A stretch of 64,000 nucleotides of DNA, taken from contig NC_057317.1 of NCBI RefSeq assembly GCF_000687475.1, positions 2,976,001 through 3,040,000 of the forward strand. The letters run 5' to 3'. The notes under the pieces were generated by a model. That model searched no databases, had not been told where the DNA came from, and saw only the letters and a program-made list of their open reading frames with translations. Positions within the stretch are counted from its first letter, which is position 1. Every line of letters starts with the position of its first letter. The position numbers were made by a program, and so were the translations under genes. Below, one piece after another: positions 1 through 64,000 of the stretch. Origin of the DNA: Ustilaginoidea virens (Eukaryota; Ascomycota; Sordariomycetes; Hypocreales; Clavicipitaceae).

Positions 1-2560
1 GTTTTGGCTCCCGTCTGCGGCCTGGGCCCTGGACTACCGGAGGTTTACAGTGTACATTGTACAACCACCGGCTCAGCCACCGGAGGCCAATGACGACGCA
101 GCTAAAAGGGGCGGGCAGCTGCAAATCTGTCTGCTGCATTCCTTCGGAGCACATGCCAGGCCCTCGATTGGCTTTTCGATTGGTTTTCTCGCCATGCTCG
201 CTCGAGGGAAGGAGCTGCCAGGCACTTTGCACTGCATTGGAAGGCACGAGCCGGCGAGGTGACGATGTTTGAGTTTGTCGCCACTACCGGTAGATACGAT
301 GAACGACCCTGCCAAGGTAACTCGACTGCCCCTCGAACTGAATCAGAAGGTGGAACGCGGATGCGGATGCCTGCTGGATCGGCATGTTTTTTATCCTCAA
401 GATATCATCAACTGGTGAAATTAACCTGGGAATTTGGCCCCGGGGCGCGGGTGGGGATTGGGACGCACTGTAACAAATCGCTGCGTGCAGTGGGGAACAG
501 TACAGGCCTCGTAAGGCCTCGTACCGTTTGGTACTATGGTGACTTCGTTTCACGGTAGTGAGCCGTGGCCCTGCTCGTGCCATAGGGGCTTGGCGGCGTT
601 GGCTTTGGCCGCCTTGGCCAAGACTCAATTACGCTCAGTTACCAGAATGGAAGGGATGCTTCCGTACCAAGGTGTAGTTCCCCCCCTTTCATCCCATCGA
701 CGGGAATAAGACGCTGAGCGTAGTTATTCTTCATCCCATCGACGGGAATAAGTCGCTGAGCGTAATGATTCCTTTCGCCCTCCCTCTTCCCTCTTCCCTC
801 TTCTCTTATCTGGCGGGCAGCCCTCTGCGTTCCGCCACAACTTGCGGGGCGAGCGAGGAGCGCGCCTAAATACGTACTCCGTTCCGTACTCCGTACATGG
901 GCCCGACTTCCCCACCACCCAGCGCTAGTCCTTTGCGGGGTTGACACACCCAAGAACGCACTTTATATCTCCCGTCTCCGTACTCCGGACTCCGGACTCC
1001 GTGGGCTACCTACATACATGCCTTGGGGGGGGGTCTTGAAATATCAAGGTACGTGGAGCCCCCAAACCTCCCAAGGGCAGAGAACCTGACTTCACCTTTT
1101 CGTACAAGAGCCATGCCATACTCGGTACAAGCCACTGTGTCAGTTAGCGGGGCAGCAAAACCTGGCCAGCCAGCAAACAACATGAAGACAAAGCGCCCTG
1201 GTACGTACCTCCTAGACCCGCGTTGCTGAAAGGAGGTTGCCGTGCCGTGCGACGCCCCACAAGGCCCTAGTGACAAGTGACGTAGTGACGCAACTGGAGG
1301 GTCCACTTCCGACGAGTCGGGCTGCGGAAACCCCTAGGGACTTCTGGCATTCAAAGCGCCTCCTACCGCCGACAACGGCCAATTGGCATTTGAAAGGCAA
1401 CATGAAAACATCTTCCGATCGGTTGGAATCCCCAGGGGATGAAGGTACCATGTCAGTACCTCGTTTTGGGGTCTTGTGGAGCTATCCTTGCAGCGCGGAC
1501 GGAATGTTTTGATTCCCCTCCTTGATCAGGGAAGCCGCGTTACCATGTACCGAAAATGGAAAAAGGCTCTTCCCAAGGCCTGATCGCTTCTTTCATCGAA
1601 TTCTAGACTACGATTTTTATACTGGACGAACTTCAGCCTTGGTGCAAGAGGGTCGAAAGCCTGTCTTGATGTGGCGTAGCTCCGCAGTTGCAGGCCCCAG
1701 TCGTCCATCCAACATTACATGTTCCTGGACCAATCTCCCTCTTGTTGATCATACTAGCCACAAACCTACCAATGGCCCAAGGCCACAAGTCGCGTTTGAC
1801 CGCGGATCTGTCGTTCTGGGAACGCCCATGGCTGCCAATGAGATGAGATCGGCCCCCCGATAATACCTTGAGCGAATCACGTTTCGCAGCTCGGGCTGAT
1901 TGGCCCCATGTCGAAACCCAATTTTTCACCGACACACAAAACGTGGTCGTCGGCGGGTTCTCGAACCAGTCCTCGTTCGTTCTTGACGTGCCACGCGGGC
2001 GAAACCCTTGTGTTGCTGTAGAACAATCATCCGATCCAGCCTGCACAAGACGCTTCGGGCAGAGAATCCATGCCAATGCGGTTCCAAGGGGAGACAAGAC
2101 TCCCACGTCCACGTACCAACTCCGATTGACTCTTACTCGGGAAATTTGGTCCATAGGCGAAATCAAATAAGGGTTAAAGGCCGACAGGAGGTACCTTAGC
2201 TAAGTACCCGAGGTACTCCGTACCTAGGTAATGAGTGTAAGTGGGTTGCGGGGAATCTGACTCGGTACGGAGTATTCCGTACCCGCGCTACAAAGCTACA
2301 AAGTGGGACTGCACTAGGAACATACTCTCCCTTAAAACGGCTGCCTCAGGCACAACGCTTCTGATCTAAACAAGGCACGCCCAGTACGGACCCAACGCAG
2401 CAGCAGCAGCAGCCATTGACGCCATGGTCCATTCCCCAGGACTTAAACACAACACATTCCTGAGTCGCCACAAAATTAAAGAGGCAAAAGTGCTGTCTGA
2501 TCTCCGTGCAGATACTCCGTTCCGCACACACCTCTCAAACACAACGAGAATGACCCTGGT
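1..2560. other. Gene-poor spacer with short repeats
   Basis: I see no convincing gene. Open frames on both strands are short or lack recognisable composition; the longest (minus strand, 1633-2166, 177 codons) resembles no family I know. The stretch holds a 42-bp tandem duplication at 688-771 and several copies of a short palindromic word built from GTACTCCGTAC/GTACGGAGTAC near 865-895, 975-1000, 2205-2230 and 2262-2285. Confidence 0.6.
688..771. repeat. 42-bp direct tandem repeat, two copies
   Basis: Two adjacent units begin at 688 and 730, each containing CATCCCATCGACGGGAATAA followed by a GCTGAGCGTA block. They differ at only a few positions. No coding context. Confidence 0.85.
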
Positions 2561-4104
2561 CTACCGTCTTTGCCCGCAAAGACCACAAACTCCACAGTCA
2601 TCCGAGTTGACGTATCCGCTGTTTCTGCATGATGAGGTGCTGCATGTCCATGAATCCGGCCAAAGTGCAGGGTTCAACACATTCGCGCACATGCTGCACG
2701 TAACTGCCAAAATGTTGTTGCTGAATGAGCACATTGAACAGGCTGATGATGATCGGGCTGATGAAGCTAGCTGCTGTGCAGGAGTCGACCCTGCTCGCCC
2801 GCCATGCCCAAGCTTGGTTTCGGATGACTTTGACCAGCGTGACTCGGAGTGGGCCGGTTTCTCCCGGGGACATGGCCCTTCTACTTTGGGCTCTTTCTTG
2901 ACACCTATTGTCGCGGGTGGCTGCTGCCATGATCGTTCACTCGGCTCCTGTTGTTTGACGCACACTGCGGGCCGCAAAGACGTCTCTGGCACAGGGGACT
3001 CCATCTTGACCCTGGCGCGGAACACATCCTGCAGTTGGATGAGTTCATCCCTCGCATCTGGATTGGTTGCATCTTCGTCGGAGCATACTCTGACCATACT
3101 TCTGCCTTTGGCGTCTCGCAAGGGCGTCACGCCATCCAAGTCGATTGCGTCCTGGCGGTCGGTTTCGGCAACGTCGTCGTCTTCGTACTGGCTCTCTCCG
3201 GTCTCGCTTTCTGATGCTGTCGCGTTTTCTTCGACTTTGCACTTTTTGCCGTCGTCTATTTCTTGATCCTTCTGCTGTTCGAGTCGTGCCAATGCGGCTG
3301 CCGCACGGAGTTCCCGACCTCTCGCGCTTCCTGCCACTCTAGGTTTCGCTTTCACCCTCTTCCCCTTTTCCAACTTGATCTTGGTGTCTTCATCTGCACC
3401 CAGCGCAACCCCATTAACACCAAACTTTTTGAGAACCCTCCGCTCTTTTCGTTGCTGGTGCGTCAGCGCAGTCTTCGCCTTGCGTTTCCTCCGGGGAGAA
3501 CGATATGTACCACCGCACAAATGCTCCGGGAGGACCTCGTCGGAGTTGACCTGGTTGCGCTCCCACTCTCCCGTAGTCAGATTCGCACCACGGCCCCATA
3601 GGCCCTCTCCAGTGTAGCCTTCGCCCCAGAGATCGGTCATCTGGGCGGCGAATTGGTTCCTTACGACCCAGAATGCGCGCGAATGATTCATTTGCTTGCA
3701 ATGGGCTAGTTCGTGCATCATAACCATCTGAACGCAGTTGAAGGGCAGCCAGCGGCCTGTTTGGACCGACCGCAGCACGAGCTGGACAACTTCTCCTGCG
3801 TTGAAGTTGCGACCGACAAACTCACGGTTTGGTTCGTATTCTTCGAGACTCATTACCGAGAGGTGATGTTTGCGCATTACTGGGACTGAGAACGATTAGA
3901 GAGAGACCGGTCTACTTTCTGCTCTTGAACAATGCTGGTCAGTGCAAAGTCGCGATTCTCTGTATACTCACGGCATTGTGCTGCAATCCTTTCCAGAAAA
4001 GCCTGCGCAGACTTTTCGTGGGGACCCGGTAAAGGCTTGATGAAGACAATGTTGGGGTTTGGTTGCGAATTTCTGGCATTGAGTCGCTGTATGCCGATTG
4101 GCAT
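2561..4104 (-). CDS. WLM-domain (Wss1-like) metalloprotease with C-terminal zinc fingers
   Basis: Two exons, 4104-3972 and 3885-2561, give 485 residues. The donor is GTGAGT at 3971 and the acceptor CAG ends at 3886; splicing joins AAQC to LPVMRKHH and restores the uninterrupted WLM N-terminus (MPIGIQRLNARN...). The metalloprotease motif HELAHCKQMNH (HExxHxxxxxH) lies near residue 100, followed by the WLM-type WGEGYTGEGLWGRG stretch. A long charged, low-complexity middle follows. The C-terminus has a RanBP2-like finger (CSMC..CSMC) and a second Cys-rich finger (CSTSSC..CGVCGLC). By family, Wss1/SPRTN-type proteases cut DNA-protein crosslinks and SUMOylated nuclear proteins. Specific substrates are not visible here. 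The next gene upstream, on the same strand, is the sulfate permease. Confidence 0.88.
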
Positions 4105-5048
4105 CTCGAATGCGTCATGGAGTGTTCAACATGACATGCAGGGGTTGGAACTCTGCTTGGTTCTGGAATGATGGTCAGGCTCGAGAGGTCGGGACGTGCT
4201 TTATTTGTGATGGCCAGCCGAAGTTGGATACCACGTCGACTCGTGGTTGATTCCCGAGCATTTGCCTCTTTTCGGAAGCAGCGTGCATCAAATCGAGTTG
4301 AGGAATGGAAATTCCATGGAAGCTGCCAAGTGCACCAACTCACACGCGGAATCAGGTGACTCCACTCATACAAGCCGCGCCAACTACTTCACTTTTCCTC
4401 CCCAAACCCGCTCACAAAATGCTTTTCCATTCTAAGTTTTAATGCCTCTGGATTCTGCCAGCTGGGAAAGTAAAATATTTTACCGGATACGGTAACTATT
4501 CCCGGGTTGATTTTTCCCCAGTCAAGGACTCTTGTTCCAATATTTGATCCGCAAGGCCCTTCGACTACCCGACAGAACAGGTACTGTAGCATATGTCTCC
4601 TCCCGCAGGAAAGGAGGAAGGACATGCACGGACATGACAAACAACCGTTGTCTCTGAAGAATATGGACATGAGATTTCGAGGGCTGCTAGAGCCGGCGTC
4701 GATGTGATGCATATATTCATCCATATAAAAGGATCTACTCAATTCGCTCGCTAAATGCTGATTATGATCATACCTGAAACCTGCAAAACGCCCAAGCGCC
4801 GTCGAACTGATTCCCGGCCGGACGAAGCACCCGAACGAATGGGAGGTTCAACCCGTTTCTTTATCATCCTTGCTCATGCGGGAGCCGCTGGTTAGCAGCT
4901 CCCCGAAACTTGCGTCATCCTCATCTCCCGCTGCAGCGGAATATTTCCCGCCAACCTCGGCAATGGGGGTCCGGAAAGAGGGAGACCTCTGCCCGTGTTG
5001 GAAAACCGTCAATACTCCCTAGCAATGCTGGAACCAGGACTGTCACGT
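4105..5048. other. Spacer between WLM protease and sulfate permease
   Basis: No gene recognised. On the minus strand, about 5006 down to 4839, an open stretch continues in the sulfate-permease frame after that gene's stop codons. It reads as an acidic/serine tail-like sequence (including GDEDDASFGELL), which may be the remnant of the lost permease C-terminus. Confidence 0.4.
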
Positions 5049-6784
5049 TCAATTCTGGAGGTTGGACCTCTCTCCGTGGCCAATTGGAAGGGAGCTGTTT
5101 CTTGACGAGTCTCCCCCAGACACGTGAAAGGTGCCATATTCTGCAGAAATCTTGGGATCATCGCCGACGACATGTTCTCCGAAGAGTGAACGAAACCGCC
5201 CCGTGCTCAGGAACTGGGCTCGGGCTTTCAATATGCGGTATAGACGAACCGCTGCCGAAATAGAAACAGTGGCATAGAGGCCATCTTCTATCTGAGAAAG
5301 CACGCTGACAAACACCCCCACGAAGAAGACGAAAACCTCCATGGGTGACACGCGCCAGAATTGCTGGACGGTTTCGGGTGGCGTAACGAGATCTCCTACC
5401 GCGTGGATAATGACAGAGGCCAAGGTGGCGCTGGGGATGTAAAAGAAGACCGCGGTCAAGTGGTAGGTTGTCAAAAGGACAACAAGACCCGTGACGATGC
5501 CAGCAGCCGGTGTGCAAACACCAGCCTTGGACTGGATTGCCGTTCGGCTGAAAGACCCGGTGGATGGATAACCGCCGAGAAAGGGTCCCAAGACATTCGT
5601 CATGCCAATGGCTACCATTTCTTGTGAGGGATCTATGGTATAGTTGTTAACTCGGCCAAAGGACTTGGAGATGGCAACATGCTCGACGAGCATGACCACG
5701 ACAGTAGCGGGGAGATGGGATGCGAAATGCGAGACCAAGTTTCTGGACAGCTCGGGAACGGCGACGTTGCAAAATCCTACGGGGCATGAGTCAGACGGCT
5801 TGATTTGATGGAAAAGGGTGTAAAGCTAAGCTTACCCTTGGGGACAGTTCCCAAAAGGCGGAAACGAGGGTTTTCTCTTGAATCCATGTTGACCAGCCAG
5901 CTGATGATGGTATACAAGACGATGACAAGGACGGTCCGCATGGTGCTGATGAAGAAGAAGAAGCGCTTGCGGCCGGGATACCGCTCAGCAGCAGATGCCA
6001 GGGTATGTCGGATGAGGTATAGGAGGAAGAGGGCGGAAAGCCCCACGGCGGCATCGAGTTTTGCTTCAGAGAGATGCTTCCATGTGTTGACGAAGACGTC
6101 GAACGCAGAATCTCGGTTGGAAAAGCCGGCCAAACCCAGAAGGGAAGGCAACTGTCCGGCAGCGATGGTAATGGCGGAACCGGTCATGAAGGCTGATAGG
6201 CAGGTTACGGAAATCAAGTCGACGATCCAACCCCCGCGGAGAAGGCCAATTGACAGAACGATGGATCCGGCAACTATGGACAACGCTGAGGCGACAAGAT
6301 GGGGCGCAATGTCTTTTCCCTCTGGTGAGGAGACGACATCCCGAACTACGCTACCGACTACCGTGGACAGGACGGCGACAGGTCCTATGGAGATATCCTT
6401 TGACGTCCCGAAAACCCAGTATATCATGACTCCCATGAAGGAGGAGTAGAGTCCGAACTGGGGCTCTAGCTCCGCCAACAAGGCGTAAGCCATGCCCTGA
6501 GGTACGACGACGATACCGACAGTGACACCGGCAACCACATCGCCGGCGAGCCATTGTAGATTGTACCGGCCGATCCAGCCCAGGAAAGGGAACAAAGACT
6601 TGACGTAGGCGTCCGCAGCCTTTTGCCGAGCGGGTATCCGATCACGAAGCCTTTCAGACGCGGCGGGGTGGCCGTCGGCGACGCCTTCATCACCGATGTG
6701 GACGGGCAGGATGGAATCTCCGGAGTGTGCGGCGTTGGCGCCATCCTGGACCGCATCTTTCAGCTTGACGCCGAGCAACTTCAT
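5049..6784 (-). CDS. SulP-family sulfate permease lacking the STAS domain
   Basis: Two exons, 6784-5836 and 5776-5049, give 558 residues; the intron 5835-5777 has GTAAGC/TAG ends and splicing produces PKGFCNVAVPELSRN. I chose the Met at 6784 (MKLLGVKLKD) because upstream in-frame codons are proline-rich and partly read from a poly-G tract. The protein has the SulP core: an early LFPFLGWIGRYN segment, many hydrophobic helices, VVPQGMAYALLA, GTSKDISIGPVAVLS, and the late signature SKSFGRVNNYTIDPSQEMVAIGMTN-like block with GGYPSTGSFSRTA. It imports sulfate at the plasma membrane by family knowledge. It ends at a linker (SSLPIGHGERSNLQN) where the fungal SUL1/cys-14 family continues into a C-terminal STAS domain, so it is about 250 residues short. 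It may be an unusual permease, a recently truncated gene or an inactive copy. Confidence 0.85.
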
Positions 6785-7489
6785 GGCGTCGGGCAAGTGA
6801 GTGGCAGACCCGCGTCTCAAGGGCTTCGAAGCGATGGGGGAGGGAAGGGGGGGGGGGGGGGGGGGGCAGAGAGCTCCAAAGAGCTCGCTGTGCCAGACGT
6901 GTTCTCCAAGCCGCAAGAAAGGAACGATGGGTGGCGCTACGGTGGGCGTGGAGATTGGGACCTTGGGAGAGAGGGAGCGAAGGGAGCAAAGGGAGCGAAT
7001 GCCAGACACAGCAGGAGACGGCACGTTTACACTGTTACGGCAAGGCATTGATCAAGTCAAGCAGCTTTGGTATGGATGCAAATCCCTCCCCTGGTGGCAG
7101 CTTTGAAGGCTCCCCAGGTCGGGCCAGGACGCATGGGCAGGAGGGGGAGGCTTTGAGCTTTGAGATTGTTGGAGATGACCAGTGAAAGAAGGGAGCGATG
7201 AGGTGCTCGGATTGCCCCACAAAGTCGCTGATGTCGCCATCGCCGTCGCATAGCCCAGCGCTTACATGGGGTGGAGGAGAGGAGAGGAGAGATCAGTTGC
7301 TAATGCTTGGAAACCCCGAAACCCCGAAACCCTACGGTGGAGTTGGGCCTCGCGCCAAGAGCCAAGAGCCAAGAGCCAAGAGCCTCAAGAGAGTCGGGCC
7401 TTGTGTTATTCCCGGCTGCCGGGGGGCGGTTGGATCCAAGTTGCACAAGTCTGGTACTGCGTAAGCCACCCGGGCACCTAGGAGTGCTC

Positions 7490-7543
7490 TGTACTCTGTA
7501 CTCTGTACTCTGTACTCTGTACTCTGTACTCTGTACTCTGTAC
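7490..7543. repeat. 7-bp tandem repeat (TGTACTC)n
   Basis: About eight perfect head-to-tail heptamers, roughly 90-140 bp upstream of the Bub2 start codon, so probably in its promoter or 5' leader. Confidence 0.9.
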
Positions 7544-7597
7544 CAGACCCCTTCGAGACCCAGTTCGAATCGAGCTTATTCCCAGCCCCACACGAAA

Positions 7598-7603
7598 ACG
7601 CGT
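7598..7603. promoter_or_regulatory. MCB (ACGCGT) upstream of Bub2
   Basis: Exact palindromic MluI cell-cycle box, the binding word of MBF-type G1/S factors, about 26 bp before the Bub2 ATG. It may lie within the 5' leader. Function is inferred from the motif only. Confidence 0.35.
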
Positions 7604-7628
7604 CTTCTCCTTCTTCGCCCTCAAGGCT

Positions 7629-8160
7629 ATGTATATGCATCATCAAGCATCGTCAGAATCCAAGCCGGGGCCATCGGAAAGCATGCCCGGCTCCTCTCCC
7701 GAGGCAAAGGCTGCCGCCTCTGGCTCGCCATCCTACATTGCCCACGTGGACCTTCAAGTGCCTCCGTCTCCGCGAACCCATCGCGCTCTCCGACGCCTGC
7801 AGTCCGCGCACACCTTGGGTGCCTCTCGGTCATGCACATCCAGCCAGCCGTCCCTCATCACCCAGCAGCGACGCGATCTGCAGCGGAACGCCTCGCCCAC
7901 CCGCGGCTTGAACACAACCCGCTCGCCTCAGCGAGGCCGCGCCAACAGCGATGCCACCTCGGCCTCGGCATACACGGGCGCCGTGGCCGCGTTAAAGCGC
8001 ACCGGCCTGAAGAAGCCCGTCTTCTCGCACGGCCACCTGTCCCTGCAGCAGATATTTCGCGACGGGCCGAGCGACGGCGACTTTCTCGGCGCCCTGGAAA
8101 GCGCCCGGTGGAAAGTGATTGACGAGGGCATCAAGAGCGCAGACGATGGAATGGTACAAC

Positions 8161-8202
<42 letters not shown>

Positions 8203-9345
8203 CCTTGCCCGCGTCAAAGTTGCGGTGGCTGCTGACGCTTTCTTTGCTATTCGTTCCAAACGGCCCTTTTTTAAAAGTCACCGCTTAGAATCTACGTATG
8301 GCTTGTTCTGCTAGACGCACCCATCATGTCGACCAGCGACTACCTCTCCCTCATTCACCGCGGCGCGTCGCCCGCCTACTCCAAAATTCGCAACGACACC
8401 TTTCGAACATTGACTACAGATCCCCTCTTTCGTCGGCGCGTCAGCGAAGCGAGTCTCATCCGGCTGCTTAATGCGATTGCTTGGACGCTGCACGACGAGA
8501 AGGAGCAGCAGCGTCAGACCAGCCGACCTAGCAGTAGTCAGTCCTCCGCCCCGAGGCAAAGCCTTGGAGGAAGCGTTTCCGGGCATTCTCAAGGCAGTGA
8601 GTTGTAGCACGCCGCTTACACTTGCCAAAGCGCGCTCAGCGACCTCTGGGCCCCTTCCGTCCTGCATCTACCCCGCCCATGACCCATCTTCCTGCTGTGC
8701 TGTGCCCATTGCTAACCCGGACGACGCTCTCGTCGTAGGGTCGGGGACTGGGCCAGAGCCCGGCACATATGTCCAGGGCATGAATGTGCTGGCGGCCCCC
8801 TTCTTGTACGCTGCCCGCAGCGAAGCCGAGGCTTTTGTCGCCTTTCACTCTCTCCTCACCAAGGAATGCCCTGGGTATATTCGTGGCGCGATGGACGGTG
8901 TCCATCGTGGCCTGGCTCTTGTAGACAAGGTTCTGGCCATTGTCGACCCCAAGCTCAGCATGTACCTCACGGCCAAGGGTCTATCCGCGGAGATATATGC
9001 CTTCCCATCGGTCCTGACCCTGTGCGCTTGCACACCCCCGCTGCCCGAGGTCCTGCGGCTCTGGGATTTTCTGTTTGCCTATGGGCCGCATCTGAACATT
9101 CTCTGCATTGTCGCCCAGCTCACCATCATGAGGTCGCAGATTCTTCAATCGCCTAGGTATGCTGCAAAGCCATCCTCTTGTCCAGCAGCTGCACAGCTCG
9201 CCAGCTAACATGACGCCAAAGCCCGAACAAGGTCCTGCGATCGTTCCCCCCTCTGAACGCTGACCTGATCAAGAGCGTGACCATCGGAATCATCAAGAAG
9301 ATTCCCGACGACGTCTACGCGGAAATCGTCGCTCACGCCATGTGA
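7629..9345 (+). CDS. bub2: TBC-domain mitotic exit GAP, Bub2/Cdc16
   Basis: Four exons (7629-8153, 8278-8596, 8739-9156, 9222-9345) encode 461 residues. The first 90 or so residues are a serine-rich fungal extension; the start could also be the ATG at 7635. The TBC-like Rab-GAP domain follows: SPLRIYVWLVLLDAP across the first junction, then SPAYSKIRNDTFRTLTTDPLF, YVQGMNVLAAPFLYA, PSVLTLCACTPPLPEVLRLWDFLFAYG, and the end PNKVLRSFPPLNAD..KKIPDDVYAEIVAHAM. By family, Bub2/Cdc16 with Byr4/Bfa1 forms the two-part GAP for the Tem1/Spg1 GTPase at spindle poles, restraining mitotic exit and septation. The first intron contains a long CT microsatellite. The second junction (8597-8738) keeps frame but falls in a poorly conserved linker, so its ends are the least certain. 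Confidence 0.9.
8164..8200 (+). repeat. (CT)n microsatellite inside a Bub2 intron
   Basis: About 18 CT units within intron 1 of the Bub2 gene, in the polypyrimidine side upstream of the TTTTAAAAG acceptor. Confidence 0.95.
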
Positions 9346-9484
9346 ATGGCTCCAGGCTTGGAATGGAAAGCCGACGCCTCGCGTCCGATGGCTATGATGA
9401 TTTGATGTATGATGATTGACAATGCTTGGTAACGGGAAATGTCTACTGAAACGAATTATGCGACGCACGGATATGGGAAATTGC

Positions 9485-9517
<33 letters not shown>

Positions 9518-10244
9518 GCGGCAGTTGGAGAATGAGCACGAAGCTGGCGTTATTTGGCTTTGTGGTTTGGTTATTTGGATGTTTTCGAACATGTGGCAGC
9601 TGGGTGAAACTCTACCCGGTTCCGCAAAGGGGCGGGCCGTGTCATAGGAACAGATCAGCAAAACCAGGAGATCAAAATATCAGACGGGACTGACATTGCG
9701 TCTGACAACGGCTCGTTGTTCCCGTTGCTGATGTCGATAAAGAAAGCCGCACATCGGAAACTTCAGCGTCGTGTATAATCAACTCTATGAGATTTATGCA
9801 TTTGCATCCATGCAATGTACACAGATAAGTGTGTGCTTGTCAATGCCCCTGTCTATATGACTCCTCGTAGACTCCTCGTAGATAGTCCCCCCCCCTCCCC
9901 CTTCCATCTTTTAACAAAAGAAAAAGAGACAAAATGAAGAAAAATTCGGATGGCGCTGAAGCCGAACCGGTGGTGAATGCTTCGCCACCGAGAAACAAAG
10001 TGTATACAAGACCGCGATTCATTACCCGTGTCGCATATCGCATATCGCGTAGCGCATTGTACCAAATCATGTGGCCGCAGCCCCAGTGTTTTTTTAAAGG
10101 TGCTTGCGAGCAAGCTGATGTTGCGACGAGGACGGAAGCACGGCGAATCGGCTACATAGGCCCCGCCCCCCCTAAACGAAACGAGACGAGACGAGACGAG
10201 ACCGAGCCGAATAAAGAAAGGGTTGCCAACAGAAGGGGCGTTCG
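9346..10244. other. Convergent spacer between Bub2 and PAQR receptor
   Basis: 3' flanks of two converging genes. It holds a (CAG)n tract at about 9485-9516, and five ACGAG repeats near 10180-10202. No gene seen. Confidence 0.6.
9485..9516. repeat. (CAG)n microsatellite
   Basis: About ten CAG units, grading into CGG/CAG, about 140 bp after the Bub2 stop codon. Confidence 0.9.
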
Positions 10245-11789
10245 CTACGCCGGGCAACCTCCCTCGGCACGGTGGAAGGCGCTGGAGAAAAAGGTTTGCA
10301 TGGCAGTGTAGTGGAAAAGAATGCCTCCCAACACGGCGGCGTGCCACAGGTTGTGGCTGCCGCCGACGTAATCAAACACGCCCGGCCACCAGCGCTCAGG
10401 GATCTTGCTCGCATAGACAATCGCGCCGCCAAAGTAGACGAGAAGAGACTTGAGAATGGGCGAATAGAAGGTGATGACGAAGTCGGGGCCGTGGGTGAGC
10501 GACAGCTGCAGCATGGGCATGAATCCCGTCAGGGCGAGCCCGACGAAGAAGGCGACCCTTGCCCAGGCCATGTCCGGCCCGTTGAAGCTGGGGTGCCACG
10601 GGAGGACGACGCCGCCGATGCCCAAGCCGGCCGTGAGGGTCATGTATACCCAGCGGCTCCAAAGGTCGCAGTAGAAGGCGGTGTACTCGGTCGTCAGGAT
10701 GGAGGCCGCAATCAGCAGCGAGATGCCGGTGTAGTCGACGCAGGCGAAGATGGAGATGGCGTTGACGTCGGCAACGGCGTTCATGGTGTGCCAGATGGTG
10801 GAGCAGACCAGGGTCAGGCAAGCCATGGCGAAGAAGACGGCGGCCACAAACACGTCGCTCTTGGAGCTGAGGGAAAAGTTTGCGCTGGAAGGGTAGAAAT
10901 ACAAGGCGACGGCGAGGACGAGGAAGAGCCCGACGACGTGGGACCAGATGTTGATGAACTCGTTGGACATGTTGAAGGCCGACTGCACGCATTCAATCTT
11001 GGTCTGGGTGAAGCGGTAGCCCTTTGTGATGTGCGGGTTGTTGCGCCAGGGGATGGGCAGGTCGTGGTAATGGAGCAGCCGCGTCTCTCGCGCCTGCGCA
11101 ATGGCCTGCTGGATATGCTCCTCGAGCGACAGTGCCGCTCGCCTGGCCCGGCCCAGCCCCTCGTCGACGACTTCTCTGGCCCGCTCAATGCTCTCGCTGG
11201 CCACGCGGCGACCCTCGCCCATGAAGGCCTCGGCGGCGTTGGCCAGCCCCTGCTCTCGCAGCTTGAGCGCGCGCGCCTCAAACTCGGAAAGCATCCCCTC
11301 GAGGAGGTCGACGCCCACGCGGGCCTTTTCGTGCAGCGAGCCGGTAGCCGCTAGGGTCTCGTGGTACCGCGTCTCCAGGGTCTCTACCATGATCTGCAAG
11401 CGGCGCCTGCCGGCACCGAGGACTTCCTCGGACGCCTGGCAACAGCGCGAGCGGACGGCTTGAAGCGTGGCCAAGGCGCGGGAGAAGCTGTAGTCCTTGC
11501 CGGGGTCCCCGCAGTAACTCTCGATAAAGTCCAGGCGTCGCTCCAGCTCGGAGAGGAACAAGTCCACCTTGAGCAGGAGACCCTCCTCGCTGTCCATGAT
11601 GGTTTCCACTATCGACCTCGGGCGAGGCAAGACGGACGACGAGTGCCGTCGCCGCCGAGTGCTGGGGCGGTCGGCAGTATGCGAATCGGTACCGGACGAT
11701 GACGCGGCGGCGGCGGCGTTGGCTGAGCTTTCGTCCTCGCGCAGCTTATAGCCGCAGGCGGACGTGAGCGCAGTGGTGACGTCGCTCAT
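10245..11789 (-). CDS. PAQR/ADIPOR-family membrane receptor, Izh3-like
   Basis: Single exon, 514 residues. Residues 1-240 form a cytosolic extension that is Ser/Arg-rich, then helical and Arg/Glu-rich (SELERRLDFIESYCGD..., REVVDEGLGRARRAAL), typical of the long fungal Izh3 subgroup. From about residue 245 comes the PAQR core: PWRNNPHITKGYR, then seven hydrophobic helices. The putative metal-site motifs are present: ECVQSAFNMSNEFINIWSH, CSTIWHTMNAVADV, and GGSHNLWHAAVL near the C-terminus. By family, these are seven-helix receptors or hydrolases related to adiponectin receptors; yeast Izh proteins affect zinc and sterol homeostasis. Ligand and enzymatic activity cannot be read from sequence. 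Confidence 0.88.
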   Translation of the reverse strand: MSDVTTALTSACGYKLREDESSANAAAAASSSGTDSHTADRPSTRRRRHSSSVLPRPRSIVETIMDSEEGLLLKVDLFLSELERRLDFIESYCGDPGKDYSFSRALATLQAVRSRCCQASEEVLGAGRRRLQIMVETLETRYHETLAATGSLHEKARVGVDLLEGMLSEFEARALKLREQGLANAAEAFMGEGRRVASESIERAREVVDEGLGRARRAALSLEEHIQQAIAQARETRLLHYHDLPIPWRNNPHITKGYRFTQTKIECVQSAFNMSNEFINIWSHVVGLFLVLAVALYFYPSSANFSLSSKSDVFVAAVFFAMACLTLVCSTIWHTMNAVADVNAISIFACVDYTGISLLIAASILTTEYTAFYCDLWSRWVYMTLTAGLGIGGVVLPWHPSFNGPDMAWARVAFFVGLALTGFMPMLQLSLTHGPDFVITFYSPILKSLLVYFGGAIVYASKIPERWWPGVFDYVGGSHNLWHAAVLGGILFHYTAMQTFFSSAFHRAEGGCPA

Positions 11790-13301
11790 GATGGAACAGA
11801 GGAATTCACCAGCAGTGGCAAGTCCTTGGAGTTAAACGGGGTTTGATGCATATATATGATGGTAGCCGCTAGGTCTTGCACAGCAAACCAGAGGGCGGGC
11901 AAAGCGTCGAAGAGAGAGAGAAGGTATGGTATGGTATGTTGCTTGCTGTGCTGTGCTTGGTCTTGGTCAAGCGTCGATGGGAGGGGGGGGAGTTGCCATT
12001 CTGGGCGCAGCCGTTATAGAGGGGCGGGACATAGGTAGGTAATCAACAAGCAGCCCTGGCACCCTGGCACCCTGGCACTGAGCAAGGGAACGTCTCAATC
12101 GTCTCGAAACGGCAACCTGGGAAGGTGCGCAGCTGTTGGGACGGAGGGGCGGGGGGGGAAGGCGCGCTTTCCGCTCTTTCCATTGGACAAGCAGAAAGAT
12201 TGCCGATCTTGGTCTACAGTCTGCATGTAAGTAGTCCGTCCACATTGATAGTGGCTGCAGTCGCCACTCGGGCACCACCTGGCCGACCAGGGGCCAGTGC
12301 TCTCAGCAGGTGCCCTAGTAACCCAAGGAATTTGATCATGGTTGACCTCATGCACGGTGGACCCCTCAAAAAACTAACATGAACCAGACCAATCAGCTGG
12401 TTCCAGGCTACCAGTGCTTGGCGTACGTACCTAATGTACCTTACTGTAGTTCAACGGACTCCGTACATAACCGTTGAGGTATTTCCGTATTGACTGACCT
12501 AAGGTGCCTGCCTCCTCTGGTGCCTCCGTCAACCACTTGTCGTTACGTTGACGATCCCGTGGTTCTCGAACCAACGTTGACGTCTGGTTGCTCGCAACTC
12601 GGACCTTAAAAAAAAAAAAAAAAAAAAAAAAAAACAGAATCTTGGGAAATTGGGTGGCTGAACGCAGCCAACTACGGCGATTCCAACCTTGGGCAGAACT
12701 GAAAGTAGAAAGCATTCATCACTTGTTTCAATCCGATGAACCACCGCAGGTAGTATTCGGTATGCTACAAGAGTGCGGCTGCGTGTCATGAGCTGGTGCA
12801 AGCCTGCAAGGCATTATTCGGCCGAGGTGTCGATTGTTTGATGCCCTTCCGTCACAGGCAGGACACCCCAATTCAGAGTGTGGAATCCGCGTGATTTGAC
12901 CAACTTCCCCAGCATTGTATAGTAGGTTGTGATCGCGTGATCGCTACCCGTTCGTTTCTGACATCGTATCCAGCAGCTAACACTCTCTGCCCGCGGCCAT
13001 TCCCGCTTGGGTGTGAGCAGAAGTTGGCACAGTGTGCGACAGACAGTGTTTCTCCACCTCGCGTGGAACAACGGCGTCCGTCCACACGTGCATGATAGTG
13101 CACAGTAATCCGTAGGCATGGGCCCCTCTCCCTTCCGCACAGTGTGTAGTGTGCCGTGTACAGTGTACAGTGTGCAGTGTACAACCTTGCGCAAACCTTC
13201 AGAACAACCTCGTCTCCATCAACAGGAGCCTCATCAACCATCTTCCAAGAAAACTGCAAGCCGACGAACCCACCCCACCGACGCCCGCTCATCCTGCAGC
13301 A
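11790..13301. other. Divergent intergenic region, PAQR / THOC5-like
   Basis: Upstream regions of two divergently transcribed genes. I see a 26-nt poly-A tract at about 12608-12633. Imperfect GTGTACAGTGTACAGTGTGCAGTGT-type repeats lie near 13140-13185, and a CCCTGGCAC triplication lies near 12052-12078. No gene recognised. Confidence 0.55.
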
Positions 13302-14134
13302 ATGGTCATCGACAAGATTGTCTCCGAACCTAGCCTTGTAGCCGTGCTAGAAATTTCGGACCAGGCGCGCGACCAAGCACATGCTCTCCTCGGCCTAATC
13401 GACCAACAGAGCGATGCTCCCCCTTCCGCTGACACGCACGCAGAGATTGCCAAGCAGCAAAAGCATCTGCTCACAAGCATCTCGCACCTTCGCGGTTTAC
13501 ATCGAAATGCCTGCATATCTGCTCGCGAGACCAAAGCCCAAACCGCCGAGGCACGGCAAGAAGTCGATCGCCTGCATCTTCAACTGCAGAATCTTTACTA
13601 CGAGCAGCGTCACTTGCAAGGCGAGATCACGGCCTGCGAATCATACGAGTAAGTCGCGAGGTCTCTTGAAACGCCCTGACGCCCGCTCCCTGCCTCGTTC
13701 GCGCACTTCTGACTCGTCTCGTTAGCCACAAGTACCAACAGTTGCCCTTGATCCCTGTCGACGAATTCCTTTCGCAGCACCCCGAGCATGCCGGACATGA
13801 CGACAACGAATTGATGGTTGCCAGGATTGATCACGAGCGGACAGAACGAGAGGGGCTGGAGCAGCAACGCCAGGAACTTTTAAAACGCAAGCAGAAGCTC
13901 ATCGCCGAGAACAAGAGGCGCAAAGATGATTTGGCAAATCTGGATCAAGACCTCGAAAAATTCATTGACGTAGGTTTCGCCTCCAAAGCTACCTCCTCTC
14001 ACCCCCCCCCCCCCCCCCCCCTCTCTCTCTCCCCTTTTTTCCCTTTTTTTGTTTGTTGCGTCGGTTTGCTGTACTGACACTTGGTTGCGCAGGCTGCAAA
14101 ACCCATCCTGGAGTTGTTTGAAAAAGCACCCTGA
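13302..14134 (+). CDS. THOC5/Fms-interacting-like protein (short fungal form)
   Basis: Three exons (13302-13648, 13726-13969, 14093-14134) encode 210 residues. The start ATG (MVIDKIVSEP) follows a CAGCA context. The protein is almost entirely helical/coiled coil: HLRGLHRNACISARETKAQTAEARQEVDRLHLQLQNLYYEQRHLQGEI, then, after intron 1, the signature-like DHKYQQLPLIPVDEFLSQHPE, then ERTEREGLEQQRQELLKRKQKL. The C-terminus reads FIDAAKPILELFEKAP. This matches the N-terminal core of THOC5 (Fms-interacting protein), a subunit of the THO complex that couples transcription with mRNP export. It is much shorter than animal THOC5, which fits fungal members as I remember them. Intron 2 carries a poly-C tract. 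Confidence 0.8.
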
Positions 14135-16190
14135 GCAGGAACTACTTCTGAATCAGCACGTTGCTGTCAGCTGACACTATCCCCGACTTTCTTACCTTTA
14201 TTAAACCCATTTGGGGAGGACACATTTGCATACTCCGAATGATGCACTAGAGGAAGCTAACTAGCGAATGGCCATCGTGGAAACTTTAGCAATTCTCGTT
14301 CCTTTTGCTTCTCTCCATGACTGCGAAGCGTCTGTGGACCAAGCTGTCATGCAGTACAACCCCAAGTTCTCAGTCGAACTATCCTTCTATTCCGGGAAAT
14401 CATTTTCCAGCGGTCATCCGGTTGTTCATGATGACCCACTGATTCTGGTTGCAGAAGACACAGCCCCGGAAACTGGCCATGGTCTGATTGTTCCAGCTGT
14501 TTGTGTTTCCTTCATCTCGACGTCTGTCAAAACGCTGCAAGCACAATTATGGATGGTGGATTTGCCCTCAAGTCGGGCATATCTCTGACCCGCGTCGATG
14601 TCTGCCATTTCTTTACTCATTACCACATGGCCAGGACAACAAATTGGCCGTTTCCTATCGCTCGGTTCAAACACCATGGGGCAAAGGCACTGAGAGGGAA
14701 TATCTGACAGAAGAAGATAGGGACTACTCATAGGCTACGGGCTTGGGTGATTCATTGAAGCCTCTCATTTCACGAGTAGCTGAACGTACCGCATGCATTG
14801 CAGGAGCGCGCTTTTTTCCATTGCCCCACCGTTTGACAAAGACTCTTGTGGCCTGATTCCCTAGATGCTGGGCTCTAGCAATCGCATTCGCGACCACCGG
14901 TGCAACCAGCCCCTACAAGACGGGTCGTTTTCCTCACGTGGGTGAGAGTGACGGGAGAAATAGTGGGTAATCAACCTGGGGGTTGACATCCGTTGCCAAT
15001 GTTTGTTTGCCCGGCATGATCCTGCAAGTTTGCTGGCGAAATGGTGCTCCTATGAGCCAAATCGATGCCACAAGGTGCTTGGCTATGATGCCCTAGGGGC
15101 GTTTCGAAGTAATGTAACCTGAGCCGGTAGATAACGTCATCGCAAAGTGCCATGCATCGTATCAAGCAACGTGAGTCGTTCCGTCAAGCCAATGATGGGG
15201 GCCGCCTGATAGATAAAGACGAATCTCAAAGTCAGGTTTCTTCCAATCGAGTTCATCCCATGGTCTTACATCTCGAGTGTCGAGAGGGAGATGAAGCAGG
15301 GCTTTTTGGCCGCTTTATGTGAGACGACGGTGCATTTCAGTCATGCTGTTTTCCTCCCCGCAACTATTACCCAGTGGTTTCACAAGAGGCACTGTGTCTC
15401 AACAAAGTATTGATTATTTCGTCATGTTCTGCTGGAAGAGTCTAGCTACATAGCCATGAGATGAGCACGGTGAAGCGATGTCGACGCATCTCTGGACACG
15501 GCCCTTCCTCGCGACGGGCATTCCAAAAAGAGCGCTCCAAAGGGACACTGCAGGAACTAATGACGCGTTAACTGTCGATCAACTTGTGCCGCGGGTGTTT
15601 TGGCATGTATCAACTACCAAATAAAGCGTAGGCATAAAAGTAGAAGCTAGTCCCGTCTACAAAATCCTCGTATCGGTATTTGGGCGGCAGAAGTGGCGCA
15701 GTCGACCACAACCAAGCCCGTGATCTTCAAACAGGTAGTGAACCAATCGACCCTCGATATCAAAGACTGTTAGGAGTCTGTTCTCAGCCGGGCTGTGATT
15801 GTTTCTCTCGACGTTCCAGAGAGGCCTGGGGTCATGCGGAAAGAGTGAAGCATGCCGGTTTGGTAGGAGCCAAGAATGTATCTATGCTTGGCAATTCTGT
15901 TCCAGCTCCTCCAGACTCCAGACCCCCAGGGCATAGGGAAAGAGGGGTCCGGTTTGGTCTGGGTTGTACCTTCCCTCCTTGAGCATACCCCTTGAGTCCT
16001 TCTCTTTTCCCCTAAAAGCTAATTGATCCTTCTGCTTCCTTAAGCTTTAAACACTCAAAAGCCCCGGATCGACTTGGAAGTAACATTCCAGCTCGCCACC
16101 GGTTTCTCTTGACACAGAAGAGGCAACCCTCGACTTCTTCGTCATATACTTCCAGTGCCCCAGAGTCTTCGGAATCGCTATTCGGTAAAG
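14135..16190. other. 2-kb spacer without a recognised gene
   Basis: Between THOC5-like and the glycosyltransferase. A plus-strand open frame at 14268-14588 (106 codons) has no recognisable domain. An A-box-like word (GTGGCGCAGTCG) near 15693 lacks a matching B box, so I call no tRNA. Confidence 0.5.
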
Positions 16191-18433
16191 ATGTCTCTAT
16201 TTGTGTGGTGCTCAAGAAGAGTTGGCGCGCTCAGCATCATTGCGCTGACAGCTCTGTCTTTCTGGGTTGTTTCTCAAGAAGCCGGCGCTGAACGACCATT
16301 TGGCCAGCTTTCGGATAACATGAGAGTTGAAGAATCAAGTGTCACACCACTCCAGAAATTATCCGGAATAGGGGCCAGGGTTTTTGCCTACTACAGTCTC
16401 CTTGTACACCTTCTGGTGTTTGTCTTTCCTGTAAGGGCTTGTTGGTCCGTCTGGACCATCGCCAAGCTACTGAGAAGAGATGCGCAGAGCAGGGCCATCA
16501 TGGAATATAAAAGACGCAATAGGCGCCGCCGGATATCTTTGACATCTGATTCTAGCTCGGATACCGTCGTCTTCGACACGCCACCTTCGGACAGCACTGC
16601 TTGCTCACCGGCGGTAAGTGAGACGAGCGACTCTGACTTGGAAAACTACACCGACAGCACCGATTATTCAGATCATCTTGTGGCTCATGCAGTTATCATT
16701 CCAAACTATAAGGAGGATATGGATACTTTGAGGGAGACTCTTGACGTTCTTGCATCCCACTCGCAGGCTGAGTATTCGTATGATGTAAGTCAATGATGCG
16801 CTGCTATTGTGGTCACAAACTCTTTTTCTGGGCCGTTTTTCGCCATTTTTTTTTTGGTTTCGCGTTACTTTTCAGGGCAATCCATACGATTCCGTCGCAA
16901 GATGACTGGGAAGAAAGAACGGGAGAAGACGAGAAACCACTCACTGAGTCACTATGAGCAGTCTCAGGCCGTATACTCGGAATCGGAAAAGACTGGCTAA
17001 TGATCGATGACGTTTTTCCAGGTCTACCTAGGAATGGAACAGCGTGAACATGAGGCAGAGTCAAAGGCTCTTCGGCTGATTCAAGATTTCGCCAAAAAGT
17101 TTCGATCCATAGACTTTACAATGCACCCAGCCGACATTCCAGGAGAGGCGGCAGGCAAAGGCAGCAACCTAGCATAGGCTGCTAGAAAGCTCAGTGCCAA
17201 GTACGCCATGGGTGTCCGACACAATATCATGGTGACTGTGATAGATGGTAAGACTACTACTCAATGTGGGAATAGTAGAATCTGCAGGAGTTGACCAGAC
17301 GTTTTGTTCATTTAGCCGACAGCCATCTCTCGTCCAGCTACTTCACTAGCATCACCGACATGCATTACGCTCACCCCGAGACCTCTGCAACGACCCTGTA
17401 TGCCGCTCCAATCATATTCGACCGCAACGCACATAATGTTCCCGCCATTGTTCGCGTTGCCGACATTATGTGGTGTGCCGCGGGCATGTCAGGGCTTTAT
17501 CAAGGCTCAACTATTGCTCCGCCAACTTCGGTATATTCGCTACCGCTGACCCTAGTGGACCGCGTGGGCGGGTGGGATTGCGATGCTGAGGCCATTGGCG
17601 AAGATTTACACATGTACATCAAATGCTTCTTCGCGTTGAACGGTAATCTGACCAGCCGCACTGTCCTGAGCCCCGTCAGTCAGAGCAACGTCGTGGGAGG
17701 TGGCAGCGGAGGCATTCACGCGACTGTGGCTGACATTAAAGCCCGTTATAAGCAGGCTCTTCGTCATATGTGGGGAGCATTAGATACAGGATTCGCCATG
17801 CGCCAAGCTGTCGAGATGTGGAAAGAGCGCCAGTGTACAACGAGAACCTTCCGGCCTCTTCACAACCAAGGTGCCCATGCGAGCTTATACAGTCCCGACA
17901 TCGATTTCAGGAGTGGCGAGGAGGTATCCTGCGAGAATGACTTTTTCTCAGACCTGACTCAAGGCAGCCTCCGAGAGCCTCATTGGGAGAAAATCTTTTA
18001 TCTCTTCCACCGTCTGTTCGAGGCGCATTTTCTGCCTGTTCACATGACGATTCTGGTGTTTGCATCTTCGTTGTATGTCTTGTTTGCTGAGGGGAATGGA
18101 GATCCCCACAACATTGCCTGGACATTCAGTGCATCGAGCACGTTGAGGATCATGGGCTTCTTGGGCGTTGCAAGTTATTTGTTCCTATACGAGAGCTTTC
18201 ACCGGATCGGAGTGGCGGCTCGCGAGAGGGAGATGACCAAGGCAAATTTGGCGGGCGGCATGTGCTTCTCTCATCGACGCATCAAGAGGAACTATATCGA
18301 TTACGTCCTCGTACCCATCGTGGCCCCTTTATACGGAGCCATACCATGCGCCCAAGCCGAAATATCGCATCTTTGGACAGTAAATTTAGCCTACAGTGTC
18401 AGCAGGAAGGCGGCGCGACAGACGGCAATCTAA
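16191..18433 (+). CDS. Membrane glycosyltransferase family 2, interrupted by one in-frame TAG
   Basis: Exons 16191-16784, 17022-17247 and 17316-18433 give 645 codons with one internal TAG at 17175-17177 (codon 250). I chose the Met at 16191 for its AAAG context before a signal-anchor-like helix (VGALSIIALTALSFWVV); a second helix follows (YYSLLVHLLVFVFPV). The catalytic region includes HAVIIPNYKEDMDTLRETLDVL, AAGKGSNLA, VTVIDADSHLSSSYF spanning the last junction, YAAPIIFDRN and GGWDCDAEAIGEDLHMYIK. C-terminal membrane helices follow (THMTILVFASS-like, TLRIMGFLGVASYLF, NYIDYVLVPIVAPLYGAI). By family it transfers sugar from a nucleotide donor at a membrane; the substrate is unknown. The TAG occupies the position where GT2 relatives have Trp (GKxSNxxW). 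Everything downstream stays open and conserved, so this is either a young pseudogene or an mRNA-edited gene. Confidence 0.8.
17169..17185 (+). promoter_or_regulatory. Perfect hairpin with in-frame TAG in its loop
   Basis: CTAGCA-TAGGC-TGCTAG: a perfect 6-bp inverted repeat with a 5-nt loop. The loop begins with the in-frame TAG of the glycosyltransferase. This layout (A preceded by U, in a hairpin loop) matches the preference known for fungal A-to-I mRNA editing. The editing itself is inferred. Confidence 0.5.
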
Positions 18434-19953
18434 AGCAGCCCAAAGAAACGGGCATAATATTGGTCAACGTCTCTTGAATGGGTGTCATGACATAAAAAGT
18501 GTTTGTGATGCTTCACATGCGCCTGACAATGCATGCTTGGGGACGAAAGCGATTGAAGGCTCCGCCAGATGCAATTTTCGTCTTTCCACTGGTCCTCCGT
18601 GGACGGTGAATAGCTGAATAGGCCTGTAAGAACGTTGATCTAGAGCTCTCGGGGTTGTGTTAAGCACATGGCATGGAGGCCAAGTTCTCGCAATACTTGG
18701 AAAAGAGGGTAGGGTACTTGACCAGCACTAGGTAGCAGACGTAAAGGCTGTTAATGAAGTCACAGCACCTGAGCAAATCTTTGCAACTCGGCGAAAATGA
18801 CAAAGTCGTCCATACCCGAGACATGGTTGGTGCGTGCGACTGAGATTGCGGTATCTGGTGGCATGGATATGGAAAGGGCCTGTCATGCCATGCGCGGCTC
18901 AAGACCAGACGAATGGTGGCTCGATGCTGGATTACACATCATGTCAAAATTGGGAGCCTTGGCGCCTCGTTGGCAAACGTCAATCAACGTACGTACTCGA
19001 CGTTGGTGAGAAGCGCCTGGTGCAAGAGCCCAAATCCCCATATCGAGGCTGAGGCTTGACTCGTACTTTGCACTCGCCCCGGCTTTGCATTTGTCAGGCC
19101 AAGGACCCCCCTTCGATATATAAGAGTCTATAGCTCGACCCAAGCAAAACATAATCAGGCAGGTCCTGAGAAACACAGGCAAGGTGTCCAGAAATGGCGT
19201 CTTCATCCGCACTGGCGCTCGACTTTCAGATGTTGCACTGTGTTGGTTCCTTGGGGATCATGCATAGTTCAAAACCTACCTTGGCTTTTACGTTGCCGGC
19301 AGACACCATCTCGCTGCCACCAGACGTCCGAGCCGTCAGAGACTCTTGCAGAAGGGGGGTTGAGGTGGCTGTGAGCAACAGTCAGTTGCGGACGGCGATG
19401 AAGTCCTGTCGATTTGCACTGGGATGCTCGTCTGCGCCGCGCGGCTGCAATCGCGGACGGAGCCGAGTGAGTCCTTTATCCAGGTGAAGCTCGAGGGCGA
19501 CCTCAGCCCATCGAAGAAACGGGATTGTGGAGAATTCTGTCAGGAAACTGTTTCTGGATTCTGTTTGGACAGGACCAAGGATCCTGAGTACGGAGTAACT
19601 GGAATTGGTTTAAAGTTAAACCCTCTCTCACATTTTGCCAAAGTGGGGCTCGACTTGACGGCCCACTCAACGATAAGCCTCTTATCACCATCGTTCATTG
19701 GGTAAACGCTCGAGTGGAAAGACGGCGAAGAAAAATTTCCATCGACTCGTCGGCTCTGCGGCCTGCATTTTCTGAGCCCAGGAAGCATCTTGCATTCTTT
19801 CCTTACCTCGAGGTGACCTTCTTTGCTATTCATAAACAGCAACGTGCTGCGACACCGTTGCATGCCCATAAATCCGACAAGGATCCCTTCTCCGCACCGC
19901 CCTCAAATCCATCTCGTTCATCCTCCGTCAGTTTTTGAAGCCTTTCAGCAACA
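18434..19953. other. Spacer between glycosyltransferase and FKBP
   Basis: No recognised gene. A TATATAAG word at about 19117 precedes an ATG in good context at 19194 that opens 97 codons (MASSSALALDFQ...). It has no known domain and could be a small gene or chance. Confidence 0.5.
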
Positions 19954-21777
19954 ATGTCTGCTGTTCCTGGTCCCGTCTATGGCCTCGAGGTCCCGCCCGG
20001 CGAGATCTTGATCCCGGCCTCTATGGACTTTCCTGCATCTGTGAGTCTGAGTTTTTAAATCCAACTGTAATGCGACGCCAATGCTCTTCTACTGTGGTTT
20101 CAATTTCTCGTTGCAACCCGCCCATGCCTTCAGCCCAGACACGGACCCGACTACACCTTGTAGTCCCCACGGTTTCAGAGACTGACCATACACCCTCCGC
20201 AGTTCCGCATCACCATGGCTGCCCTGGATCCTACTGCGCAGCCCGAGGCCGACGAAGAGGGCAACGTGCCCAGCGTTCCTCGCTCTACCCTGCGGCTTGT
20301 CAAGCGGGCTTTTCCTGGTCTCGATGAGGATGAGGATGAGGATGATGAGATTGACGACGAATACATGAAGGCAATGCTCGCTGCCTCTGATGATGACGAC
20401 GATGATGAGGAGGAGGAGGCTAATGGAGGCCCTAGCGATCCTGCCAAGGCTAAGAAACAAAAACAGGCTGCTGCCATCAAAGCCCTCCTTGAGGCCACAC
20501 AGGATAAAGACGATGATGATGATGAAGAGATGGAAGATGCCAAACCCAACGGTGCTAAGTCCAAGGATAAGTCCAAGGATAAGTCCAAGGTCAAGCCCAA
20601 GGATGAAGCCAAGGATAAGTCCAAGGGCAAAGGCAAGGGCAAGGGAAAGGCCAACGCAGTCGAGGAAGAGGAAGAGGACGATGAAGAAGACGACGAGGAC
20701 GAAGACGAAGATGACCAGAGTGACGAGGGAGCCGACCTCGAGAACTTCGTGGTGTGCACATTGGACACTGAGCGAGTAAGTTGCCTGCCAAATTCCTCCA
20801 GGTGCTTGCTCCAAGGCTAATAGCATGCGGCAGAACTACCAGCAGCCCCTTGACATCACTGTTAACCATGGCGAAAAAGTCTTCTTTGTCGTCACTGGTA
20901 CTCACTCCGTCTACCTTACTGGTAACTACATCATGGATGATGACGACATGGACAGCGAGGACGACGAGGAGGATGACGGCTTTGACCCCCGAGAAATCGA
21001 CTATGCCATGGGCGAGGACACAAGCGATGACGAGAGTGACGACCTTGACGACGTCGAGAATCCCCGTGTCACCGAGGTCGACTCGGATGAAGAGGAAGCT
21101 CCCAAGTTGGTCGAAACCAAGAAGGGCAAGAACAAGCGTGCTGCCGAAGAGGCCGAGGGTCTTGACGAGATGATTTCGAAGGCTGCTGACTCAAAGAAGC
21201 AACAAAAGAAATTGAAGAACAACAAAGGCGAGGCTGTGGCTGCCGAAGAGGCCAAGAAGGATAAGAAAGTTCAATTTGCCAAGGACCTCGAGCAGGGGCC
21301 TACAGGCTCCAGCAAACAGGCCGGCAAGCCCACAACCGGAGTCAAGGTTGTCCAGGGAGTCACTGTTGACGACAGGACTCTCGGAAAGGGCCGAACTGTC
21401 AAGAGCGGCGATACTGTTGGTGTTAGATACATTGGCAAGCTCGCCAATGGCCAGCAATTTGATGGTGAGTTGACTTTACTCCTCCCAACATGAAAAAATA
21501 TGCTTTTTTTTTTTTTTTTTTTTTTTTTTGTAAGGGATGAGACGTGTTACTGATGACGATCAAATTATTAGCCAACAAAAAGGGCAAGCCATTCTCCTTC
21601 AAGGTCGGCAAGGGCCAAGTCATAAAGGGCTGGGACATTGGCATCGTTGGCATGGCCATTGGTGGCGAACGTCGCTTAACAATTCCTGCCCATCTAGGAT
21701 ACGGCTCTCGCGGCATGCCTGGCATCCCTGCCAACAGCCAATTGACATTCGATGTTAAGCTGCTGGAGATCAAATAA
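19954..21777 (+). CDS. Nucleolar FKBP-type prolyl isomerase, Fpr3/Fpr4-like
   Basis: Four exons (19954-20040, 20203-20775, 20834-21464, 21572-21777) encode 498 residues; all junctions are GT..AG and keep frame. The N-terminus ([22 protein letters not shown]) is the nucleoplasmin-like fold that continues after the second intron ([33 protein letters not shown]). Between and after are long Asp/Glu tracts and Lys-rich repeats (KDKSKDKSK), typical of histone-binding nucleolar proteins. The C-terminal 110 residues are the FKBP catalytic domain: [69 protein letters not shown]. By family it isomerises peptidyl-prolyl bonds, including in histone tails, and acts as a histone chaperone in rDNA chromatin. 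The intron before the last exon has a 20-nt poly-T run. Confidence 0.93.
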
Positions 21778-22737
21778 GTTATTCGACAAGTCGTCTTTAT
21801 GTAGACCTTTTCCTTGATAATCCCTGTGCAGGTCGGCTTGTTGTACGTGTAAAAAAAGAAAAAAAGTTATGTCACAGTGGCCGCTTGAAATTGATACTGG
21901 CCTGAGCTGGGCAATGGCGTTTGTCATGTGTTTGTTCTCTTTCTTTTGATCACTAGTCTGATGCTAATGAGTCTTGATCCCAATTTCTCTACTCAAATCC
22001 GTGGACATGCTGATGTACGTCGGGGCGCAATCTGCAGTCGGTAATTATAGGAGGATGAGATGAAGACATGCCCTGCATGTGTTGCAGCGTACGGCTAGGT
22101 ACATAGCTATCTATTTAAACAGCAGTCATGCATTGCTCAGAACAGACCGTGGCCGAGGAAAGACAATCAGTATGTTTGAAAGCTGCATCCTAAAAAGAAA
22201 TTGCGATAATGTTGTCGCTCGGTAGGGCAATTCCACACGAAAGGTGCAACAGGTTTGTCCCGCCTCTCTCTCTCGAAAACCTCAAGTGGTATCTTGAGGC
22301 GTACTTTTGAACCAAATAAAAGAAAGGGGAGGGAAAAAAAAACCACCATCGCGTTGCCGTGGAAGGAGCAGTTTGGGCGTACGCGCTTGCGCAAGCCAAT
22401 CTGGAAACTCAAAGCGAAGCCCCTCCACCCTCCTCTTCCACCTCCTCCCTCTTCCCTCTGCAAATGGTTCAGCTATTCCCATTGCCTGCATCTTTACTTA
22501 CCTGTGTATAGGGATGAGGTTCAAACTCGACCCTGTCGGTGGCATGCCCTCATTCGAGTCATAAGCATCACGATTCGCCCCGATAAGGTCGCGGGAATCG
22601 ACACGCAATCTTTTTCGTATGCTCGCTCACGGTATTGTTAAGGCATAAGAAGAAGTCGTTGGTGCGTGGGTTTGGTCGACGCAGCCCCTTGACATCACCA
22701 TAGGCCGGGCTGAAGACGGATTGATCAAGAAGAAGCC
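21778..22737. other. Spacer between FKBP and AGC kinase
   Basis: 3' flank of the FKBP gene and promoter of the kinase. No gene seen; short purine- and pyrimidine-rich tracts lie near 22315-22345 and 22420-22460. Confidence 0.55.
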
Positions 22738-25520
22738 ATGAAGGCCAAGCTAGTCAGTAAGCCAAGTAGTTGCGCAGCATTGGATCCAGTCACAAGACCG
22801 CCTCCACCACCGGGCTCAAAGATGGACTGTCAGAAGGACGATGAACAAGCTGAAGCGAGTTCGGTCAAGGTGAGACCGGGAGGTGCAAAGGTCTTCTCCG
22901 AAATTCGCAGTGCAATTCGGGCCATCAGACGAACACCATATAACTGTTTGTAGAACAATCTTCCCGTCAACTGACGCCCTTTGGGAGCATCCAGAACTAA
23001 CCCCAGTTTGAGCAGGCTCAGATGGCTCTGCTGCATTTGAGTGGAAGCAGAGACGTTCGTCATCGGCGAACGTGGACAAACGTCAACTCGGCCACGAATT
23101 GAACAACATTCCGACTCCGATCCTGCAACGCAAGCCCAAAGGCATGTCACCAAAGGCAATAGCCAAAAGGCTTGGGTTCGACAATATTGGAGTGTCCTCA
23201 AACGCTACAGTAGTCCTTCGAGGCTCGCCGCTTCGGCGGCGCACGTCACTTCAAGCCCTACCCAGCTCTCCAAGCTTGCAGCTTGGTGATGCTGTTAGCT
23301 CAATATCCTCCCTGTATACGGATAAATCGTCAAACGTTGGCAATAACTCGACTCGGAAAACTTCTGTAGATTCTCGCTTTTCCGACTATACGACGACCAA
23401 GTCCAGCTTGAAGAGGCGTCACAGTCGCAGACACCCGTGGTCCAAGTCAAGTCCCGACGGCGGAACTTTGCAAACCATAGATGAAGGGCTCCATCAACCC
23501 CAACCCACCATTCTGACCGTCGAGAAGGCATCGGCAGCAAAAGTGTACTTGGAGACTCACTTTAACAATCTTCTTCATAAGCCAAGTGCCAGAACTACTC
23601 GCTTGCAATACTTGGAGTCACAGCTTTACTACAGTCCCCACCTGGACTTGCAAGAAAAGGACATCATCAGACAGTCGTTTTATTATCAAGAGATGTGCCA
23701 TTCGAGGGAAGTACGAGTCACCAAGACAAAGTCCTTGACCTCCCTCAAACAGGGAACTTGGTCGCAAGCGGATGGCTATGATTGCCTAAAGATTCTTGGC
23801 CGCGGGAGCTTTGGGGTGGTCAAGTTGGTCCGAGAGAAGGCTGATGAAGCACATGCATTTCCACGACAGGTTTTCGCCATGAAGGTGATACGTAAATCAG
23901 AAATGATTCGTAGCTGCCAGGAAGGTCATTTGCGAGCCGAAAGAGACTTTCTCGTGGCATCCGAGGGCTCGAACTGGTAAGAATGGGGTGACGCCAAAAG
24001 CCAAAGAGAGGAAGGGGAAGACATGAACAAACAAAATCTTCATTGCTAACCAGGTTTATCCGCAGGATTGTGCCGCTGGTGGCAAGTTTTCAAGACCTGA
24101 ACAGCCTGTACTTGGTCATGGAGTATATGCCGGGCGGTGATTTCCTCGGCCTCTTGATTCGGGAAAACATCCTGCACGAGTCCGTAGCCAGGTTTTACAT
24201 TGCTGAAATGATTCTGGCCGTTGAAGAGGCCCACCGGCTCAAGTTTATTCATCGAGACATCAAGCCGGATAACTTCTTGATATCAGCTTCCGGACACTTG
24301 AAAATATCGGATTTCGGGCTCGCTTTTGACGGACACTGGTCCCATGATGTTTCTTATTACAGCTGCCAGCGTTACTCGCTGCTTGGAACATTGGGGATCC
24401 AGATAAACGGGGATGCAGACGACCGAAAGAAGCAGACGAATATCAGCTCACAGATTCCTTGGTTGCAAGCAATGAGGTGTATCCTGGACCGTCACGAGAG
24501 AAAAGGGGTAGAGAATGACGACGATTTGCCTAGCCTATTGGGCTAGAGGAACAGATGTGGCAACCGTGTCTCTGCAAATTCTGTTGTCGGAACGAGCCAA
24601 TACATGGCTCCAGAGGTGATTCGAGCTTGCAAAGGATCAGAATACGATGGACGATGTGACTGGTGGAGCATCGGCATCATTCTGTACGAGTGCATTTACG
24701 GACATACCCCCTTCTTTGCTGACGATGGTCGGAAGCAGACCAAGAGCAACATCCTGGTAAGTTGAGCTGCCCGGCATGAATGGAAATGAGGAATTGCCTG
24801 ACAAGCCACGGAAAGGACCACAAAAACATGTTTTCATTTCCGCAGCGACCGCTCGTCAGCGACAAGTGCAAAGATTTGATTTTTCGACTGATTCAAGACA
24901 AGGAGGTTCGGCTGTGCTCGAGGCGGTATCAGATGAAAGATCGCTGCCAAGCTGACGACCGGAGGTTCGCCGATGTCTTTGGGCGGCATGTCTTTCCTGA
25001 CGACGCAGAAGATATCAAATCTCATCGATGGTTCAAAAACTTTCCGTGGGACCGCATACACACCATCAGCCCACCATTCATACCACGAATTACTAGTCTC
25101 GAAGACACGCATTACTTTGACGAGTCTGGCCCTTTTACCGAACCAATAGGCTCGTACGAGCTTGATACTGTGGACCACAAGGCTGATGATGTCCGCTGGG
25201 TGCTGAGAGAATGTCGGCCAGTGGTACAGAACATGGCCGCCGACATGCTCGCGACGCCATATGATTCCGCAAGACTGCGAAGTGCTGATCGAAGGATTGA
25301 CAGGACCTTCAACATAACTCCCGAGGAAAGGAAAACCCTCAAAGCGTTTCTCCGCATGTATGGGAGAAAAGAGCGAAAACGGCCCAGGGACATTTTATTG
25401 CGAGACCAGAGCACCAAGAACGTGGCCATGGACGTGCGGAAGAAGACGGCGTTTCTGGGATACACCTGGCGTCGAATGCGTCCCGGGGGTTACATAGCGT
25501 CCAACCTGGGCATCGTATGA
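22738..25520 (+). CDS. AGC/NDR-like protein kinase (PUK1/STK-21 type), interrupted by one in-frame TAG
   Basis: Exons 22738-22869, 23042-23976, 24066-24756 and 24816-25520 give 820 codons, with TAG at codon 516 (24544-24546). The first exon is less certain; a GTG-only stretch precedes residue MDKRQ-equivalent 23072, and joining to ATG 22738 keeps frame. The kinase core is complete: GRGSFGVVKLV, FAMKVIRKSEM, LVMEYMPGGDF, FIHRDIKPDNFL, ISDFGLAFDGHWSHD, then an insert ending LPSLLG-TAG-RNRCGNR, then VVGTSQYMAPEV, CDWWSIGIILYECIYG, and an AGC C-terminal extension (HRWFKNFPWDRI, DTHYFDESG). Relatives have Trp where TAG stands. By family knowledge, the Fusarium relative PUK1 is expressed in perithecia and needs UAG-to-UGG editing within its kinase domain. 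Without readthrough or editing, the product stops before the APE motif and would be inactive. Confidence 0.82.
24530..24546 (+). promoter_or_regulatory. Perfect inverted repeat ending in the in-frame TAG of the kinase
   Basis: CTAGCC-TATTG-GGCTAG: a 6-bp perfect stem with a 5-nt loop. The in-frame TAG forms the last three bases of the 3' arm, so here the adenosine would be paired in this fold. It may still be accessible in another local fold. Confidence 0.4.
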
Positions 25521-25785
25521 GACGAGTCAATTCTGAAATCGACAAGACAAGAAAAGAAAAGGGAAAAGAGAAGGGAAAGGGGCGAGACGAGTTTGCTTGC
25601 GCAAACGGCACCATCAACACGCCAGTGCAAAAAACGAAGACTATGAAAATACATTAACGAGACAACGAAGCCAGATGTGGTCGCGTGGGGGCTAGCAAAA
25701 GTAGCGTTAACTATTACATGTATTATTTATCGATACACACTTCAAGATGGGGGGCATGTCCAAGTGGTAGCAGCTTCGTATATGC

Positions 25786-27416
25786 TTACGAAGTTGAAGC
25801 TTTCCCATTCGCAACGGCTGCCGCCCTTGCGTTCCGAATCTCCCATTCAAACTCTTTGAGACCACGAATCTCTCGAGAGAAGAACAGCAGGGCCAGAAGA
25901 CCATCCACCACCCCGGTAGTTAGGCCAAGACTAGCCAAGACCGTGAGAAGGAAAGAGACAAAGCTACGGGGGCTGAACCAGACGGCTACCAGACAGGCAA
26001 TCCAGACGATGAGTGATGCATAGAAATGCATCGCACGCCAGAACTGCTGCCTCGTCTCCCTTGCGGAGTACTTGAGCGTCATGGCAAGCATGTCGTCAAA
26101 GTCGTACAAGGTAAGGGCACTGCTGTGTTGCTGATTGTAGCGCAGTTGGGCGTCGTAGGCAGCGGTTTCGGAGCTTGGGCCGGAAGACGCGGCATGTCGT
26201 TGCAGGGTTGCCCGAACACCGAAGTGGTCGGAAAGGGAGCAGTTCAGCTCTGGATGACGACCCGTCATTTCTACAGCTGCGGACTTTACGACCCAGCCAG
26301 CTCCGTCGGAAAGGTCGCCGGTAGAGGCAAAGACATAGTCTATGCGCTTGCCTCTGGGGTCCTCTGTATCGGGATCAACCGGGCAGGGGTGAGATTTGAG
26401 CTTCTTCTGCTCCTGCTTGGTCCAGCGCCACGTGTTGTAGACGGTGTCGCTGGCGGCTCCGTTGATGCTCAGATTGTATTCGGCAGTGGGGACGGGCAGA
26501 CCGCGAGCCTGTTCCTCGACCTGGTCAGACGCTCCGACAGAGGAGTCGGGGTGGAGGACACGCCAGGTATCCCGGATAGGGGAGAGCGAGGTGATGATGC
26601 GGTACGGTAGGGAGAGCGGGATCATGTTGAAGTCGCCGAGGGCCACGACCAGGCGTCCTTTGGAGATGGCGGCGCGGATGAGCTTGGCTATGTCCCATGC
26701 TTGCGCTGTCCGGTGGCAGAGGTACGAATCATTGGGACCGCTTTCATACGGAGCATGAGTCTGGGTAGCTCGAACGACGCGGCAAGGGCAAAGCAAAAAG
26801 AAAAAAAGAGAAAAAAAAGAGGGAAAAAATTAAAAAAAAAACAAATCAACCGGATGATTCTGCAAAGGTTTGATGGCAGGAAAAGGGGGTGGGTACTTAC
26901 GTGAGTGTTGAACACGTCGACGACGTCCCTCTCACCAGGGCCAAACCTCAGGGTGGCTGCGGCCACGCCCTTGCCCACGTACCAGTCGCCTCTCCAGAAG
27001 GCAGTAGGGCGGCCGTTCAAGGTATATGGGAACATGGTGCTTTCCTCGAAGGGCCAACGGCTCAAGATGGCCAAGCCGCCGCCAAAAGCTCCGCTGTGGT
27101 AGAACTTGCCGTGCGGCAGGACGGCGCGCGTCGCGTCGCGGATGGCGCGGTAGTCGTCCTGGACCCAGCATTCTTGGAGACAGACTACGTGGGGGGTGGG
27201 CTCGAGTGCAGCGATTTGCCGACCGATTTCCGCGAGACGGGGCTGGCGGAGGGCGGAAATGTGCAGCAGGCCCCAGCAGTTGAGGGTCAACAGGGTGATT
27301 TCGGACGGGAGCGGCGTGGTGTCGCTGTGCTTTGTGTCGCCGAGCTTGGTGTCGCTGAGCTTGGTGTCGCCGAGCTTGGTGTCGCCGTGCTTGGTTTCAG
27401 AGAGAGCCATTTCCAT
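25786..27416 (-). CDS. isc1: Inositol phosphosphingolipid phospholipase C, Isc1
   Basis: Two exons, 27416-26901 and 26760-25786, give 496 residues. The junction joins DVVDVFNTH to THAPYESGPNDSYL, restoring a motif conserved in neutral sphingomyelinases. Catalytic landmarks of the Mg-dependent endonuclease/phosphatase-like fold are present: LTLNCWGLLH, VVCLQECWVQDDY, GGGLAILSRWP, ALGDFNMIPLSLPY, GKRIDYVFA and LSDHFGVRATL. Two hydrophobic helices close the C-terminus (FYASLIVWIACLVAVWF and FLLTVLASLGLTTGVVDGLLALLF), as in Isc1, which anchors to ER or mitochondrial membranes. It hydrolyses inositol phosphosphingolipids to ceramides. The extreme N-terminus has five consecutive five-residue units of the form DTKxx, which look like a recently expanded low-complexity tract. 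Confidence 0.93.
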
Positions 27417-29355
27417 GCTTGTGTGTTTGGATGCAATTGTCGTGACTTGTGATGGATTGTTTCCAGTGTTTGTTTGTCGGTGGGCCAGTGGAGTGGTGGT
27501 GTGGTGTCTAAGCCGGGAACACGGGACAAGCGCAGCGGCACGTGACTTGGGGGCGATGCTGATGCAATTGCAATTCCTTTTTCATCCGGAAAGTGCGACC
27601 ATCAATACATGGGGATCTACTATTGATGGGGGATTTTTAGATCGCATTGCTCTCTTTTTCCCCCTTTCATTTCCCCCTCTCATTCCCCCTTCCCCCCCCC
27701 CTCTTTCTTCCCCCATTTATTTGCGCCCGAAATGAGATGCGTTATCGTGGCAACTACGATGTTCATGCATCAAGCCTGGACTGGACAAGCAGGCAACGAA
27801 CGGCAGCTTCTCCGGTGCTGCGATATCGGTGGGTGCAAGCCCAAGCGGCCAGCCGCATTGATTGTTCGGCAACCCAGCCCGTTTTGGTTTTGCTTTTTCG
27901 CCTGGGGCCGAGCGGCTTGGCCCACTAACCGGCTCTCGACTTTGCCTGCCAAGTTGGGAAATAAGCACCGCAGCTAGTTGGTGGAAGAGCCGTACAAAGG
28001 ACAAACGAGCACCGAGCAAACGAGCAAACGAGCAAACGAGCAAACAAGCAAAAACGGGCGGGAGAAAAAGGAGCGACAAAAAATAATAACAGGGAATAGA
28101 AAAGGAACGGAGAAGACGCGTCCCCTTCCGGGCAGCCATGTACGGGTACCTGCCTAGGCACCCCGTTCCCAAGGCGCCTAATGTATATGCCAACTTCAAC
28201 AACTTGAGCTCCGCCGCCGCTGCCGGACCACCAGTGGCACTTGGCAGGAACAAAGCACCGGGCTCGGAGGACCTGGCAGCAACCAAGACACGAGCACGCA
28301 CTGTCGCTTGGCGGTACACCAGCGGTAGTCGGTACTTGGCACAGACGGACAGAGCACGCAGTGGTCACGACATTTCAATGTTCCGATGCGCGCTGTCGGT
28401 CCGCTGTCGGTCGCTGTGTTTCTTATCCTCGGCCATGTTCAGTGGACATGTGCTTTACAGCAACCCCCGGCTTTGTTGGCCGCTTTGCTGCTGGCCGGCA
28501 TCCTGGATTCCGGCCTTGAGCAACGGCACGGGCACGGCACGACAGCGACCCCTTGGGTAAAGTCCTACTTATCCGGCCATGGGCGCCTACAATTCTGCTG
28601 GGTAAACGCAAAAGGAAAGAAGCAAAGAAGACTGATTGTCCGTCCGACTGCACAGAGCGCCGCGCTTCCTTGTGCCGTTGACAGCCGGTCTGGGTGGCGA
28701 CGTGCCTTAGGTTAGGTACCTACCTAAGGTACCTAGGAGGTAGGTAGGTACCAATGCAGTCAACGGCAACAAGCGCTGGTCACTGGTACTTTTGCTAAAC
28801 TCGGGAACCACCTCCTGAGCCGCCCAGGGACCACCACGGGGAACCGCCGCGGGAGGGAACATGAACCCACCCACCCACTGGCTCGGCGGGGCCACCGTGC
28901 TCCAAGTCCAAGTCTGGTCCTTTCTGGCATCTTCCCCAGCCCATCGACTTCAACTGCGAGTTCCCGACTTCTGCGCCCACACCCATCCTTAACATTCCTT
29001 AACTTCCCCCCCCCCCATCCCTTCCGTTATCGCTGCTCGGGAGGAAGAGGAAAGAGGGGGGGGGGTAAGGCAAGTTGTTGCTGGTGGCCGTGCTCGTGTT
29101 GCGCTCCGGTAATCCCTCTCAAAAAGGCTCCTTGCTTTGTCTCTGTCTTTGTTGCGTTCCTACTATTTTCTCTTTTCCTCTTGCTTGCAGAACAGGACGA
29201 AAAAGGAAAAAAAAAATAACAGGAATCAACAAAGAATCACCAAAACACCATAGCCGTCCCCGTCCCGGCCCCCTTCAGACCGTTGCTCCGTATCGCCCCG
29301 GTTTCCGCCCACACCTCCCGCTCAAACCTGCCGAACCACCCAACACCAAGCAACC
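27417..29355. other. Divergent spacer, Isc1 / small barrel-like protein
   Basis: No supported gene. It includes an 8-bp repeat (GAGCAAAC) about four times near 28013-28045, and an ACGCGT word near 28116. A dense cluster of GGTACCTA/TAGGTACC palindromes lies at 28709-28753, with poly-C and poly-G tracts near 29005 and 29058. A minus-strand open frame of 200 codons at 27717-28319 is repeat-driven and not convincing. Confidence 0.55.
28709..28753. repeat. Cluster of TAGGTACC/GGTACCTA palindromic words
   Basis: Overlapping copies of GGTACCTA, TAGGTACC and TAGGTAGG form nested palindromes over about 45 bp. Similar words occur near 12424, 41043, 44283 and 51000. Confidence 0.75.
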
Positions 29356-29940
29356 ATGAATCACATCATCAAGCAGAGCATCGTCACCCAGGAACGCATC
29401 CAGATCGCCACGCTGCGGTTCAAGCCCTCCCTCCAGCGCGGAAGCGAGCTGCCCCTGTCCTTCCGCGACGTCTGCCGCCAGCTCCAGGCCGTCCCCGGCG
29501 TCGCGGCCAGCTACCTCGGCGAGCAGCTCGAACGCCCCGGCACCTGGACCTGGATCATCCGCTGGGCCGGCGCGGCCGCCCACGACGCCTTTCTCGCGTC
29601 GCCCAGCTTCACCAGCTGGCTCGCCTCGTTCCGCGCCGTCGTCGACTCGTACATTGTTTGGAAGGCCAACGTGCGCGGGAGCCTGAGCGCCGCCCTCAAC
29701 GCCCCCTGCACAGAGGTCTTCACCGCCTACGGCGCCTCCGACACCTGGCTCGAGATGCGCATGAAGCCCTTTGCCGCCGGCGTCGACGCCGCCAGCCCGC
29801 CCGCCTACCACGGCTCCTTCTACGGCGAGTACGACGTCCTCATGCATGATGCGCCCGCTCCTCCCGCCGGGAACACTGTCGGCATCCTCCTCGGCTGGGA
29901 CAGCAAGGAGGCCCACCTAGCTCAGCGCGGCGAGGGTAAA

Positions 29941-29975
<35 letters not shown>

Positions 29976-30296
29976 ACGACGACGACGGCAAACGGCGAGG
30001 GGAGCGTTGCAAGCTTTTCTTTTGCTGCGCGCTCAGCCTCGTCGCCCATCCCACTGCCGAAAGCACACGCACGACGCTGACAGTCTCGGGTGTAGCAATC
30101 GATCAAAACATACACTACGTTAGAGAGGAGCGAAAATCTGTCGACATGGTGAGTGGGCAGGTTTCCTCCATCTTGATTCATCCTCATCCTCGACTCCGTC
30201 TCCGTTTCCACCCCTCCTTGCGCCCACATCGTGCAACCACCGGCCCCTTTTGCTAACAACTCCATGCAGTACCACGTCAACTTGAAACGACTTTGA
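29356..30296 (+). CDS. Small uncharacterised protein with possible dimeric alpha-beta barrel fold
   Basis: Three exons (29356-29935, 30096-30148, 30270-30296) encode 219 residues; the last two are tiny (53 and 27 nt) but all junctions are GT..AG and in frame. The spliced end reads RGEAIDQNIHYVREERKSVDMYHVNLKRL. The body has TQERIQIATLRFKPSLQRG, WTWIIRWAGAAAHDAFLASPSFTSWLASF, and a second half (TEVFTAYGA.., FYGEYDVL.., GILLGWDSKEAH) that looks like a repeat of the first half. A tandem of antibiotic-biosynthesis-monooxygenase-like (dimeric alpha-beta barrel) halves is my inference from pattern. No active-site residues are recognised and no function is assigned. Intron 1 contains a (GA)n microsatellite. 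The coding region is very GC-rich with strong C/G third positions. Confidence 0.72.
29942..29971 (+). repeat. (GA)n microsatellite in an intron
   Basis: About 15 GA units a few bases after the GTAAAGGT donor of intron 1. Confidence 0.95.
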
Positions 30297-31013
30297 CCAC
30301 AACGCATCTCATGTCCTCACGCCCTCCTCATTCATGCCTGACCATCCTTTCCTCAACAATAGCTCCCCATTTCTTGTCAGATGGAGACATGGCGCTATTG
30401 ATTCTTCAGCGTTGAATTCGAAGCATTGGGCGTGGGCCATGCACGCCTCAGCTTCCATGGCAGCCGCTGATGCTCGCCGCTTGTCAACATGACATGCACA
30501 TGATTTAATCTCCCTTGGGGCGTTTCTTCATCCAGACGTGGACTTTTTCACCAGCGGATTACATATGACAGCTTGCGTATTACGTCCTCCGTTGCAGTCC
30601 AGACTCGAAAGCGCCACTGGAACCAAAACTATACCCGGTACACTCCATACAAGAACCATAACTCCTTTCTCTTTTTTTTTTTTTTTTTCCCTTTTCCACC
30701 CCAGTCATCCTCGACCGTCTGACCAAACTGCCCCCTCATCCTGGTAGTGAAAGCTACCTACCCATCACAAGCGTCATGTAATGTGTTTCGTGCTGCTATT
30801 ACCGTCGTTTTGACGCTCATGCCGTCAGACTACGAAACGGCAAGAGCTGGCACATGTTCAGTCTTGCTTACGTTTTCGGCAACCCTTGTTACAGACCAAA
30901 GGAAGAAGAAGAAGAAGAAAAGGAGACGAAAACGTCAATAACACGGGAGAAGGGGTTCCAACGGTTATGAATCGTTGGGGGGGGGAAGAGGGAAAAAAAA
31001 GACGTCATTGTCA
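30297..31013. other. Convergent spacer
   Basis: Between converging genes (barrel-like protein and KH protein). Contains a poly-T tract near 30671-30687, a GAA-rich tract near 30900-30925 and a poly-G tract near 30978. No gene seen. Confidence 0.6.
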
Positions 31014-32628
31014 TCACACTCGGTGCTTCTCCGATTCTGCGGTGAAAACAACCAGTCAGCATCTTCTCGCTAGTCGTCGTCCCAAGTCGCACAAGTTCAC
31101 GTGTCCTTACCAAGTCTGGAGTAAAGCATGTACAGCGCCATCCGGTTGCACTCTTCCGTGCCAGTAATGGTGACCAAGCGCTCGTTGCTATTGTCTTGGG
31201 GCTCGTTGATCTTGATAACACTACCGCTCATTTGTCGAATTTCGTTAATCTTCTGACCTCCCTTGCCAATGATGGCGCCGACCATATCGTTGGGAATGTA
31301 AATCTGCTGGGTGAGGGGACCACCTGGCATCCCCGAGTGCATGGGCTGCGCTTGCGAGCCGCCGTGAGGCTGGGGTCCGACATGCGGAGGCAGATGTTGC
31401 TGAGCGTGAGGGGCAGCTCCGTATGCGCCCGCTTGTCCGGCGTACTGGATGGGCATGGCCGGGTTGGCCGGCGCTGCTCCGTGCGGATAGTGAGGGGGAT
31501 ACGCGGCAGGCGTCATTTGGTGAGCGCGGCGGTCTTGGTGACGGCTGTAGTTCTCTGGACGCCCATAATGACCAGACGCTGGCTGCGGGGAATACGGCAC
31601 CACCTGCATGCCTCCAGGGATGGAACCAGCTGGGGCTCCGCTACGAGTCGCGTAGGCAGAGGCAGCAGGGCCGCCAAATCGCTCGTTAAGCTGCTCAAGA
31701 AGAGTGCTGCCAACATAGTATGTGGCAATGTGGACCGCGTCAGCAACACCCATCACAACGAGCGATCGTTCGCTCGACATGGGGAGGCACGAGTCGGAGG
31801 CGTTGAGACGCGCGCCGGAGGCTTCCTGTATTTCGCGAATTCTAGCACCACCCTTGCCGATGATGGAGCCAATGAGAATGTGGGGGATGAGAAGACGAAG
31901 GGGATACGTCTTGGAGGAGGCGGTGGAAGCTTCGCCCAGTGGTTCGTTATTCAATGTGCGGATGATCAAGCCGAAAGCCTACGACGCACGTTAGCCATAC
32001 GAGCAAAAACAAGGGCCGTTCGCTTATGCAGGGAGAATGGGGCGGGTAAGACGTGAAAAAAAAAGAGAAAAAAAAAAAAAAAAAAAAAAAAAGAGAGAGA
32101 GTGGAAGAAAAAAGGGCCAACCTTAGCGACAGCATCTACTATACCGCTGACTGTCAAGATACGTTCGACAGCACCCTTCTGGTAGTCGCTAACGGTGCAT
32201 TTGGCGTTTGACATTTTCCGTATGTTGGAAACATTCTCCCCCCCTTTGCCAATGATTGTGGCGGCTTCGGGACTGGAAATAACAGCACGAATGTGAATCC
32301 ACGAAGTCTCGTCATGAGCAGCAGCAGAATGGGCAGCATTGTCGTTTAGCGGAGCTGTCGTCGCGGAGAGCTCAATGGTTTTCGTGTCGCTAGTAGCATC
32401 GGTTCCAGCAGTGTCTGGTAGGTCTGATTTGGTGCCATTGACATCTTCATCTCCATTCTTGTCGAACGCATCAAGCGTAGACTCACTGGCCTCGGTCTCC
32501 TCATCGTTCTTGATCACCTTGTCGAGAGCTGGTCGCTTGGCATCAGGTTGGCCCGTCGCACGGGAGGGTGAGGAAGTCTCCTCCAAGGGACGCTTGGTCG
32601 ACGTAGGTTGTGGCGGTGATGTGGACAT
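31014..32628 (-). CDS. Triple-KH-domain RNA-binding protein (Pbp2/Rnc1/PCBP-like)
   Basis: Three exons (32628-32122, 31978-31111, 31036-31014) encode 465 residues. The last exon is only 23 nt and supplies the end ESEKHRV. The first intron uses the weaker donor GTTGGC and has a long poly-T tract. After an acidic, Ser/Thr-rich N-terminus come three KH domains, each with an intact GKGG loop: SSPEAATIIGKGGENVSNIR (about 118-180), IPHILIGSIIGKGGARIREI (about 195-260) and IPNDMVGAIIGKGGQKINEI (about 395-460). Between KH2 and KH3 is a Pro/Gly/His/Gln-rich linker. By family such proteins bind C/U-rich single-stranded RNA and control mRNA stability or telomere/rDNA silencing. The specific target is unknown. 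Confidence 0.9.
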
Positions 32629-34273
32629 TTTCCCTTTTGCTTTCCTTTGTTTTAAATCAGATGGAGGAGAATTTTTTTTCCTTCCTTTTAAATCACAAGC
32701 ACCTCAGGAACTCGGAACGAGACGATGCCTTTCAGCTTTGAGATATAGCAATTAAAAAAAAAGTATTGGAGATGGCCAGGATCTCTCTTTTGGTTATATT
32801 GAACGTCTTTAATCTACACTCAGGGGTTTTCAAAGGAAAACGTGCTGGTGCAGTGACGATGTTCGCTGGGATCGAAGTGACTTCTGCAATGCTCGTGATG
32901 TGACTGGATTGTTTTTTTTTTTTTTTTTTTTGCTTGTGCCGCGAAGAGGGCGATGAGCGAGGGCGTAGACCAAAGAAGTGAAAACGGGCGGAAGTGGCAG
33001 GAGTGGTGATGGTGTTGGTGTTGGTGTTGATGGTGTTGGTGTTGGTGGCTTCAAGCAGGATGAAGTCCTTGAGTCCAGATGGCAAGGGATTTGTTTGCCA
33101 AGAGCAGACAAGAAATGCCGAATGCCAGAGCTTTCCGCGGTAGAATGTTCCCGAATGATGGTGTAGCAGGCAGATCTGACAGAGAGAGGAGGAGGGAGGT
33201 GCGATGACAGAGGTTGCTTGGCTGGCAAACGGACAGGAGGTGAAGCAATCGATTACTGGGATCAGGATATTCTCGGAAGGAGAACAAGAGGCAAAGCTTT
33301 TTGAGCCCGAACCAAACCTTTGCAGCCGCGCTTCAGATCCACCCGCGCAGTATAAGCCGTTTTTGCAAGGGGGCGGGCCGAATGGCAAGGCAAGGTCGCG
33401 ATCGAGGCCGCCGACCAAAGGGGCTTCTCCCGACGTTCGCGAGGAAACTTGAGCGCCCAAGGAGGTCGTTGTGGAGAGGGTCAGGCCTTGTCGCGGACCA
33501 AGTGGCTGCGGGCAATCACCCCAGGGTTTCGGAAACGAAGTGATGGAGGAAGAGCGTGGCAAGCACAACGAGATGGGAACCCTCCTTGCCGCGTGGGTAG
33601 CTGATGCGGACTGGAGAGCTTGCTTCAGGAGGCGTTGTGTCGTATGGGAGCAAGTCGGAACGGGAAAGTCGGTCAGTCGGTGGGAGGTTTGGGAAGGGGG
33701 GAAGGCTAAAAATTGCTGTGCGAAGTCACGTGCGCATCCACGTGCGCATCCACGGCTGGAACCACCTGACCTGTTTGTTTCATCTGGGAGAAACTTGGCC
33801 ATCGACGACACCAAACGACGGGGTGAATAGCATACGGAATCCATGTATTGATGCTGGCCGTAAGTCTCGGCCTCTAGACTTTCATCCTCGTCACCTCCGG
33901 GCATGCGCGTTCAAATTCCAAGGCCCATTGCCATTGGCGCCGAACCGTGTGCGGGCTGATTGACAGTTGCATCTGTGACGTGACGATGCAAGCTTGCGGC
34001 AAACAGTCAAGCTCCTTGCGGTCAACGGCCTGAACCTTGTTGAAATCGGCAGATTCTTGTCAGGAGAGGCAAGGCATCAAGTTTCGCAGCAGCTTCTGCT
34101 TCCCACTTGTCGGGACAAAAGGCTCGGCCCAGACCATCCATTTCCCTTTGGCGGAAAAGTCCAGCCACGACAAAGTCCATCAACCAACCCTCGTTCACGC
34201 GTCGAGACAAAGAGGGGGGGAGAGGGGGGGGGGGGTTGGAGTGGAAGAATAATACGACGAAGACAAAGACAGA
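32629..34273. other. Divergent intergenic region, KH protein / CENP-K-like
   Basis: Promoters of two divergent genes. It holds a poly-A/T tract near 32911-32930 and (GTTGGT)n-type repeats near 33010-33050. A GTGCGCATCCAC duplication lies near 33729-33752, and a poly-G tract near 34224-34234. A minus-strand 390-codon frame (32732-33904) crosses the homopolymer tract and has no domain; I read it as leader sequence rather than a gene. Confidence 0.5.
34197..34202. promoter_or_regulatory. MCB (ACGCGT) upstream of CENP-K-like gene
   Basis: Exact ACGCGT about 72 bp before the start codon of the kinetochore gene. A candidate site for MBF-type cell-cycle transcription, by motif only. Confidence 0.35.
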
Positions 34274-35360
34274 ATGGACCAACCGACGCGAAACTCCGAG
34301 GCTGAAGTCTATGCTGCCAACCTCAACTTTACTCTCAAGGAGCTGCAACGCCGTGTGCGTGAGCATCAAGAGGAGCTGGATAGAGTGAGTTTTACCCAGG
34401 CGAAGCCGCGCCGCACCGCTCACCCATCCTGCAACGCTCTAACCACTTTATCTGGGCTCATCTCTTCACACAAAGCTGCGCTCAGCCCAGCCCGATGCTG
34501 CTATGCTGTCGGCAGAGGGCCAAGCCCTCGTGATCAAAGATGCCCTCAACAGCATCAACGCTTCGGAGCCGTTTCTCCCCTTTGCCGGCTCCGTCCTCCC
34601 GGCGCTTCTGGCCCAGCGGCGCACCCATCAAACCATCTCAGAATCCAAGGCATATCTCGGGTCGGAAGCCGCGTCGGCAGACAGCGAGCGGAAGCAGCTG
34701 GAGTCGGACCGCGCCGCCCTCAAAGACCAGCACCTGCTCACGGAAGCGCTGACGTCGCGCCTCTCCGCGCTGCGCGCCGAACTCCGATCCAAGGCGGAAA
34801 TGAGACCCGAGGACAGCGCCCGCGAGAAGATGGACCAGCTGCGCGCCCGGGACAAGACGTACGTCAGGGAGACGCGCAAGCTGATGAAGGCGCTGGGCGA
34901 CTTCACCGACACCCAGCTCGCGCCTATGCTGGCGGCGGAGGAACTGGGCGGCCCGGTGGTGGGGGACGTCATGGAGATCGACCCGGACGAGCTGGCTGCC
35001 GGGTTTGATGAAAAGGGCAAGCTGAGGAAGTCCAAGGCCGGCGGCGGCGGTGACGCGGATAAGCGGCAGAGGAGGATTGACGAGATATGGGGGCCGGCGA
35101 CCAGAAACCCTGCGAGGCAGGCAGAGGCACCTGACGGCCAAGAGGAGATTGCCATTGCGGGAAGGGAGATGCGCGGCCTGATGGAGGAGCTGCTCAACAG
35201 ACTGGCAAAAGCAAAAGGGGACAATTCTGCTTCCTACGTCGTCCTGGAGAGGGAGTCCGCCGCGGCGAGGTTCCTCGTCAGATCCAAGGTGGCCCAGTTC
35301 CACCCAAAGGACGCCAACAAGCTAAGGTTGATAGATTTCGGCAGAGACTTGGATGACTGA
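34274..35360 (+). CDS. CENP-K/Sim4-like inner kinetochore protein
   Basis: Two exons, 34274-34384 and 34476-35360, give 331 residues. The start MDQPTRNSEAEVYAANLNFTLKELQRRV leads straight into a helical N-terminus, and the junction joins EELDR to LRSAQPDAAM. The rest is mostly helical and charged, with coiled-coil stretches (ADSERKQLESDRAALKDQHLL; LTSRLSALRAELRSKAEM; KTYVRETRKLMKALGDFTD). The C-terminus is YVVLERESAAARFLVRSKVAQFHPKDANKLRLIDFGRDL. I recognise this as the fungal CENP-K (S. pombe Sim4) type, a CCAN subunit that links centromeric chromatin to the outer kinetochore. The assignment rests on overall pattern and remembered relatives. After the stop, a GCGA tetramer repeat runs for about 25 bp. 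Confidence 0.65.
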
Positions 35361-35758
35361 AGCGAGAAAACAAGCGAGCGAGCGAGCGAGCGAGCAGCAA
35401 GAAAGCAAGAAAACAAGCTTTTTCCCGACAGTCACGGGCTCTCTCCGAGAGTGGGCGGCATTGCAAAAATCCGTGTGAATCAGGCCTAGTCCTTGTAGTG
35501 AGCATACGCAGCCAAGATGAAAAAAGGGAATCATGATTAAAACAATACAGCGAAAGAATGCCAGGGGCTACCTGCCAGCTTTTCTATGGCCATTTCGCAC
35601 AGAGTGCCAAATAATATACATATATTGCACAACAAAATTGACAAAGAAAGAAAAGAAAATAGAAAAGAAAGAAAATCAGCTGCAGCAGGAAACTCTTCCC
35701 GGCTTTCAATTCCACTGTCACTGGCAAAAGATTTCTGAGGGAGAAAAGCCTTCCTCGT
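35361..35758. other. Convergent spacer
   Basis: 3' flanks of the CENP-K-like and Gag genes; includes (GCGA)n at about 35371-35394 and AAAG-rich sequence near 35643-35672. No gene. Confidence 0.6.
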
Positions 35759-37321
35759 TCACCATAGTTGAAATTCCGATGTCTCAGGTTCCTCGACAGC
35801 TGCCCTAGCCTTTATGGTATCATTTGCGCGTTCTTCCGAGTTCTTCGCCTTGGTTTTTCTCGTTGCCGGCCCCTCGGGCTTGATTTCCCGAGGGTTGCCG
35901 TTTGTTTTCTCGTTCAACTTTGTCTTCTTGGTCCGGCGGCTTGCCCACTCTTGCGATCGCTTCAACTCAGCAGGAAAGTCCTGCAGTCGTGAACGTACCA
36001 GATCCAGAAACCTGTCCTTGACTATAAAATAAGACGGTATGCCTCCAATCTGACTGAGCTCGTAAAACACGTAGCAATTCTCCCACCAAGCATCGTCGCG
36101 GAAGAGATGTCTCAGTTGACAGCCGGGGCACACAGCCTTTCTCAGGGACGTCGATTCAGCCTTTTTGTTTGACGTGGGCGGCTTTTCCTTGACCAGCGTC
36201 TCAGGTTTTGGCGAATCCCTGGGTTTGGAGACGTTCTCCGGCAACGGCGAAGCGGCTTGTTGCTTCACTGATTTGACAGCTTGGTCAGGCGCGCCTGAGC
36301 TTTTATCAACTAGTTGGTCTTGCGCTGCGCGTTCCGACGCATTGTTTCCCTTCACGCCAGCGGGAGAGGCTGGAGAGGAACCCCCCTTAATGTGTCCGTT
36401 TGCAGGTGTAGGTGTGGCAACCTTGTTGTTGCGCTCTGTCACCGAGTCATTTTGAGCCGGCTTGTGAGTCGCGACCGTTTCGGAATTTTGCATCGTGTCT
36501 GGGACAAAAGACTTGTCCTCCTGCTTGCGTAGCTGGTACTTGAAATCTTCAACAATATCCAGGACTGTAGCTGCCGCACCATTGCCCTCTGCTTTCCGAG
36601 ACCAAGCATCTGCAAAGGGTCTATCAAAAGCCTGGAGCGAACGAACGAGGTCCTTGACAGCTGTGGCCTCGTCAAAGCTGGGCGACTTCAAACGGTGCAG
36701 TTCAACTACTGCCAGGGTAACTGCCTCGATTAAATCCTGCTTGTCTTTCGTAGGCTGCTGCGTGTTGAGCTTTGCGTTTAATTTTCCTAGCGCTGCGGAC
36801 GCTCTGTCTTCGTCTGAAGGGGGATTGATTCTCGCACGTAGAGACTGCACCATGGATCGGGGCGTGGCTGCGTTATCTAGCTTCAGATAGGCTTGATACT
36901 TTTCGGAAACGCTTCTGTAGATGATGCGGTAGAGTTTCTGAATGTCGTTTTTCTGCGAAGCGTGGCAATTTAGGCGAATGATGTACTGTGTTGCATCCAT
37001 ACGATAGCGCTCGTATGAAATGTCGTACTCGCGCATCAGGAGCGCGTAGTAGTTTCGTTCTCGCTCGACTCGCAAATCGTAGACTTTATCCGATTCATCC
37101 TGTTCTCTCACGGGAAGATGTTCCGGTTTCGGCTTCGAGGGCATGAATGGCATGAGCGGTTCCATGGGTTCGGTTCGGGAATCCGGGTCCACGTACTGCC
37201 AAATGTCCAGAGCTCTGGCAATGGCGCTCACATCATCAATCCAGGATGGCCAGTCCATCCGGTCGCGCAAGAAAACCATGGACTCGAACGGACCTTCGGG
37301 TGTCGAAACTGTGAGCTTCAT
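35759..37321 (-). CDS. Stand-alone copia-type Gag protein (retrotransposon-derived)
   Basis: Single exon, 520 residues, no stop or frameshift. The first 260 residues match the Gag capsid-like region of Ty1/copia elements of filamentous fungi: MDWPSWIDDVSAIARALDIW, YVDPDS, a proline-rich step (LMPFMPSKPKPEHLP), a Tyr-rich helix (YYALLMREYDISYERY), and QKLYRIIYRSVSEKYQAYL-like segments. After a low-complexity linker comes a zinc-knuckle-like CPGCQLRHLF..ENCYVF and a Gag-tail-like segment (FIVKDRFLDLVRSRLQDF). The C-terminus is Lys/Arg-rich. No protease, integrase or reverse transcriptase follows; the next sequence downstream is the 3' end of the CENP-K-like gene. It is either a solo-Gag remnant that has kept its frame or a domesticated gene. 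Molecular role here is unknown. Confidence 0.72.
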   Translation of the reverse strand: MKLTVSTPEGPFESMVFLRDRMDWPSWIDDVSAIARALDIWQYVDPDSRTEPMEPLMPFMPSKPKPEHLPVREQDESDKVYDLRVERERNYYALLMREYDISYERYRMDATQYIIRLNCHASQKNDIQKLYRIIYRSVSEKYQAYLKLDNAATPRSMVQSLRARINPPSDEDRASAALGKLNAKLNTQQPTKDKQDLIEAVTLAVVELHRLKSPSFDEATAVKDLVRSLQAFDRPFADAWSRKAEGNGAAATVLDIVEDFKYQLRKQEDKSFVPDTMQNSETVATHKPAQNDSVTERNNKVATPTPANGHIKGGSSPASPAGVKGNNASERAAQDQLVDKSSGAPDQAVKSVKQQAASPLPENVSKPRDSPKPETLVKEKPPTSNKKAESTSLRKAVCPGCQLRHLFRDDAWWENCYVFYELSQIGGIPSYFIVKDRFLDLVRSRLQDFPAELKRSQEWASRRTKKTKLNEKTNGNPREIKPEGPATRKTKAKNSEERANDTIKARAAVEEPETSEFQLW

Positions 37322-37730
37322 GGTGATGATGGATACGACGATATTCGGTAAATGCCAATGAAGTTGCTACCAGAGGCTGCCAGATGGGGTTTGTAGGGTT
37401 GCAAAAAGTGCTCGAAATGGCTTCGAGTCCCTGAAATCTTGAGCCTACAATTAGAATCTGTTGAGAAGGGCGAGGTCGTCGTAGTAAGACCTCACGTCTT
37501 ACCAAAAAAAAAAAAAAAAAAAAGAAGAGAAAAAAAAGAAGAAGAAAAACGAATCCACACCACTCCTGATAGTAAAACGGCCTGATTTATGACAAGGAAA
37601 ACAAAAGCACAACTCCAATGTCGAAGGAAAAGCGGGATGAAGAAGTCATGTCTGGCAAACGAGCACCTTTTTTTTTGTGGGGGGGGGGGGGGGGGGGGGG
37701 GGAGGGGGGGCCGCCTTCACCTTCAGGCTT

Positions 37731-37885
37731 CGTAGTTATGTGCATCGGCGCAGTCTGGCCGGGCTGCCCGCGTGCCCTACCGGGCACAGGGGCAAAGGGG
37801 CAAAGGGGCCACATCGTGTGCAGCGGTGCGCGGCACATCCGTCGTAATGTGCCCAATTGGGCACCTTGCGATAGCGATTCCGACA
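37731..37885. repeat. GC-rich foldback repeat, copy A (left end lost)
   Basis: Shares about 150 bp with copy C, including the hairpin GTGCCC-TACC-GGGCAC, the GGCCACATCGTG end and the trailing CAATTGGGCACCTTGCGA block. A long poly-G/poly-T junction replaces the left part. Confidence 0.8.
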
Positions 37886-38433
37886 CCGTCACCTTATATT
37901 GAATTTACCCTTCTACTGACTTTATCCTTTGCATACTGCATTACTTTAGCAGGCGAAAATCTTTGACATTTCTTGTCTTATATTTATATATTCTTTGTGT
38001 GTTTAAAGCTTACTAAAGCGGTTTAATCTCTAACTCTAGCGATCTTAGAAAGTTCGCAATTTATATCTGCTAAAAACGCAGGTGTCATATAGCTCCCCGA
38101 AGTAGCTTGTCTAGTCTAGTCCGCTCCGTAACCATTAAAAGTATCAACCTTGTAGCGTTTATTGCAGCCTCTCACATCCCTATCGAACGAATCAATAAAA
38201 CTTTGACTATATGCTTGCGAACCTGGATTGCCCCTAGCTGGGTTTGGGCAATCTGTGGTAGACGACGATTTCTTGGTCGGATCTCCGCTAGATGAACCAT
38301 CTGCGTTTGGTGTCGCGGGGAAGTCATCCCGTAGAAACAACGGCGTATTCGGCCCTGAGGTGGCAGCTTGGCTTCCGTATAGCGGAAGGATAAGGTCTTC
38401 GAAAGGCATTTTTGTTGGTGTTACATCAAGGGG

Positions 38434-38705
38434 TACCCAGTTGTACGTAGGGTCGCGCGCGTGGTATCGTGTACCGTAGGGTCACCGGTCAAAGGTATGA
38501 TTCTTCTTTGATTTATGACTAACTAAGAAAAGTAGGAAAAGGAAGCAAAAGAGGAATTACACGATGTGGCCTTTTTGTGCGTGTGCTGTAGTCACGTGCA
38601 TCGGCGCGGTCGGGCCGGGCTGCCCGCGTGCCCTACCGGGCACAGGGGCAAAGGGGCAAAAGTGGCCACATCGTGCGCAACGGTGCGCGGCACATCCGTC
38701 GCGAC
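38434..38705. repeat. GC-rich foldback repeat, copy B
   Basis: About 270 bp in the same order as copy C. It starts with ACCCAGTTG..CGTAGGGTCGCGCGCGTGG, then an A/G-rich middle, then a 115-bp core (38560-38674) bounded by CACGATGTGGCC and its inverted copy GGCCACATCGTG. The core holds a perfect GTGCCC-TACC-GGGCAC hairpin. Confidence 0.85.
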
Positions 38706-38817
38706 AGACCGCCGGGGCACCTATCTTGTCGGGACAGGCCGCCGGGGCACCTATCTTGTCGTGACGGGCCGGGGCCTCTATCCTGTTGCGACAGGCCGCC
38801 GGGGCACCTATCTTTTG
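38706..38817. repeat. 30-bp minisatellite next to repeat copy B
   Basis: About 3.6 units of a 30-bp motif built around GCCGGGGCACCTATCTTGTC, with the third unit shortened and diverged. It begins right at the end of repeat copy B. Confidence 0.85.
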
Positions 38818-39771
38818 GTAGGATTAAGCCCTTTGTATTGCAAAGTCCCTAGGGGTTAGAGAGGCTTGTAAGGGTCTTTGTGAGGGCATTCGCATCATTC
38901 GCATTTCTTGTTCGGTATTACCGATGGGTAGTGAGGCTTTCCTGGTAGGGTTAAGCCGGGAAAGGAATACCTTGCGAGCAAGTTGCCGGGTTATTTCCTC
39001 TTGAGGCTATTGTGGATTTTGTTGCTATTGAAGGCATTCAAGTAGGGTTGGTGTTGTTGCAGAACCCGATGCTCCGATATATACGCCGCGTTCCCGCAAG
39101 GTTGAACGGAAATGCCGTAGGACCTGGGCGTTGATACGGTTAAATAGGTCCTCATTCCACTCGCTGCAATCCTCACGGAATTGTTCCCAAAGGTCATCAT
39201 CCAGGTGGTTGTTTTCCTCGTAGGTATCTATCAGGAACGCGATACGGTTGTGTAGCTGTACATCCGTGGTATTATTAGGGTCGATAGGCTCTATCGCATT
39301 GGTCTAATTGTCGTTAAAGAGTGAGGCAAATCGTCGTATCCGGATAGGTAACTCTTGCGGTTGTTGTGATGAGGCCATGGTGTTGAGAAGGGGGGTTGTT
39401 CTTGTAAGGGGGCTTTTGACCGTAGCGGTAAAAGAAAGAAGGGGTAGAAAGAGGAAGAGGTCATAAATCGTTCTTCCTAGATGCTGAGGGTATCTTCAAA
39501 GATCGTGATATTCAGCGTATATTTCTTTCCTTATGATAGACGGGGGGAAGGAGAGGTCATAAATCGTTCTCCCTCTGGTTGATAGTGTATTCAGCCGTTC
39601 AAATGAGCTGTCTATCTTCCTTATTAGCGCAGCCTAGAAAAGCTAAACTGCCTCTTCGAAGTCAGTATCTTGCTGATCTGCGGTAAACCTTCTTAGCAGG
39701 ATAGTAAAGATTTTACACCCTGTGAGTGGTGCTGTTACCACCACTGATCAGTGTTGATATAAACTCGGTAT

Positions 39772-40082
39772 ACCCAGTTGTCCGTAGGGTCGCGCGCGTG
39801 GTATCATGTACCGGGTGATCACCAAGCAAAGGTATTATATTACTTTGCTAATGACTGTCTATCAAAGGAGGAAAAAGGAGGCAAAAGGAAGGAATTACAC
39901 GATGTGGCCTCTTTTGTGCGCGTGCCGTAGTCACGTGTATCGGCGAGGTCGGGCCGGGCTGCCCGCGTGCCCTACCGGGCACAGGGGCACAGGGGCAAAA
40001 GTGGCCACATCGTGCGCAGCGGCTGCGCGGCACATCCGTCGCAATATGCCCAATTGGGCACCTTGCGACAGCGATTCCGACA
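39772..40082. repeat. GC-rich foldback repeat, copy C
   Basis: The most complete copy, in the same orientation as copy B and 1.34 kb from it. The inverted-repeat core is 39898-40014 (117 bp). It also carries the CAATTGGGCACCTTGCGA tail found in copy A. No obvious target-site duplication. Confidence 0.85.
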
Positions 40083-41350
40083 GATAAGATACAATGCCCT
40101 GAACTGGGCTATAATCTGTCGAGCGTATTCGTAGTTAACTTCTTTTATATTTGGGGGGGCTACCATTGATGCGATGTCCTCTTCATCTTGTTGTTTATTT
40201 GGCGAGGCGGAACTAGTAGAGCGTCGTTTGAGTGATTGGGTTCTACTTCCTGCTTTAATAGTCTTTCTAAAAGGCATTATTGCGATTCGAGGATCAGACG
40301 ATGGTTTCTTTGGCAGTAGATACTGAGGTTCAGGGCGACGAGTTGGGCGAGCAATACGAGTTGCGCATTAAGCTGGAGAGTTAGTAAAATATAGGCGAAG
40401 TCGCTGCCGCAAGACAAACTCACCTTTCAAATGAGTATTTAATGGTGAATTAGAAGGTAGATTGTATAGAGACAAATGGCGCACAAGATGATATCGTATA
40501 ATAGCTTTTCCTTAGGCTTCGGGACCCGTAAGACTGGGGACCCGTATATCTCGATGTTTATTTGTTATTAAGCGAGGAGACTTAGATAACGAAGTATCCT
40601 GAGCAACTAACCTAAAGGCAATGGCATTCTATGGGTCTTTTTCCTGTGTCTGAGTGTCGTTATTGCATATTGCATCAGATAGCTTAAAGCAGAGACGAAG
40701 TTTATTAATAATATCGCCGAAGGTAAGGAATCCATCCTTGCGGCTCTGAAAAATACCAGAAAAATGAAATGCGTTAGTATCTGCTAGGAAATATACATTC
40801 CAGCTATATGCGTGCATTTTCGGCGTTACTGCTGCACTCGATATTGCTGAAATAGTTGATGATGGTTGGTTTTGTTTCGCGTAAAATTAAAGCCCAAATG
40901 ATTTAGTAATAGTTTGTTTTGTTTTGCGCAAAATTAAAGCCCGATCCTAAAGATGTTTATCGATAAGTTATCACCGATAAGCGTCTGACCGAGCAACAAC
41001 GGCCTAAAACAGCCCGTTTGATGCGACCCGGCTGACCCACCTGAGGTACCTTGTGACGTACCTTGGTTAGGAAGTAACCAATCCTGGAGCGCAGAACATA
41101 TTAGGTGCTGTAGCCTGTTACAGTACATGTGGTCGGCCCTGAGTCGGAGCGAAGTTCACAGCCGCACGTAGCGTGATTCGCCAATTCACCTCAGCAACTT
41201 ACCTAAAGTAGTCCGTGTGCCTGGTGCACCCTTCAATGCAAGGTCCTCGATACCTTGGGTACTTGCCCACGGCAGGTGGGCCTGCTCTTTCCTTTGGTAC
41301 ACCTATGTACCTCTCAATCCAGCATTTCTTCTCAAGCGCTATACTTTGCC

Positions 41351-42028
41351 ATGTCATGTTCGATCCAGAATTTCGATCCGAAACCTCAACAGGAACTCGT
41401 CATGTGCCCAACCTCTGAAGCGCCCACGACCACCTCGCCCCCAGCCAAGCGCGTCAAGACGGATTCATCGACCATGGAAGCCCCCCCCGCCCTCCAAGTC
41501 AAGAAGCTTTCCGAAAAGGCTCGCCTGCCTACCCGCGGCTCCGCCTTCGCTGCCGGATACGACGTCTATGCCTCCAAGGAGACTATTGTCCCCGCAAGAG
41601 GGAAAGTCCTGGTTGACACAGACATTAGCATTGCCGTGCCTGCGGGAACTTGTACGTCTAGCGCGAGAACGCAACATACGCAAACTATCTCCGAGAGGAG
41701 AACGCAACATGCACGTACGGAGTACACTTGCGCTAACCCTGGCGTAGACGGCCGCATTGCCCCCCGCTCGGGGCTTGCATCCAAGCACTTCATCGACACA
41801 GGTGCCGGCGTCATTGACGCTGATTACCGCGGGCAAGTAAAGATTTTGCTGTTCAACCACGCCGAGACCGACTTTGAGGTCAAGGAGGGCGATCGCGTGG
41901 CCCAGCTCATCATTGAACGCATCTACACCCCCGAGGTTGTCGAGGTGCAGGAGTTGGAGGAGACGGTGCGCGGAGCAGGTGGTTTTGGCAGCACTGGTGG
42001 GTTCGCTATCAACGGCGCTCAAGTATGA
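41351..42028 (+). CDS. dut1: dUTP diphosphatase
   Basis: Two exons, 41351-41651 and 41748-42028, give 193 residues. A later in-frame ATG at 41402 ([11 protein letters not shown]) could be the true start. The core has the five dUTPase motifs: [11 protein letters not shown] (1), [14 protein letters not shown] created by splicing (2), [21 protein letters not shown] (3), [13 protein letters not shown] (4), and the C-terminal [10 protein letters not shown] (5). It converts dUTP to dUMP and pyrophosphate, keeping uracil out of DNA and feeding thymidylate synthesis; it acts as a trimer by family. The 96-bp intron (41652-41747) has no stop codon and is a multiple of three, so retention would insert 32 residues directly before motif 2 and change its Tyr to Asp. 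Confidence 0.94.
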
Positions 42029-42403
42029 TTCCTGGTTGAGAAATTTGTTGAAACCTGTATAGAGAGGTATTTTGGATGACGGAGCAAGGTGGCGGCTATC
42101 TGGAAATCTTTGCGGCTACTCTTTTGATGTCCCTTGATTTGATCATGTCACGAAACCAAAGCGCTTCCCTGATTGGAAACAAAAGGCGGCATGAAGAAAC
42201 GCAGGCCACAAGGACTGTCCCAGTTGTCCAGCCCAATGATCCGGGCTTCCGAGATTGTCGACACATCCAGTGAAGTGTGAAGTGTGTCTCGAGCACTACA
42301 AATACTTCAAGTATGGGACTGACATGCCAAATAGGGTAGGGCATTCTGGCCACGACGAAAGTGTGACCTTTGACCTTTTTGTTGTATTCAGGCTCACTAC
42401 CTG
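42029..42403. other. Convergent spacer, dUTPase / pyridoxal kinase
   Basis: 3' flanks of the two converging genes. No gene or repeat worth noting. Confidence 0.6.
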
Positions 42404-43840
42404 TCAAACATCCCGTGCTCTAAACTGAACCCTGGGATCTTGCAAACTTGGCAGATTTTGCACCAGCCTCAGCTCTGATGCCTTGGACTTGATTTGCTGC
42501 TCCCCCTTGCCACTCGCTCTGTCCTCTTCCGCCAGGCTTGCTCTCGTTCGATCCATCACGGCCTGCATGTCGTCCCGCGTCTTTGTCAGCACCTCATGCA
42601 TGCTAGCCAGAACCTTTTCCGTCGCCCGCGCCAGAGGCAGTTCTGTAGGGGCGACGGAATCGTCGCTCAGCCAGCTGGCGCGATCTACCAGTCCCGGCAC
42701 GCGCCCAACTGCTTCCCGCATGCGGGCGGTAATCAAGGCCCCGAACATGTCACCGGTACCGCAGAAGTAGCAGTCGATGGAGGGGAACGTGATTTGGAAG
42801 AGGCGCGAGTTCCCGGCCGAAGTCATGCTGGAGCCAACGACTGACGAATGGGAAGGTGGTTGACCCGATGGGGAGAAGTTGACGGACGTGATGACGACAT
42901 GGGGAACGCGGTACTTTTCATGGAGGGCTTGTATGGCTGCTTTCAGGCTGGCCATGCCCACAATCTTCAGGTCTGAGAGAAGCCTAATTTTGCCGGTCAG
43001 TTACAAGGACTCGCCGGTTGGGATGCAGCCTGCCGCGGGAAATGCCATGCGTACTCGGCCTCGAACTGGTTGGGCAGGATCAAATCGGCAAATTGGATCA
43101 GCCCCTTGTAAGCCGGCACCACATCTTCTTCCACGTAAATCTTGCCGTTGTCGCCCATGACGGGGTCCAGAACCCAGAAGAAACCACTCGGCGAACGCTT
43201 ATTCTTCTCCTTTAGTTCCTTGGCGATGTCGCCGACGGCCACTACAGCTTCCGCCCCGGGAATGTATCCCGAGAGCATCATGTCGAAGTCGTCAAGGTAC
43301 GACTGTCGCAGCCCATCGTAGAGGTCTGTAACCTCCTGCGCAGAGACCTTTGTGCCTGTCCATTGCCTGTAGCCTGTGTGGTTGCCTTTTTATTTTTTTT
43401 TCATTTTTTTTTTCGGTTCATATCCTGGGTTAGGGTCTGGTCTACCGCCGACAACGTCAGGGATCAGGGGGGAAAAGCTGATGAGCATACTAAACTGGAC
43501 AGTATTCAACGCAGCGACGTCGTAGCCAAGGGATTGAAGAGTAAACACTGCGATTTTGTTTCCGACGTATCTGATCGAAGCGATTAATGTTCGGCGTTTA
43601 ACCATGTTGGAACCCATTTCATGCCGCTCCGCGGCCGCAAGCCCCGTGGTCTCAATCTTTTTTGGGTTTGATGCAGCCAGCAAGACGAAAAGTACATACC
43701 CCGAAACTACCTATATTTCATGGATCAGCAAGAGGGAAGCACAGGATTGATAGCTTTCTCTTCTGAGCGACAGCCACAGACAGGAAGTAGCTGCTTACGT
43801 GACTTGCCACAGCAAGCACCCTCGTGGCTTGATCAGGCAT
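42404..43840 (-). CDS. Pyridoxal kinase (Bud16/PdxK-like)
   Basis: Five exons (43840-43799, 43710-43700, 43570-43491, 43385-43055, 42983-42404) give 347 residues. The second exon is an 11-nt microexon (GTA GTT TCG GG) that supplies VVSG between ASH and YVGNK, exactly the expected PdxK N-terminus MPDQATRVLAVASHVVSGYVGNKIAVF. Without it the frame fails. Later motifs: LNTVQFSNHTGYRQW across the third junction, FDMMLSGYIPGAEAV, FFWVLDPVMGDNGKIYV, LILPNQFEAELLSDLKI across the last junction, and the anion-hole motif FCGTGDMFGALI. It phosphorylates pyridoxal, pyridoxine and pyridoxamine in B6 salvage in the cytosol. The C-terminus after the kinase fold is a coiled, charged tail. Confidence 0.93.
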
Positions 43841-43919
43841 TTTCCAGCAATCAAAAGCCGGCCCAAGTCGATGACTCTTGTCAACAACTGCCCGCTGCAC
43901 AGGCTGGAGAAGGAGGCTG

Positions 43920-43953
<34 letters not shown>

Positions 43954-45036
43954 TGAAAAGAACGAGAATGATGAGCAAAGCCGAAGCGAGTGTGACGGGC
44001 GCGCGGGGTTCTGGTAGCTGAGAAATTCCAAGTCTAGACCAGACCGCAGACCGCTCCTCCAAGTTGGTCTTTTGCGCGAGTGGCCTCTCGACTGTTTCGC
44101 GCTTCGGAAAAGGTGTGAGCCAGCCCTTCGTATCGGTTTTTCCGGGAACGGCGTAACCTCTTTTTCTGAATAGGGGCAGTAGCAGGCAAGGTTGGAATGT
44201 TGCGACTTGCAACTAGCTGAGCAAGCGAATTTGATTTGACACCCCACCCCATGCCCATGCGACCAGACACCTACCATGCACGAAGTACCTAAGGTACCGA
44301 GGCGTAGGTACGTACCTCTAAGCTGACATATCGGGCGGGGCCCCTGGTAACCAACCACCAGAGACGGTATGCAGTACGGAGTACTCCGTACTTTAGAGAT
44401 ATCGGTCGGTACTTGAACTCGACATGTCGGTACTACGGAATACAGATTGGGGACGCCTTTTATCGCAGTGTTGTATGAAGCCAATTACACCGCACCTTGT
44501 GTGGCGTCACATTTTGGTGCAAACACCTTTTCTATCAAGCCCGTTGCAAGTTTCCGTCTTCAAGGTGCCTTGATATTAAACGTAAAAACAACCCGAAAAG
44601 TAGAGGCAGAGGCTGCAACACGACAATCAACATGCTTCGAAACATGGTGCAACTCATCATCGGTTGAGGGGCGGGCGCAACCTCAAACGCCCAAACTACC
44701 TAACCTAACCTACCTAAATCAAGGTAGCTAACGAGCTATAGTCAACCAAGCACCGCATTGCGCATCTGATGGCGAATCCAACAACCCGTGGGTGGCCACC
44801 ATTCGAAACTCGGCAATATTGAACCCAGTAGTAGTTCGCGCTCACCTGTCCGTCGTCCTCGATACGTGCTCCCCAGAGCGGCCCTAACCCGCGACGGGGC
44901 CAATATCCAGCTCTCCGTCATATGCGCCAGCATACAGACATGTTACCAGATAGCATTGTCCCTTCTACGGAATCTTTCTCCCACCGCCTGTTTCGCCAAG
45001 TTTTTGGATTTGCTTTGTTTCACGTTTGCGCTTTAT
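43841..45036. other. Spacer between pyridoxal kinase and PCNA
   Basis: No gene recognised. Contains an uninterrupted 32-nt G run (43921-43952), a palindromic GTACGGAGTACTCCGTAC at about 44375-44392 and TACCTAAGGTACC-type words near 44284-44320. Confidence 0.6.
43921..43952. repeat. 32-nt uninterrupted G tract
   Basis: The longest homopolymer in the window, about 80 bp upstream of the pyridoxal kinase start codon. The length may be approximate, as such tracts are prone to sequencing error. Confidence 0.8.
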
Positions 45037-46150
45037 TTAGTCCTCGTCACCAATCTGTATTTGTAAGGGTCAGTACAAGTACAGGAAGCCATGACGCCAC
45101 GAGCGCCAGCAAAGTCTTGTGCGGGTCGCAGGTCCCCATACCTTGGGTGCCAGGTAGTAGCGCAAGTAACTGCTTCCAGAGACGATGTACTCGACCAGCA
45201 AGGGGACCTCGCTTGACAGGCAAATCTTCACCTGGGACGACAAGGCCGCGGCCTTGCAGAAATTGACGAGGTACTTGAGCGAGAAAGTCAATGAGACGGG
45301 TTCCGCAAGCTCAATGTCTATGTTGAGCTCAGGCTTCTCGACATTGGTGTGGCTACGCAACGTGACAGAGCCATTGCCAATGTCGCCGTTGCAGGCGAAC
45401 TTGACGCCGTCTTTGTTGGCCTCGATGTTGACTATCATGAACATGCTCGTCAATCAAAAGCCTCCAAACCAGATGGGGCAAAACCACTCTGAATTCCAAG
45501 GGGAAGAGTAGAGAGGAAGGACAAAAAAAAAAGGGGGGGGGGGGGCAGGCAGAGGTCGGGAGCAGCAATAAGCGCGAAAGTGTCGTACCTGACTCAGACA
45601 TGGCGATTAAATCGGTACAGATTCGTCGAAACTCTGCGGATGGCATAGAAATGGTGGCCGCATACTCAGTCTGCGGAATTCCTAGATGCTCCTGGTCGAT
45701 ATCCATAAGTTTCAGATCGTACTCGCTGACCCTATCGTTCTCGCTGCTCTCAAACAAAAGATTCAGGACATCAGGAGCATCCTCGGCCTTGAGCGTGACA
45801 ATGTCATCGTTCTGAGCAGCGCGAAGCACCTTGGTAAGGGAGGTCAAGTTGACACCGAGGGCGATGTTGCGATCACATCGGTAAGGGACGAAGCTTTCTG
45901 CTTTGAGCAGCATTGAAACCAGGGCGACATGGGAGTTATCCATGGCCTGGAGCGCGATGCCTGAGTCATTGCAGTCAAAATTGCAGTCCTGGACTAGGTC
46001 TTTGATGGCATCGACAACCTGGCAACGAATTTTTCGCGTTCAGTCGGCCTGTCAATGGAACAAGAAGGAACTGCAGGAAGGGTACTGTGGGGGGGGGTGG
46101 TGTCATACTTTCTTCAAAATGTTGGCTTGTTCGAGCCGTGCTTCCAGCAT
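45037..46150 (-). CDS. pcna: Proliferating cell nuclear antigen (sliding clamp)
   Basis: Four exons (46150-46109, 46018-45589, 45431-45142, 45054-45037) give 259 residues, the usual PCNA length. Spliced sequence starts [32 protein letters not shown], continues [36 protein letters not shown], the interdomain loop region [41 protein letters not shown], and [36 protein letters not shown]. The last exon is 18 nt (IGDED). PCNA is the trimeric clamp that tethers polymerase delta, Fen1 and ligase to DNA. The lysine used for modification in yeast (K164) corresponds to the end of the [11 protein letters not shown] helix-loop region, but I did not align it residue by residue. Confidence 0.96.
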
Positions 46151-47069
46151 ATCTACCATGGCTGTTAGCAGATTGAACTGTAGATGGCATGCTCGATCGA
46201 GGCTTTGACTAGGGACGCGGCAGAAACCAACAACGTACTGGGCTGATCTAGGCGTGGACGGAGAAGATGATTGAATTGGGCGCTGAGAAATTGCAAGAGT
46301 CTCGAAACAAAAGAAGAGGAGGTCTCAGACAGCTCGAGGTGCAGCAGTGACTAGTGACGGATGGTATTGCGGGAAAGAAGACCAAGCGACACGAGTGTGA
46401 TGTGCGGGAGGCGAAAGAATGGATCCTTTGCAAAAGTCGACGAGGTGCGCGAGTGGCGAGGCGGGCAAAGCACTTAACGCGCGGGGCGCCAAAGGCAAGA
46501 CGCGTCTTGGCGGGGTTGGCGCACTGCACTGACGCCAACCAAGCTGAAGGGCGCGTGGGGCAGCAATATACCTAAGAGGTATGTATTCACCTGTGGACAA
46601 AGTACCTCCTAGGTGGACTTGGAAGCCACTCCTACCTGATTTCTTTTCATGGCGGCTCGACTGTTTCCTCCTCGTCCGCACATGATTTATCCGCCTGGCC
46701 TCCCAGAATATCAGTTGGTTTCACCCCTTACTAAACATACAACCTCGATAGGTACTCGTTGGCTGTAAAATGCGTCTTGCAATGTTCCTACAGAGACAGC
46801 AAGGACAGGAAAAGCAGGGAAACAAAGAAAATAGAAATCTATGAATTAAGATACAAGTGACTGTGAAATAAAAAAGTATTCCCAAGTACACAGTTTGTGA
46901 AGAAGAAGAGCAAGAAGAAAAAGAAGAAAAGACTCATCTAAAGCTCAGAATCCAAGATGATGCGATATACGTCAGATTCGAACATCGAATCTTGAAACAC
47001 CAAAAACGCCCCGCTGTACCAGCTTGTAAAACCAAATGATGCCACCGCAAGGGGGTGGCAGAGAGGGCC

Positions 47070-47102
<33 letters not shown>

Positions 47103-47230
47103 AAATAAAAGAACGCGGCGTCTTCAAACACCCGCCCCACGTCAAAAGAAAAACTAAAAACGAAAAACAAAAAAAAAAAAACCCAAGGGAAGCTTGTTAT
47201 ATACGAAGGGCATTGTGCTACATGCTCTCC
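46151..47230. other. PCNA promoter region and vezatin-like 3' flank
   Basis: No gene. Upstream of PCNA is a G/C-rich segment with cell-cycle-type sites at 46476-46514. Near 47069-47097 lies a poly-A tract, then AAAAAC-rich sequence to 47180. Confidence 0.6.
46476..46514 (-). promoter_or_regulatory. Clustered MCB/E2F-like sites upstream of PCNA
   Basis: Within 40 bp there is AACGCGCG (46476-46483), GCGCCAAA (46486-46493, an E2F-like TTTGGCGC on the minus strand), an exact ACGCGT (46500-46505) and CTTGGCGGG (46506-46514). They lie 330-365 bp before the PCNA start codon. PCNA is a classical G1/S target, so the cluster fits, but binding is inferred. Confidence 0.5.
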
Positions 47231-49500
47231 TCACAAGGAGATTATTCCTCCCTGCGACGGGGGAGCACTCACAGGAGCCTTGGGTCGTAAATGAATGACG
47301 GCTTCCAGCTCGCGCAGCATGCCCTGTGTTGCATCCAACTGTTTCCGAGCTTGTTCCTTTTGCTCCCTCTCCTCCTTCATCTTGACGATCCTCTCCTCTC
47401 TGGTGAGCAAGCTTCTTGGCCTTGGTCGCGCAACTGCTTCAAAAACCTCGGGCATATCTGGCTCAACCGGCTCGCTCCCTTCCGAGGTCGTCGGGGATTC
47501 ACCCGTAAGCGCCAGCAGCGCGTCCGCGGCGGTCCCTTCGCCGACAGTGGTCATGCCGCTGAGCGAGCTTCGTGGTGACAGGAGCGTGCTCATGGACGAC
47601 AGTCTCTTTTCGTTCCTGTCGATTCCCAGTGCCAGGGCAGCCTTGCCCTCTTCCCATGCTGACATGAGTTCCTTGAGGTCGACGCCGATAGATTCGTACT
47701 GCGTTACTAGGTTGGGCACAAGCTCGCAAATGTCGTTCGAGTCATCCAGTGCTCGGTCAGACTCTTCTCGTAGTAAATGAAGCTTGGCCTGCAAGCCTCT
47801 AATCCCCGTAGACAGCGAATTGAGTTTTCGTAATTGCGAGCGCCAGCGCTCCCGGCCTGGCGTCAAGGGTATCTTGGGAGTGCACGGCACGGGAAACGCT
47901 GCAATACGGTTCAGTCAGTGTCAGAAACGAAACCTCCATCGATTCCGCGAAAAGCGAAGCAATGCATAAAAAGCGACAGGGAGTAAAGGGAGGGGAGCCT
48001 TACTTTCCGCTTCGCACAGAATGCTTTGGAGCCCTTGGTAGGCTCCGTTGGTGGACTCATTCAAGCCTCGAAGCACTTCGACAGCTGTGGTCCAACGAAG
48101 CAAGTCGGGCCCTTCCCCGTTCGCGTCCAGAGCAAGCAAGGCGCAGAGAAGCATTTTGCGGGTGGTGTGAAACCGTGCGGCCAGGACCTTCAGTGTTCTT
48201 AGCGACTCCGAGTCCTCAAATTCAGTCTCGCTAAATCCCAGCCGGGCATCAGAAGCATCCACGTCATTGATGTCGTACATGTCGTAGTACTTTTCTAGCT
48301 CCGCCCGCTCAGCAAAACCTTCGATCAGATTGGACCTTTGATTGTAGCAAGTGAGCACATCTGCGAGGGTATTTCTCAATGCTTTGCGGAGACGAATGCA
48401 TTTCCTGGCTTGGTTTCGATCCTCTAATCTGCTAATGGGAGGCAGGGGGGCACTTCTACAAAGAGTGTTAGAGATTCTCAAAAAAAAAAAAAAAAAAAAG
48501 AATGAAACATGCAAAAAAAGCAAATAGAAAAATCCAAATTGGGGCAAATATCTGTCACTAGAAAGAACAAGTCACTCACACGCGGTACCCGCGCGAGACA
48601 AGCTCTACCTCCTGAACCAATGATAATGTAGCGTCGGTAGCGCTATCAAGGTTATTGGAATTGGAGACAAACAGAGCAATCTCTGATAAAGACTGGTCCC
48701 GTCTGTAGCGAAGCCACCGCCTGCGGATATGTATCTGGCCAAGCAAGGACGCAGCTGCCAAAATAATCAGGAGAAAGGCCAGTCGTTTACGAGTCACATG
48801 CGAAGGCCCATTTCCAAGAAACCAACTGAGGATCACAGCGATGGCAAGGGCGACAAGTATCGAAGCAACGACCCCTTCCGTAGACAAGAGAGACTGGTGT
48901 TTTTCGTGGGCATGAGCTACACTGGGCATGTGCGAGGCGAGTGGGCGGTAGCCAAATATCGACGTGCCGCTCAGTAGCTGAGACGCAATGATTGTGTATC
49001 GGAACTGTTCGAGAAACTTGGCATTGTCGGAACGGTCGATGCTTGCGACAACAGCAGCCTAGCCAAGGGAAAGAGAACAGAAATACAGTAGCAACGTCAG
49101 CCAGGCAATGAGATCACCGAAGCCTGGGTCGACAGATAAAGCCTTACCGAGCAACTTCTCCTGATGGCTTGCAGCGTGGTCGATGGTTTCGGCACACCGG
49201 TCTGCGACGTAGCGGGAGGTTTACCCCGAAACCTGGTCTTCACCATTGGACGACCCGTGGGTGCAAAGGACGAAGGACTTGAGGGAGGTGAGGGATCGGA
49301 TCGTGTGGACGAGAGGCGAGGAGATGAGCTGTCCATAGCTGCCCAGTCTGCTTCTGAACCGCTGGCGCCATCTTGGGAGTATATTAGTTTCCAGGTTGTG
49401 TAACAGCGGACCCCCCCAGCCCAAGGAAGGAGTCGCTTCTAAATTGCGTACCTTTCAGATAGTCGGCTAAAGGCGACTCTTGATATACAACAGGCTCCAT
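47231..49500 (-). CDS. Vezatin/Inp2-like membrane protein (myosin-binding family)
   Basis: Five exons (49500-49452, 49371-49148, 49058-48580, 48455-48004, 47898-47231) give 623 residues; all junctions are GT..AG and keep frame. After an Asp/Ser/Pro-rich N-terminus (MEPVVYQESPLADYLKDGASGSEADW) come FLEQFRYTIIASQLLSG and then two adjacent membrane helices (VVASILVALAIAVILSWFLG and RLAFLLIILAAASLLGQI), followed by IHIRRRWLRYRRDQSLSEIALF. The remainder is long helices (CIRLRKALRNTLADVLTCYNQ; ERWRSQLRKLNSLSTGIRGLQAKLHLLREES) and a charged C-terminal coiled coil (REERIVKMKEEREQKEQARKQL). This layout matches the fungal vezatin-domain family that includes Inp2, the peroxisomal receptor for myosin V in yeast. 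Cargo organelle is inferred, not seen. Confidence 0.72.
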
Positions 49501-50245
49501 CAACGATATTGCATGTAATAAAAGACGCCGCAGAAGCAGTCGAAGTGGAGAGCCATGGGGCGACGCACTGTCAGCGAGCACAAAACCAGGCAAATGTGTA
49601 ATAATAGTAACAATAGTAATAATGATAATAAGAGAAGGAAAAGAAAGACCAAAACAAAAACAAAGGGGAAAAAAAAAAGTGTGTTGTATCTCTTGGATCA
49701 AGTGTTGCGCGCGACGAGGCGACACAACACGACACGACGCTCAGGGGATGGTTGATGTGTCGGTGCAAGGAACTGGAATCTTGCGAGATGACGCTGGTCA
49801 GTTACCTGGGACGCGCTGCCAGGTGGCCTGGACATGGAAGTACCTCACGTGTTAGCCACGGGGGTTCGTCTCCCCGTCACTTGGTCACTTGGTCACCCCT
49901 CCCAACCCCAAGTCTACCTGCATGACCATCGAGCATATCGGAACAATGGCTTGCTTGTATTGATTGATTGGTAACTAGCAGCTGTTCCTGCCTCGACCCT
50001 GCCTCGACCCTGCCTCGACCCTGCCTCATCTATCCGTTTGACCCATCCCATGGCTGCAAGTCTCGAGCCCGTGCTGTGTGTACTCTGGAGAGACGAGACG
50101 GCAGCCATATCGTCCCGAGCTTGATCTGATCGTCCCGAGTTTGATCTGATCGTCCCGAGTTTGATCTGATTGTCCCGAGTTTGATCTGATCACCCCGAGT
50201 TCGAATCACCTTGCCTGGCTGGTTGCCCAACATGACTCTTGCTGG
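49501..50245. other. Spacer with ATA/AATA and 20-bp tandem repeats
   Basis: Upstream of the vezatin-like gene. A TAATAATAG-rich stretch lies near 49597-49632, a CCTCGACCCTG unit repeats near 49991-50030, and a 20-bp repeat at 50111-50200. No gene seen. Confidence 0.6.
50111..50200. repeat. 20-bp tandem repeat
   Basis: Four and a half units of CGTCCCGAGTTTGATCTGAT with one or two substitutions each. Confidence 0.9.
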
Positions 50246-50446
50246 CTACTGACTGCTGGTCTTGCCACTACTGGTGCCGTTGGCTTCCTCGGCGGCTTCC
50301 TCCTCTTTATCGCGAGCAAATGCTGCTATGATGGCCTTGCCCTCTTCCGCGTCCTCGTCAACCCACGGCTTCAGGCCCATGGATATCATAAAATTGGTCC
50401 AGCCACCGTATGCCTTGCAAATCTCGCGCTCCGTCTTGCTCAGCAT
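50246..50446 (-). CDS. Small acidic conserved-looking protein, possibly the last exon
   Basis: 66 codons from ATG 50446: MLSKTEREICKAYGGWTNFMISMGLKPW, then an acidic tail (DEDAEEGKAIIAAFARDKEEEAAEEANG). The composition and the compact aromatic core look like genuine coding sequence rather than chance. The frame stays open five codons upstream (SSLEEP) after a CGAG that could be an acceptor, so the true start may be in a separate exon that I cannot place. I recall similar short proteins in other ascomycetes but know no function. Confidence 0.45.
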   Translation of the reverse strand: MLSKTEREICKAYGGWTNFMISMGLKPWVDEDAEEGKAIIAAFARDKEEEAAEEANGTSSGKTSSQ

Positions 50447-51509
50447 GGGCTCTTCAAGGCTCGATCATTAGCCACCATTTAACCAACCCATGGCCCGCCT
50501 CTTTACGCGAAAGGGGAGAACGCTTCCACCTACGAAGACAATCGAATTGGCCCCCCATATTGGAATCACAACCGACTCGCGGCCTGGATCACGATACAAG
50601 CGTGACGAAACAGCTTTCAGGAACTTGGGTCAAGATATGGCGAGCCCGGGTTCTGCGTCGCGGCGCCTAGTCTTTGCTTTGGTAGGCGAGACTACTAGGT
50701 TTTGTTGAATGTGAATACGATGCAAGGAAAACAATGAATGACTCGTTCCGTTCTGACAAGGAAGCGCAATATAGCTACCTACCTACCTATCTATCTACCT
50801 TGTCTATCTACCTCCTAAATAGCGTCTGGTGCTTCTGCCTGGCATGCGAGGCTGCAACTTGGCCTACTCTAGCAGGCTAACAAGCCACTCGGTTAGTAGT
50901 AACATGCGGCTTTGCTCAAAGAAGTGCATAGCAAACCAAACGAGTCTGGTCCTTTACAGGTCTGCGCGCCGTGACGTTCTTCTCTTGTGGTTGATATAGG
51001 TACCTGCACACCTAGTTACAGTTAGGTAAATACCTTGGTTATATGTTGTGGAGCAAAGAGCCACGTAAACATGACGCAGTCGCCTGGCCAATCGACCTGA
51101 TGCTACGAACGTCAACACCTGGTGAGGCACGATTTGCTAGCGGTTTGGCGGCCACGTACGTCACTTTTATTGCAGCAAAGACCAGACCACCCAAGGCCAG
51201 CTTCGCATCAGGCTAACAACTCCCCAACGCGCAGCCATTGTTTCACGGATGGCGCATCATATTGCAGCATGTCTTCTTCATGCTCTTCTTAAAAGCAAAG
51301 CGTATCTGGTCAGACAGGGCTGAGGATGGAAAGTCGAGCCTTCCTACAGCTATGGTGGCAACAACCAACTAGTCTAGTCCGGCGGACTCCTCACATACCC
51401 ATCGCATCGCATCGCCTATCATCAATGGGTGCGATAATTCAACCCCCCCGCTGGTGAAATCATGGCGTCTAGTTGCGCGTCAGCAATCTCCTTTTTTTTT
51501 TCTGCGGTG
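50447..51509. other. Spacer with tetra-nucleotide repeats
   Basis: No supported gene. CTAC/CTAT tetramers near 50774-50815, GGTACCTGCACACCTAG-type words near 51000, and GCATC repeats near 51401-51415. Confidence 0.55.
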
Positions 51510-53487
51510 TCAAAGCGCAAGTCTCGGGCTTCGCGTAATGCCGCTTGCCGCATCTCGGCTATGCACAGCGCTCGTCAAACGCTGAAGAATAGAATCGACC
51601 CAATGAGAGACGTCGCTCTGCATGATTCTCCGATAAAGCGCAGCGTGCATGTCCCGGCGCACCTCTGCAGTCATGCCCAGCGCTTTGTGGATCTGTTCAG
51701 CAACCCCAACCGTGTTCCAGGGGTTGATGTGTATTGCTTCCTCCAGGTTGCTGGCCGTGCCGCTGAACTCGGATATAATGGTGCATCCATGTGCGTTTTG
51801 CTGACAGACCACGTATTCCAAACTCGTCGTGCTCATGCCATCCCGTATGCTGGTGAAGAGGGCAACGTCGCCTGATCGCAAGAGCGCGAAATAGTCGTCT
51901 GTGGAGAGGCTCTGGGCATGCAGCCGGATCGGCATGTGATCCAATGAGCCGTGTTTGCAGTTGATCTCGTTGACAAGCGCATTGACGCTGCTGGCGTACC
52001 GACTTTCCTCGCCGTCGTCGTCTTCTATGGTCGTTTGACCGATGACCTGCAACAGCACGACTCCATCTTGCCACTCTGGGTACATTTGAAGGAAACGGTC
52101 GAAAGCGATGAGCTTCTTGTCGACGCCCCCCAGCCTGTCGATGGGGTCATAGGCCACAATAATTTTCTTTCCTGCGTACATTCTTCTCAGCATCGAGTAT
52201 TTTTCAGTAACGGAGGCTGACCAAGCCAGCAAAAGTATGTTGGGCACGTTTATTCCCGCTGGAGTGATGTCCAGCTGAACACGCCTTGTAGGCATGTAGA
52301 CTGCCTTGCTGCTGGCCTGCAAGCCCAATATCCTCGAGCATGAATTTGCAAAGTGTTGGGCGTAATCAAACGACTGAAAAGCGATGAGATCCGACCCCAG
52401 AACACCTTGCAGAATTTGCTTGCGCCTTGCCAAGCACCGAACTAGCTCGCTGGACGGGAACGGCGTGTGTAGGAAGAAAGCCACGCGTATGTCGTGGTGT
52501 CGCTGGCGAAGGAGCTCGGGTAACAGCATCAGGTAGTAATCATGAACCAGCACGACGTCTCCGGGACGGTACACTTCGCTTATCTTGTCTGCGAACGCTT
52601 GGTTCATCCGGCAATAGTCAGTCCACCTGAATGCTTCTTTGTAGCCATCCGTAGGAGGGTGCTGCTTGTAATGGAGCAAGGAGCACAGATCGTGCTCGGC
52701 ATACCGCCGCCATCTGGACTGGTCTCGCAGGGTGACCCCCCTTTCTGACGCATTGCCGTCATCGTGAAGCCAGATTGGGACAATCTTTAGTTTATCCTCA
52801 CGCAACTGGCGTTCCAGGCGCATCTGATCTTCAGCAGTTATATGGACTTCGCTCGACTTGAGCTCGGTAGGGACGTGCGGGCTCCCGACGAGTGATATGG
52901 ACGTTGAAGTTGGGATTACCGCCGGGCGAGTATCCGGCTCCAGCCGATGAGCGGCTGCAGAACTGGGGTGAATCTCACCCGTCCATGCTACCACGGTGTG
53001 ATCCCAGGGACTGTCGTCTGAGAGGTAATGCAAGGCATCCAACAGTGCCGAACGCTGGGAGCAACGACGTAATTCCTAAATTCCGGATTAAGGTTGAGTC
53101 CTCAACAACTACACACGGCTCCACGATGCTCTCTCACCCAGTCACAACCTTGGTTGTATTCCAAAGTATGTGGCATCGCAAACGTGGCCGAAATGACTCT
53201 ACTCGTAAATGGAATTCCCCCGTTCCATGTGCCGTTTGACGCGTCTTCCGCCGGTTCTTGGGCGTTTGGGCCAAAGTAACCCTTGTCGTAAGTTCCCAAG
53301 GCCACGCCCGGCGTGACGGGGACTTGTATCACGGATTCGCGTTTGTGGGGAGGTAGCAGATGAGCTTCACTGGCTTCACTGTCATCAAAGCCATTTTGGA
53401 CATGAGTTGGTGTCGTCTATTGGCATACCTCATCCCTGGTCAGCAAAATCAAGGGTGCGTTGCGTGTCTGCGCTATGTACTTACCAT
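51510..53487 (-). CDS. Trehalose-6-phosphate synthase-like protein (GT20) without phosphatase domain
   Basis: Three exons (53487-53485, 53416-53138, 53075-51510) give 615 residues. The first exon holds only the ATG, split from the rest by a 68-bp intron; the spliced start is MTTPTHVQNGFDDSEASE. The N-terminus (KRESVIQVPVTPGVALGTYDKGYFG) is that of the Tps2/Tps3/Tsl1 group, not catalytic Tps1. GT20 landmarks: SRVISATFAMPHTLEY, FRWTDYCRMNQAFADKI, GDVVLVHDYYLMLLPELL (Tyr where Tps1 has the second His of HDYHL), VAFFLHTPFPSSE, ITPAGINV, and SIRDGMSTTSLEYVVCQQN. It stops after the GT20 fold (HWVDSILQRL), so the HAD phosphatase-like domain normal for this group is missing. It may be a regulatory subunit of the trehalose synthase complex or a truncated paralogue. 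Confidence 0.85.
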
Positions 53488-54665
53488 GATCCTCCGTAGG
53501 GCTTGCGCAGAAAGTATCTAGGTAGTCGACCTGGGAGAGCGTTTCCTCGGATCAAGGCCAAATCATTATTAAATGAGGATGGGTCTAAGAGGCAATGATA
53601 TGGGCACGCAGTCTTTCTATGCGCCAGGTCCAGAGCAGTGACCGCTTGATGAGCTAGAGCCAGTCATCACTTCCATCAGAAATGACTGATTACTCCATTC
53701 AAACAGGATGATGTCACGGTCAAGTTCGTAAAGGACCAGGTCCGGCGACGGGGAAATTGACCGAAAGCCTGCTGAATCAGGCCCCCAGGCCCACTTTGTA
53801 TCACCCAAGCCTTCAGATGACAGAAATGATCCGATCGACGCAAGGAGTTGGTCTGTGGAGGACGAGGCCATGGTCCCGGATCCTGTCCGAATGTGGCGAT
53901 TGGCGATTGATATGGCAGAATCCTCGCCGAGGGATAGCCAAGCCAAAAGAGGCCCCATTATCAATGGCACCTTCAAGATCTACAGGGAGTCCTCAGAATA
54001 AACGAGGAGAAAGTTGCACGAATGGAACCCGATGACAAAGTTGACAAGGCCGCAATGCAAGCTCAGCCAAGCCGGAGTATTTTCGGCCGAAAACCAGGGC
54101 CTTGGCTGCGCACGTGCACGGTCCAGGTCTGACGAATGAAAGTTGTGGGACGACGTCGAAACCTCCGGGCTCCAGAGCACACCCATCTGCCGACCATCTC
54201 CTGGGGGCCGTTGGAAGGCTAGAGAGAGCGCTTTTAGACTGCGGGTTCTTGATATAGAAAATGCCGAATTTTCATTGTCTCTAACTTTTCTGCTCTAACT
54301 TTAATGGCATCTGCGAGCCGCCAGAGCTTCTGACTCGATAATGAAGAAGAGCTTGCTGCATACCACTCAGGTACCTGCACTGTGTAGAGTAGCATGGCAT
54401 GCTTATCGATAACGCGCCTTCTTTTTTTTTGGCATGCATCCCCGTTCCCGGTCTACGGATACTTCCGTACCGACCGACTGACCAACCAAGACGCAATCAA
54501 TCGCAAAAACAGTTTCAGTGCCATCGCGTTGCTCAGAGCCTCCGCCCAGCCTCTTCATCGCCCATCAATTGATCGATATCGATGCATCCATAGGCTACGC
54601 CCACGGCTCGTGTCTACGGTTTCAACCCGTGAAAGAAAAAAAAAAAAAAACCCCTCGTCGAACCA
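53488..54665. other. Divergent region upstream of the TPS-like gene
   Basis: Mostly promoter/leader sequence. On the minus strand an ATG near 53871 opens about 84 codons (MASSSTDQLLASIGSFLSSEG...) ending near 53617. It has no recognised domain, lies 130 bp upstream of the TPS-like start and could be an upstream ORF or a tiny gene. Confidence 0.4.
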
Positions 54666-56726
54666 ATGCCGACCCGTCCCCCGGCATCATGCCGGCCAAC
54701 CCCTTCCCGACGAGCTGTCCATGTGTCCAGCTTTGGCGCCTGGATCACCGAAGCGATGCTTGTGCAAGCCATTGATCAATACCTTCGATGTAGCAGTGGA
54801 GGAGCATGTCGCCGCATCAACTCGCATGCAGGACCGCTTGAAAGCCGGCGCCGGGCGGCAAAGCGGCGCATGACGGGGCTGATGCCGACCTCTCAGCCGT
54901 TCCCGACCCTCTGGCAATACGACGTTGGTCCCAGGACTCCGAAATGGGAAGCTCCCACTAGTCCAGAGCGTAGGCGGCAGAAAAGGGAGCTGTCCAGGCC
55001 GGGCTTTGTCAACAAAATTGTCGGCTGGCTAGATAGCTCGGGTCCCGCCCGCGAGTCTACCATTGAGCCTCTAGCGCTCCCGTTGCAATCCGACTCGACG
55101 CAGACCAAAGCTCCCGCCTGGGATTCAACTCTCGGGTCCGTAACCCTTCAACAGCCAACAGTCCAGAAAGTCGCGGCGAGTCCAGACTTTCCAGAGGAAA
55201 TACTTTCATTACGCACCGGCATTCTGAATCTGGAGCTAGCGGACTACGATGATCTCTTCACACTAGGCAAGAACTGCATGGCCTCTCTTCGAAAAAGCAT
55301 CGTACTAGGGGCCTTGTCCGTCGAGGGCTTAAAAATCGCTCTAGACCCTTTGGACGAACCTTCCAAAGACCGCTTTCCGAACGTCGACGTGGCCAACAAA
55401 ATGTGCGCCATGATTCGCCGTGGAATCCTACATGCCATGTCTGACGCCTGGCGGAATGATCCGGCCGCTGTACCTGGCACCCTATGGCTTGCTTTCACGG
55501 AATCCATCCTCAGCGACAAGAGTCACTGGCAAGATGCTCAGCTGTTTTGGAGGTTGATGGACGTCTTGCCCGCAGCACTCAAGGACGCGGTGTCCTTTCA
55601 ACATGTGCAAAAAATATCATGCGCCTTCGTCTTTGCGCAAGCCAACCGGCACAACGTGTTTGCCCACTGGGGGGCTCGAGCAGCCAGGTTCAGCCAGGCT
55701 CTTCAAAACCTAGATCAGGAAATGCGCAATGAACTTGACGGCCGGATGGAAAAGTTTGTCGAAAAACAGAGCCGCCCTTCGAAAATCGCCGACCGGGTGC
55801 GCTTCTCATGGCTCACCGTCAAGGCATACGGCAGTGCGGATCTGACGACCCGGGACTTTGTGGCGACGTATTACAGATGCACCGGGCCAGAGTATCGGTT
55901 GGGCAGCATGCAGCGATGGCAAGTCCTCGTCGCCAGATTAGCTGCGATCGGGGCTCTGGACCCGAAGATATGCGAGGGGCTTCTCTCGAGAGACTGCACC
56001 TCGGTGCGTGAACGATGGTCGCAGCTTTTGGAGACAATCATGCAATCCGATGCTCGCGATGCCGGATTTCGAGAGCTCTGCGCCTTCTTGACCGGGATCG
56101 GGGAGTTTGCCGCTTCCGTGCGGCCCTTGACATTCCCACCGGCTGCCTCGGACGCGTTGGCGGCCGTCGTGTCAGCGTTGGACGACCACAAGCAAGCTCT
56201 CGAGCTGTTTTACTGGGCCGACCGAAAACCTAGGCGGAACCCATGGATGCCTGTGCTGCCTTGGTCGGTGTGGCCCAAACACGTCGAGAAGATCATCAAG
56301 GACCCAGCGCTGGATCCCGCAATCATCTGGCAAGTCCTCAAGCTGACATACGTACGGCCAGGCTTGAAGGACGACGAGGAGGCGTTTGAAGAGGAGACGC
56401 GGGCAAAGTCTCGGCTGCTGGACCAGATGGGTCTATGGTTCGTAGAGGCAGACCATCTCAGCGATCGCCAAGTCTTGCGGAGCATCCAGCGGTGCATCAA
56501 CCAGCAGCGCGCATTGACAAAGGCCGTCTCGCCAAAGAGCCTCGCCCACGTCCTGCAAGTTCTTTGCCGAGACTTGGAAAAGGGCCAGCACGGGCGTCCC
56601 GCTCGTGTGATGTGGCTGCTCGGAATGGTTGCTCAGAATCAGGGTCAGCAGCAGGCCGAGCAAACTGCGCTTGCAATTGAGGGCTGGCAGGACGCGATGG
56701 ACAAGTCTTGTCTTCGGACGCATTGA
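54666..56726 (+). CDS. Unrecognised 686-residue, mostly helical fungal protein
   Basis: Single exon from ATG 54666; an internal Met at 54870 (MTGLMPTSQ) is an alternative start. The first 70 residues are Arg/Ser-rich with hardly any acidic residues, compatible with a mitochondrial targeting peptide if translated. From about residue 160 the protein is a continuous series of amphipathic helices (ILSLRTGILNLELADYDDLFTLGKNCM; ANKMCAMIRRGILHAMSDAWRND; WQDAQLFWRLMDVLPAALKDAV; RWQVLVARLAAIGALDPKICEGLL), reminiscent of helical-repeat scaffolds, but I see no repeat consensus. Trp-rich segments occur near residues 515-535. I do not recognise the family. Strong, even coding composition and its length argue that it is real. 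Confidence 0.75.
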   Translation: MPTRPPASCRPTPSRRAVHVSSFGAWITEAMLVQAIDQYLRCSSGGACRRINSHAGPLESRRRAAKRRMTGLMPTSQPFPTLWQYDVGPRTPKWEAPTSPERRRQKRELSRPGFVNKIVGWLDSSGPARESTIEPLALPLQSDSTQTKAPAWDSTLGSVTLQQPTVQKVAASPDFPEEILSLRTGILNLELADYDDLFTLGKNCMASLRKSIVLGALSVEGLKIALDPLDEPSKDRFPNVDVANKMCAMIRRGILHAMSDAWRNDPAAVPGTLWLAFTESILSDKSHWQDAQLFWRLMDVLPAALKDAVSFQHVQKISCAFVFAQANRHNVFAHWGARAARFSQALQNLDQEMRNELDGRMEKFVEKQSRPSKIADRVRFSWLTVKAYGSADLTTRDFVATYYRCTGPEYRLGSMQRWQVLVARLAAIGALDPKICEGLLSRDCTSVRERWSQLLETIMQSDARDAGFRELCAFLTGIGEFAASVRPLTFPPAASDALAAVVSALDDHKQALELFYWADRKPRRNPWMPVLPWSVWPKHVEKIIKDPALDPAIIWQVLKLTYVRPGLKDDEEAFEEETRAKSRLLDQMGLWFVEADHLSDRQVLRSIQRCINQQRALTKAVSPKSLAHVLQVLCRDLEKGQHGRPARVMWLLGMVAQNQGQQQAEQTALAIEGWQDAMDKSCLRTH

Positions 56727-57571
56727 TACATGCCGGGTAGGGCCCTTTTTTCTTTTTTTTTTTCTGTTTGTTTTATTTCTTTCTTTTTAAATGGCAATGA
56801 GTAGTAAAGATGGATTGCTGGGGCCAATAGCACGCGAGCCTGTGTCCTTTCAATCCACAAGAACATGACGTGGTTCATTCATCCGTCATTATTGCGAATC
56901 AACATTACAAGGGGGCCTCTTCTTCGCGTGAAAGATGACCAACTACACGAGCCAGGTGGACTGTAGTCAAAGCAACACCAACTGAACCTGTAAACAGTCA
57001 AATAGATTCTCGATTGAAATAGATTCTTGAATGAGAAATAAAAAGGAAAATGAATAGCTCAGTTCCTCACTAATGGAATCAAATAACCCAGAGCGTTGAA
57101 GGAGAAGAAAAACTCGCTAAACACACAAGAGAACTACATATATCGACAAGGTAGAATCTCGACAAAGGTAAAATCCGAAACAAACCACAAACAACTCGCA
57201 GGATATCGTAACTCGAAAGAAACATCGAGAGTCAACAAGCAAAAGAAATCAGATAAAAGACCCCCGTCACCCAAGCCTATACCTAGAACCCCCCTTTTTT
57301 TTTACATCGTCCCATATACATCAATGTGCCCATTGTCCACACCCGAATGTCCCTAGTAAATAAATGCATACATAGATCGTGAAAGCAATGCAAGAATAAT
57401 AAATAATAAGAAAAAGTAAGAAAAAGAGAGAGAAAAGAAACAGAGAAAGAAACAAAAGAAAGAAAGAAAATAAAAAGAGACAAAAAAAGGAAGAAGAAAA
57501 AAAAACCGCGTTTAGGCAAGGCCGCGAAATCCTTGGCCATGGTTCAAGTTGCTTACTTCGTCACAGCGTCG
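56727..57571. other. Convergent AT-rich spacer
   Basis: 3' flanks of the helical protein and the giant gene. AT-rich with poly-T (56748-56762) and AAAG/AAGA-rich sequence (57410-57510). No gene. Confidence 0.65.
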
Positions 57572-60500
57572 CTAGATGCCGCCTTCCAAGTACTGAGCTT
57601 CCGGTTGCCCCGTCGATTCCGTCACCACACTGATGTGGCTTGGAGCGCCGAGAGATGCGCCGCCAGCGTCGCTAGATAGGGCAGCCCCTCGACGGTGTCG
57701 GTCATCGGAGACGACCAAGACTTGTGCGGGACAAACGACAATTTTGTCTTCCCCAACACCGTCGTCATCCCCTCGCTTGACAACGAGAGGAAAGAGGACG
57801 ACCCTGACGACGGCTTGACGAGCCTCGAGCTCCTCGTTTGTCGCGCCAACATGGCCGCTTCGTTCGTTCATCATGGCGGCTTCAAAAGACACGGTTGCAG
57901 CCAGCTCGCCCTTGGCATCGTACTTGGGCTGCAGGGGCGGGAGCATCATGTACTCTGCTCGTTGCGTCCGCATCTCAATGGACAAGTCGACCGCCTCGCG
58001 CATGACCCTGCGCAGCTGCGACTGGATCTGGCCTTCCAAGTTGGAGGGAGGGGGCAGGATCTTGCAGAGGGTCTGGAACACGGCTTGCACGACGGCCTCG
58101 GTATCGAGATCCCGCTGGTCTCTGAAGCCGTCTCTTTTGGAGAGGAGGGTGAGCGTCACTGCCCGCCACTGACGGACAGCCTGAGCCGGGCCGACTTCCG
58201 TCAGCAGCTTCTCGAGCGACTTGAGCTTTTGCCGCTGCTCTCGGTCCATGCCAAACAGGTACCTGGTGAAGACGAATTCCCAAATCATGTTCATGGTCAT
58301 GGACATGAAGATGTCCCGACGCTTGACGCGGTCCCTGAGGTACGCGTCGACGTCGGACCCGTCCAGGACGGCGTTGTCCAGGCGGTCAATCGTCTTTTCG
58401 TCGTTGATCTCGCTCGTGAGGCGGCAGGCGCGCATGTCGGAAAACTTGGAGAAGCGCAGCACCCACTGCTGCACGTGCGAGCAGAGCTGCTGGCATCGGT
58501 GGTCGAAGTAGTCCTCGTCCTTGAGATTGAGAAAATGCGAGTTGGCGGCCTTGGCTTCGAGGATCTTTCGCTGCATCAGGCGGATCTGCTCCTTGGCCTC
58601 GTCGAGCCGAGCCCGCAGGTCCGCAATCTCGGCGTCCTTGTCTTGGAGCGACCTTGTCAGGGTGGCGTGGGCGCCGCGAGCCTCGCCGAGCTCGCGGGCC
58701 AAGTCGGCGTGGCGGCCGCTGTCTTTGCTGGCCAGCTCGGCGTTGGCGCTGGCGAGGCCCTCGTTGACCTCGGCCAAGCGAGCGGCTTCGTTCTGCAGGA
58801 AGTGCAGGGACTGCTTGAGGGCCTCAATCTCGGCATCGCGCTCGGACAAGACGCCGAGGGCCTTGTGGTTCACGTTTTGCTCGGCTCGCACGCGGGCCTC
58901 GTTGAGCAGGCGGTTCTCGGCGATGAGCTGATCGACCCTGGACTCGAGCTCGAGGACTTGCATGCTTTGACGACGGCGCATGCTGTGTGGGCGCGTGGGC
59001 GACCGGGGCGAGCCAATGCGCCCCTCGCCGTAGCCATCGTAGACGTCGGCCATGTCCTTGTCGTCGCCCTTGGCGCGGACACGGCTCTCGTTGGCGAGGG
59101 GGGCGGCGGGCGGCGGTATTATCTGTGACTGGGACTGCGACTGCGACTGCGACTGCGACTGCGACTGCGACTGCGACTGCGACTGCGACGGCGTTGGCGT
59201 CGGCGTCAGCGGATTGCTGCTGCGTTGCTGACGAAGAGCTCGAAGGTCGCCACTCATGCGCTTATCGATGCGCCGCAGTGGGGGGGTCGGGGTTGGGGTT
59301 GGGGTGGGGCGAGCCACGCTGCTGGTGCCTGGACTTTCAGGACGCAACCTCGGCGGCTCAAGCGCGGCGCGCTGCCGGCTGAGGCTGGTGTTGGACGCGG
59401 TCCGGCGCGCAACCGGAGTCTCGGCCCGCGCAGCACGGCTGGTCCCACCTGCCGACGCCGCCCCCGACGCCGCTCCCGCCGCCGCTCCCGCTGCCGCCGC
59501 CGTCTGGCTTCCATGTCTATGTCTGTAGTCGTAGGGGCTGTCGCTTGTACTCCGTCGACCTCTGGCGTCTTGGACATCTCCCGACCCTCGCGAATCCTTG
59601 GCTGTCCCTGCGCCAGCCGCAGCAAATCCCGCAATGGCGGCCGTGCCTCCCATCGCCCCGACTTCTCCATAGCCCTTTTTCGACTTGGCGCCCCTTCCGC
59701 CCTTGACCTTCTTCTCGGGCTCTGGGGTGGTCGCCGAGAGCTCCGGTTTGCGCAGCACAGGAGTTGCCAGGCCCCGGCGTTGGGGGTCCTTTTCCGTCGA
59801 TGGATCCGGGCTGTGAATCTTGCTGTCCCTGTAGTCGTCGGTATGAACGCCGCTGTCTCGTTGTTGCTCGTCCTTGGTGGTTGCATCCTGCGGCGGCTGT
59901 GCATCCGCCAAGTCGGGGGCAAAGCCGCTGTCGCGGTTCATCTCGGGTGTCGGCCAGTTGCACTCGGATGCGACTGCTTCTGCCTCTGTCTCTGGGACTT
60001 CTTGCACTGGCGGCAAGCCTCTCGTGGGGGATCGCCCGACATCCGAGTCCGACCCGGGGTGGCGTGTTGTCGTTTGCGGTTCGACAAGCTCCATCTCCTT
60101 GAAGAGTCCCCCGACCGGCTCTTCCAACCCTGATGGCCGACGTAGGAGGCCCTTCGGCTCCGTTGACGTCGTGGGAGTCGCCTCACCAGAGTCGCCGCGG
60201 CCCAGCACAGGACTCTCTGCAATCTCATCATCGAGGGGCACTCCTTGACCAGCCGTTTCTTTCCAGCCGCCGTCGGACTCTGTCAGGCTTCCGCTTAGAG
60301 ACACTTGGAGTGCCTCCTTGGCTTCCGCTGCACCTTCGCTTGTCGCTTTTCCCCCGTCCTTTCTCAACTCCGACTTCTCGTCTTCGTTTCCCTCTTCCGC
60401 TTTGATCTCCATCTTGTCGTTTTCTTCCGCCCCCACCCATCCCTCTTCCTCGTCCTTTGTCGCTTGCATCTTCTCGGGTTCTTGCCCTTCGTCATCCCTC

Positions 60501-63500
60501 TTCTTCTCGTCTCCTTCCAGTTCCATCTGATCCTTTTCCTCCACCCAAACTGCCCCTTTCTCCATATCCTCATCCAGTCCCATCTTGGCCTTTTCTTCTC
60601 CTTCGGCTTCCCTTTGCTCTTCACCCCCTCTCACTTCCATGTTTTCATTCCCCCTTCCCTCTCCTTCCCAGAAACCTTTCTGCAAGTCAGCGTCGTTTCG
60701 GTCATCAACTACCTTCTTGTCGGCTCCCTCCCACAAAACGAGATCATCAAAGAGATCGTCCTCCTCAGGTTGCCTCTTATCCAAAATATTCCTCTGCTTT
60801 CCCTTTGTTCTCTTTTTCCTCCCACCGCCGAATTTCTCCGCCAGAAGAATAACCGATTGTCCAATGGGCTCATTCTTTTCAATATGCCCTACAGCCAAGA
60901 TGCCGTCTTGTCTGTTTGAATGATCCGGGTTCACCGCGTCCTTCTTTGTATTAGTCGTCTCCATGGTTTCAGTGCCCTCGACTTCTTGCGCTAGCACCAT
61001 CGCGGGATCTGTAATTTTCCGGTTCTTATTCTCCTTGGCCTTGAGAACAGAAATATCTTCTCCCTGTTCATATTGGGCCTCTTCTTCTGCCAGAGAAGCC
61101 GCCATGGGACACGGCTCAGGCTCTGTCATCGTAGTAGGTTCGGTAGGTGAGGGTTCGAGCGCCACGGTTAGACTAGATTTGGGCTTCTTCTGCAAAGCAA
61201 CTTCTGCCAAAGTAGCGGCCTCTACCTCGTGGGGAATGTCTGCTTTCACTGTAGGGCCCGAGGCAGATCCAGGTGCTGGTGTGTCATCCGTGGGTAAGTC
61301 TGCAGAATCATCAGGTCCTTCTAGAAAGGTTGTTACCGCCACATTAGACACGGGGCGATTGCTTGTACGTTCCATCTCCATCTGTGCCTCTGTCTTCGCG
61401 TCTGGGACCGGATGCCCATCACCCGAAAGAGCGGACAGTGATGGTTCCGAGAACTTGTCGACTCTAACCTCCGTTGTCCTGTCCACAACGCAGTCTGCTT
61501 CCGTATTGACCAGCTCAGGAGCGGCAGCGGTTTCCCAGAGTGACATTGCGTCGGGTTGAAGTTCTGGTAGAGCTTCTGTGGTTTCCTCATTTTGGGATCC
61601 CTTGCCCTCGGCCATCTCGCCTGCTGGTTCATATGGTGCAGTTGGAGCACGTAAGCCGCTCTCATCTTTGTCGTGGTCCCCCCCTTGCCCATCCTTGTCG
61701 GAATAGTCTCGGCTCTCGTGGCCAATGTTGCTCTCAACAAGTGGTGGCAGGCAGGTCGTTTCTGATGTACTGGATGCTTCTTGTGGCTCGGCCGGTGGCT
61801 GCATGAGCAGCTCGTCCTCGAGTGATGGCGCTGAGCTAGCGCCCTGGTCTTCTCTGTCCATAGCCGGTTCCAGTTGGGCCTGCTGCTCTCCCGGCTCTAT
61901 GCATGCCTTCACGGGACTCGCTACATCACTACCTAATTTGCTCTTCTTGCTCTTCTTGTTCTTCTTCCCCCTTTTCTCCGAAGAAACAACCAATCCCTGC
62001 TCGGCACTGAGAGTGGCTGGATTGTCAGGTCCTGAGAGAATTGGCTCAGCAGCCTCTACCGCAGCAAGTGAGTCTAGGGCTTCCGAGGGAAAGTTGGTTA
62101 CGTCAAGTTCGGCGACGGTGTTTGGTTCCGCTCGCGCTGTTGTTGCGCTGCTTGACTTGGCTTTTTTGGCCTTTTTGCCCTTCTTCTTCTTCGTAGGTAG
62201 AGTCTTTTCATCGTCGGTATCAACAGCTCTTAGCGGTTCGACTTGCTGCGACATGCTTCCGGTTTCCATCACCTCGGGAGCCAAGTCAACGATATATTTG
62301 GAAGTCTGTTGAGCAATCTCTTCGAGTGATATCTCAGGAGCTACTGTATGCTCCCCACCTTGTTCAGGGTTGCTGCCTTCCCTTGCCCCAAGAGCAACTT
62401 CTGGGGTAGAGTCAGATATCTGCTGGGGAACCCCTTCCAATGGTATCTCGATAGCTGTTTGTTGTTCACTTTCTTCTGTCGCCTCGACAGCTGCTTCAAG
62501 GGGGGGCTCAGACGCACGTCGAATAGCCTCTACTGGCGGTATTTCAGTAGCTGCAGTTTGCTCCTCATTCTGGTCGATATTTACAGCTTCTGTCGCCTCG
62601 GCAGCTGCTTCAACGGTAGACTCGGATACAAGTGGCATACCCTCTCCTGGCGGTATTTCAGTAGCTGCTGTTTGCTCCTCACTCTGGTCGGCGCCCTTCG
62701 CCTCCGTCGCCTCAGCTGCTTCAACCATGGTTTCGGTCAGGTGTTGGCTAATCTGTCGCAACGACGTCTCAGCGACTGCAGCTTGCTCCTCGCCTGGGCC
62801 CTTATCACTGGGCAGCTCTTTGCCCTTCCCCGTTTCCCCTTGGTGTGCCTCTTCGGATGCGGAAAATGCAGTATCGCCCTCATCGTGCTCGGGCACCCTG
62901 ATGATCGCAGCGTCTGGTTCATCAGAAGGAATGAGCGCCGCATATTCCATTTCCTCAGCCCAGGAGCTTTTCTGTTGAACCTGACCAAGCTCTTGATTTT
63001 CATCATGCTGTTTGTGCTCGCCCTCGGGAACTGTGGTTGACTCGTGCTCAACCACAGAGGAAGCGCCAGCAGCAGCAGCAGCAGGAGCAACCGAAACCGA
63101 AACCGAAACCGTGGAAGAGAGGTCGACTTTGTCAGCTTCAGCCTTGTCCTTTTCAGATTCTTGCTCAGCCTGCCCCGCGTCCAGCTCAGCAGAGTCGGCT
63201 CCAGCAATAACTGGCTGCTCTGGAGTGTCATATATCATGCAAGTTTCCAAACCAGCTTCCGGGGCAGCAGCAGTCTGGTCGTCGGCAAATTCTGCATTTA
63301 TGGGCTCTTCAGAGTCCCCAGCACTGTTTGACTGATCCCCCTGGGACAGCTCGTTCCGAGGCAAGCTTTCACCAGCATCTTCTGCTGGGTCACCGTGTCC
63401 CGGTTGACGGGTGAGGCTTTCGTCGACAGATGGGCCTGCCATTGTAGAAAAGGTGTAGACTCCTCCGTGTGCTGCTGGAGCGTCCTGCAGGTTCTGCAGC

Positions 63501-64000
63501 TCGGGCTTGGAAGCAACTATATCGAAAATTTCCTCGCCGATGTTGGGGATGGGTCGTGATTGTTGGTCTTCGTCAACACACGTAGGTTCTGCTCCCAGTT
63601 CGGCGGAAGACTGCGGAACCTCGGGCTGAATCGCACCATCATCTAAAGCAAAGTGATCTGGCAGCGGCCCTTCATCTCCTGCTGGCTGGTCCTCGGCCGC
63701 TGGCATATCAGAGCGGCCGCTTGGCGCGACAGGCGATCGTTGAATGACGCGCAGCTCTTCTGAAGCGGGTGAGGGAGAACTTTCTCCTAGTCCAGGTTGT
63801 TGCGGAAGGGCTTGAGTCGCGGCGACGACAGCGTCGCTGAAGTCGTCAGGTTTCTCTTGCACAGCTGTAGTCGGCGTATCCTGTGTCTGGGAAGTCACAT
63901 CACGCTGTAACGCATCACTCATTTCAGTGTCGGTAACAATCTCCGCTACAACTGCAGGGTCCAGGGGTTCGGCTTTTTCGTCCTCTGGTCGTGCATCAGC
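57572..64000 (-). CDS. C-terminal part of a giant leashin/involucrin-repeat-like protein (5' end beyond window)
   Basis: One open frame runs from the window edge to the stop at 57572: 2142 residues, no introns. The first 1500 residues are low-complexity and acidic (Glu/Ala/Pro/Ser/Thr), with degenerate 35-45-residue repeats (EEQTAATEIPPGEG-like) and KKKKGKKAKKAK basic patches. Then come a Glu/Lys/Met tract (60.3-60.7 kb), an Ala/Gly segment and a Ser-Gln run encoded by a 6-bp repeat. The end is folded: a coiled coil (VLELESRVDQLIAENRLLNEARVRAEQ; DAEIADLRARLDEAKEQIRLMQRKI), then a conserved-looking helical domain (FDHRCQQLCSHVQQWVLRFSKFSDM; MSMTMNMIWEFVFTRYLFGMD). This layout matches the fungal involucrin-repeat/leashin (Lah) proteins that tether Woronin bodies or sit at septa. 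The assignment is from memory of that family. Confidence 0.6.
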   Translation of the reverse strand, partial: ADARPEDEKAEPLDPAVVAEIVTDTEMSDALQRDVTSQTQDTPTTAVQEKPDDFSDAVVAATQALPQQPGLGESSPSPASEELRVIQRSPVAPSGRSDMPAAEDQPAGDEGPLPDHFALDDGAIQPEVPQSSAELGAEPTCVDEDQQSRPIPNIGEEIFDIVASKPELQNLQDAPAAHGGVYTFSTMAGPSVDESLTRQPGHGDPAEDAGESLPRNELSQGDQSNSAGDSEEPINAEFADDQTAAAPEAGLETCMIYDTPEQPVIAGADSAELDAGQAEQESEKDKAEADKVDLSSTVSVSVSVAPAAAAAGASSVVEHESTTVPEGEHKQHDENQELGQVQQKSSWAEEMEYAALIPSDEPDAAIIRVPEHDEGDTAFSASEEAHQGETGKGKELPSDKGPGEEQAAVAETSLRQISQHLTETMVEAAEATEAKGADQSEEQTAATEIPPGEGMPLVSESTVEAAAEATEAVNIDQNEEQTAATEIPPVEAIRRASEPPLEAAVEATEESEQQTAIEIPLEGVPQQISDSTPEVALGAREGSNPEQGGEHTVAPEISLEEIAQQTSKYIVDLAPEVMETGSMSQQVEPLRAVDTDDEKTLPTKKKKGKKAKKAKSSSATTARAEPNTVAELDVTNFPSEALDSLAAVEAAEPILSGPDNPATLSAEQGLVVSSEKRGKKNKKSKKSKLGSDVASPVKACIEPGEQQAQLEPAMDREDQGASSAPSLEDELLMQPPAEPQEASSTSETTCLPPLVESNIGHESRDYSDKDGQGGDHDKDESGLRAPTAPYEPAGEMAEGKGSQNEETTEALPELQPDAMSLWETAAAPELVNTEADCVVDRTTEVRVDKFSEPSLSALSGDGHPVPDAKTEAQMEMERTSNRPVSNVAVTTFLEGPDDSADLPTDDTPAPGSASGPTVKADIPHEVEAATLAEVALQKKPKSSLTVALEPSPTEPTTMTEPEPCPMAASLAEEEAQYEQGEDISVLKAKENKNRKITDPAMVLAQEVEGTETMETTNTKKDAVNPDHSNRQDGILAVGHIEKNEPIGQSVILLAEKFGGGRKKRTKGKQRNILDKRQPEEDDLFDDLVLWEGADKKVVDDRNDADLQKGFWEGEGRGNENMEVRGGEEQREAEGEEKAKMGLDEDMEKGAVWVEEKDQMELEGDEKKRDDEGQEPEKMQATKDEEEGWVGAEENDKMEIKAEEGNEDEKSELRKDGGKATSEGAAEAKEALQVSLSGSLTESDGGWKETAGQGVPLDDEIAESPVLGRGDSGEATPTTSTEPKGLLRRPSGLEEPVGGLFKEMELVEPQTTTRHPGSDSDVGRSPTRGLPPVQEVPETEAEAVASECNWPTPEMNRDSGFAPDLADAQPPQDATTKDEQQRDSGVHTDDYRDSKIHSPDPSTEKDPQRRGLATPVLRKPELSATTPEPEKKVKGGRGAKSKKGYGEVGAMGGTAAIAGFAAAGAGTAKDSRGSGDVQDARGRRSTSDSPYDYRHRHGSQTAAAAGAAAGAASGAASAGGTSRAARAETPVARRTASNTSLSRQRAALEPPRLRPESPGTSSVARPTPTPTPTPPLRRIDKRMSGDLRALRQQRSSNPLTPTPTPSQSQSQSQSQSQSQSQSQSQSQIIPPPAAPLANESRVRAKGDDKDMADVYDGYGEGRIGSPRSPTRPHSMRRRQSMQVLELESRVDQLIAENRLLNEARVRAEQNVNHKALGVLSERDAEIEALKQSLHFLQNEAARLAEVNEGLASANAELASKDSGRHADLARELGEARGAHATLTRSLQDKDAEIADLRARLDEAKEQIRLMQRKILEAKAANSHFLNLKDEDYFDHRCQQLCSHVQQWVLRFSKFSDMRACRLTSEINDEKTIDRLDNAVLDGSDVDAYLRDRVKRRDIFMSMTMNMIWEFVFTRYLFGMDREQRQKLKSLEKLLTEVGPAQAVRQWRAVTLTLLSKRDGFRDQRDLDTEAVVQAVFQTLCKILPPPSNLEGQIQSQLRRVMREAVDLSIEMRTQRAEYMMLPPLQPKYDAKGELAATVSFEAAMMNERSGHVGATNEELEARQAVVRVVLFPLVVKRGDDDGVGEDKIVVCPAQVLVVSDDRHRRGAALSSDAGGASLGAPSHISVVTESTGQPEAQYLEGGI
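59128..59190 (-). repeat. Coding 6-bp repeat giving a Ser-Gln run
   Basis: Nine or so tandem copies of GACTGC (plus strand), read on the minus strand as alternating Ser and Gln. The length is a multiple of six, so copy-number change would not break the frame. Confidence 0.9.

What the first reader, a model, noticed from the sequence alone, without database searches (positions are those of the whole stretch)
22738..25520. Kinase gene with a single UAG at a conserved Trp in its catalytic domain: candidate A-to-I edited PUK1-type gene
Seen: the spliced AGC kinase is complete and in frame except for TAG at 24544-24546, between LPSLLG and RNRCGNRVSANSVVGTSQYMAPE. Stopping there removes the APE segment and half the kinase. 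All downstream motifs (CDWWSIGIILYEC, C-terminal extension) and splice sites are intact. Known: filamentous ascomycetes edit A to I in mRNAs during perithecium development, and the Fusarium kinase PUK1 carries UAG codons in its kinase domain that must be edited to UGG. Inference: this is the same kinase type with a related stop, at a position relatives fill with Trp.
Basis: partly seen in the sequence, partly recalled or inferred. Interest (0 to 1): 0.9.

Follow-up and report, generated by a model that had tools for sequence, protein, structure and literature searches.

The report
Kinase gene awaiting RNA editing
A kinase gene of the rice false smut fungus carries a stop signal in the middle of its working domain, probably erased by RNA editing during sexual reproduction, but at a different spot from the one known in related fungi.

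Summary
The window is Ustilaginoidea virens. One in-frame TAG (24544-24546, codon 550) splits an otherwise intact 844-residue NDR-type kinase, the PUK1 orthologue; the public model UV8b_02573 ends exactly there. The published PUK1 stops become a tandem Trp pair; the only such pair here, CDWW, is genomic TGG TGG (codons 589-590). This stop is 39 codons upstream at another near-invariant Trp (W in 162 of 183 homologous models). Models from Epichloe, Conoideocrella and two of Ophiocordyceps australis end at the same codon, and 14 others at the CDWW codons. Most likely this is a relocated, recurrent editable stop that A-to-I editing opens in fruiting bodies. For: near-equal conservation before and after the stop, 5 of 6 preferred flanking bases, Tad2, Tad3 and an Ame1 candidate. 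Against: the A is predicted in a stem, not a hairpin loop; no RNA was available; no other editable stop was found in the few U. virens genes checked. A new variant of a known kind.

The parts
22738..22945 (+). exon 1 of the PUK1 orthologue (donor GTTTGT)
   Evidence: gives the N-terminus of UV8b_02573 exactly; my first model used a shorter exon 1 and was dropped
23016..23976 (+). exon 2, N-terminal region and kinase N-lobe up to SEGSNW
24066..24756 (+). exon 3, most of the kinase C-lobe (HRDIKPDN, DFG, activation insert, APE, CDWWSIG)
   Evidence: Pkinase matches on both sides of the stop
24544..24546 (+). in-frame TAG at codon 550 (site A), Trp in 162 of 183 homologous models; candidate edited A at 24545
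24661..24666 (+). TGG TGG, codons 589-590 (site B, the CDWW Trp pair), the place of the published PUK1 stops; not interrupted here
   Evidence: for codon numbers; for the published sites
24846..25520 (+). exon 4, C-terminal extension ending in GYTWRRMRPGGY, stop TGA 25518-25520
24530..24546 (+). predicted RNA hairpin (7 pairs, 3-base loop) whose 3' arm holds the candidate edited A
   Evidence: (pairing probability 0.88-0.995)
20825..21777 (+). upstream neighbour: part of a nucleoplasmin-like plus FKBP-type prolyl isomerase gene
   Evidence: PF17800, PF00254; fused to the kinase in public models P0022 and P0104

Best explanation
The gene is the U. virens orthologue of the perithecium kinase PUK1 (STK-21), gated by an editable amber codon. 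In vegetative cells the unedited mRNA gives a truncated protein without the APE segment and the lower part of the kinase (shown from sequence; its inactivity is inferred). During fruiting-body development the Tad2-Tad3-Ame1 complex deaminates the A at 24545; UIG is read as Trp and full-length kinase is made (inferred from F. graminearum and N. crassa). The gate sits at a different Trp codon from the published PUK1 sites. It has arisen or been lost several times at this codon in Hypocreales, while the usual CDWW codons are sense codons here.
For: Complete gene except for one TAG. Trp at this column in 162 of 183 models, aligned to a Trp of yeast CBK1 4lqp. Four other models end at the same codon: Epichloe festucae, Conoideocrella luteorostrata and two of Ophiocordyceps australis. 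14 models end at one of the two CDWW Trp codons, and 42, by text pattern, skip them and resume at the second Trp or just after it; cut or intron-padded models are the annotation fault described for PUK1 and CHE1. Identity to 13 relatives differs between the downstream and upstream parts by -3.7 to +1.8 points (0.798 and 0.798 with Claviceps digitariae, 0.836 and 0.817 with Metarhizium rileyi); the branch ratio down/up is 1.28 against 0.89 for the whole tree, other tips 0.37-1.89. Flanks C-U-[A]-G-A-G-G match 5 of 6 preferred positions; 17 of 674 scored A's of the CDS reach 5, none 6 (preferences from PMC9600606). Tad2 (HAE, PCxxC), Tad3 with H-C-V, and three DUF726 genes, one with F-V where F. 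graminearum Ame1 has M-V (from PMC11087585). No close second copy: the next-best match by E-value is another kinase, 47% identical over residues 312-476. U. virens forms fruiting bodies with ascospores (passages of PMC7344243).
Against: No RNA data for any stage. The A is predicted paired in a 7-bp stem (probability 0.88-0.995), whereas fungal editing favours hairpin loops; of 74 UA sites in this CDS 36% lie in hairpin loops and 31% in stems. The middle base of codon 589 is predicted unpaired, that of 590 paired. The +2 base is a depleted A. Site A is not outstanding: 3 of 13 Trp codons score 5. The codons of the other species' stops are unknown (proteins only). All 9 other kinase matches with a TAG (judged by eye) and the domain matches of the DNA methyltransferase, SPO22, DCP1 and RhoGAP families gave no further Trp-to-TAG case in this genome.
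Confidence: 0.75

Rival explanations
1. Recent pseudogene: the kinase has lost its role in U. virens and the TAG is a plain knock-out not yet followed by decay.
For: The downstream branch is slightly long relative to the upstream one (ratio 1.28 against 0.89 for the tree). The A lies in a predicted stem. No other editable stop was found in the few U. virens genes checked.
Against: Only 4-9% of stop-making changes would give a TAG at a Trp codon. Models of Epichloe, Conoideocrella and O. australis end at the same codon. No second lesion in the 294 codons that follow.
Confidence: 0.14
2. An intron that the model misses takes out the TAG, so the DNA stop is never in the mRNA.
For: 14 frame-keeping GT-AG pairs would remove the TAG. 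Models of Metarhizium, Thelonectria and Cudoniella skip this stretch.
Against: Each of the 14 is at least 72 bases long and removes residues around the site that relatives keep; 162 of 183 models encode the Trp in place. Skipping of this kind is a described annotation artefact.
Confidence: 0.05
3. Sequencing or assembly error at 24545.
For: Only one assembly was seen; the public model P0069 sits on a contig of the same length, so it is not independent.
Against: Models from three other species end at the same codon.
Confidence: 0.04
4. Translational readthrough or a suppressor tRNA, not RNA editing, yields some full-length kinase.
For: Would equally explain conservation after the stop.
Against: The following codon is AGG, not one of the readthrough contexts known to me (recalled, not tested). 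Readthrough would not by itself put stops on Trp codons, as in 19 of 183 models. Suppressor tRNAs were not searched for.
Confidence: 0.02

Closest known systems
PUK1 of Fusarium graminearum (FGRRES_01058)
   Same: Orthologous kinase; stop in the catalytic domain that becomes Trp by A-to-I editing in perithecia (passages of PMC4817773)
   Different: There the stops are tandem UAG UAG, read as the Trp pair; here that pair is TGG TGG and the stop is 39 codons upstream at another Trp
STK-21 of Neurospora crassa (NCU03242) and FVEG_01191 of Fusarium verticillioides
   Same: Single UAG edited to UGG in perithecia, same gene; non-editable stk-21 alleles fail to restore ascospores (passage of the review PMC7306014)
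   Different: Their UAGs are the first and the second codon of the Trp pair respectively
CHE1 of F. graminearum
   Same: Premature UAG conserved among species, edited, and the cause of truncated or intron-padded gene models (passages of PMC11169179)
   Different: Unrelated zinc-finger gene, edited in hyphae, one site shared by closely related Fusarium species

Membership tests
PUK1/STK-21 kinase orthologues | Sequence orthology within the NDR-type AGC kinases | tested here: met
   The 13 best hits are Claviceps and Metarhizium models, 71-78% identical over 99-100% of residues 200-781 of the query; no close second copy in the genome; upstream NPL/FKBP neighbour as in fused F. longipes and Stachybotrys models. 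F. graminearum PUK1 itself was not fetched by name
PUK1-like premature-stop-correction genes | In-frame UAG at a codon that is Trp in relatives | tested here: met
PUK1-like premature-stop-correction genes | Stop at the published site (CDWW Trp pair) | tested here: not met
   TGG TGG at 24661-24666
PUK1-like premature-stop-correction genes | Coding constraint downstream of the stop | tested here: met
   Near-equal identity before and after the stop and no frame break; protein level only, no dN/dS possible
Fungal A-to-I editing sites | Preferred bases at -2 to +4 | tested here: met
   5 of 6; the +2 base is not preferred
Fungal A-to-I editing sites | Adenosine in a hairpin loop (a preference, not a rule) | tested here: not met
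   Predicted in a stem at all seven flank lengths tried; pairing probability 0.88-0.995 at four
Fungal A-to-I editing sites | A/G mixture in fruiting-body RNA only | not testable with these tools
   No RNA reads on hand
Tad2-Tad3-Ame1 editing machinery | All three genes present in the genome | tested here: inconclusive
   Tad2 and Tad3 named by motif; three DUF726 genes, one with F-V at the M-V place by residue counting only

The most novel reading that the evidence does not exclude
The PUK1 gate moves. In Hypocreales the kinase is kept under an editable amber codon, but the amber hops among three Trp codons of the same domain. The U. virens lineage turned the CDWW stop(s) back into sense codons and regained the gate at LLG-W, which implies that selection keeps the kinase dependent on editing rather than on any one site.
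Probability: 0.35. Interest if true: 0.75.

Novelty: new variant of a known kind. Interest (0 to 1): 0.55.

Why it matters
Whether stop-correcting RNA editing in fungi is a neutral ratchet or a selected switch is debated (passages). A gene whose editable stop is absent at the usual place and present at another, with the same codon stopped in models of several genera, is a natural test: a ratchet predicts stops wherever editing tolerates them, a switch predicts that one gate is always kept. It also suggests that many public models of this kinase are cut or padded (132 of 183 models lack the CDWW pair, for various reasons), so it looks truncated where it probably is not.

Tried and rejected
First gene model with a 19-base exon 1: replaced by the longer exon 1 that matches UV8b_02573. 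Alternative introns across the TAG (14 found): rejected, all remove residues that relatives keep. The stop as one of the PUK1 tandem codons: rejected, those are intact. Other kinases with a TAG in the own genome: of 9 such matches I read 8 and the ninth; by eye each TAG is in intron sequence or at a match edge. DNA methyltransferase (3 matches), SPO22 (1), DCP1 (1) and RhoGAP (9, one with a TAA) domain matches: no in-frame TAG; the SPO22 exons outside the domain were not resolved. TAGs in the Tad2 and one DUF726 match look like intron sequence. One clade for the three Clavicipitaceae stops: rejected by the tree test, but a gain with a loss in Claviceps is possible. Rfam on the window: no match. 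Literature: no report of this site, or of editing in U. virens, was seen in searches (open-licence library; listings, with passages read in the papers named here). The U. virens papers that mention A-to-I editing were opened in two of three cases: PMC12194633 cites it in its reference list only, PMC12884345 discusses other fungi in the passages shown; the third, PMC6723455, a CRISPR review, was not opened.

Full report
What is there. The window lies in a 37.2-Mb, 8-contig genome. The protein before the stop is letter for letter UV8b_02573 of Ustilaginoidea virens, on a contig whose length equals that of the window's contig. U. virens belongs to Clavicipitaceae, Hypocreales. The finding's coordinates are right: the gene runs from 22738 to 25520 in four exons, and the only inner interruption of the 845 codons is TAG at 24544-24546, codon 550. 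Pfam finds the protein kinase domain on both sides of the stop (the N-lobe piece alone gave no match). The public annotation ends the protein there, at 549 residues.

Which gene. The closest long relatives are kinase models of Claviceps (71-78% identity), Metarhizium (75%), Tolypocladium (72%) and Purpureocillium takamizusanense (69%), covering 92-100% of the queried part; Fusarium and Trichoderma models are more distant. In the U. virens genome the next-best match by E-value to the N-terminal 549 residues is another kinase, 47% identical over residues 312-476; a few shorter pieces reach 54%. The gene directly upstream encodes a nucleoplasmin-like/FKBP protein; in public models of Fusarium longipes and Stachybotrys the same two genes are fused into one, so the neighbourhood is conserved. 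By sequence the nearest solved structures are yeast CBK1 and human STK38. This makes it the PUK1/STK-21 orthologue, an NDR-type kinase; F. graminearum PUK1 itself was not fetched by name.

The stop is not where PUK1's stops are. In F. graminearum two tandem UAGs become UGG UGG; N. crassa has UAG UGG and F. verticillioides UGG UAG at the same place; Magnaporthe oryzae and Claviceps paspali have G in the genome (passages of PMC4817773). The only tandem Trp of the U. virens protein is CDWW, TGG TGG at 24661-24666 (codons 589-590). The TAG is at codon 550, in LLG-*-RNRCGNR, at the end of the activation-loop insert. That the published pair is CDWW is my inference from the tandem Trp; it fits the Fusarium models that skip just that stretch.

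The column. Among 183 homologous models from three protein searches (the best 120, 25 and 120 listed), aligned together, the column holds W in 165. I set three of these aside as misaligned (P0008, P0009, P0128), leaving 162. Five models end exactly before it: U. virens, Epichloe festucae, Conoideocrella luteorostrata and two of Ophiocordyceps australis. One has R (P0133), two have P (Beauveria), four skip the stretch, and six do not reach it. In yeast CBK1 (4lqp) the aligned residue is W.

Stops fall on Trp codons. Eight models end at CD, six at CDW (P0133 as CGW), and five at LLG: 19 of 183 end exactly before one of three Trp codons. In one search, of 23 early-ending models, 17 end so, five (P0123-P0127) end around the exon-2 border and one (P0155) elsewhere. 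By text pattern a further 42 skip the CDWW pair and resume at its second Trp or just after it, 51 keep WW, and 76 end or skip in other ways, the site-A five and short fragments included. Resuming exactly there is what an annotation program does when it uses the AG of a TAG as a splice acceptor; that step is my inference. Cut and intron-padded models are described for PUK1 and CHE1. Only 4-9% of single-base stop-making changes in this CDS would turn a Trp codon into TAG, so this pattern is not what random knock-outs give.

Constraint after the stop. Over 440 columns upstream and 213 downstream in 14 rows, the identity of U. virens to the 13 relatives differs between the two parts by -3.7 to +1.8 points, and its downstream/upstream branch ratio (1.28) lies within the range of the other tips (0.37-1.89; whole tree 0.89). 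The downstream columns leave out stretches that the public models skip, CDWW among them. The ratio is a little high, so a very recent loss is not excluded by this alone. Relatives' DNA was not on hand, so dN/dS could not be computed.

History. On a tree of 47 models (upstream part only) the five models with the stop are not one group: three changes are needed when four rows of unknown state are left out, four when they count as lacking the stop. U. virens sits near Metarhizium with weak support, Epichloe groups with Claviceps (W there), and O. australis is in another family (for families). Either the stop arose several times or it arose in Clavicipitaceae and was lost in Claviceps. Metarhizium models skip from HERK before site A to SIG after CDWW, so they may have stops at both; this is a hint only.

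Editability. The flanks C-U-[A]-G-A-G-G meet 5 of the 6 positions preferred in F. graminearum (passages of PMC9600606); 17 of 674 scored adenosines of the CDS reach 5 and none reaches 6, but two other Trp codons of the gene would also reach 5. Against this, the A is predicted in the stem of a 7-bp hairpin at every one of seven flank lengths tried, with pairing probability 0.88-0.995; of 74 UA sites in the CDS 31% are in stems and 36% in hairpin loops. Fungal editing favours hairpin loops, though sequence counts for more than structure; three of four tested structure changes lowered editing and one loop-to-stem change slightly raised it. The middle base of codon 589 is predicted unpaired and that of 590 paired.

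Machinery. The genome holds a Tad2 (HAE and PCxxC; C4:5156511-5156948; the TAG counted in that match is an intron end) and a Tad3 whose catalytic Glu is Val (H-C-V; C1:5560131-5560589), as stated for FgTad3. The names rest on motifs. It also holds three DUF726 genes (five matches). Ame1 is a DUF726 protein whose M-V at 500-501 is needed for editing (passages of PMC11087585). Counting back from the catalytic-serine position, the C7:1569872 gene has F-V there and the C4:4667842 gene A-S; the third gene was not placed. Expression is unknown.

Other genes. All nine other kinase matches that contain a TAG have it in intron sequence or at a match edge (by eye). Domain matches of four families with edited members in F. 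graminearum (rid, SPO22, Dcp1-like, Rho-GAP) show no in-frame TAG. So this genome has given no second case; the sample is small and looks at domains only.

How it most likely works. Shown: an intact kinase gene split by one TAG at a conserved Trp, with a conserved part after it. Inferred: unedited mRNA gives a dead fragment in hyphae; in fruiting bodies the Tad2-Tad3-Ame1 complex converts UAG to UIG, read as Trp, and the kinase acts in ascospore formation as in F. graminearum and N. crassa (passage of PMC7306014). Not shown: any editing in U. virens.

What is new. Searches in an open-licence library showed no report of a PUK1 stop at this codon or of mRNA editing in U. virens; most hits were seen as listings only, and one key paper (PMC10776026) was not held. 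The kind of thing is known; the site, the ends of models of four genera at it, and its coexistence with a sense CDWW pair in the same gene are the variant.

Noticed in passing
P0006, P0014 (Metarhizium rileyi, M. acridum): Public models skip from HERK, before site A, to SIG after CDWW, whereas most Claviceps models leave only after APE; perhaps stops at both sites in Metarhizium.
   Followed up: partly
P0114 (Cudoniella acicularis): Model skips the site-A stretch but keeps CDWW; may be a true intron or a stop at site A. To my knowledge a Leotiomycete (recalled), a class where editing has not been found.
   Followed up: no
G000:C7:1569872-1570972, G000:C4:4667569-4668684, G000:C2:2725264-2726376: Three DUF726 genes (the Ame1 family) in U. 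virens; one has F-V where F. graminearum Ame1 has M-V.
   Followed up: partly
L032 (G000:C3:283400-284600): A kinase-like match has an in-frame TAA in its activation segment (ELQT-stop-YGTTPYIAPE) besides intron stops; looks like a broken kinase copy.
   Followed up: no
P0022 (Stachybotrys), P0104 (Fusarium longipes): Public models fuse the upstream FKBP gene with the kinase, probably annotation errors that show conserved gene order.
   Followed up: partly
21504-21529: Long run of T near the 5' end of what looks like an intron of the FKBP gene.
   Followed up: no
L033 (G000:C5:432284-433018 with flanks): SPO22 orthologue (edited in F. graminearum) has an open domain here, but the exons after the domain could not be joined with confidence.
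   Followed up: partly
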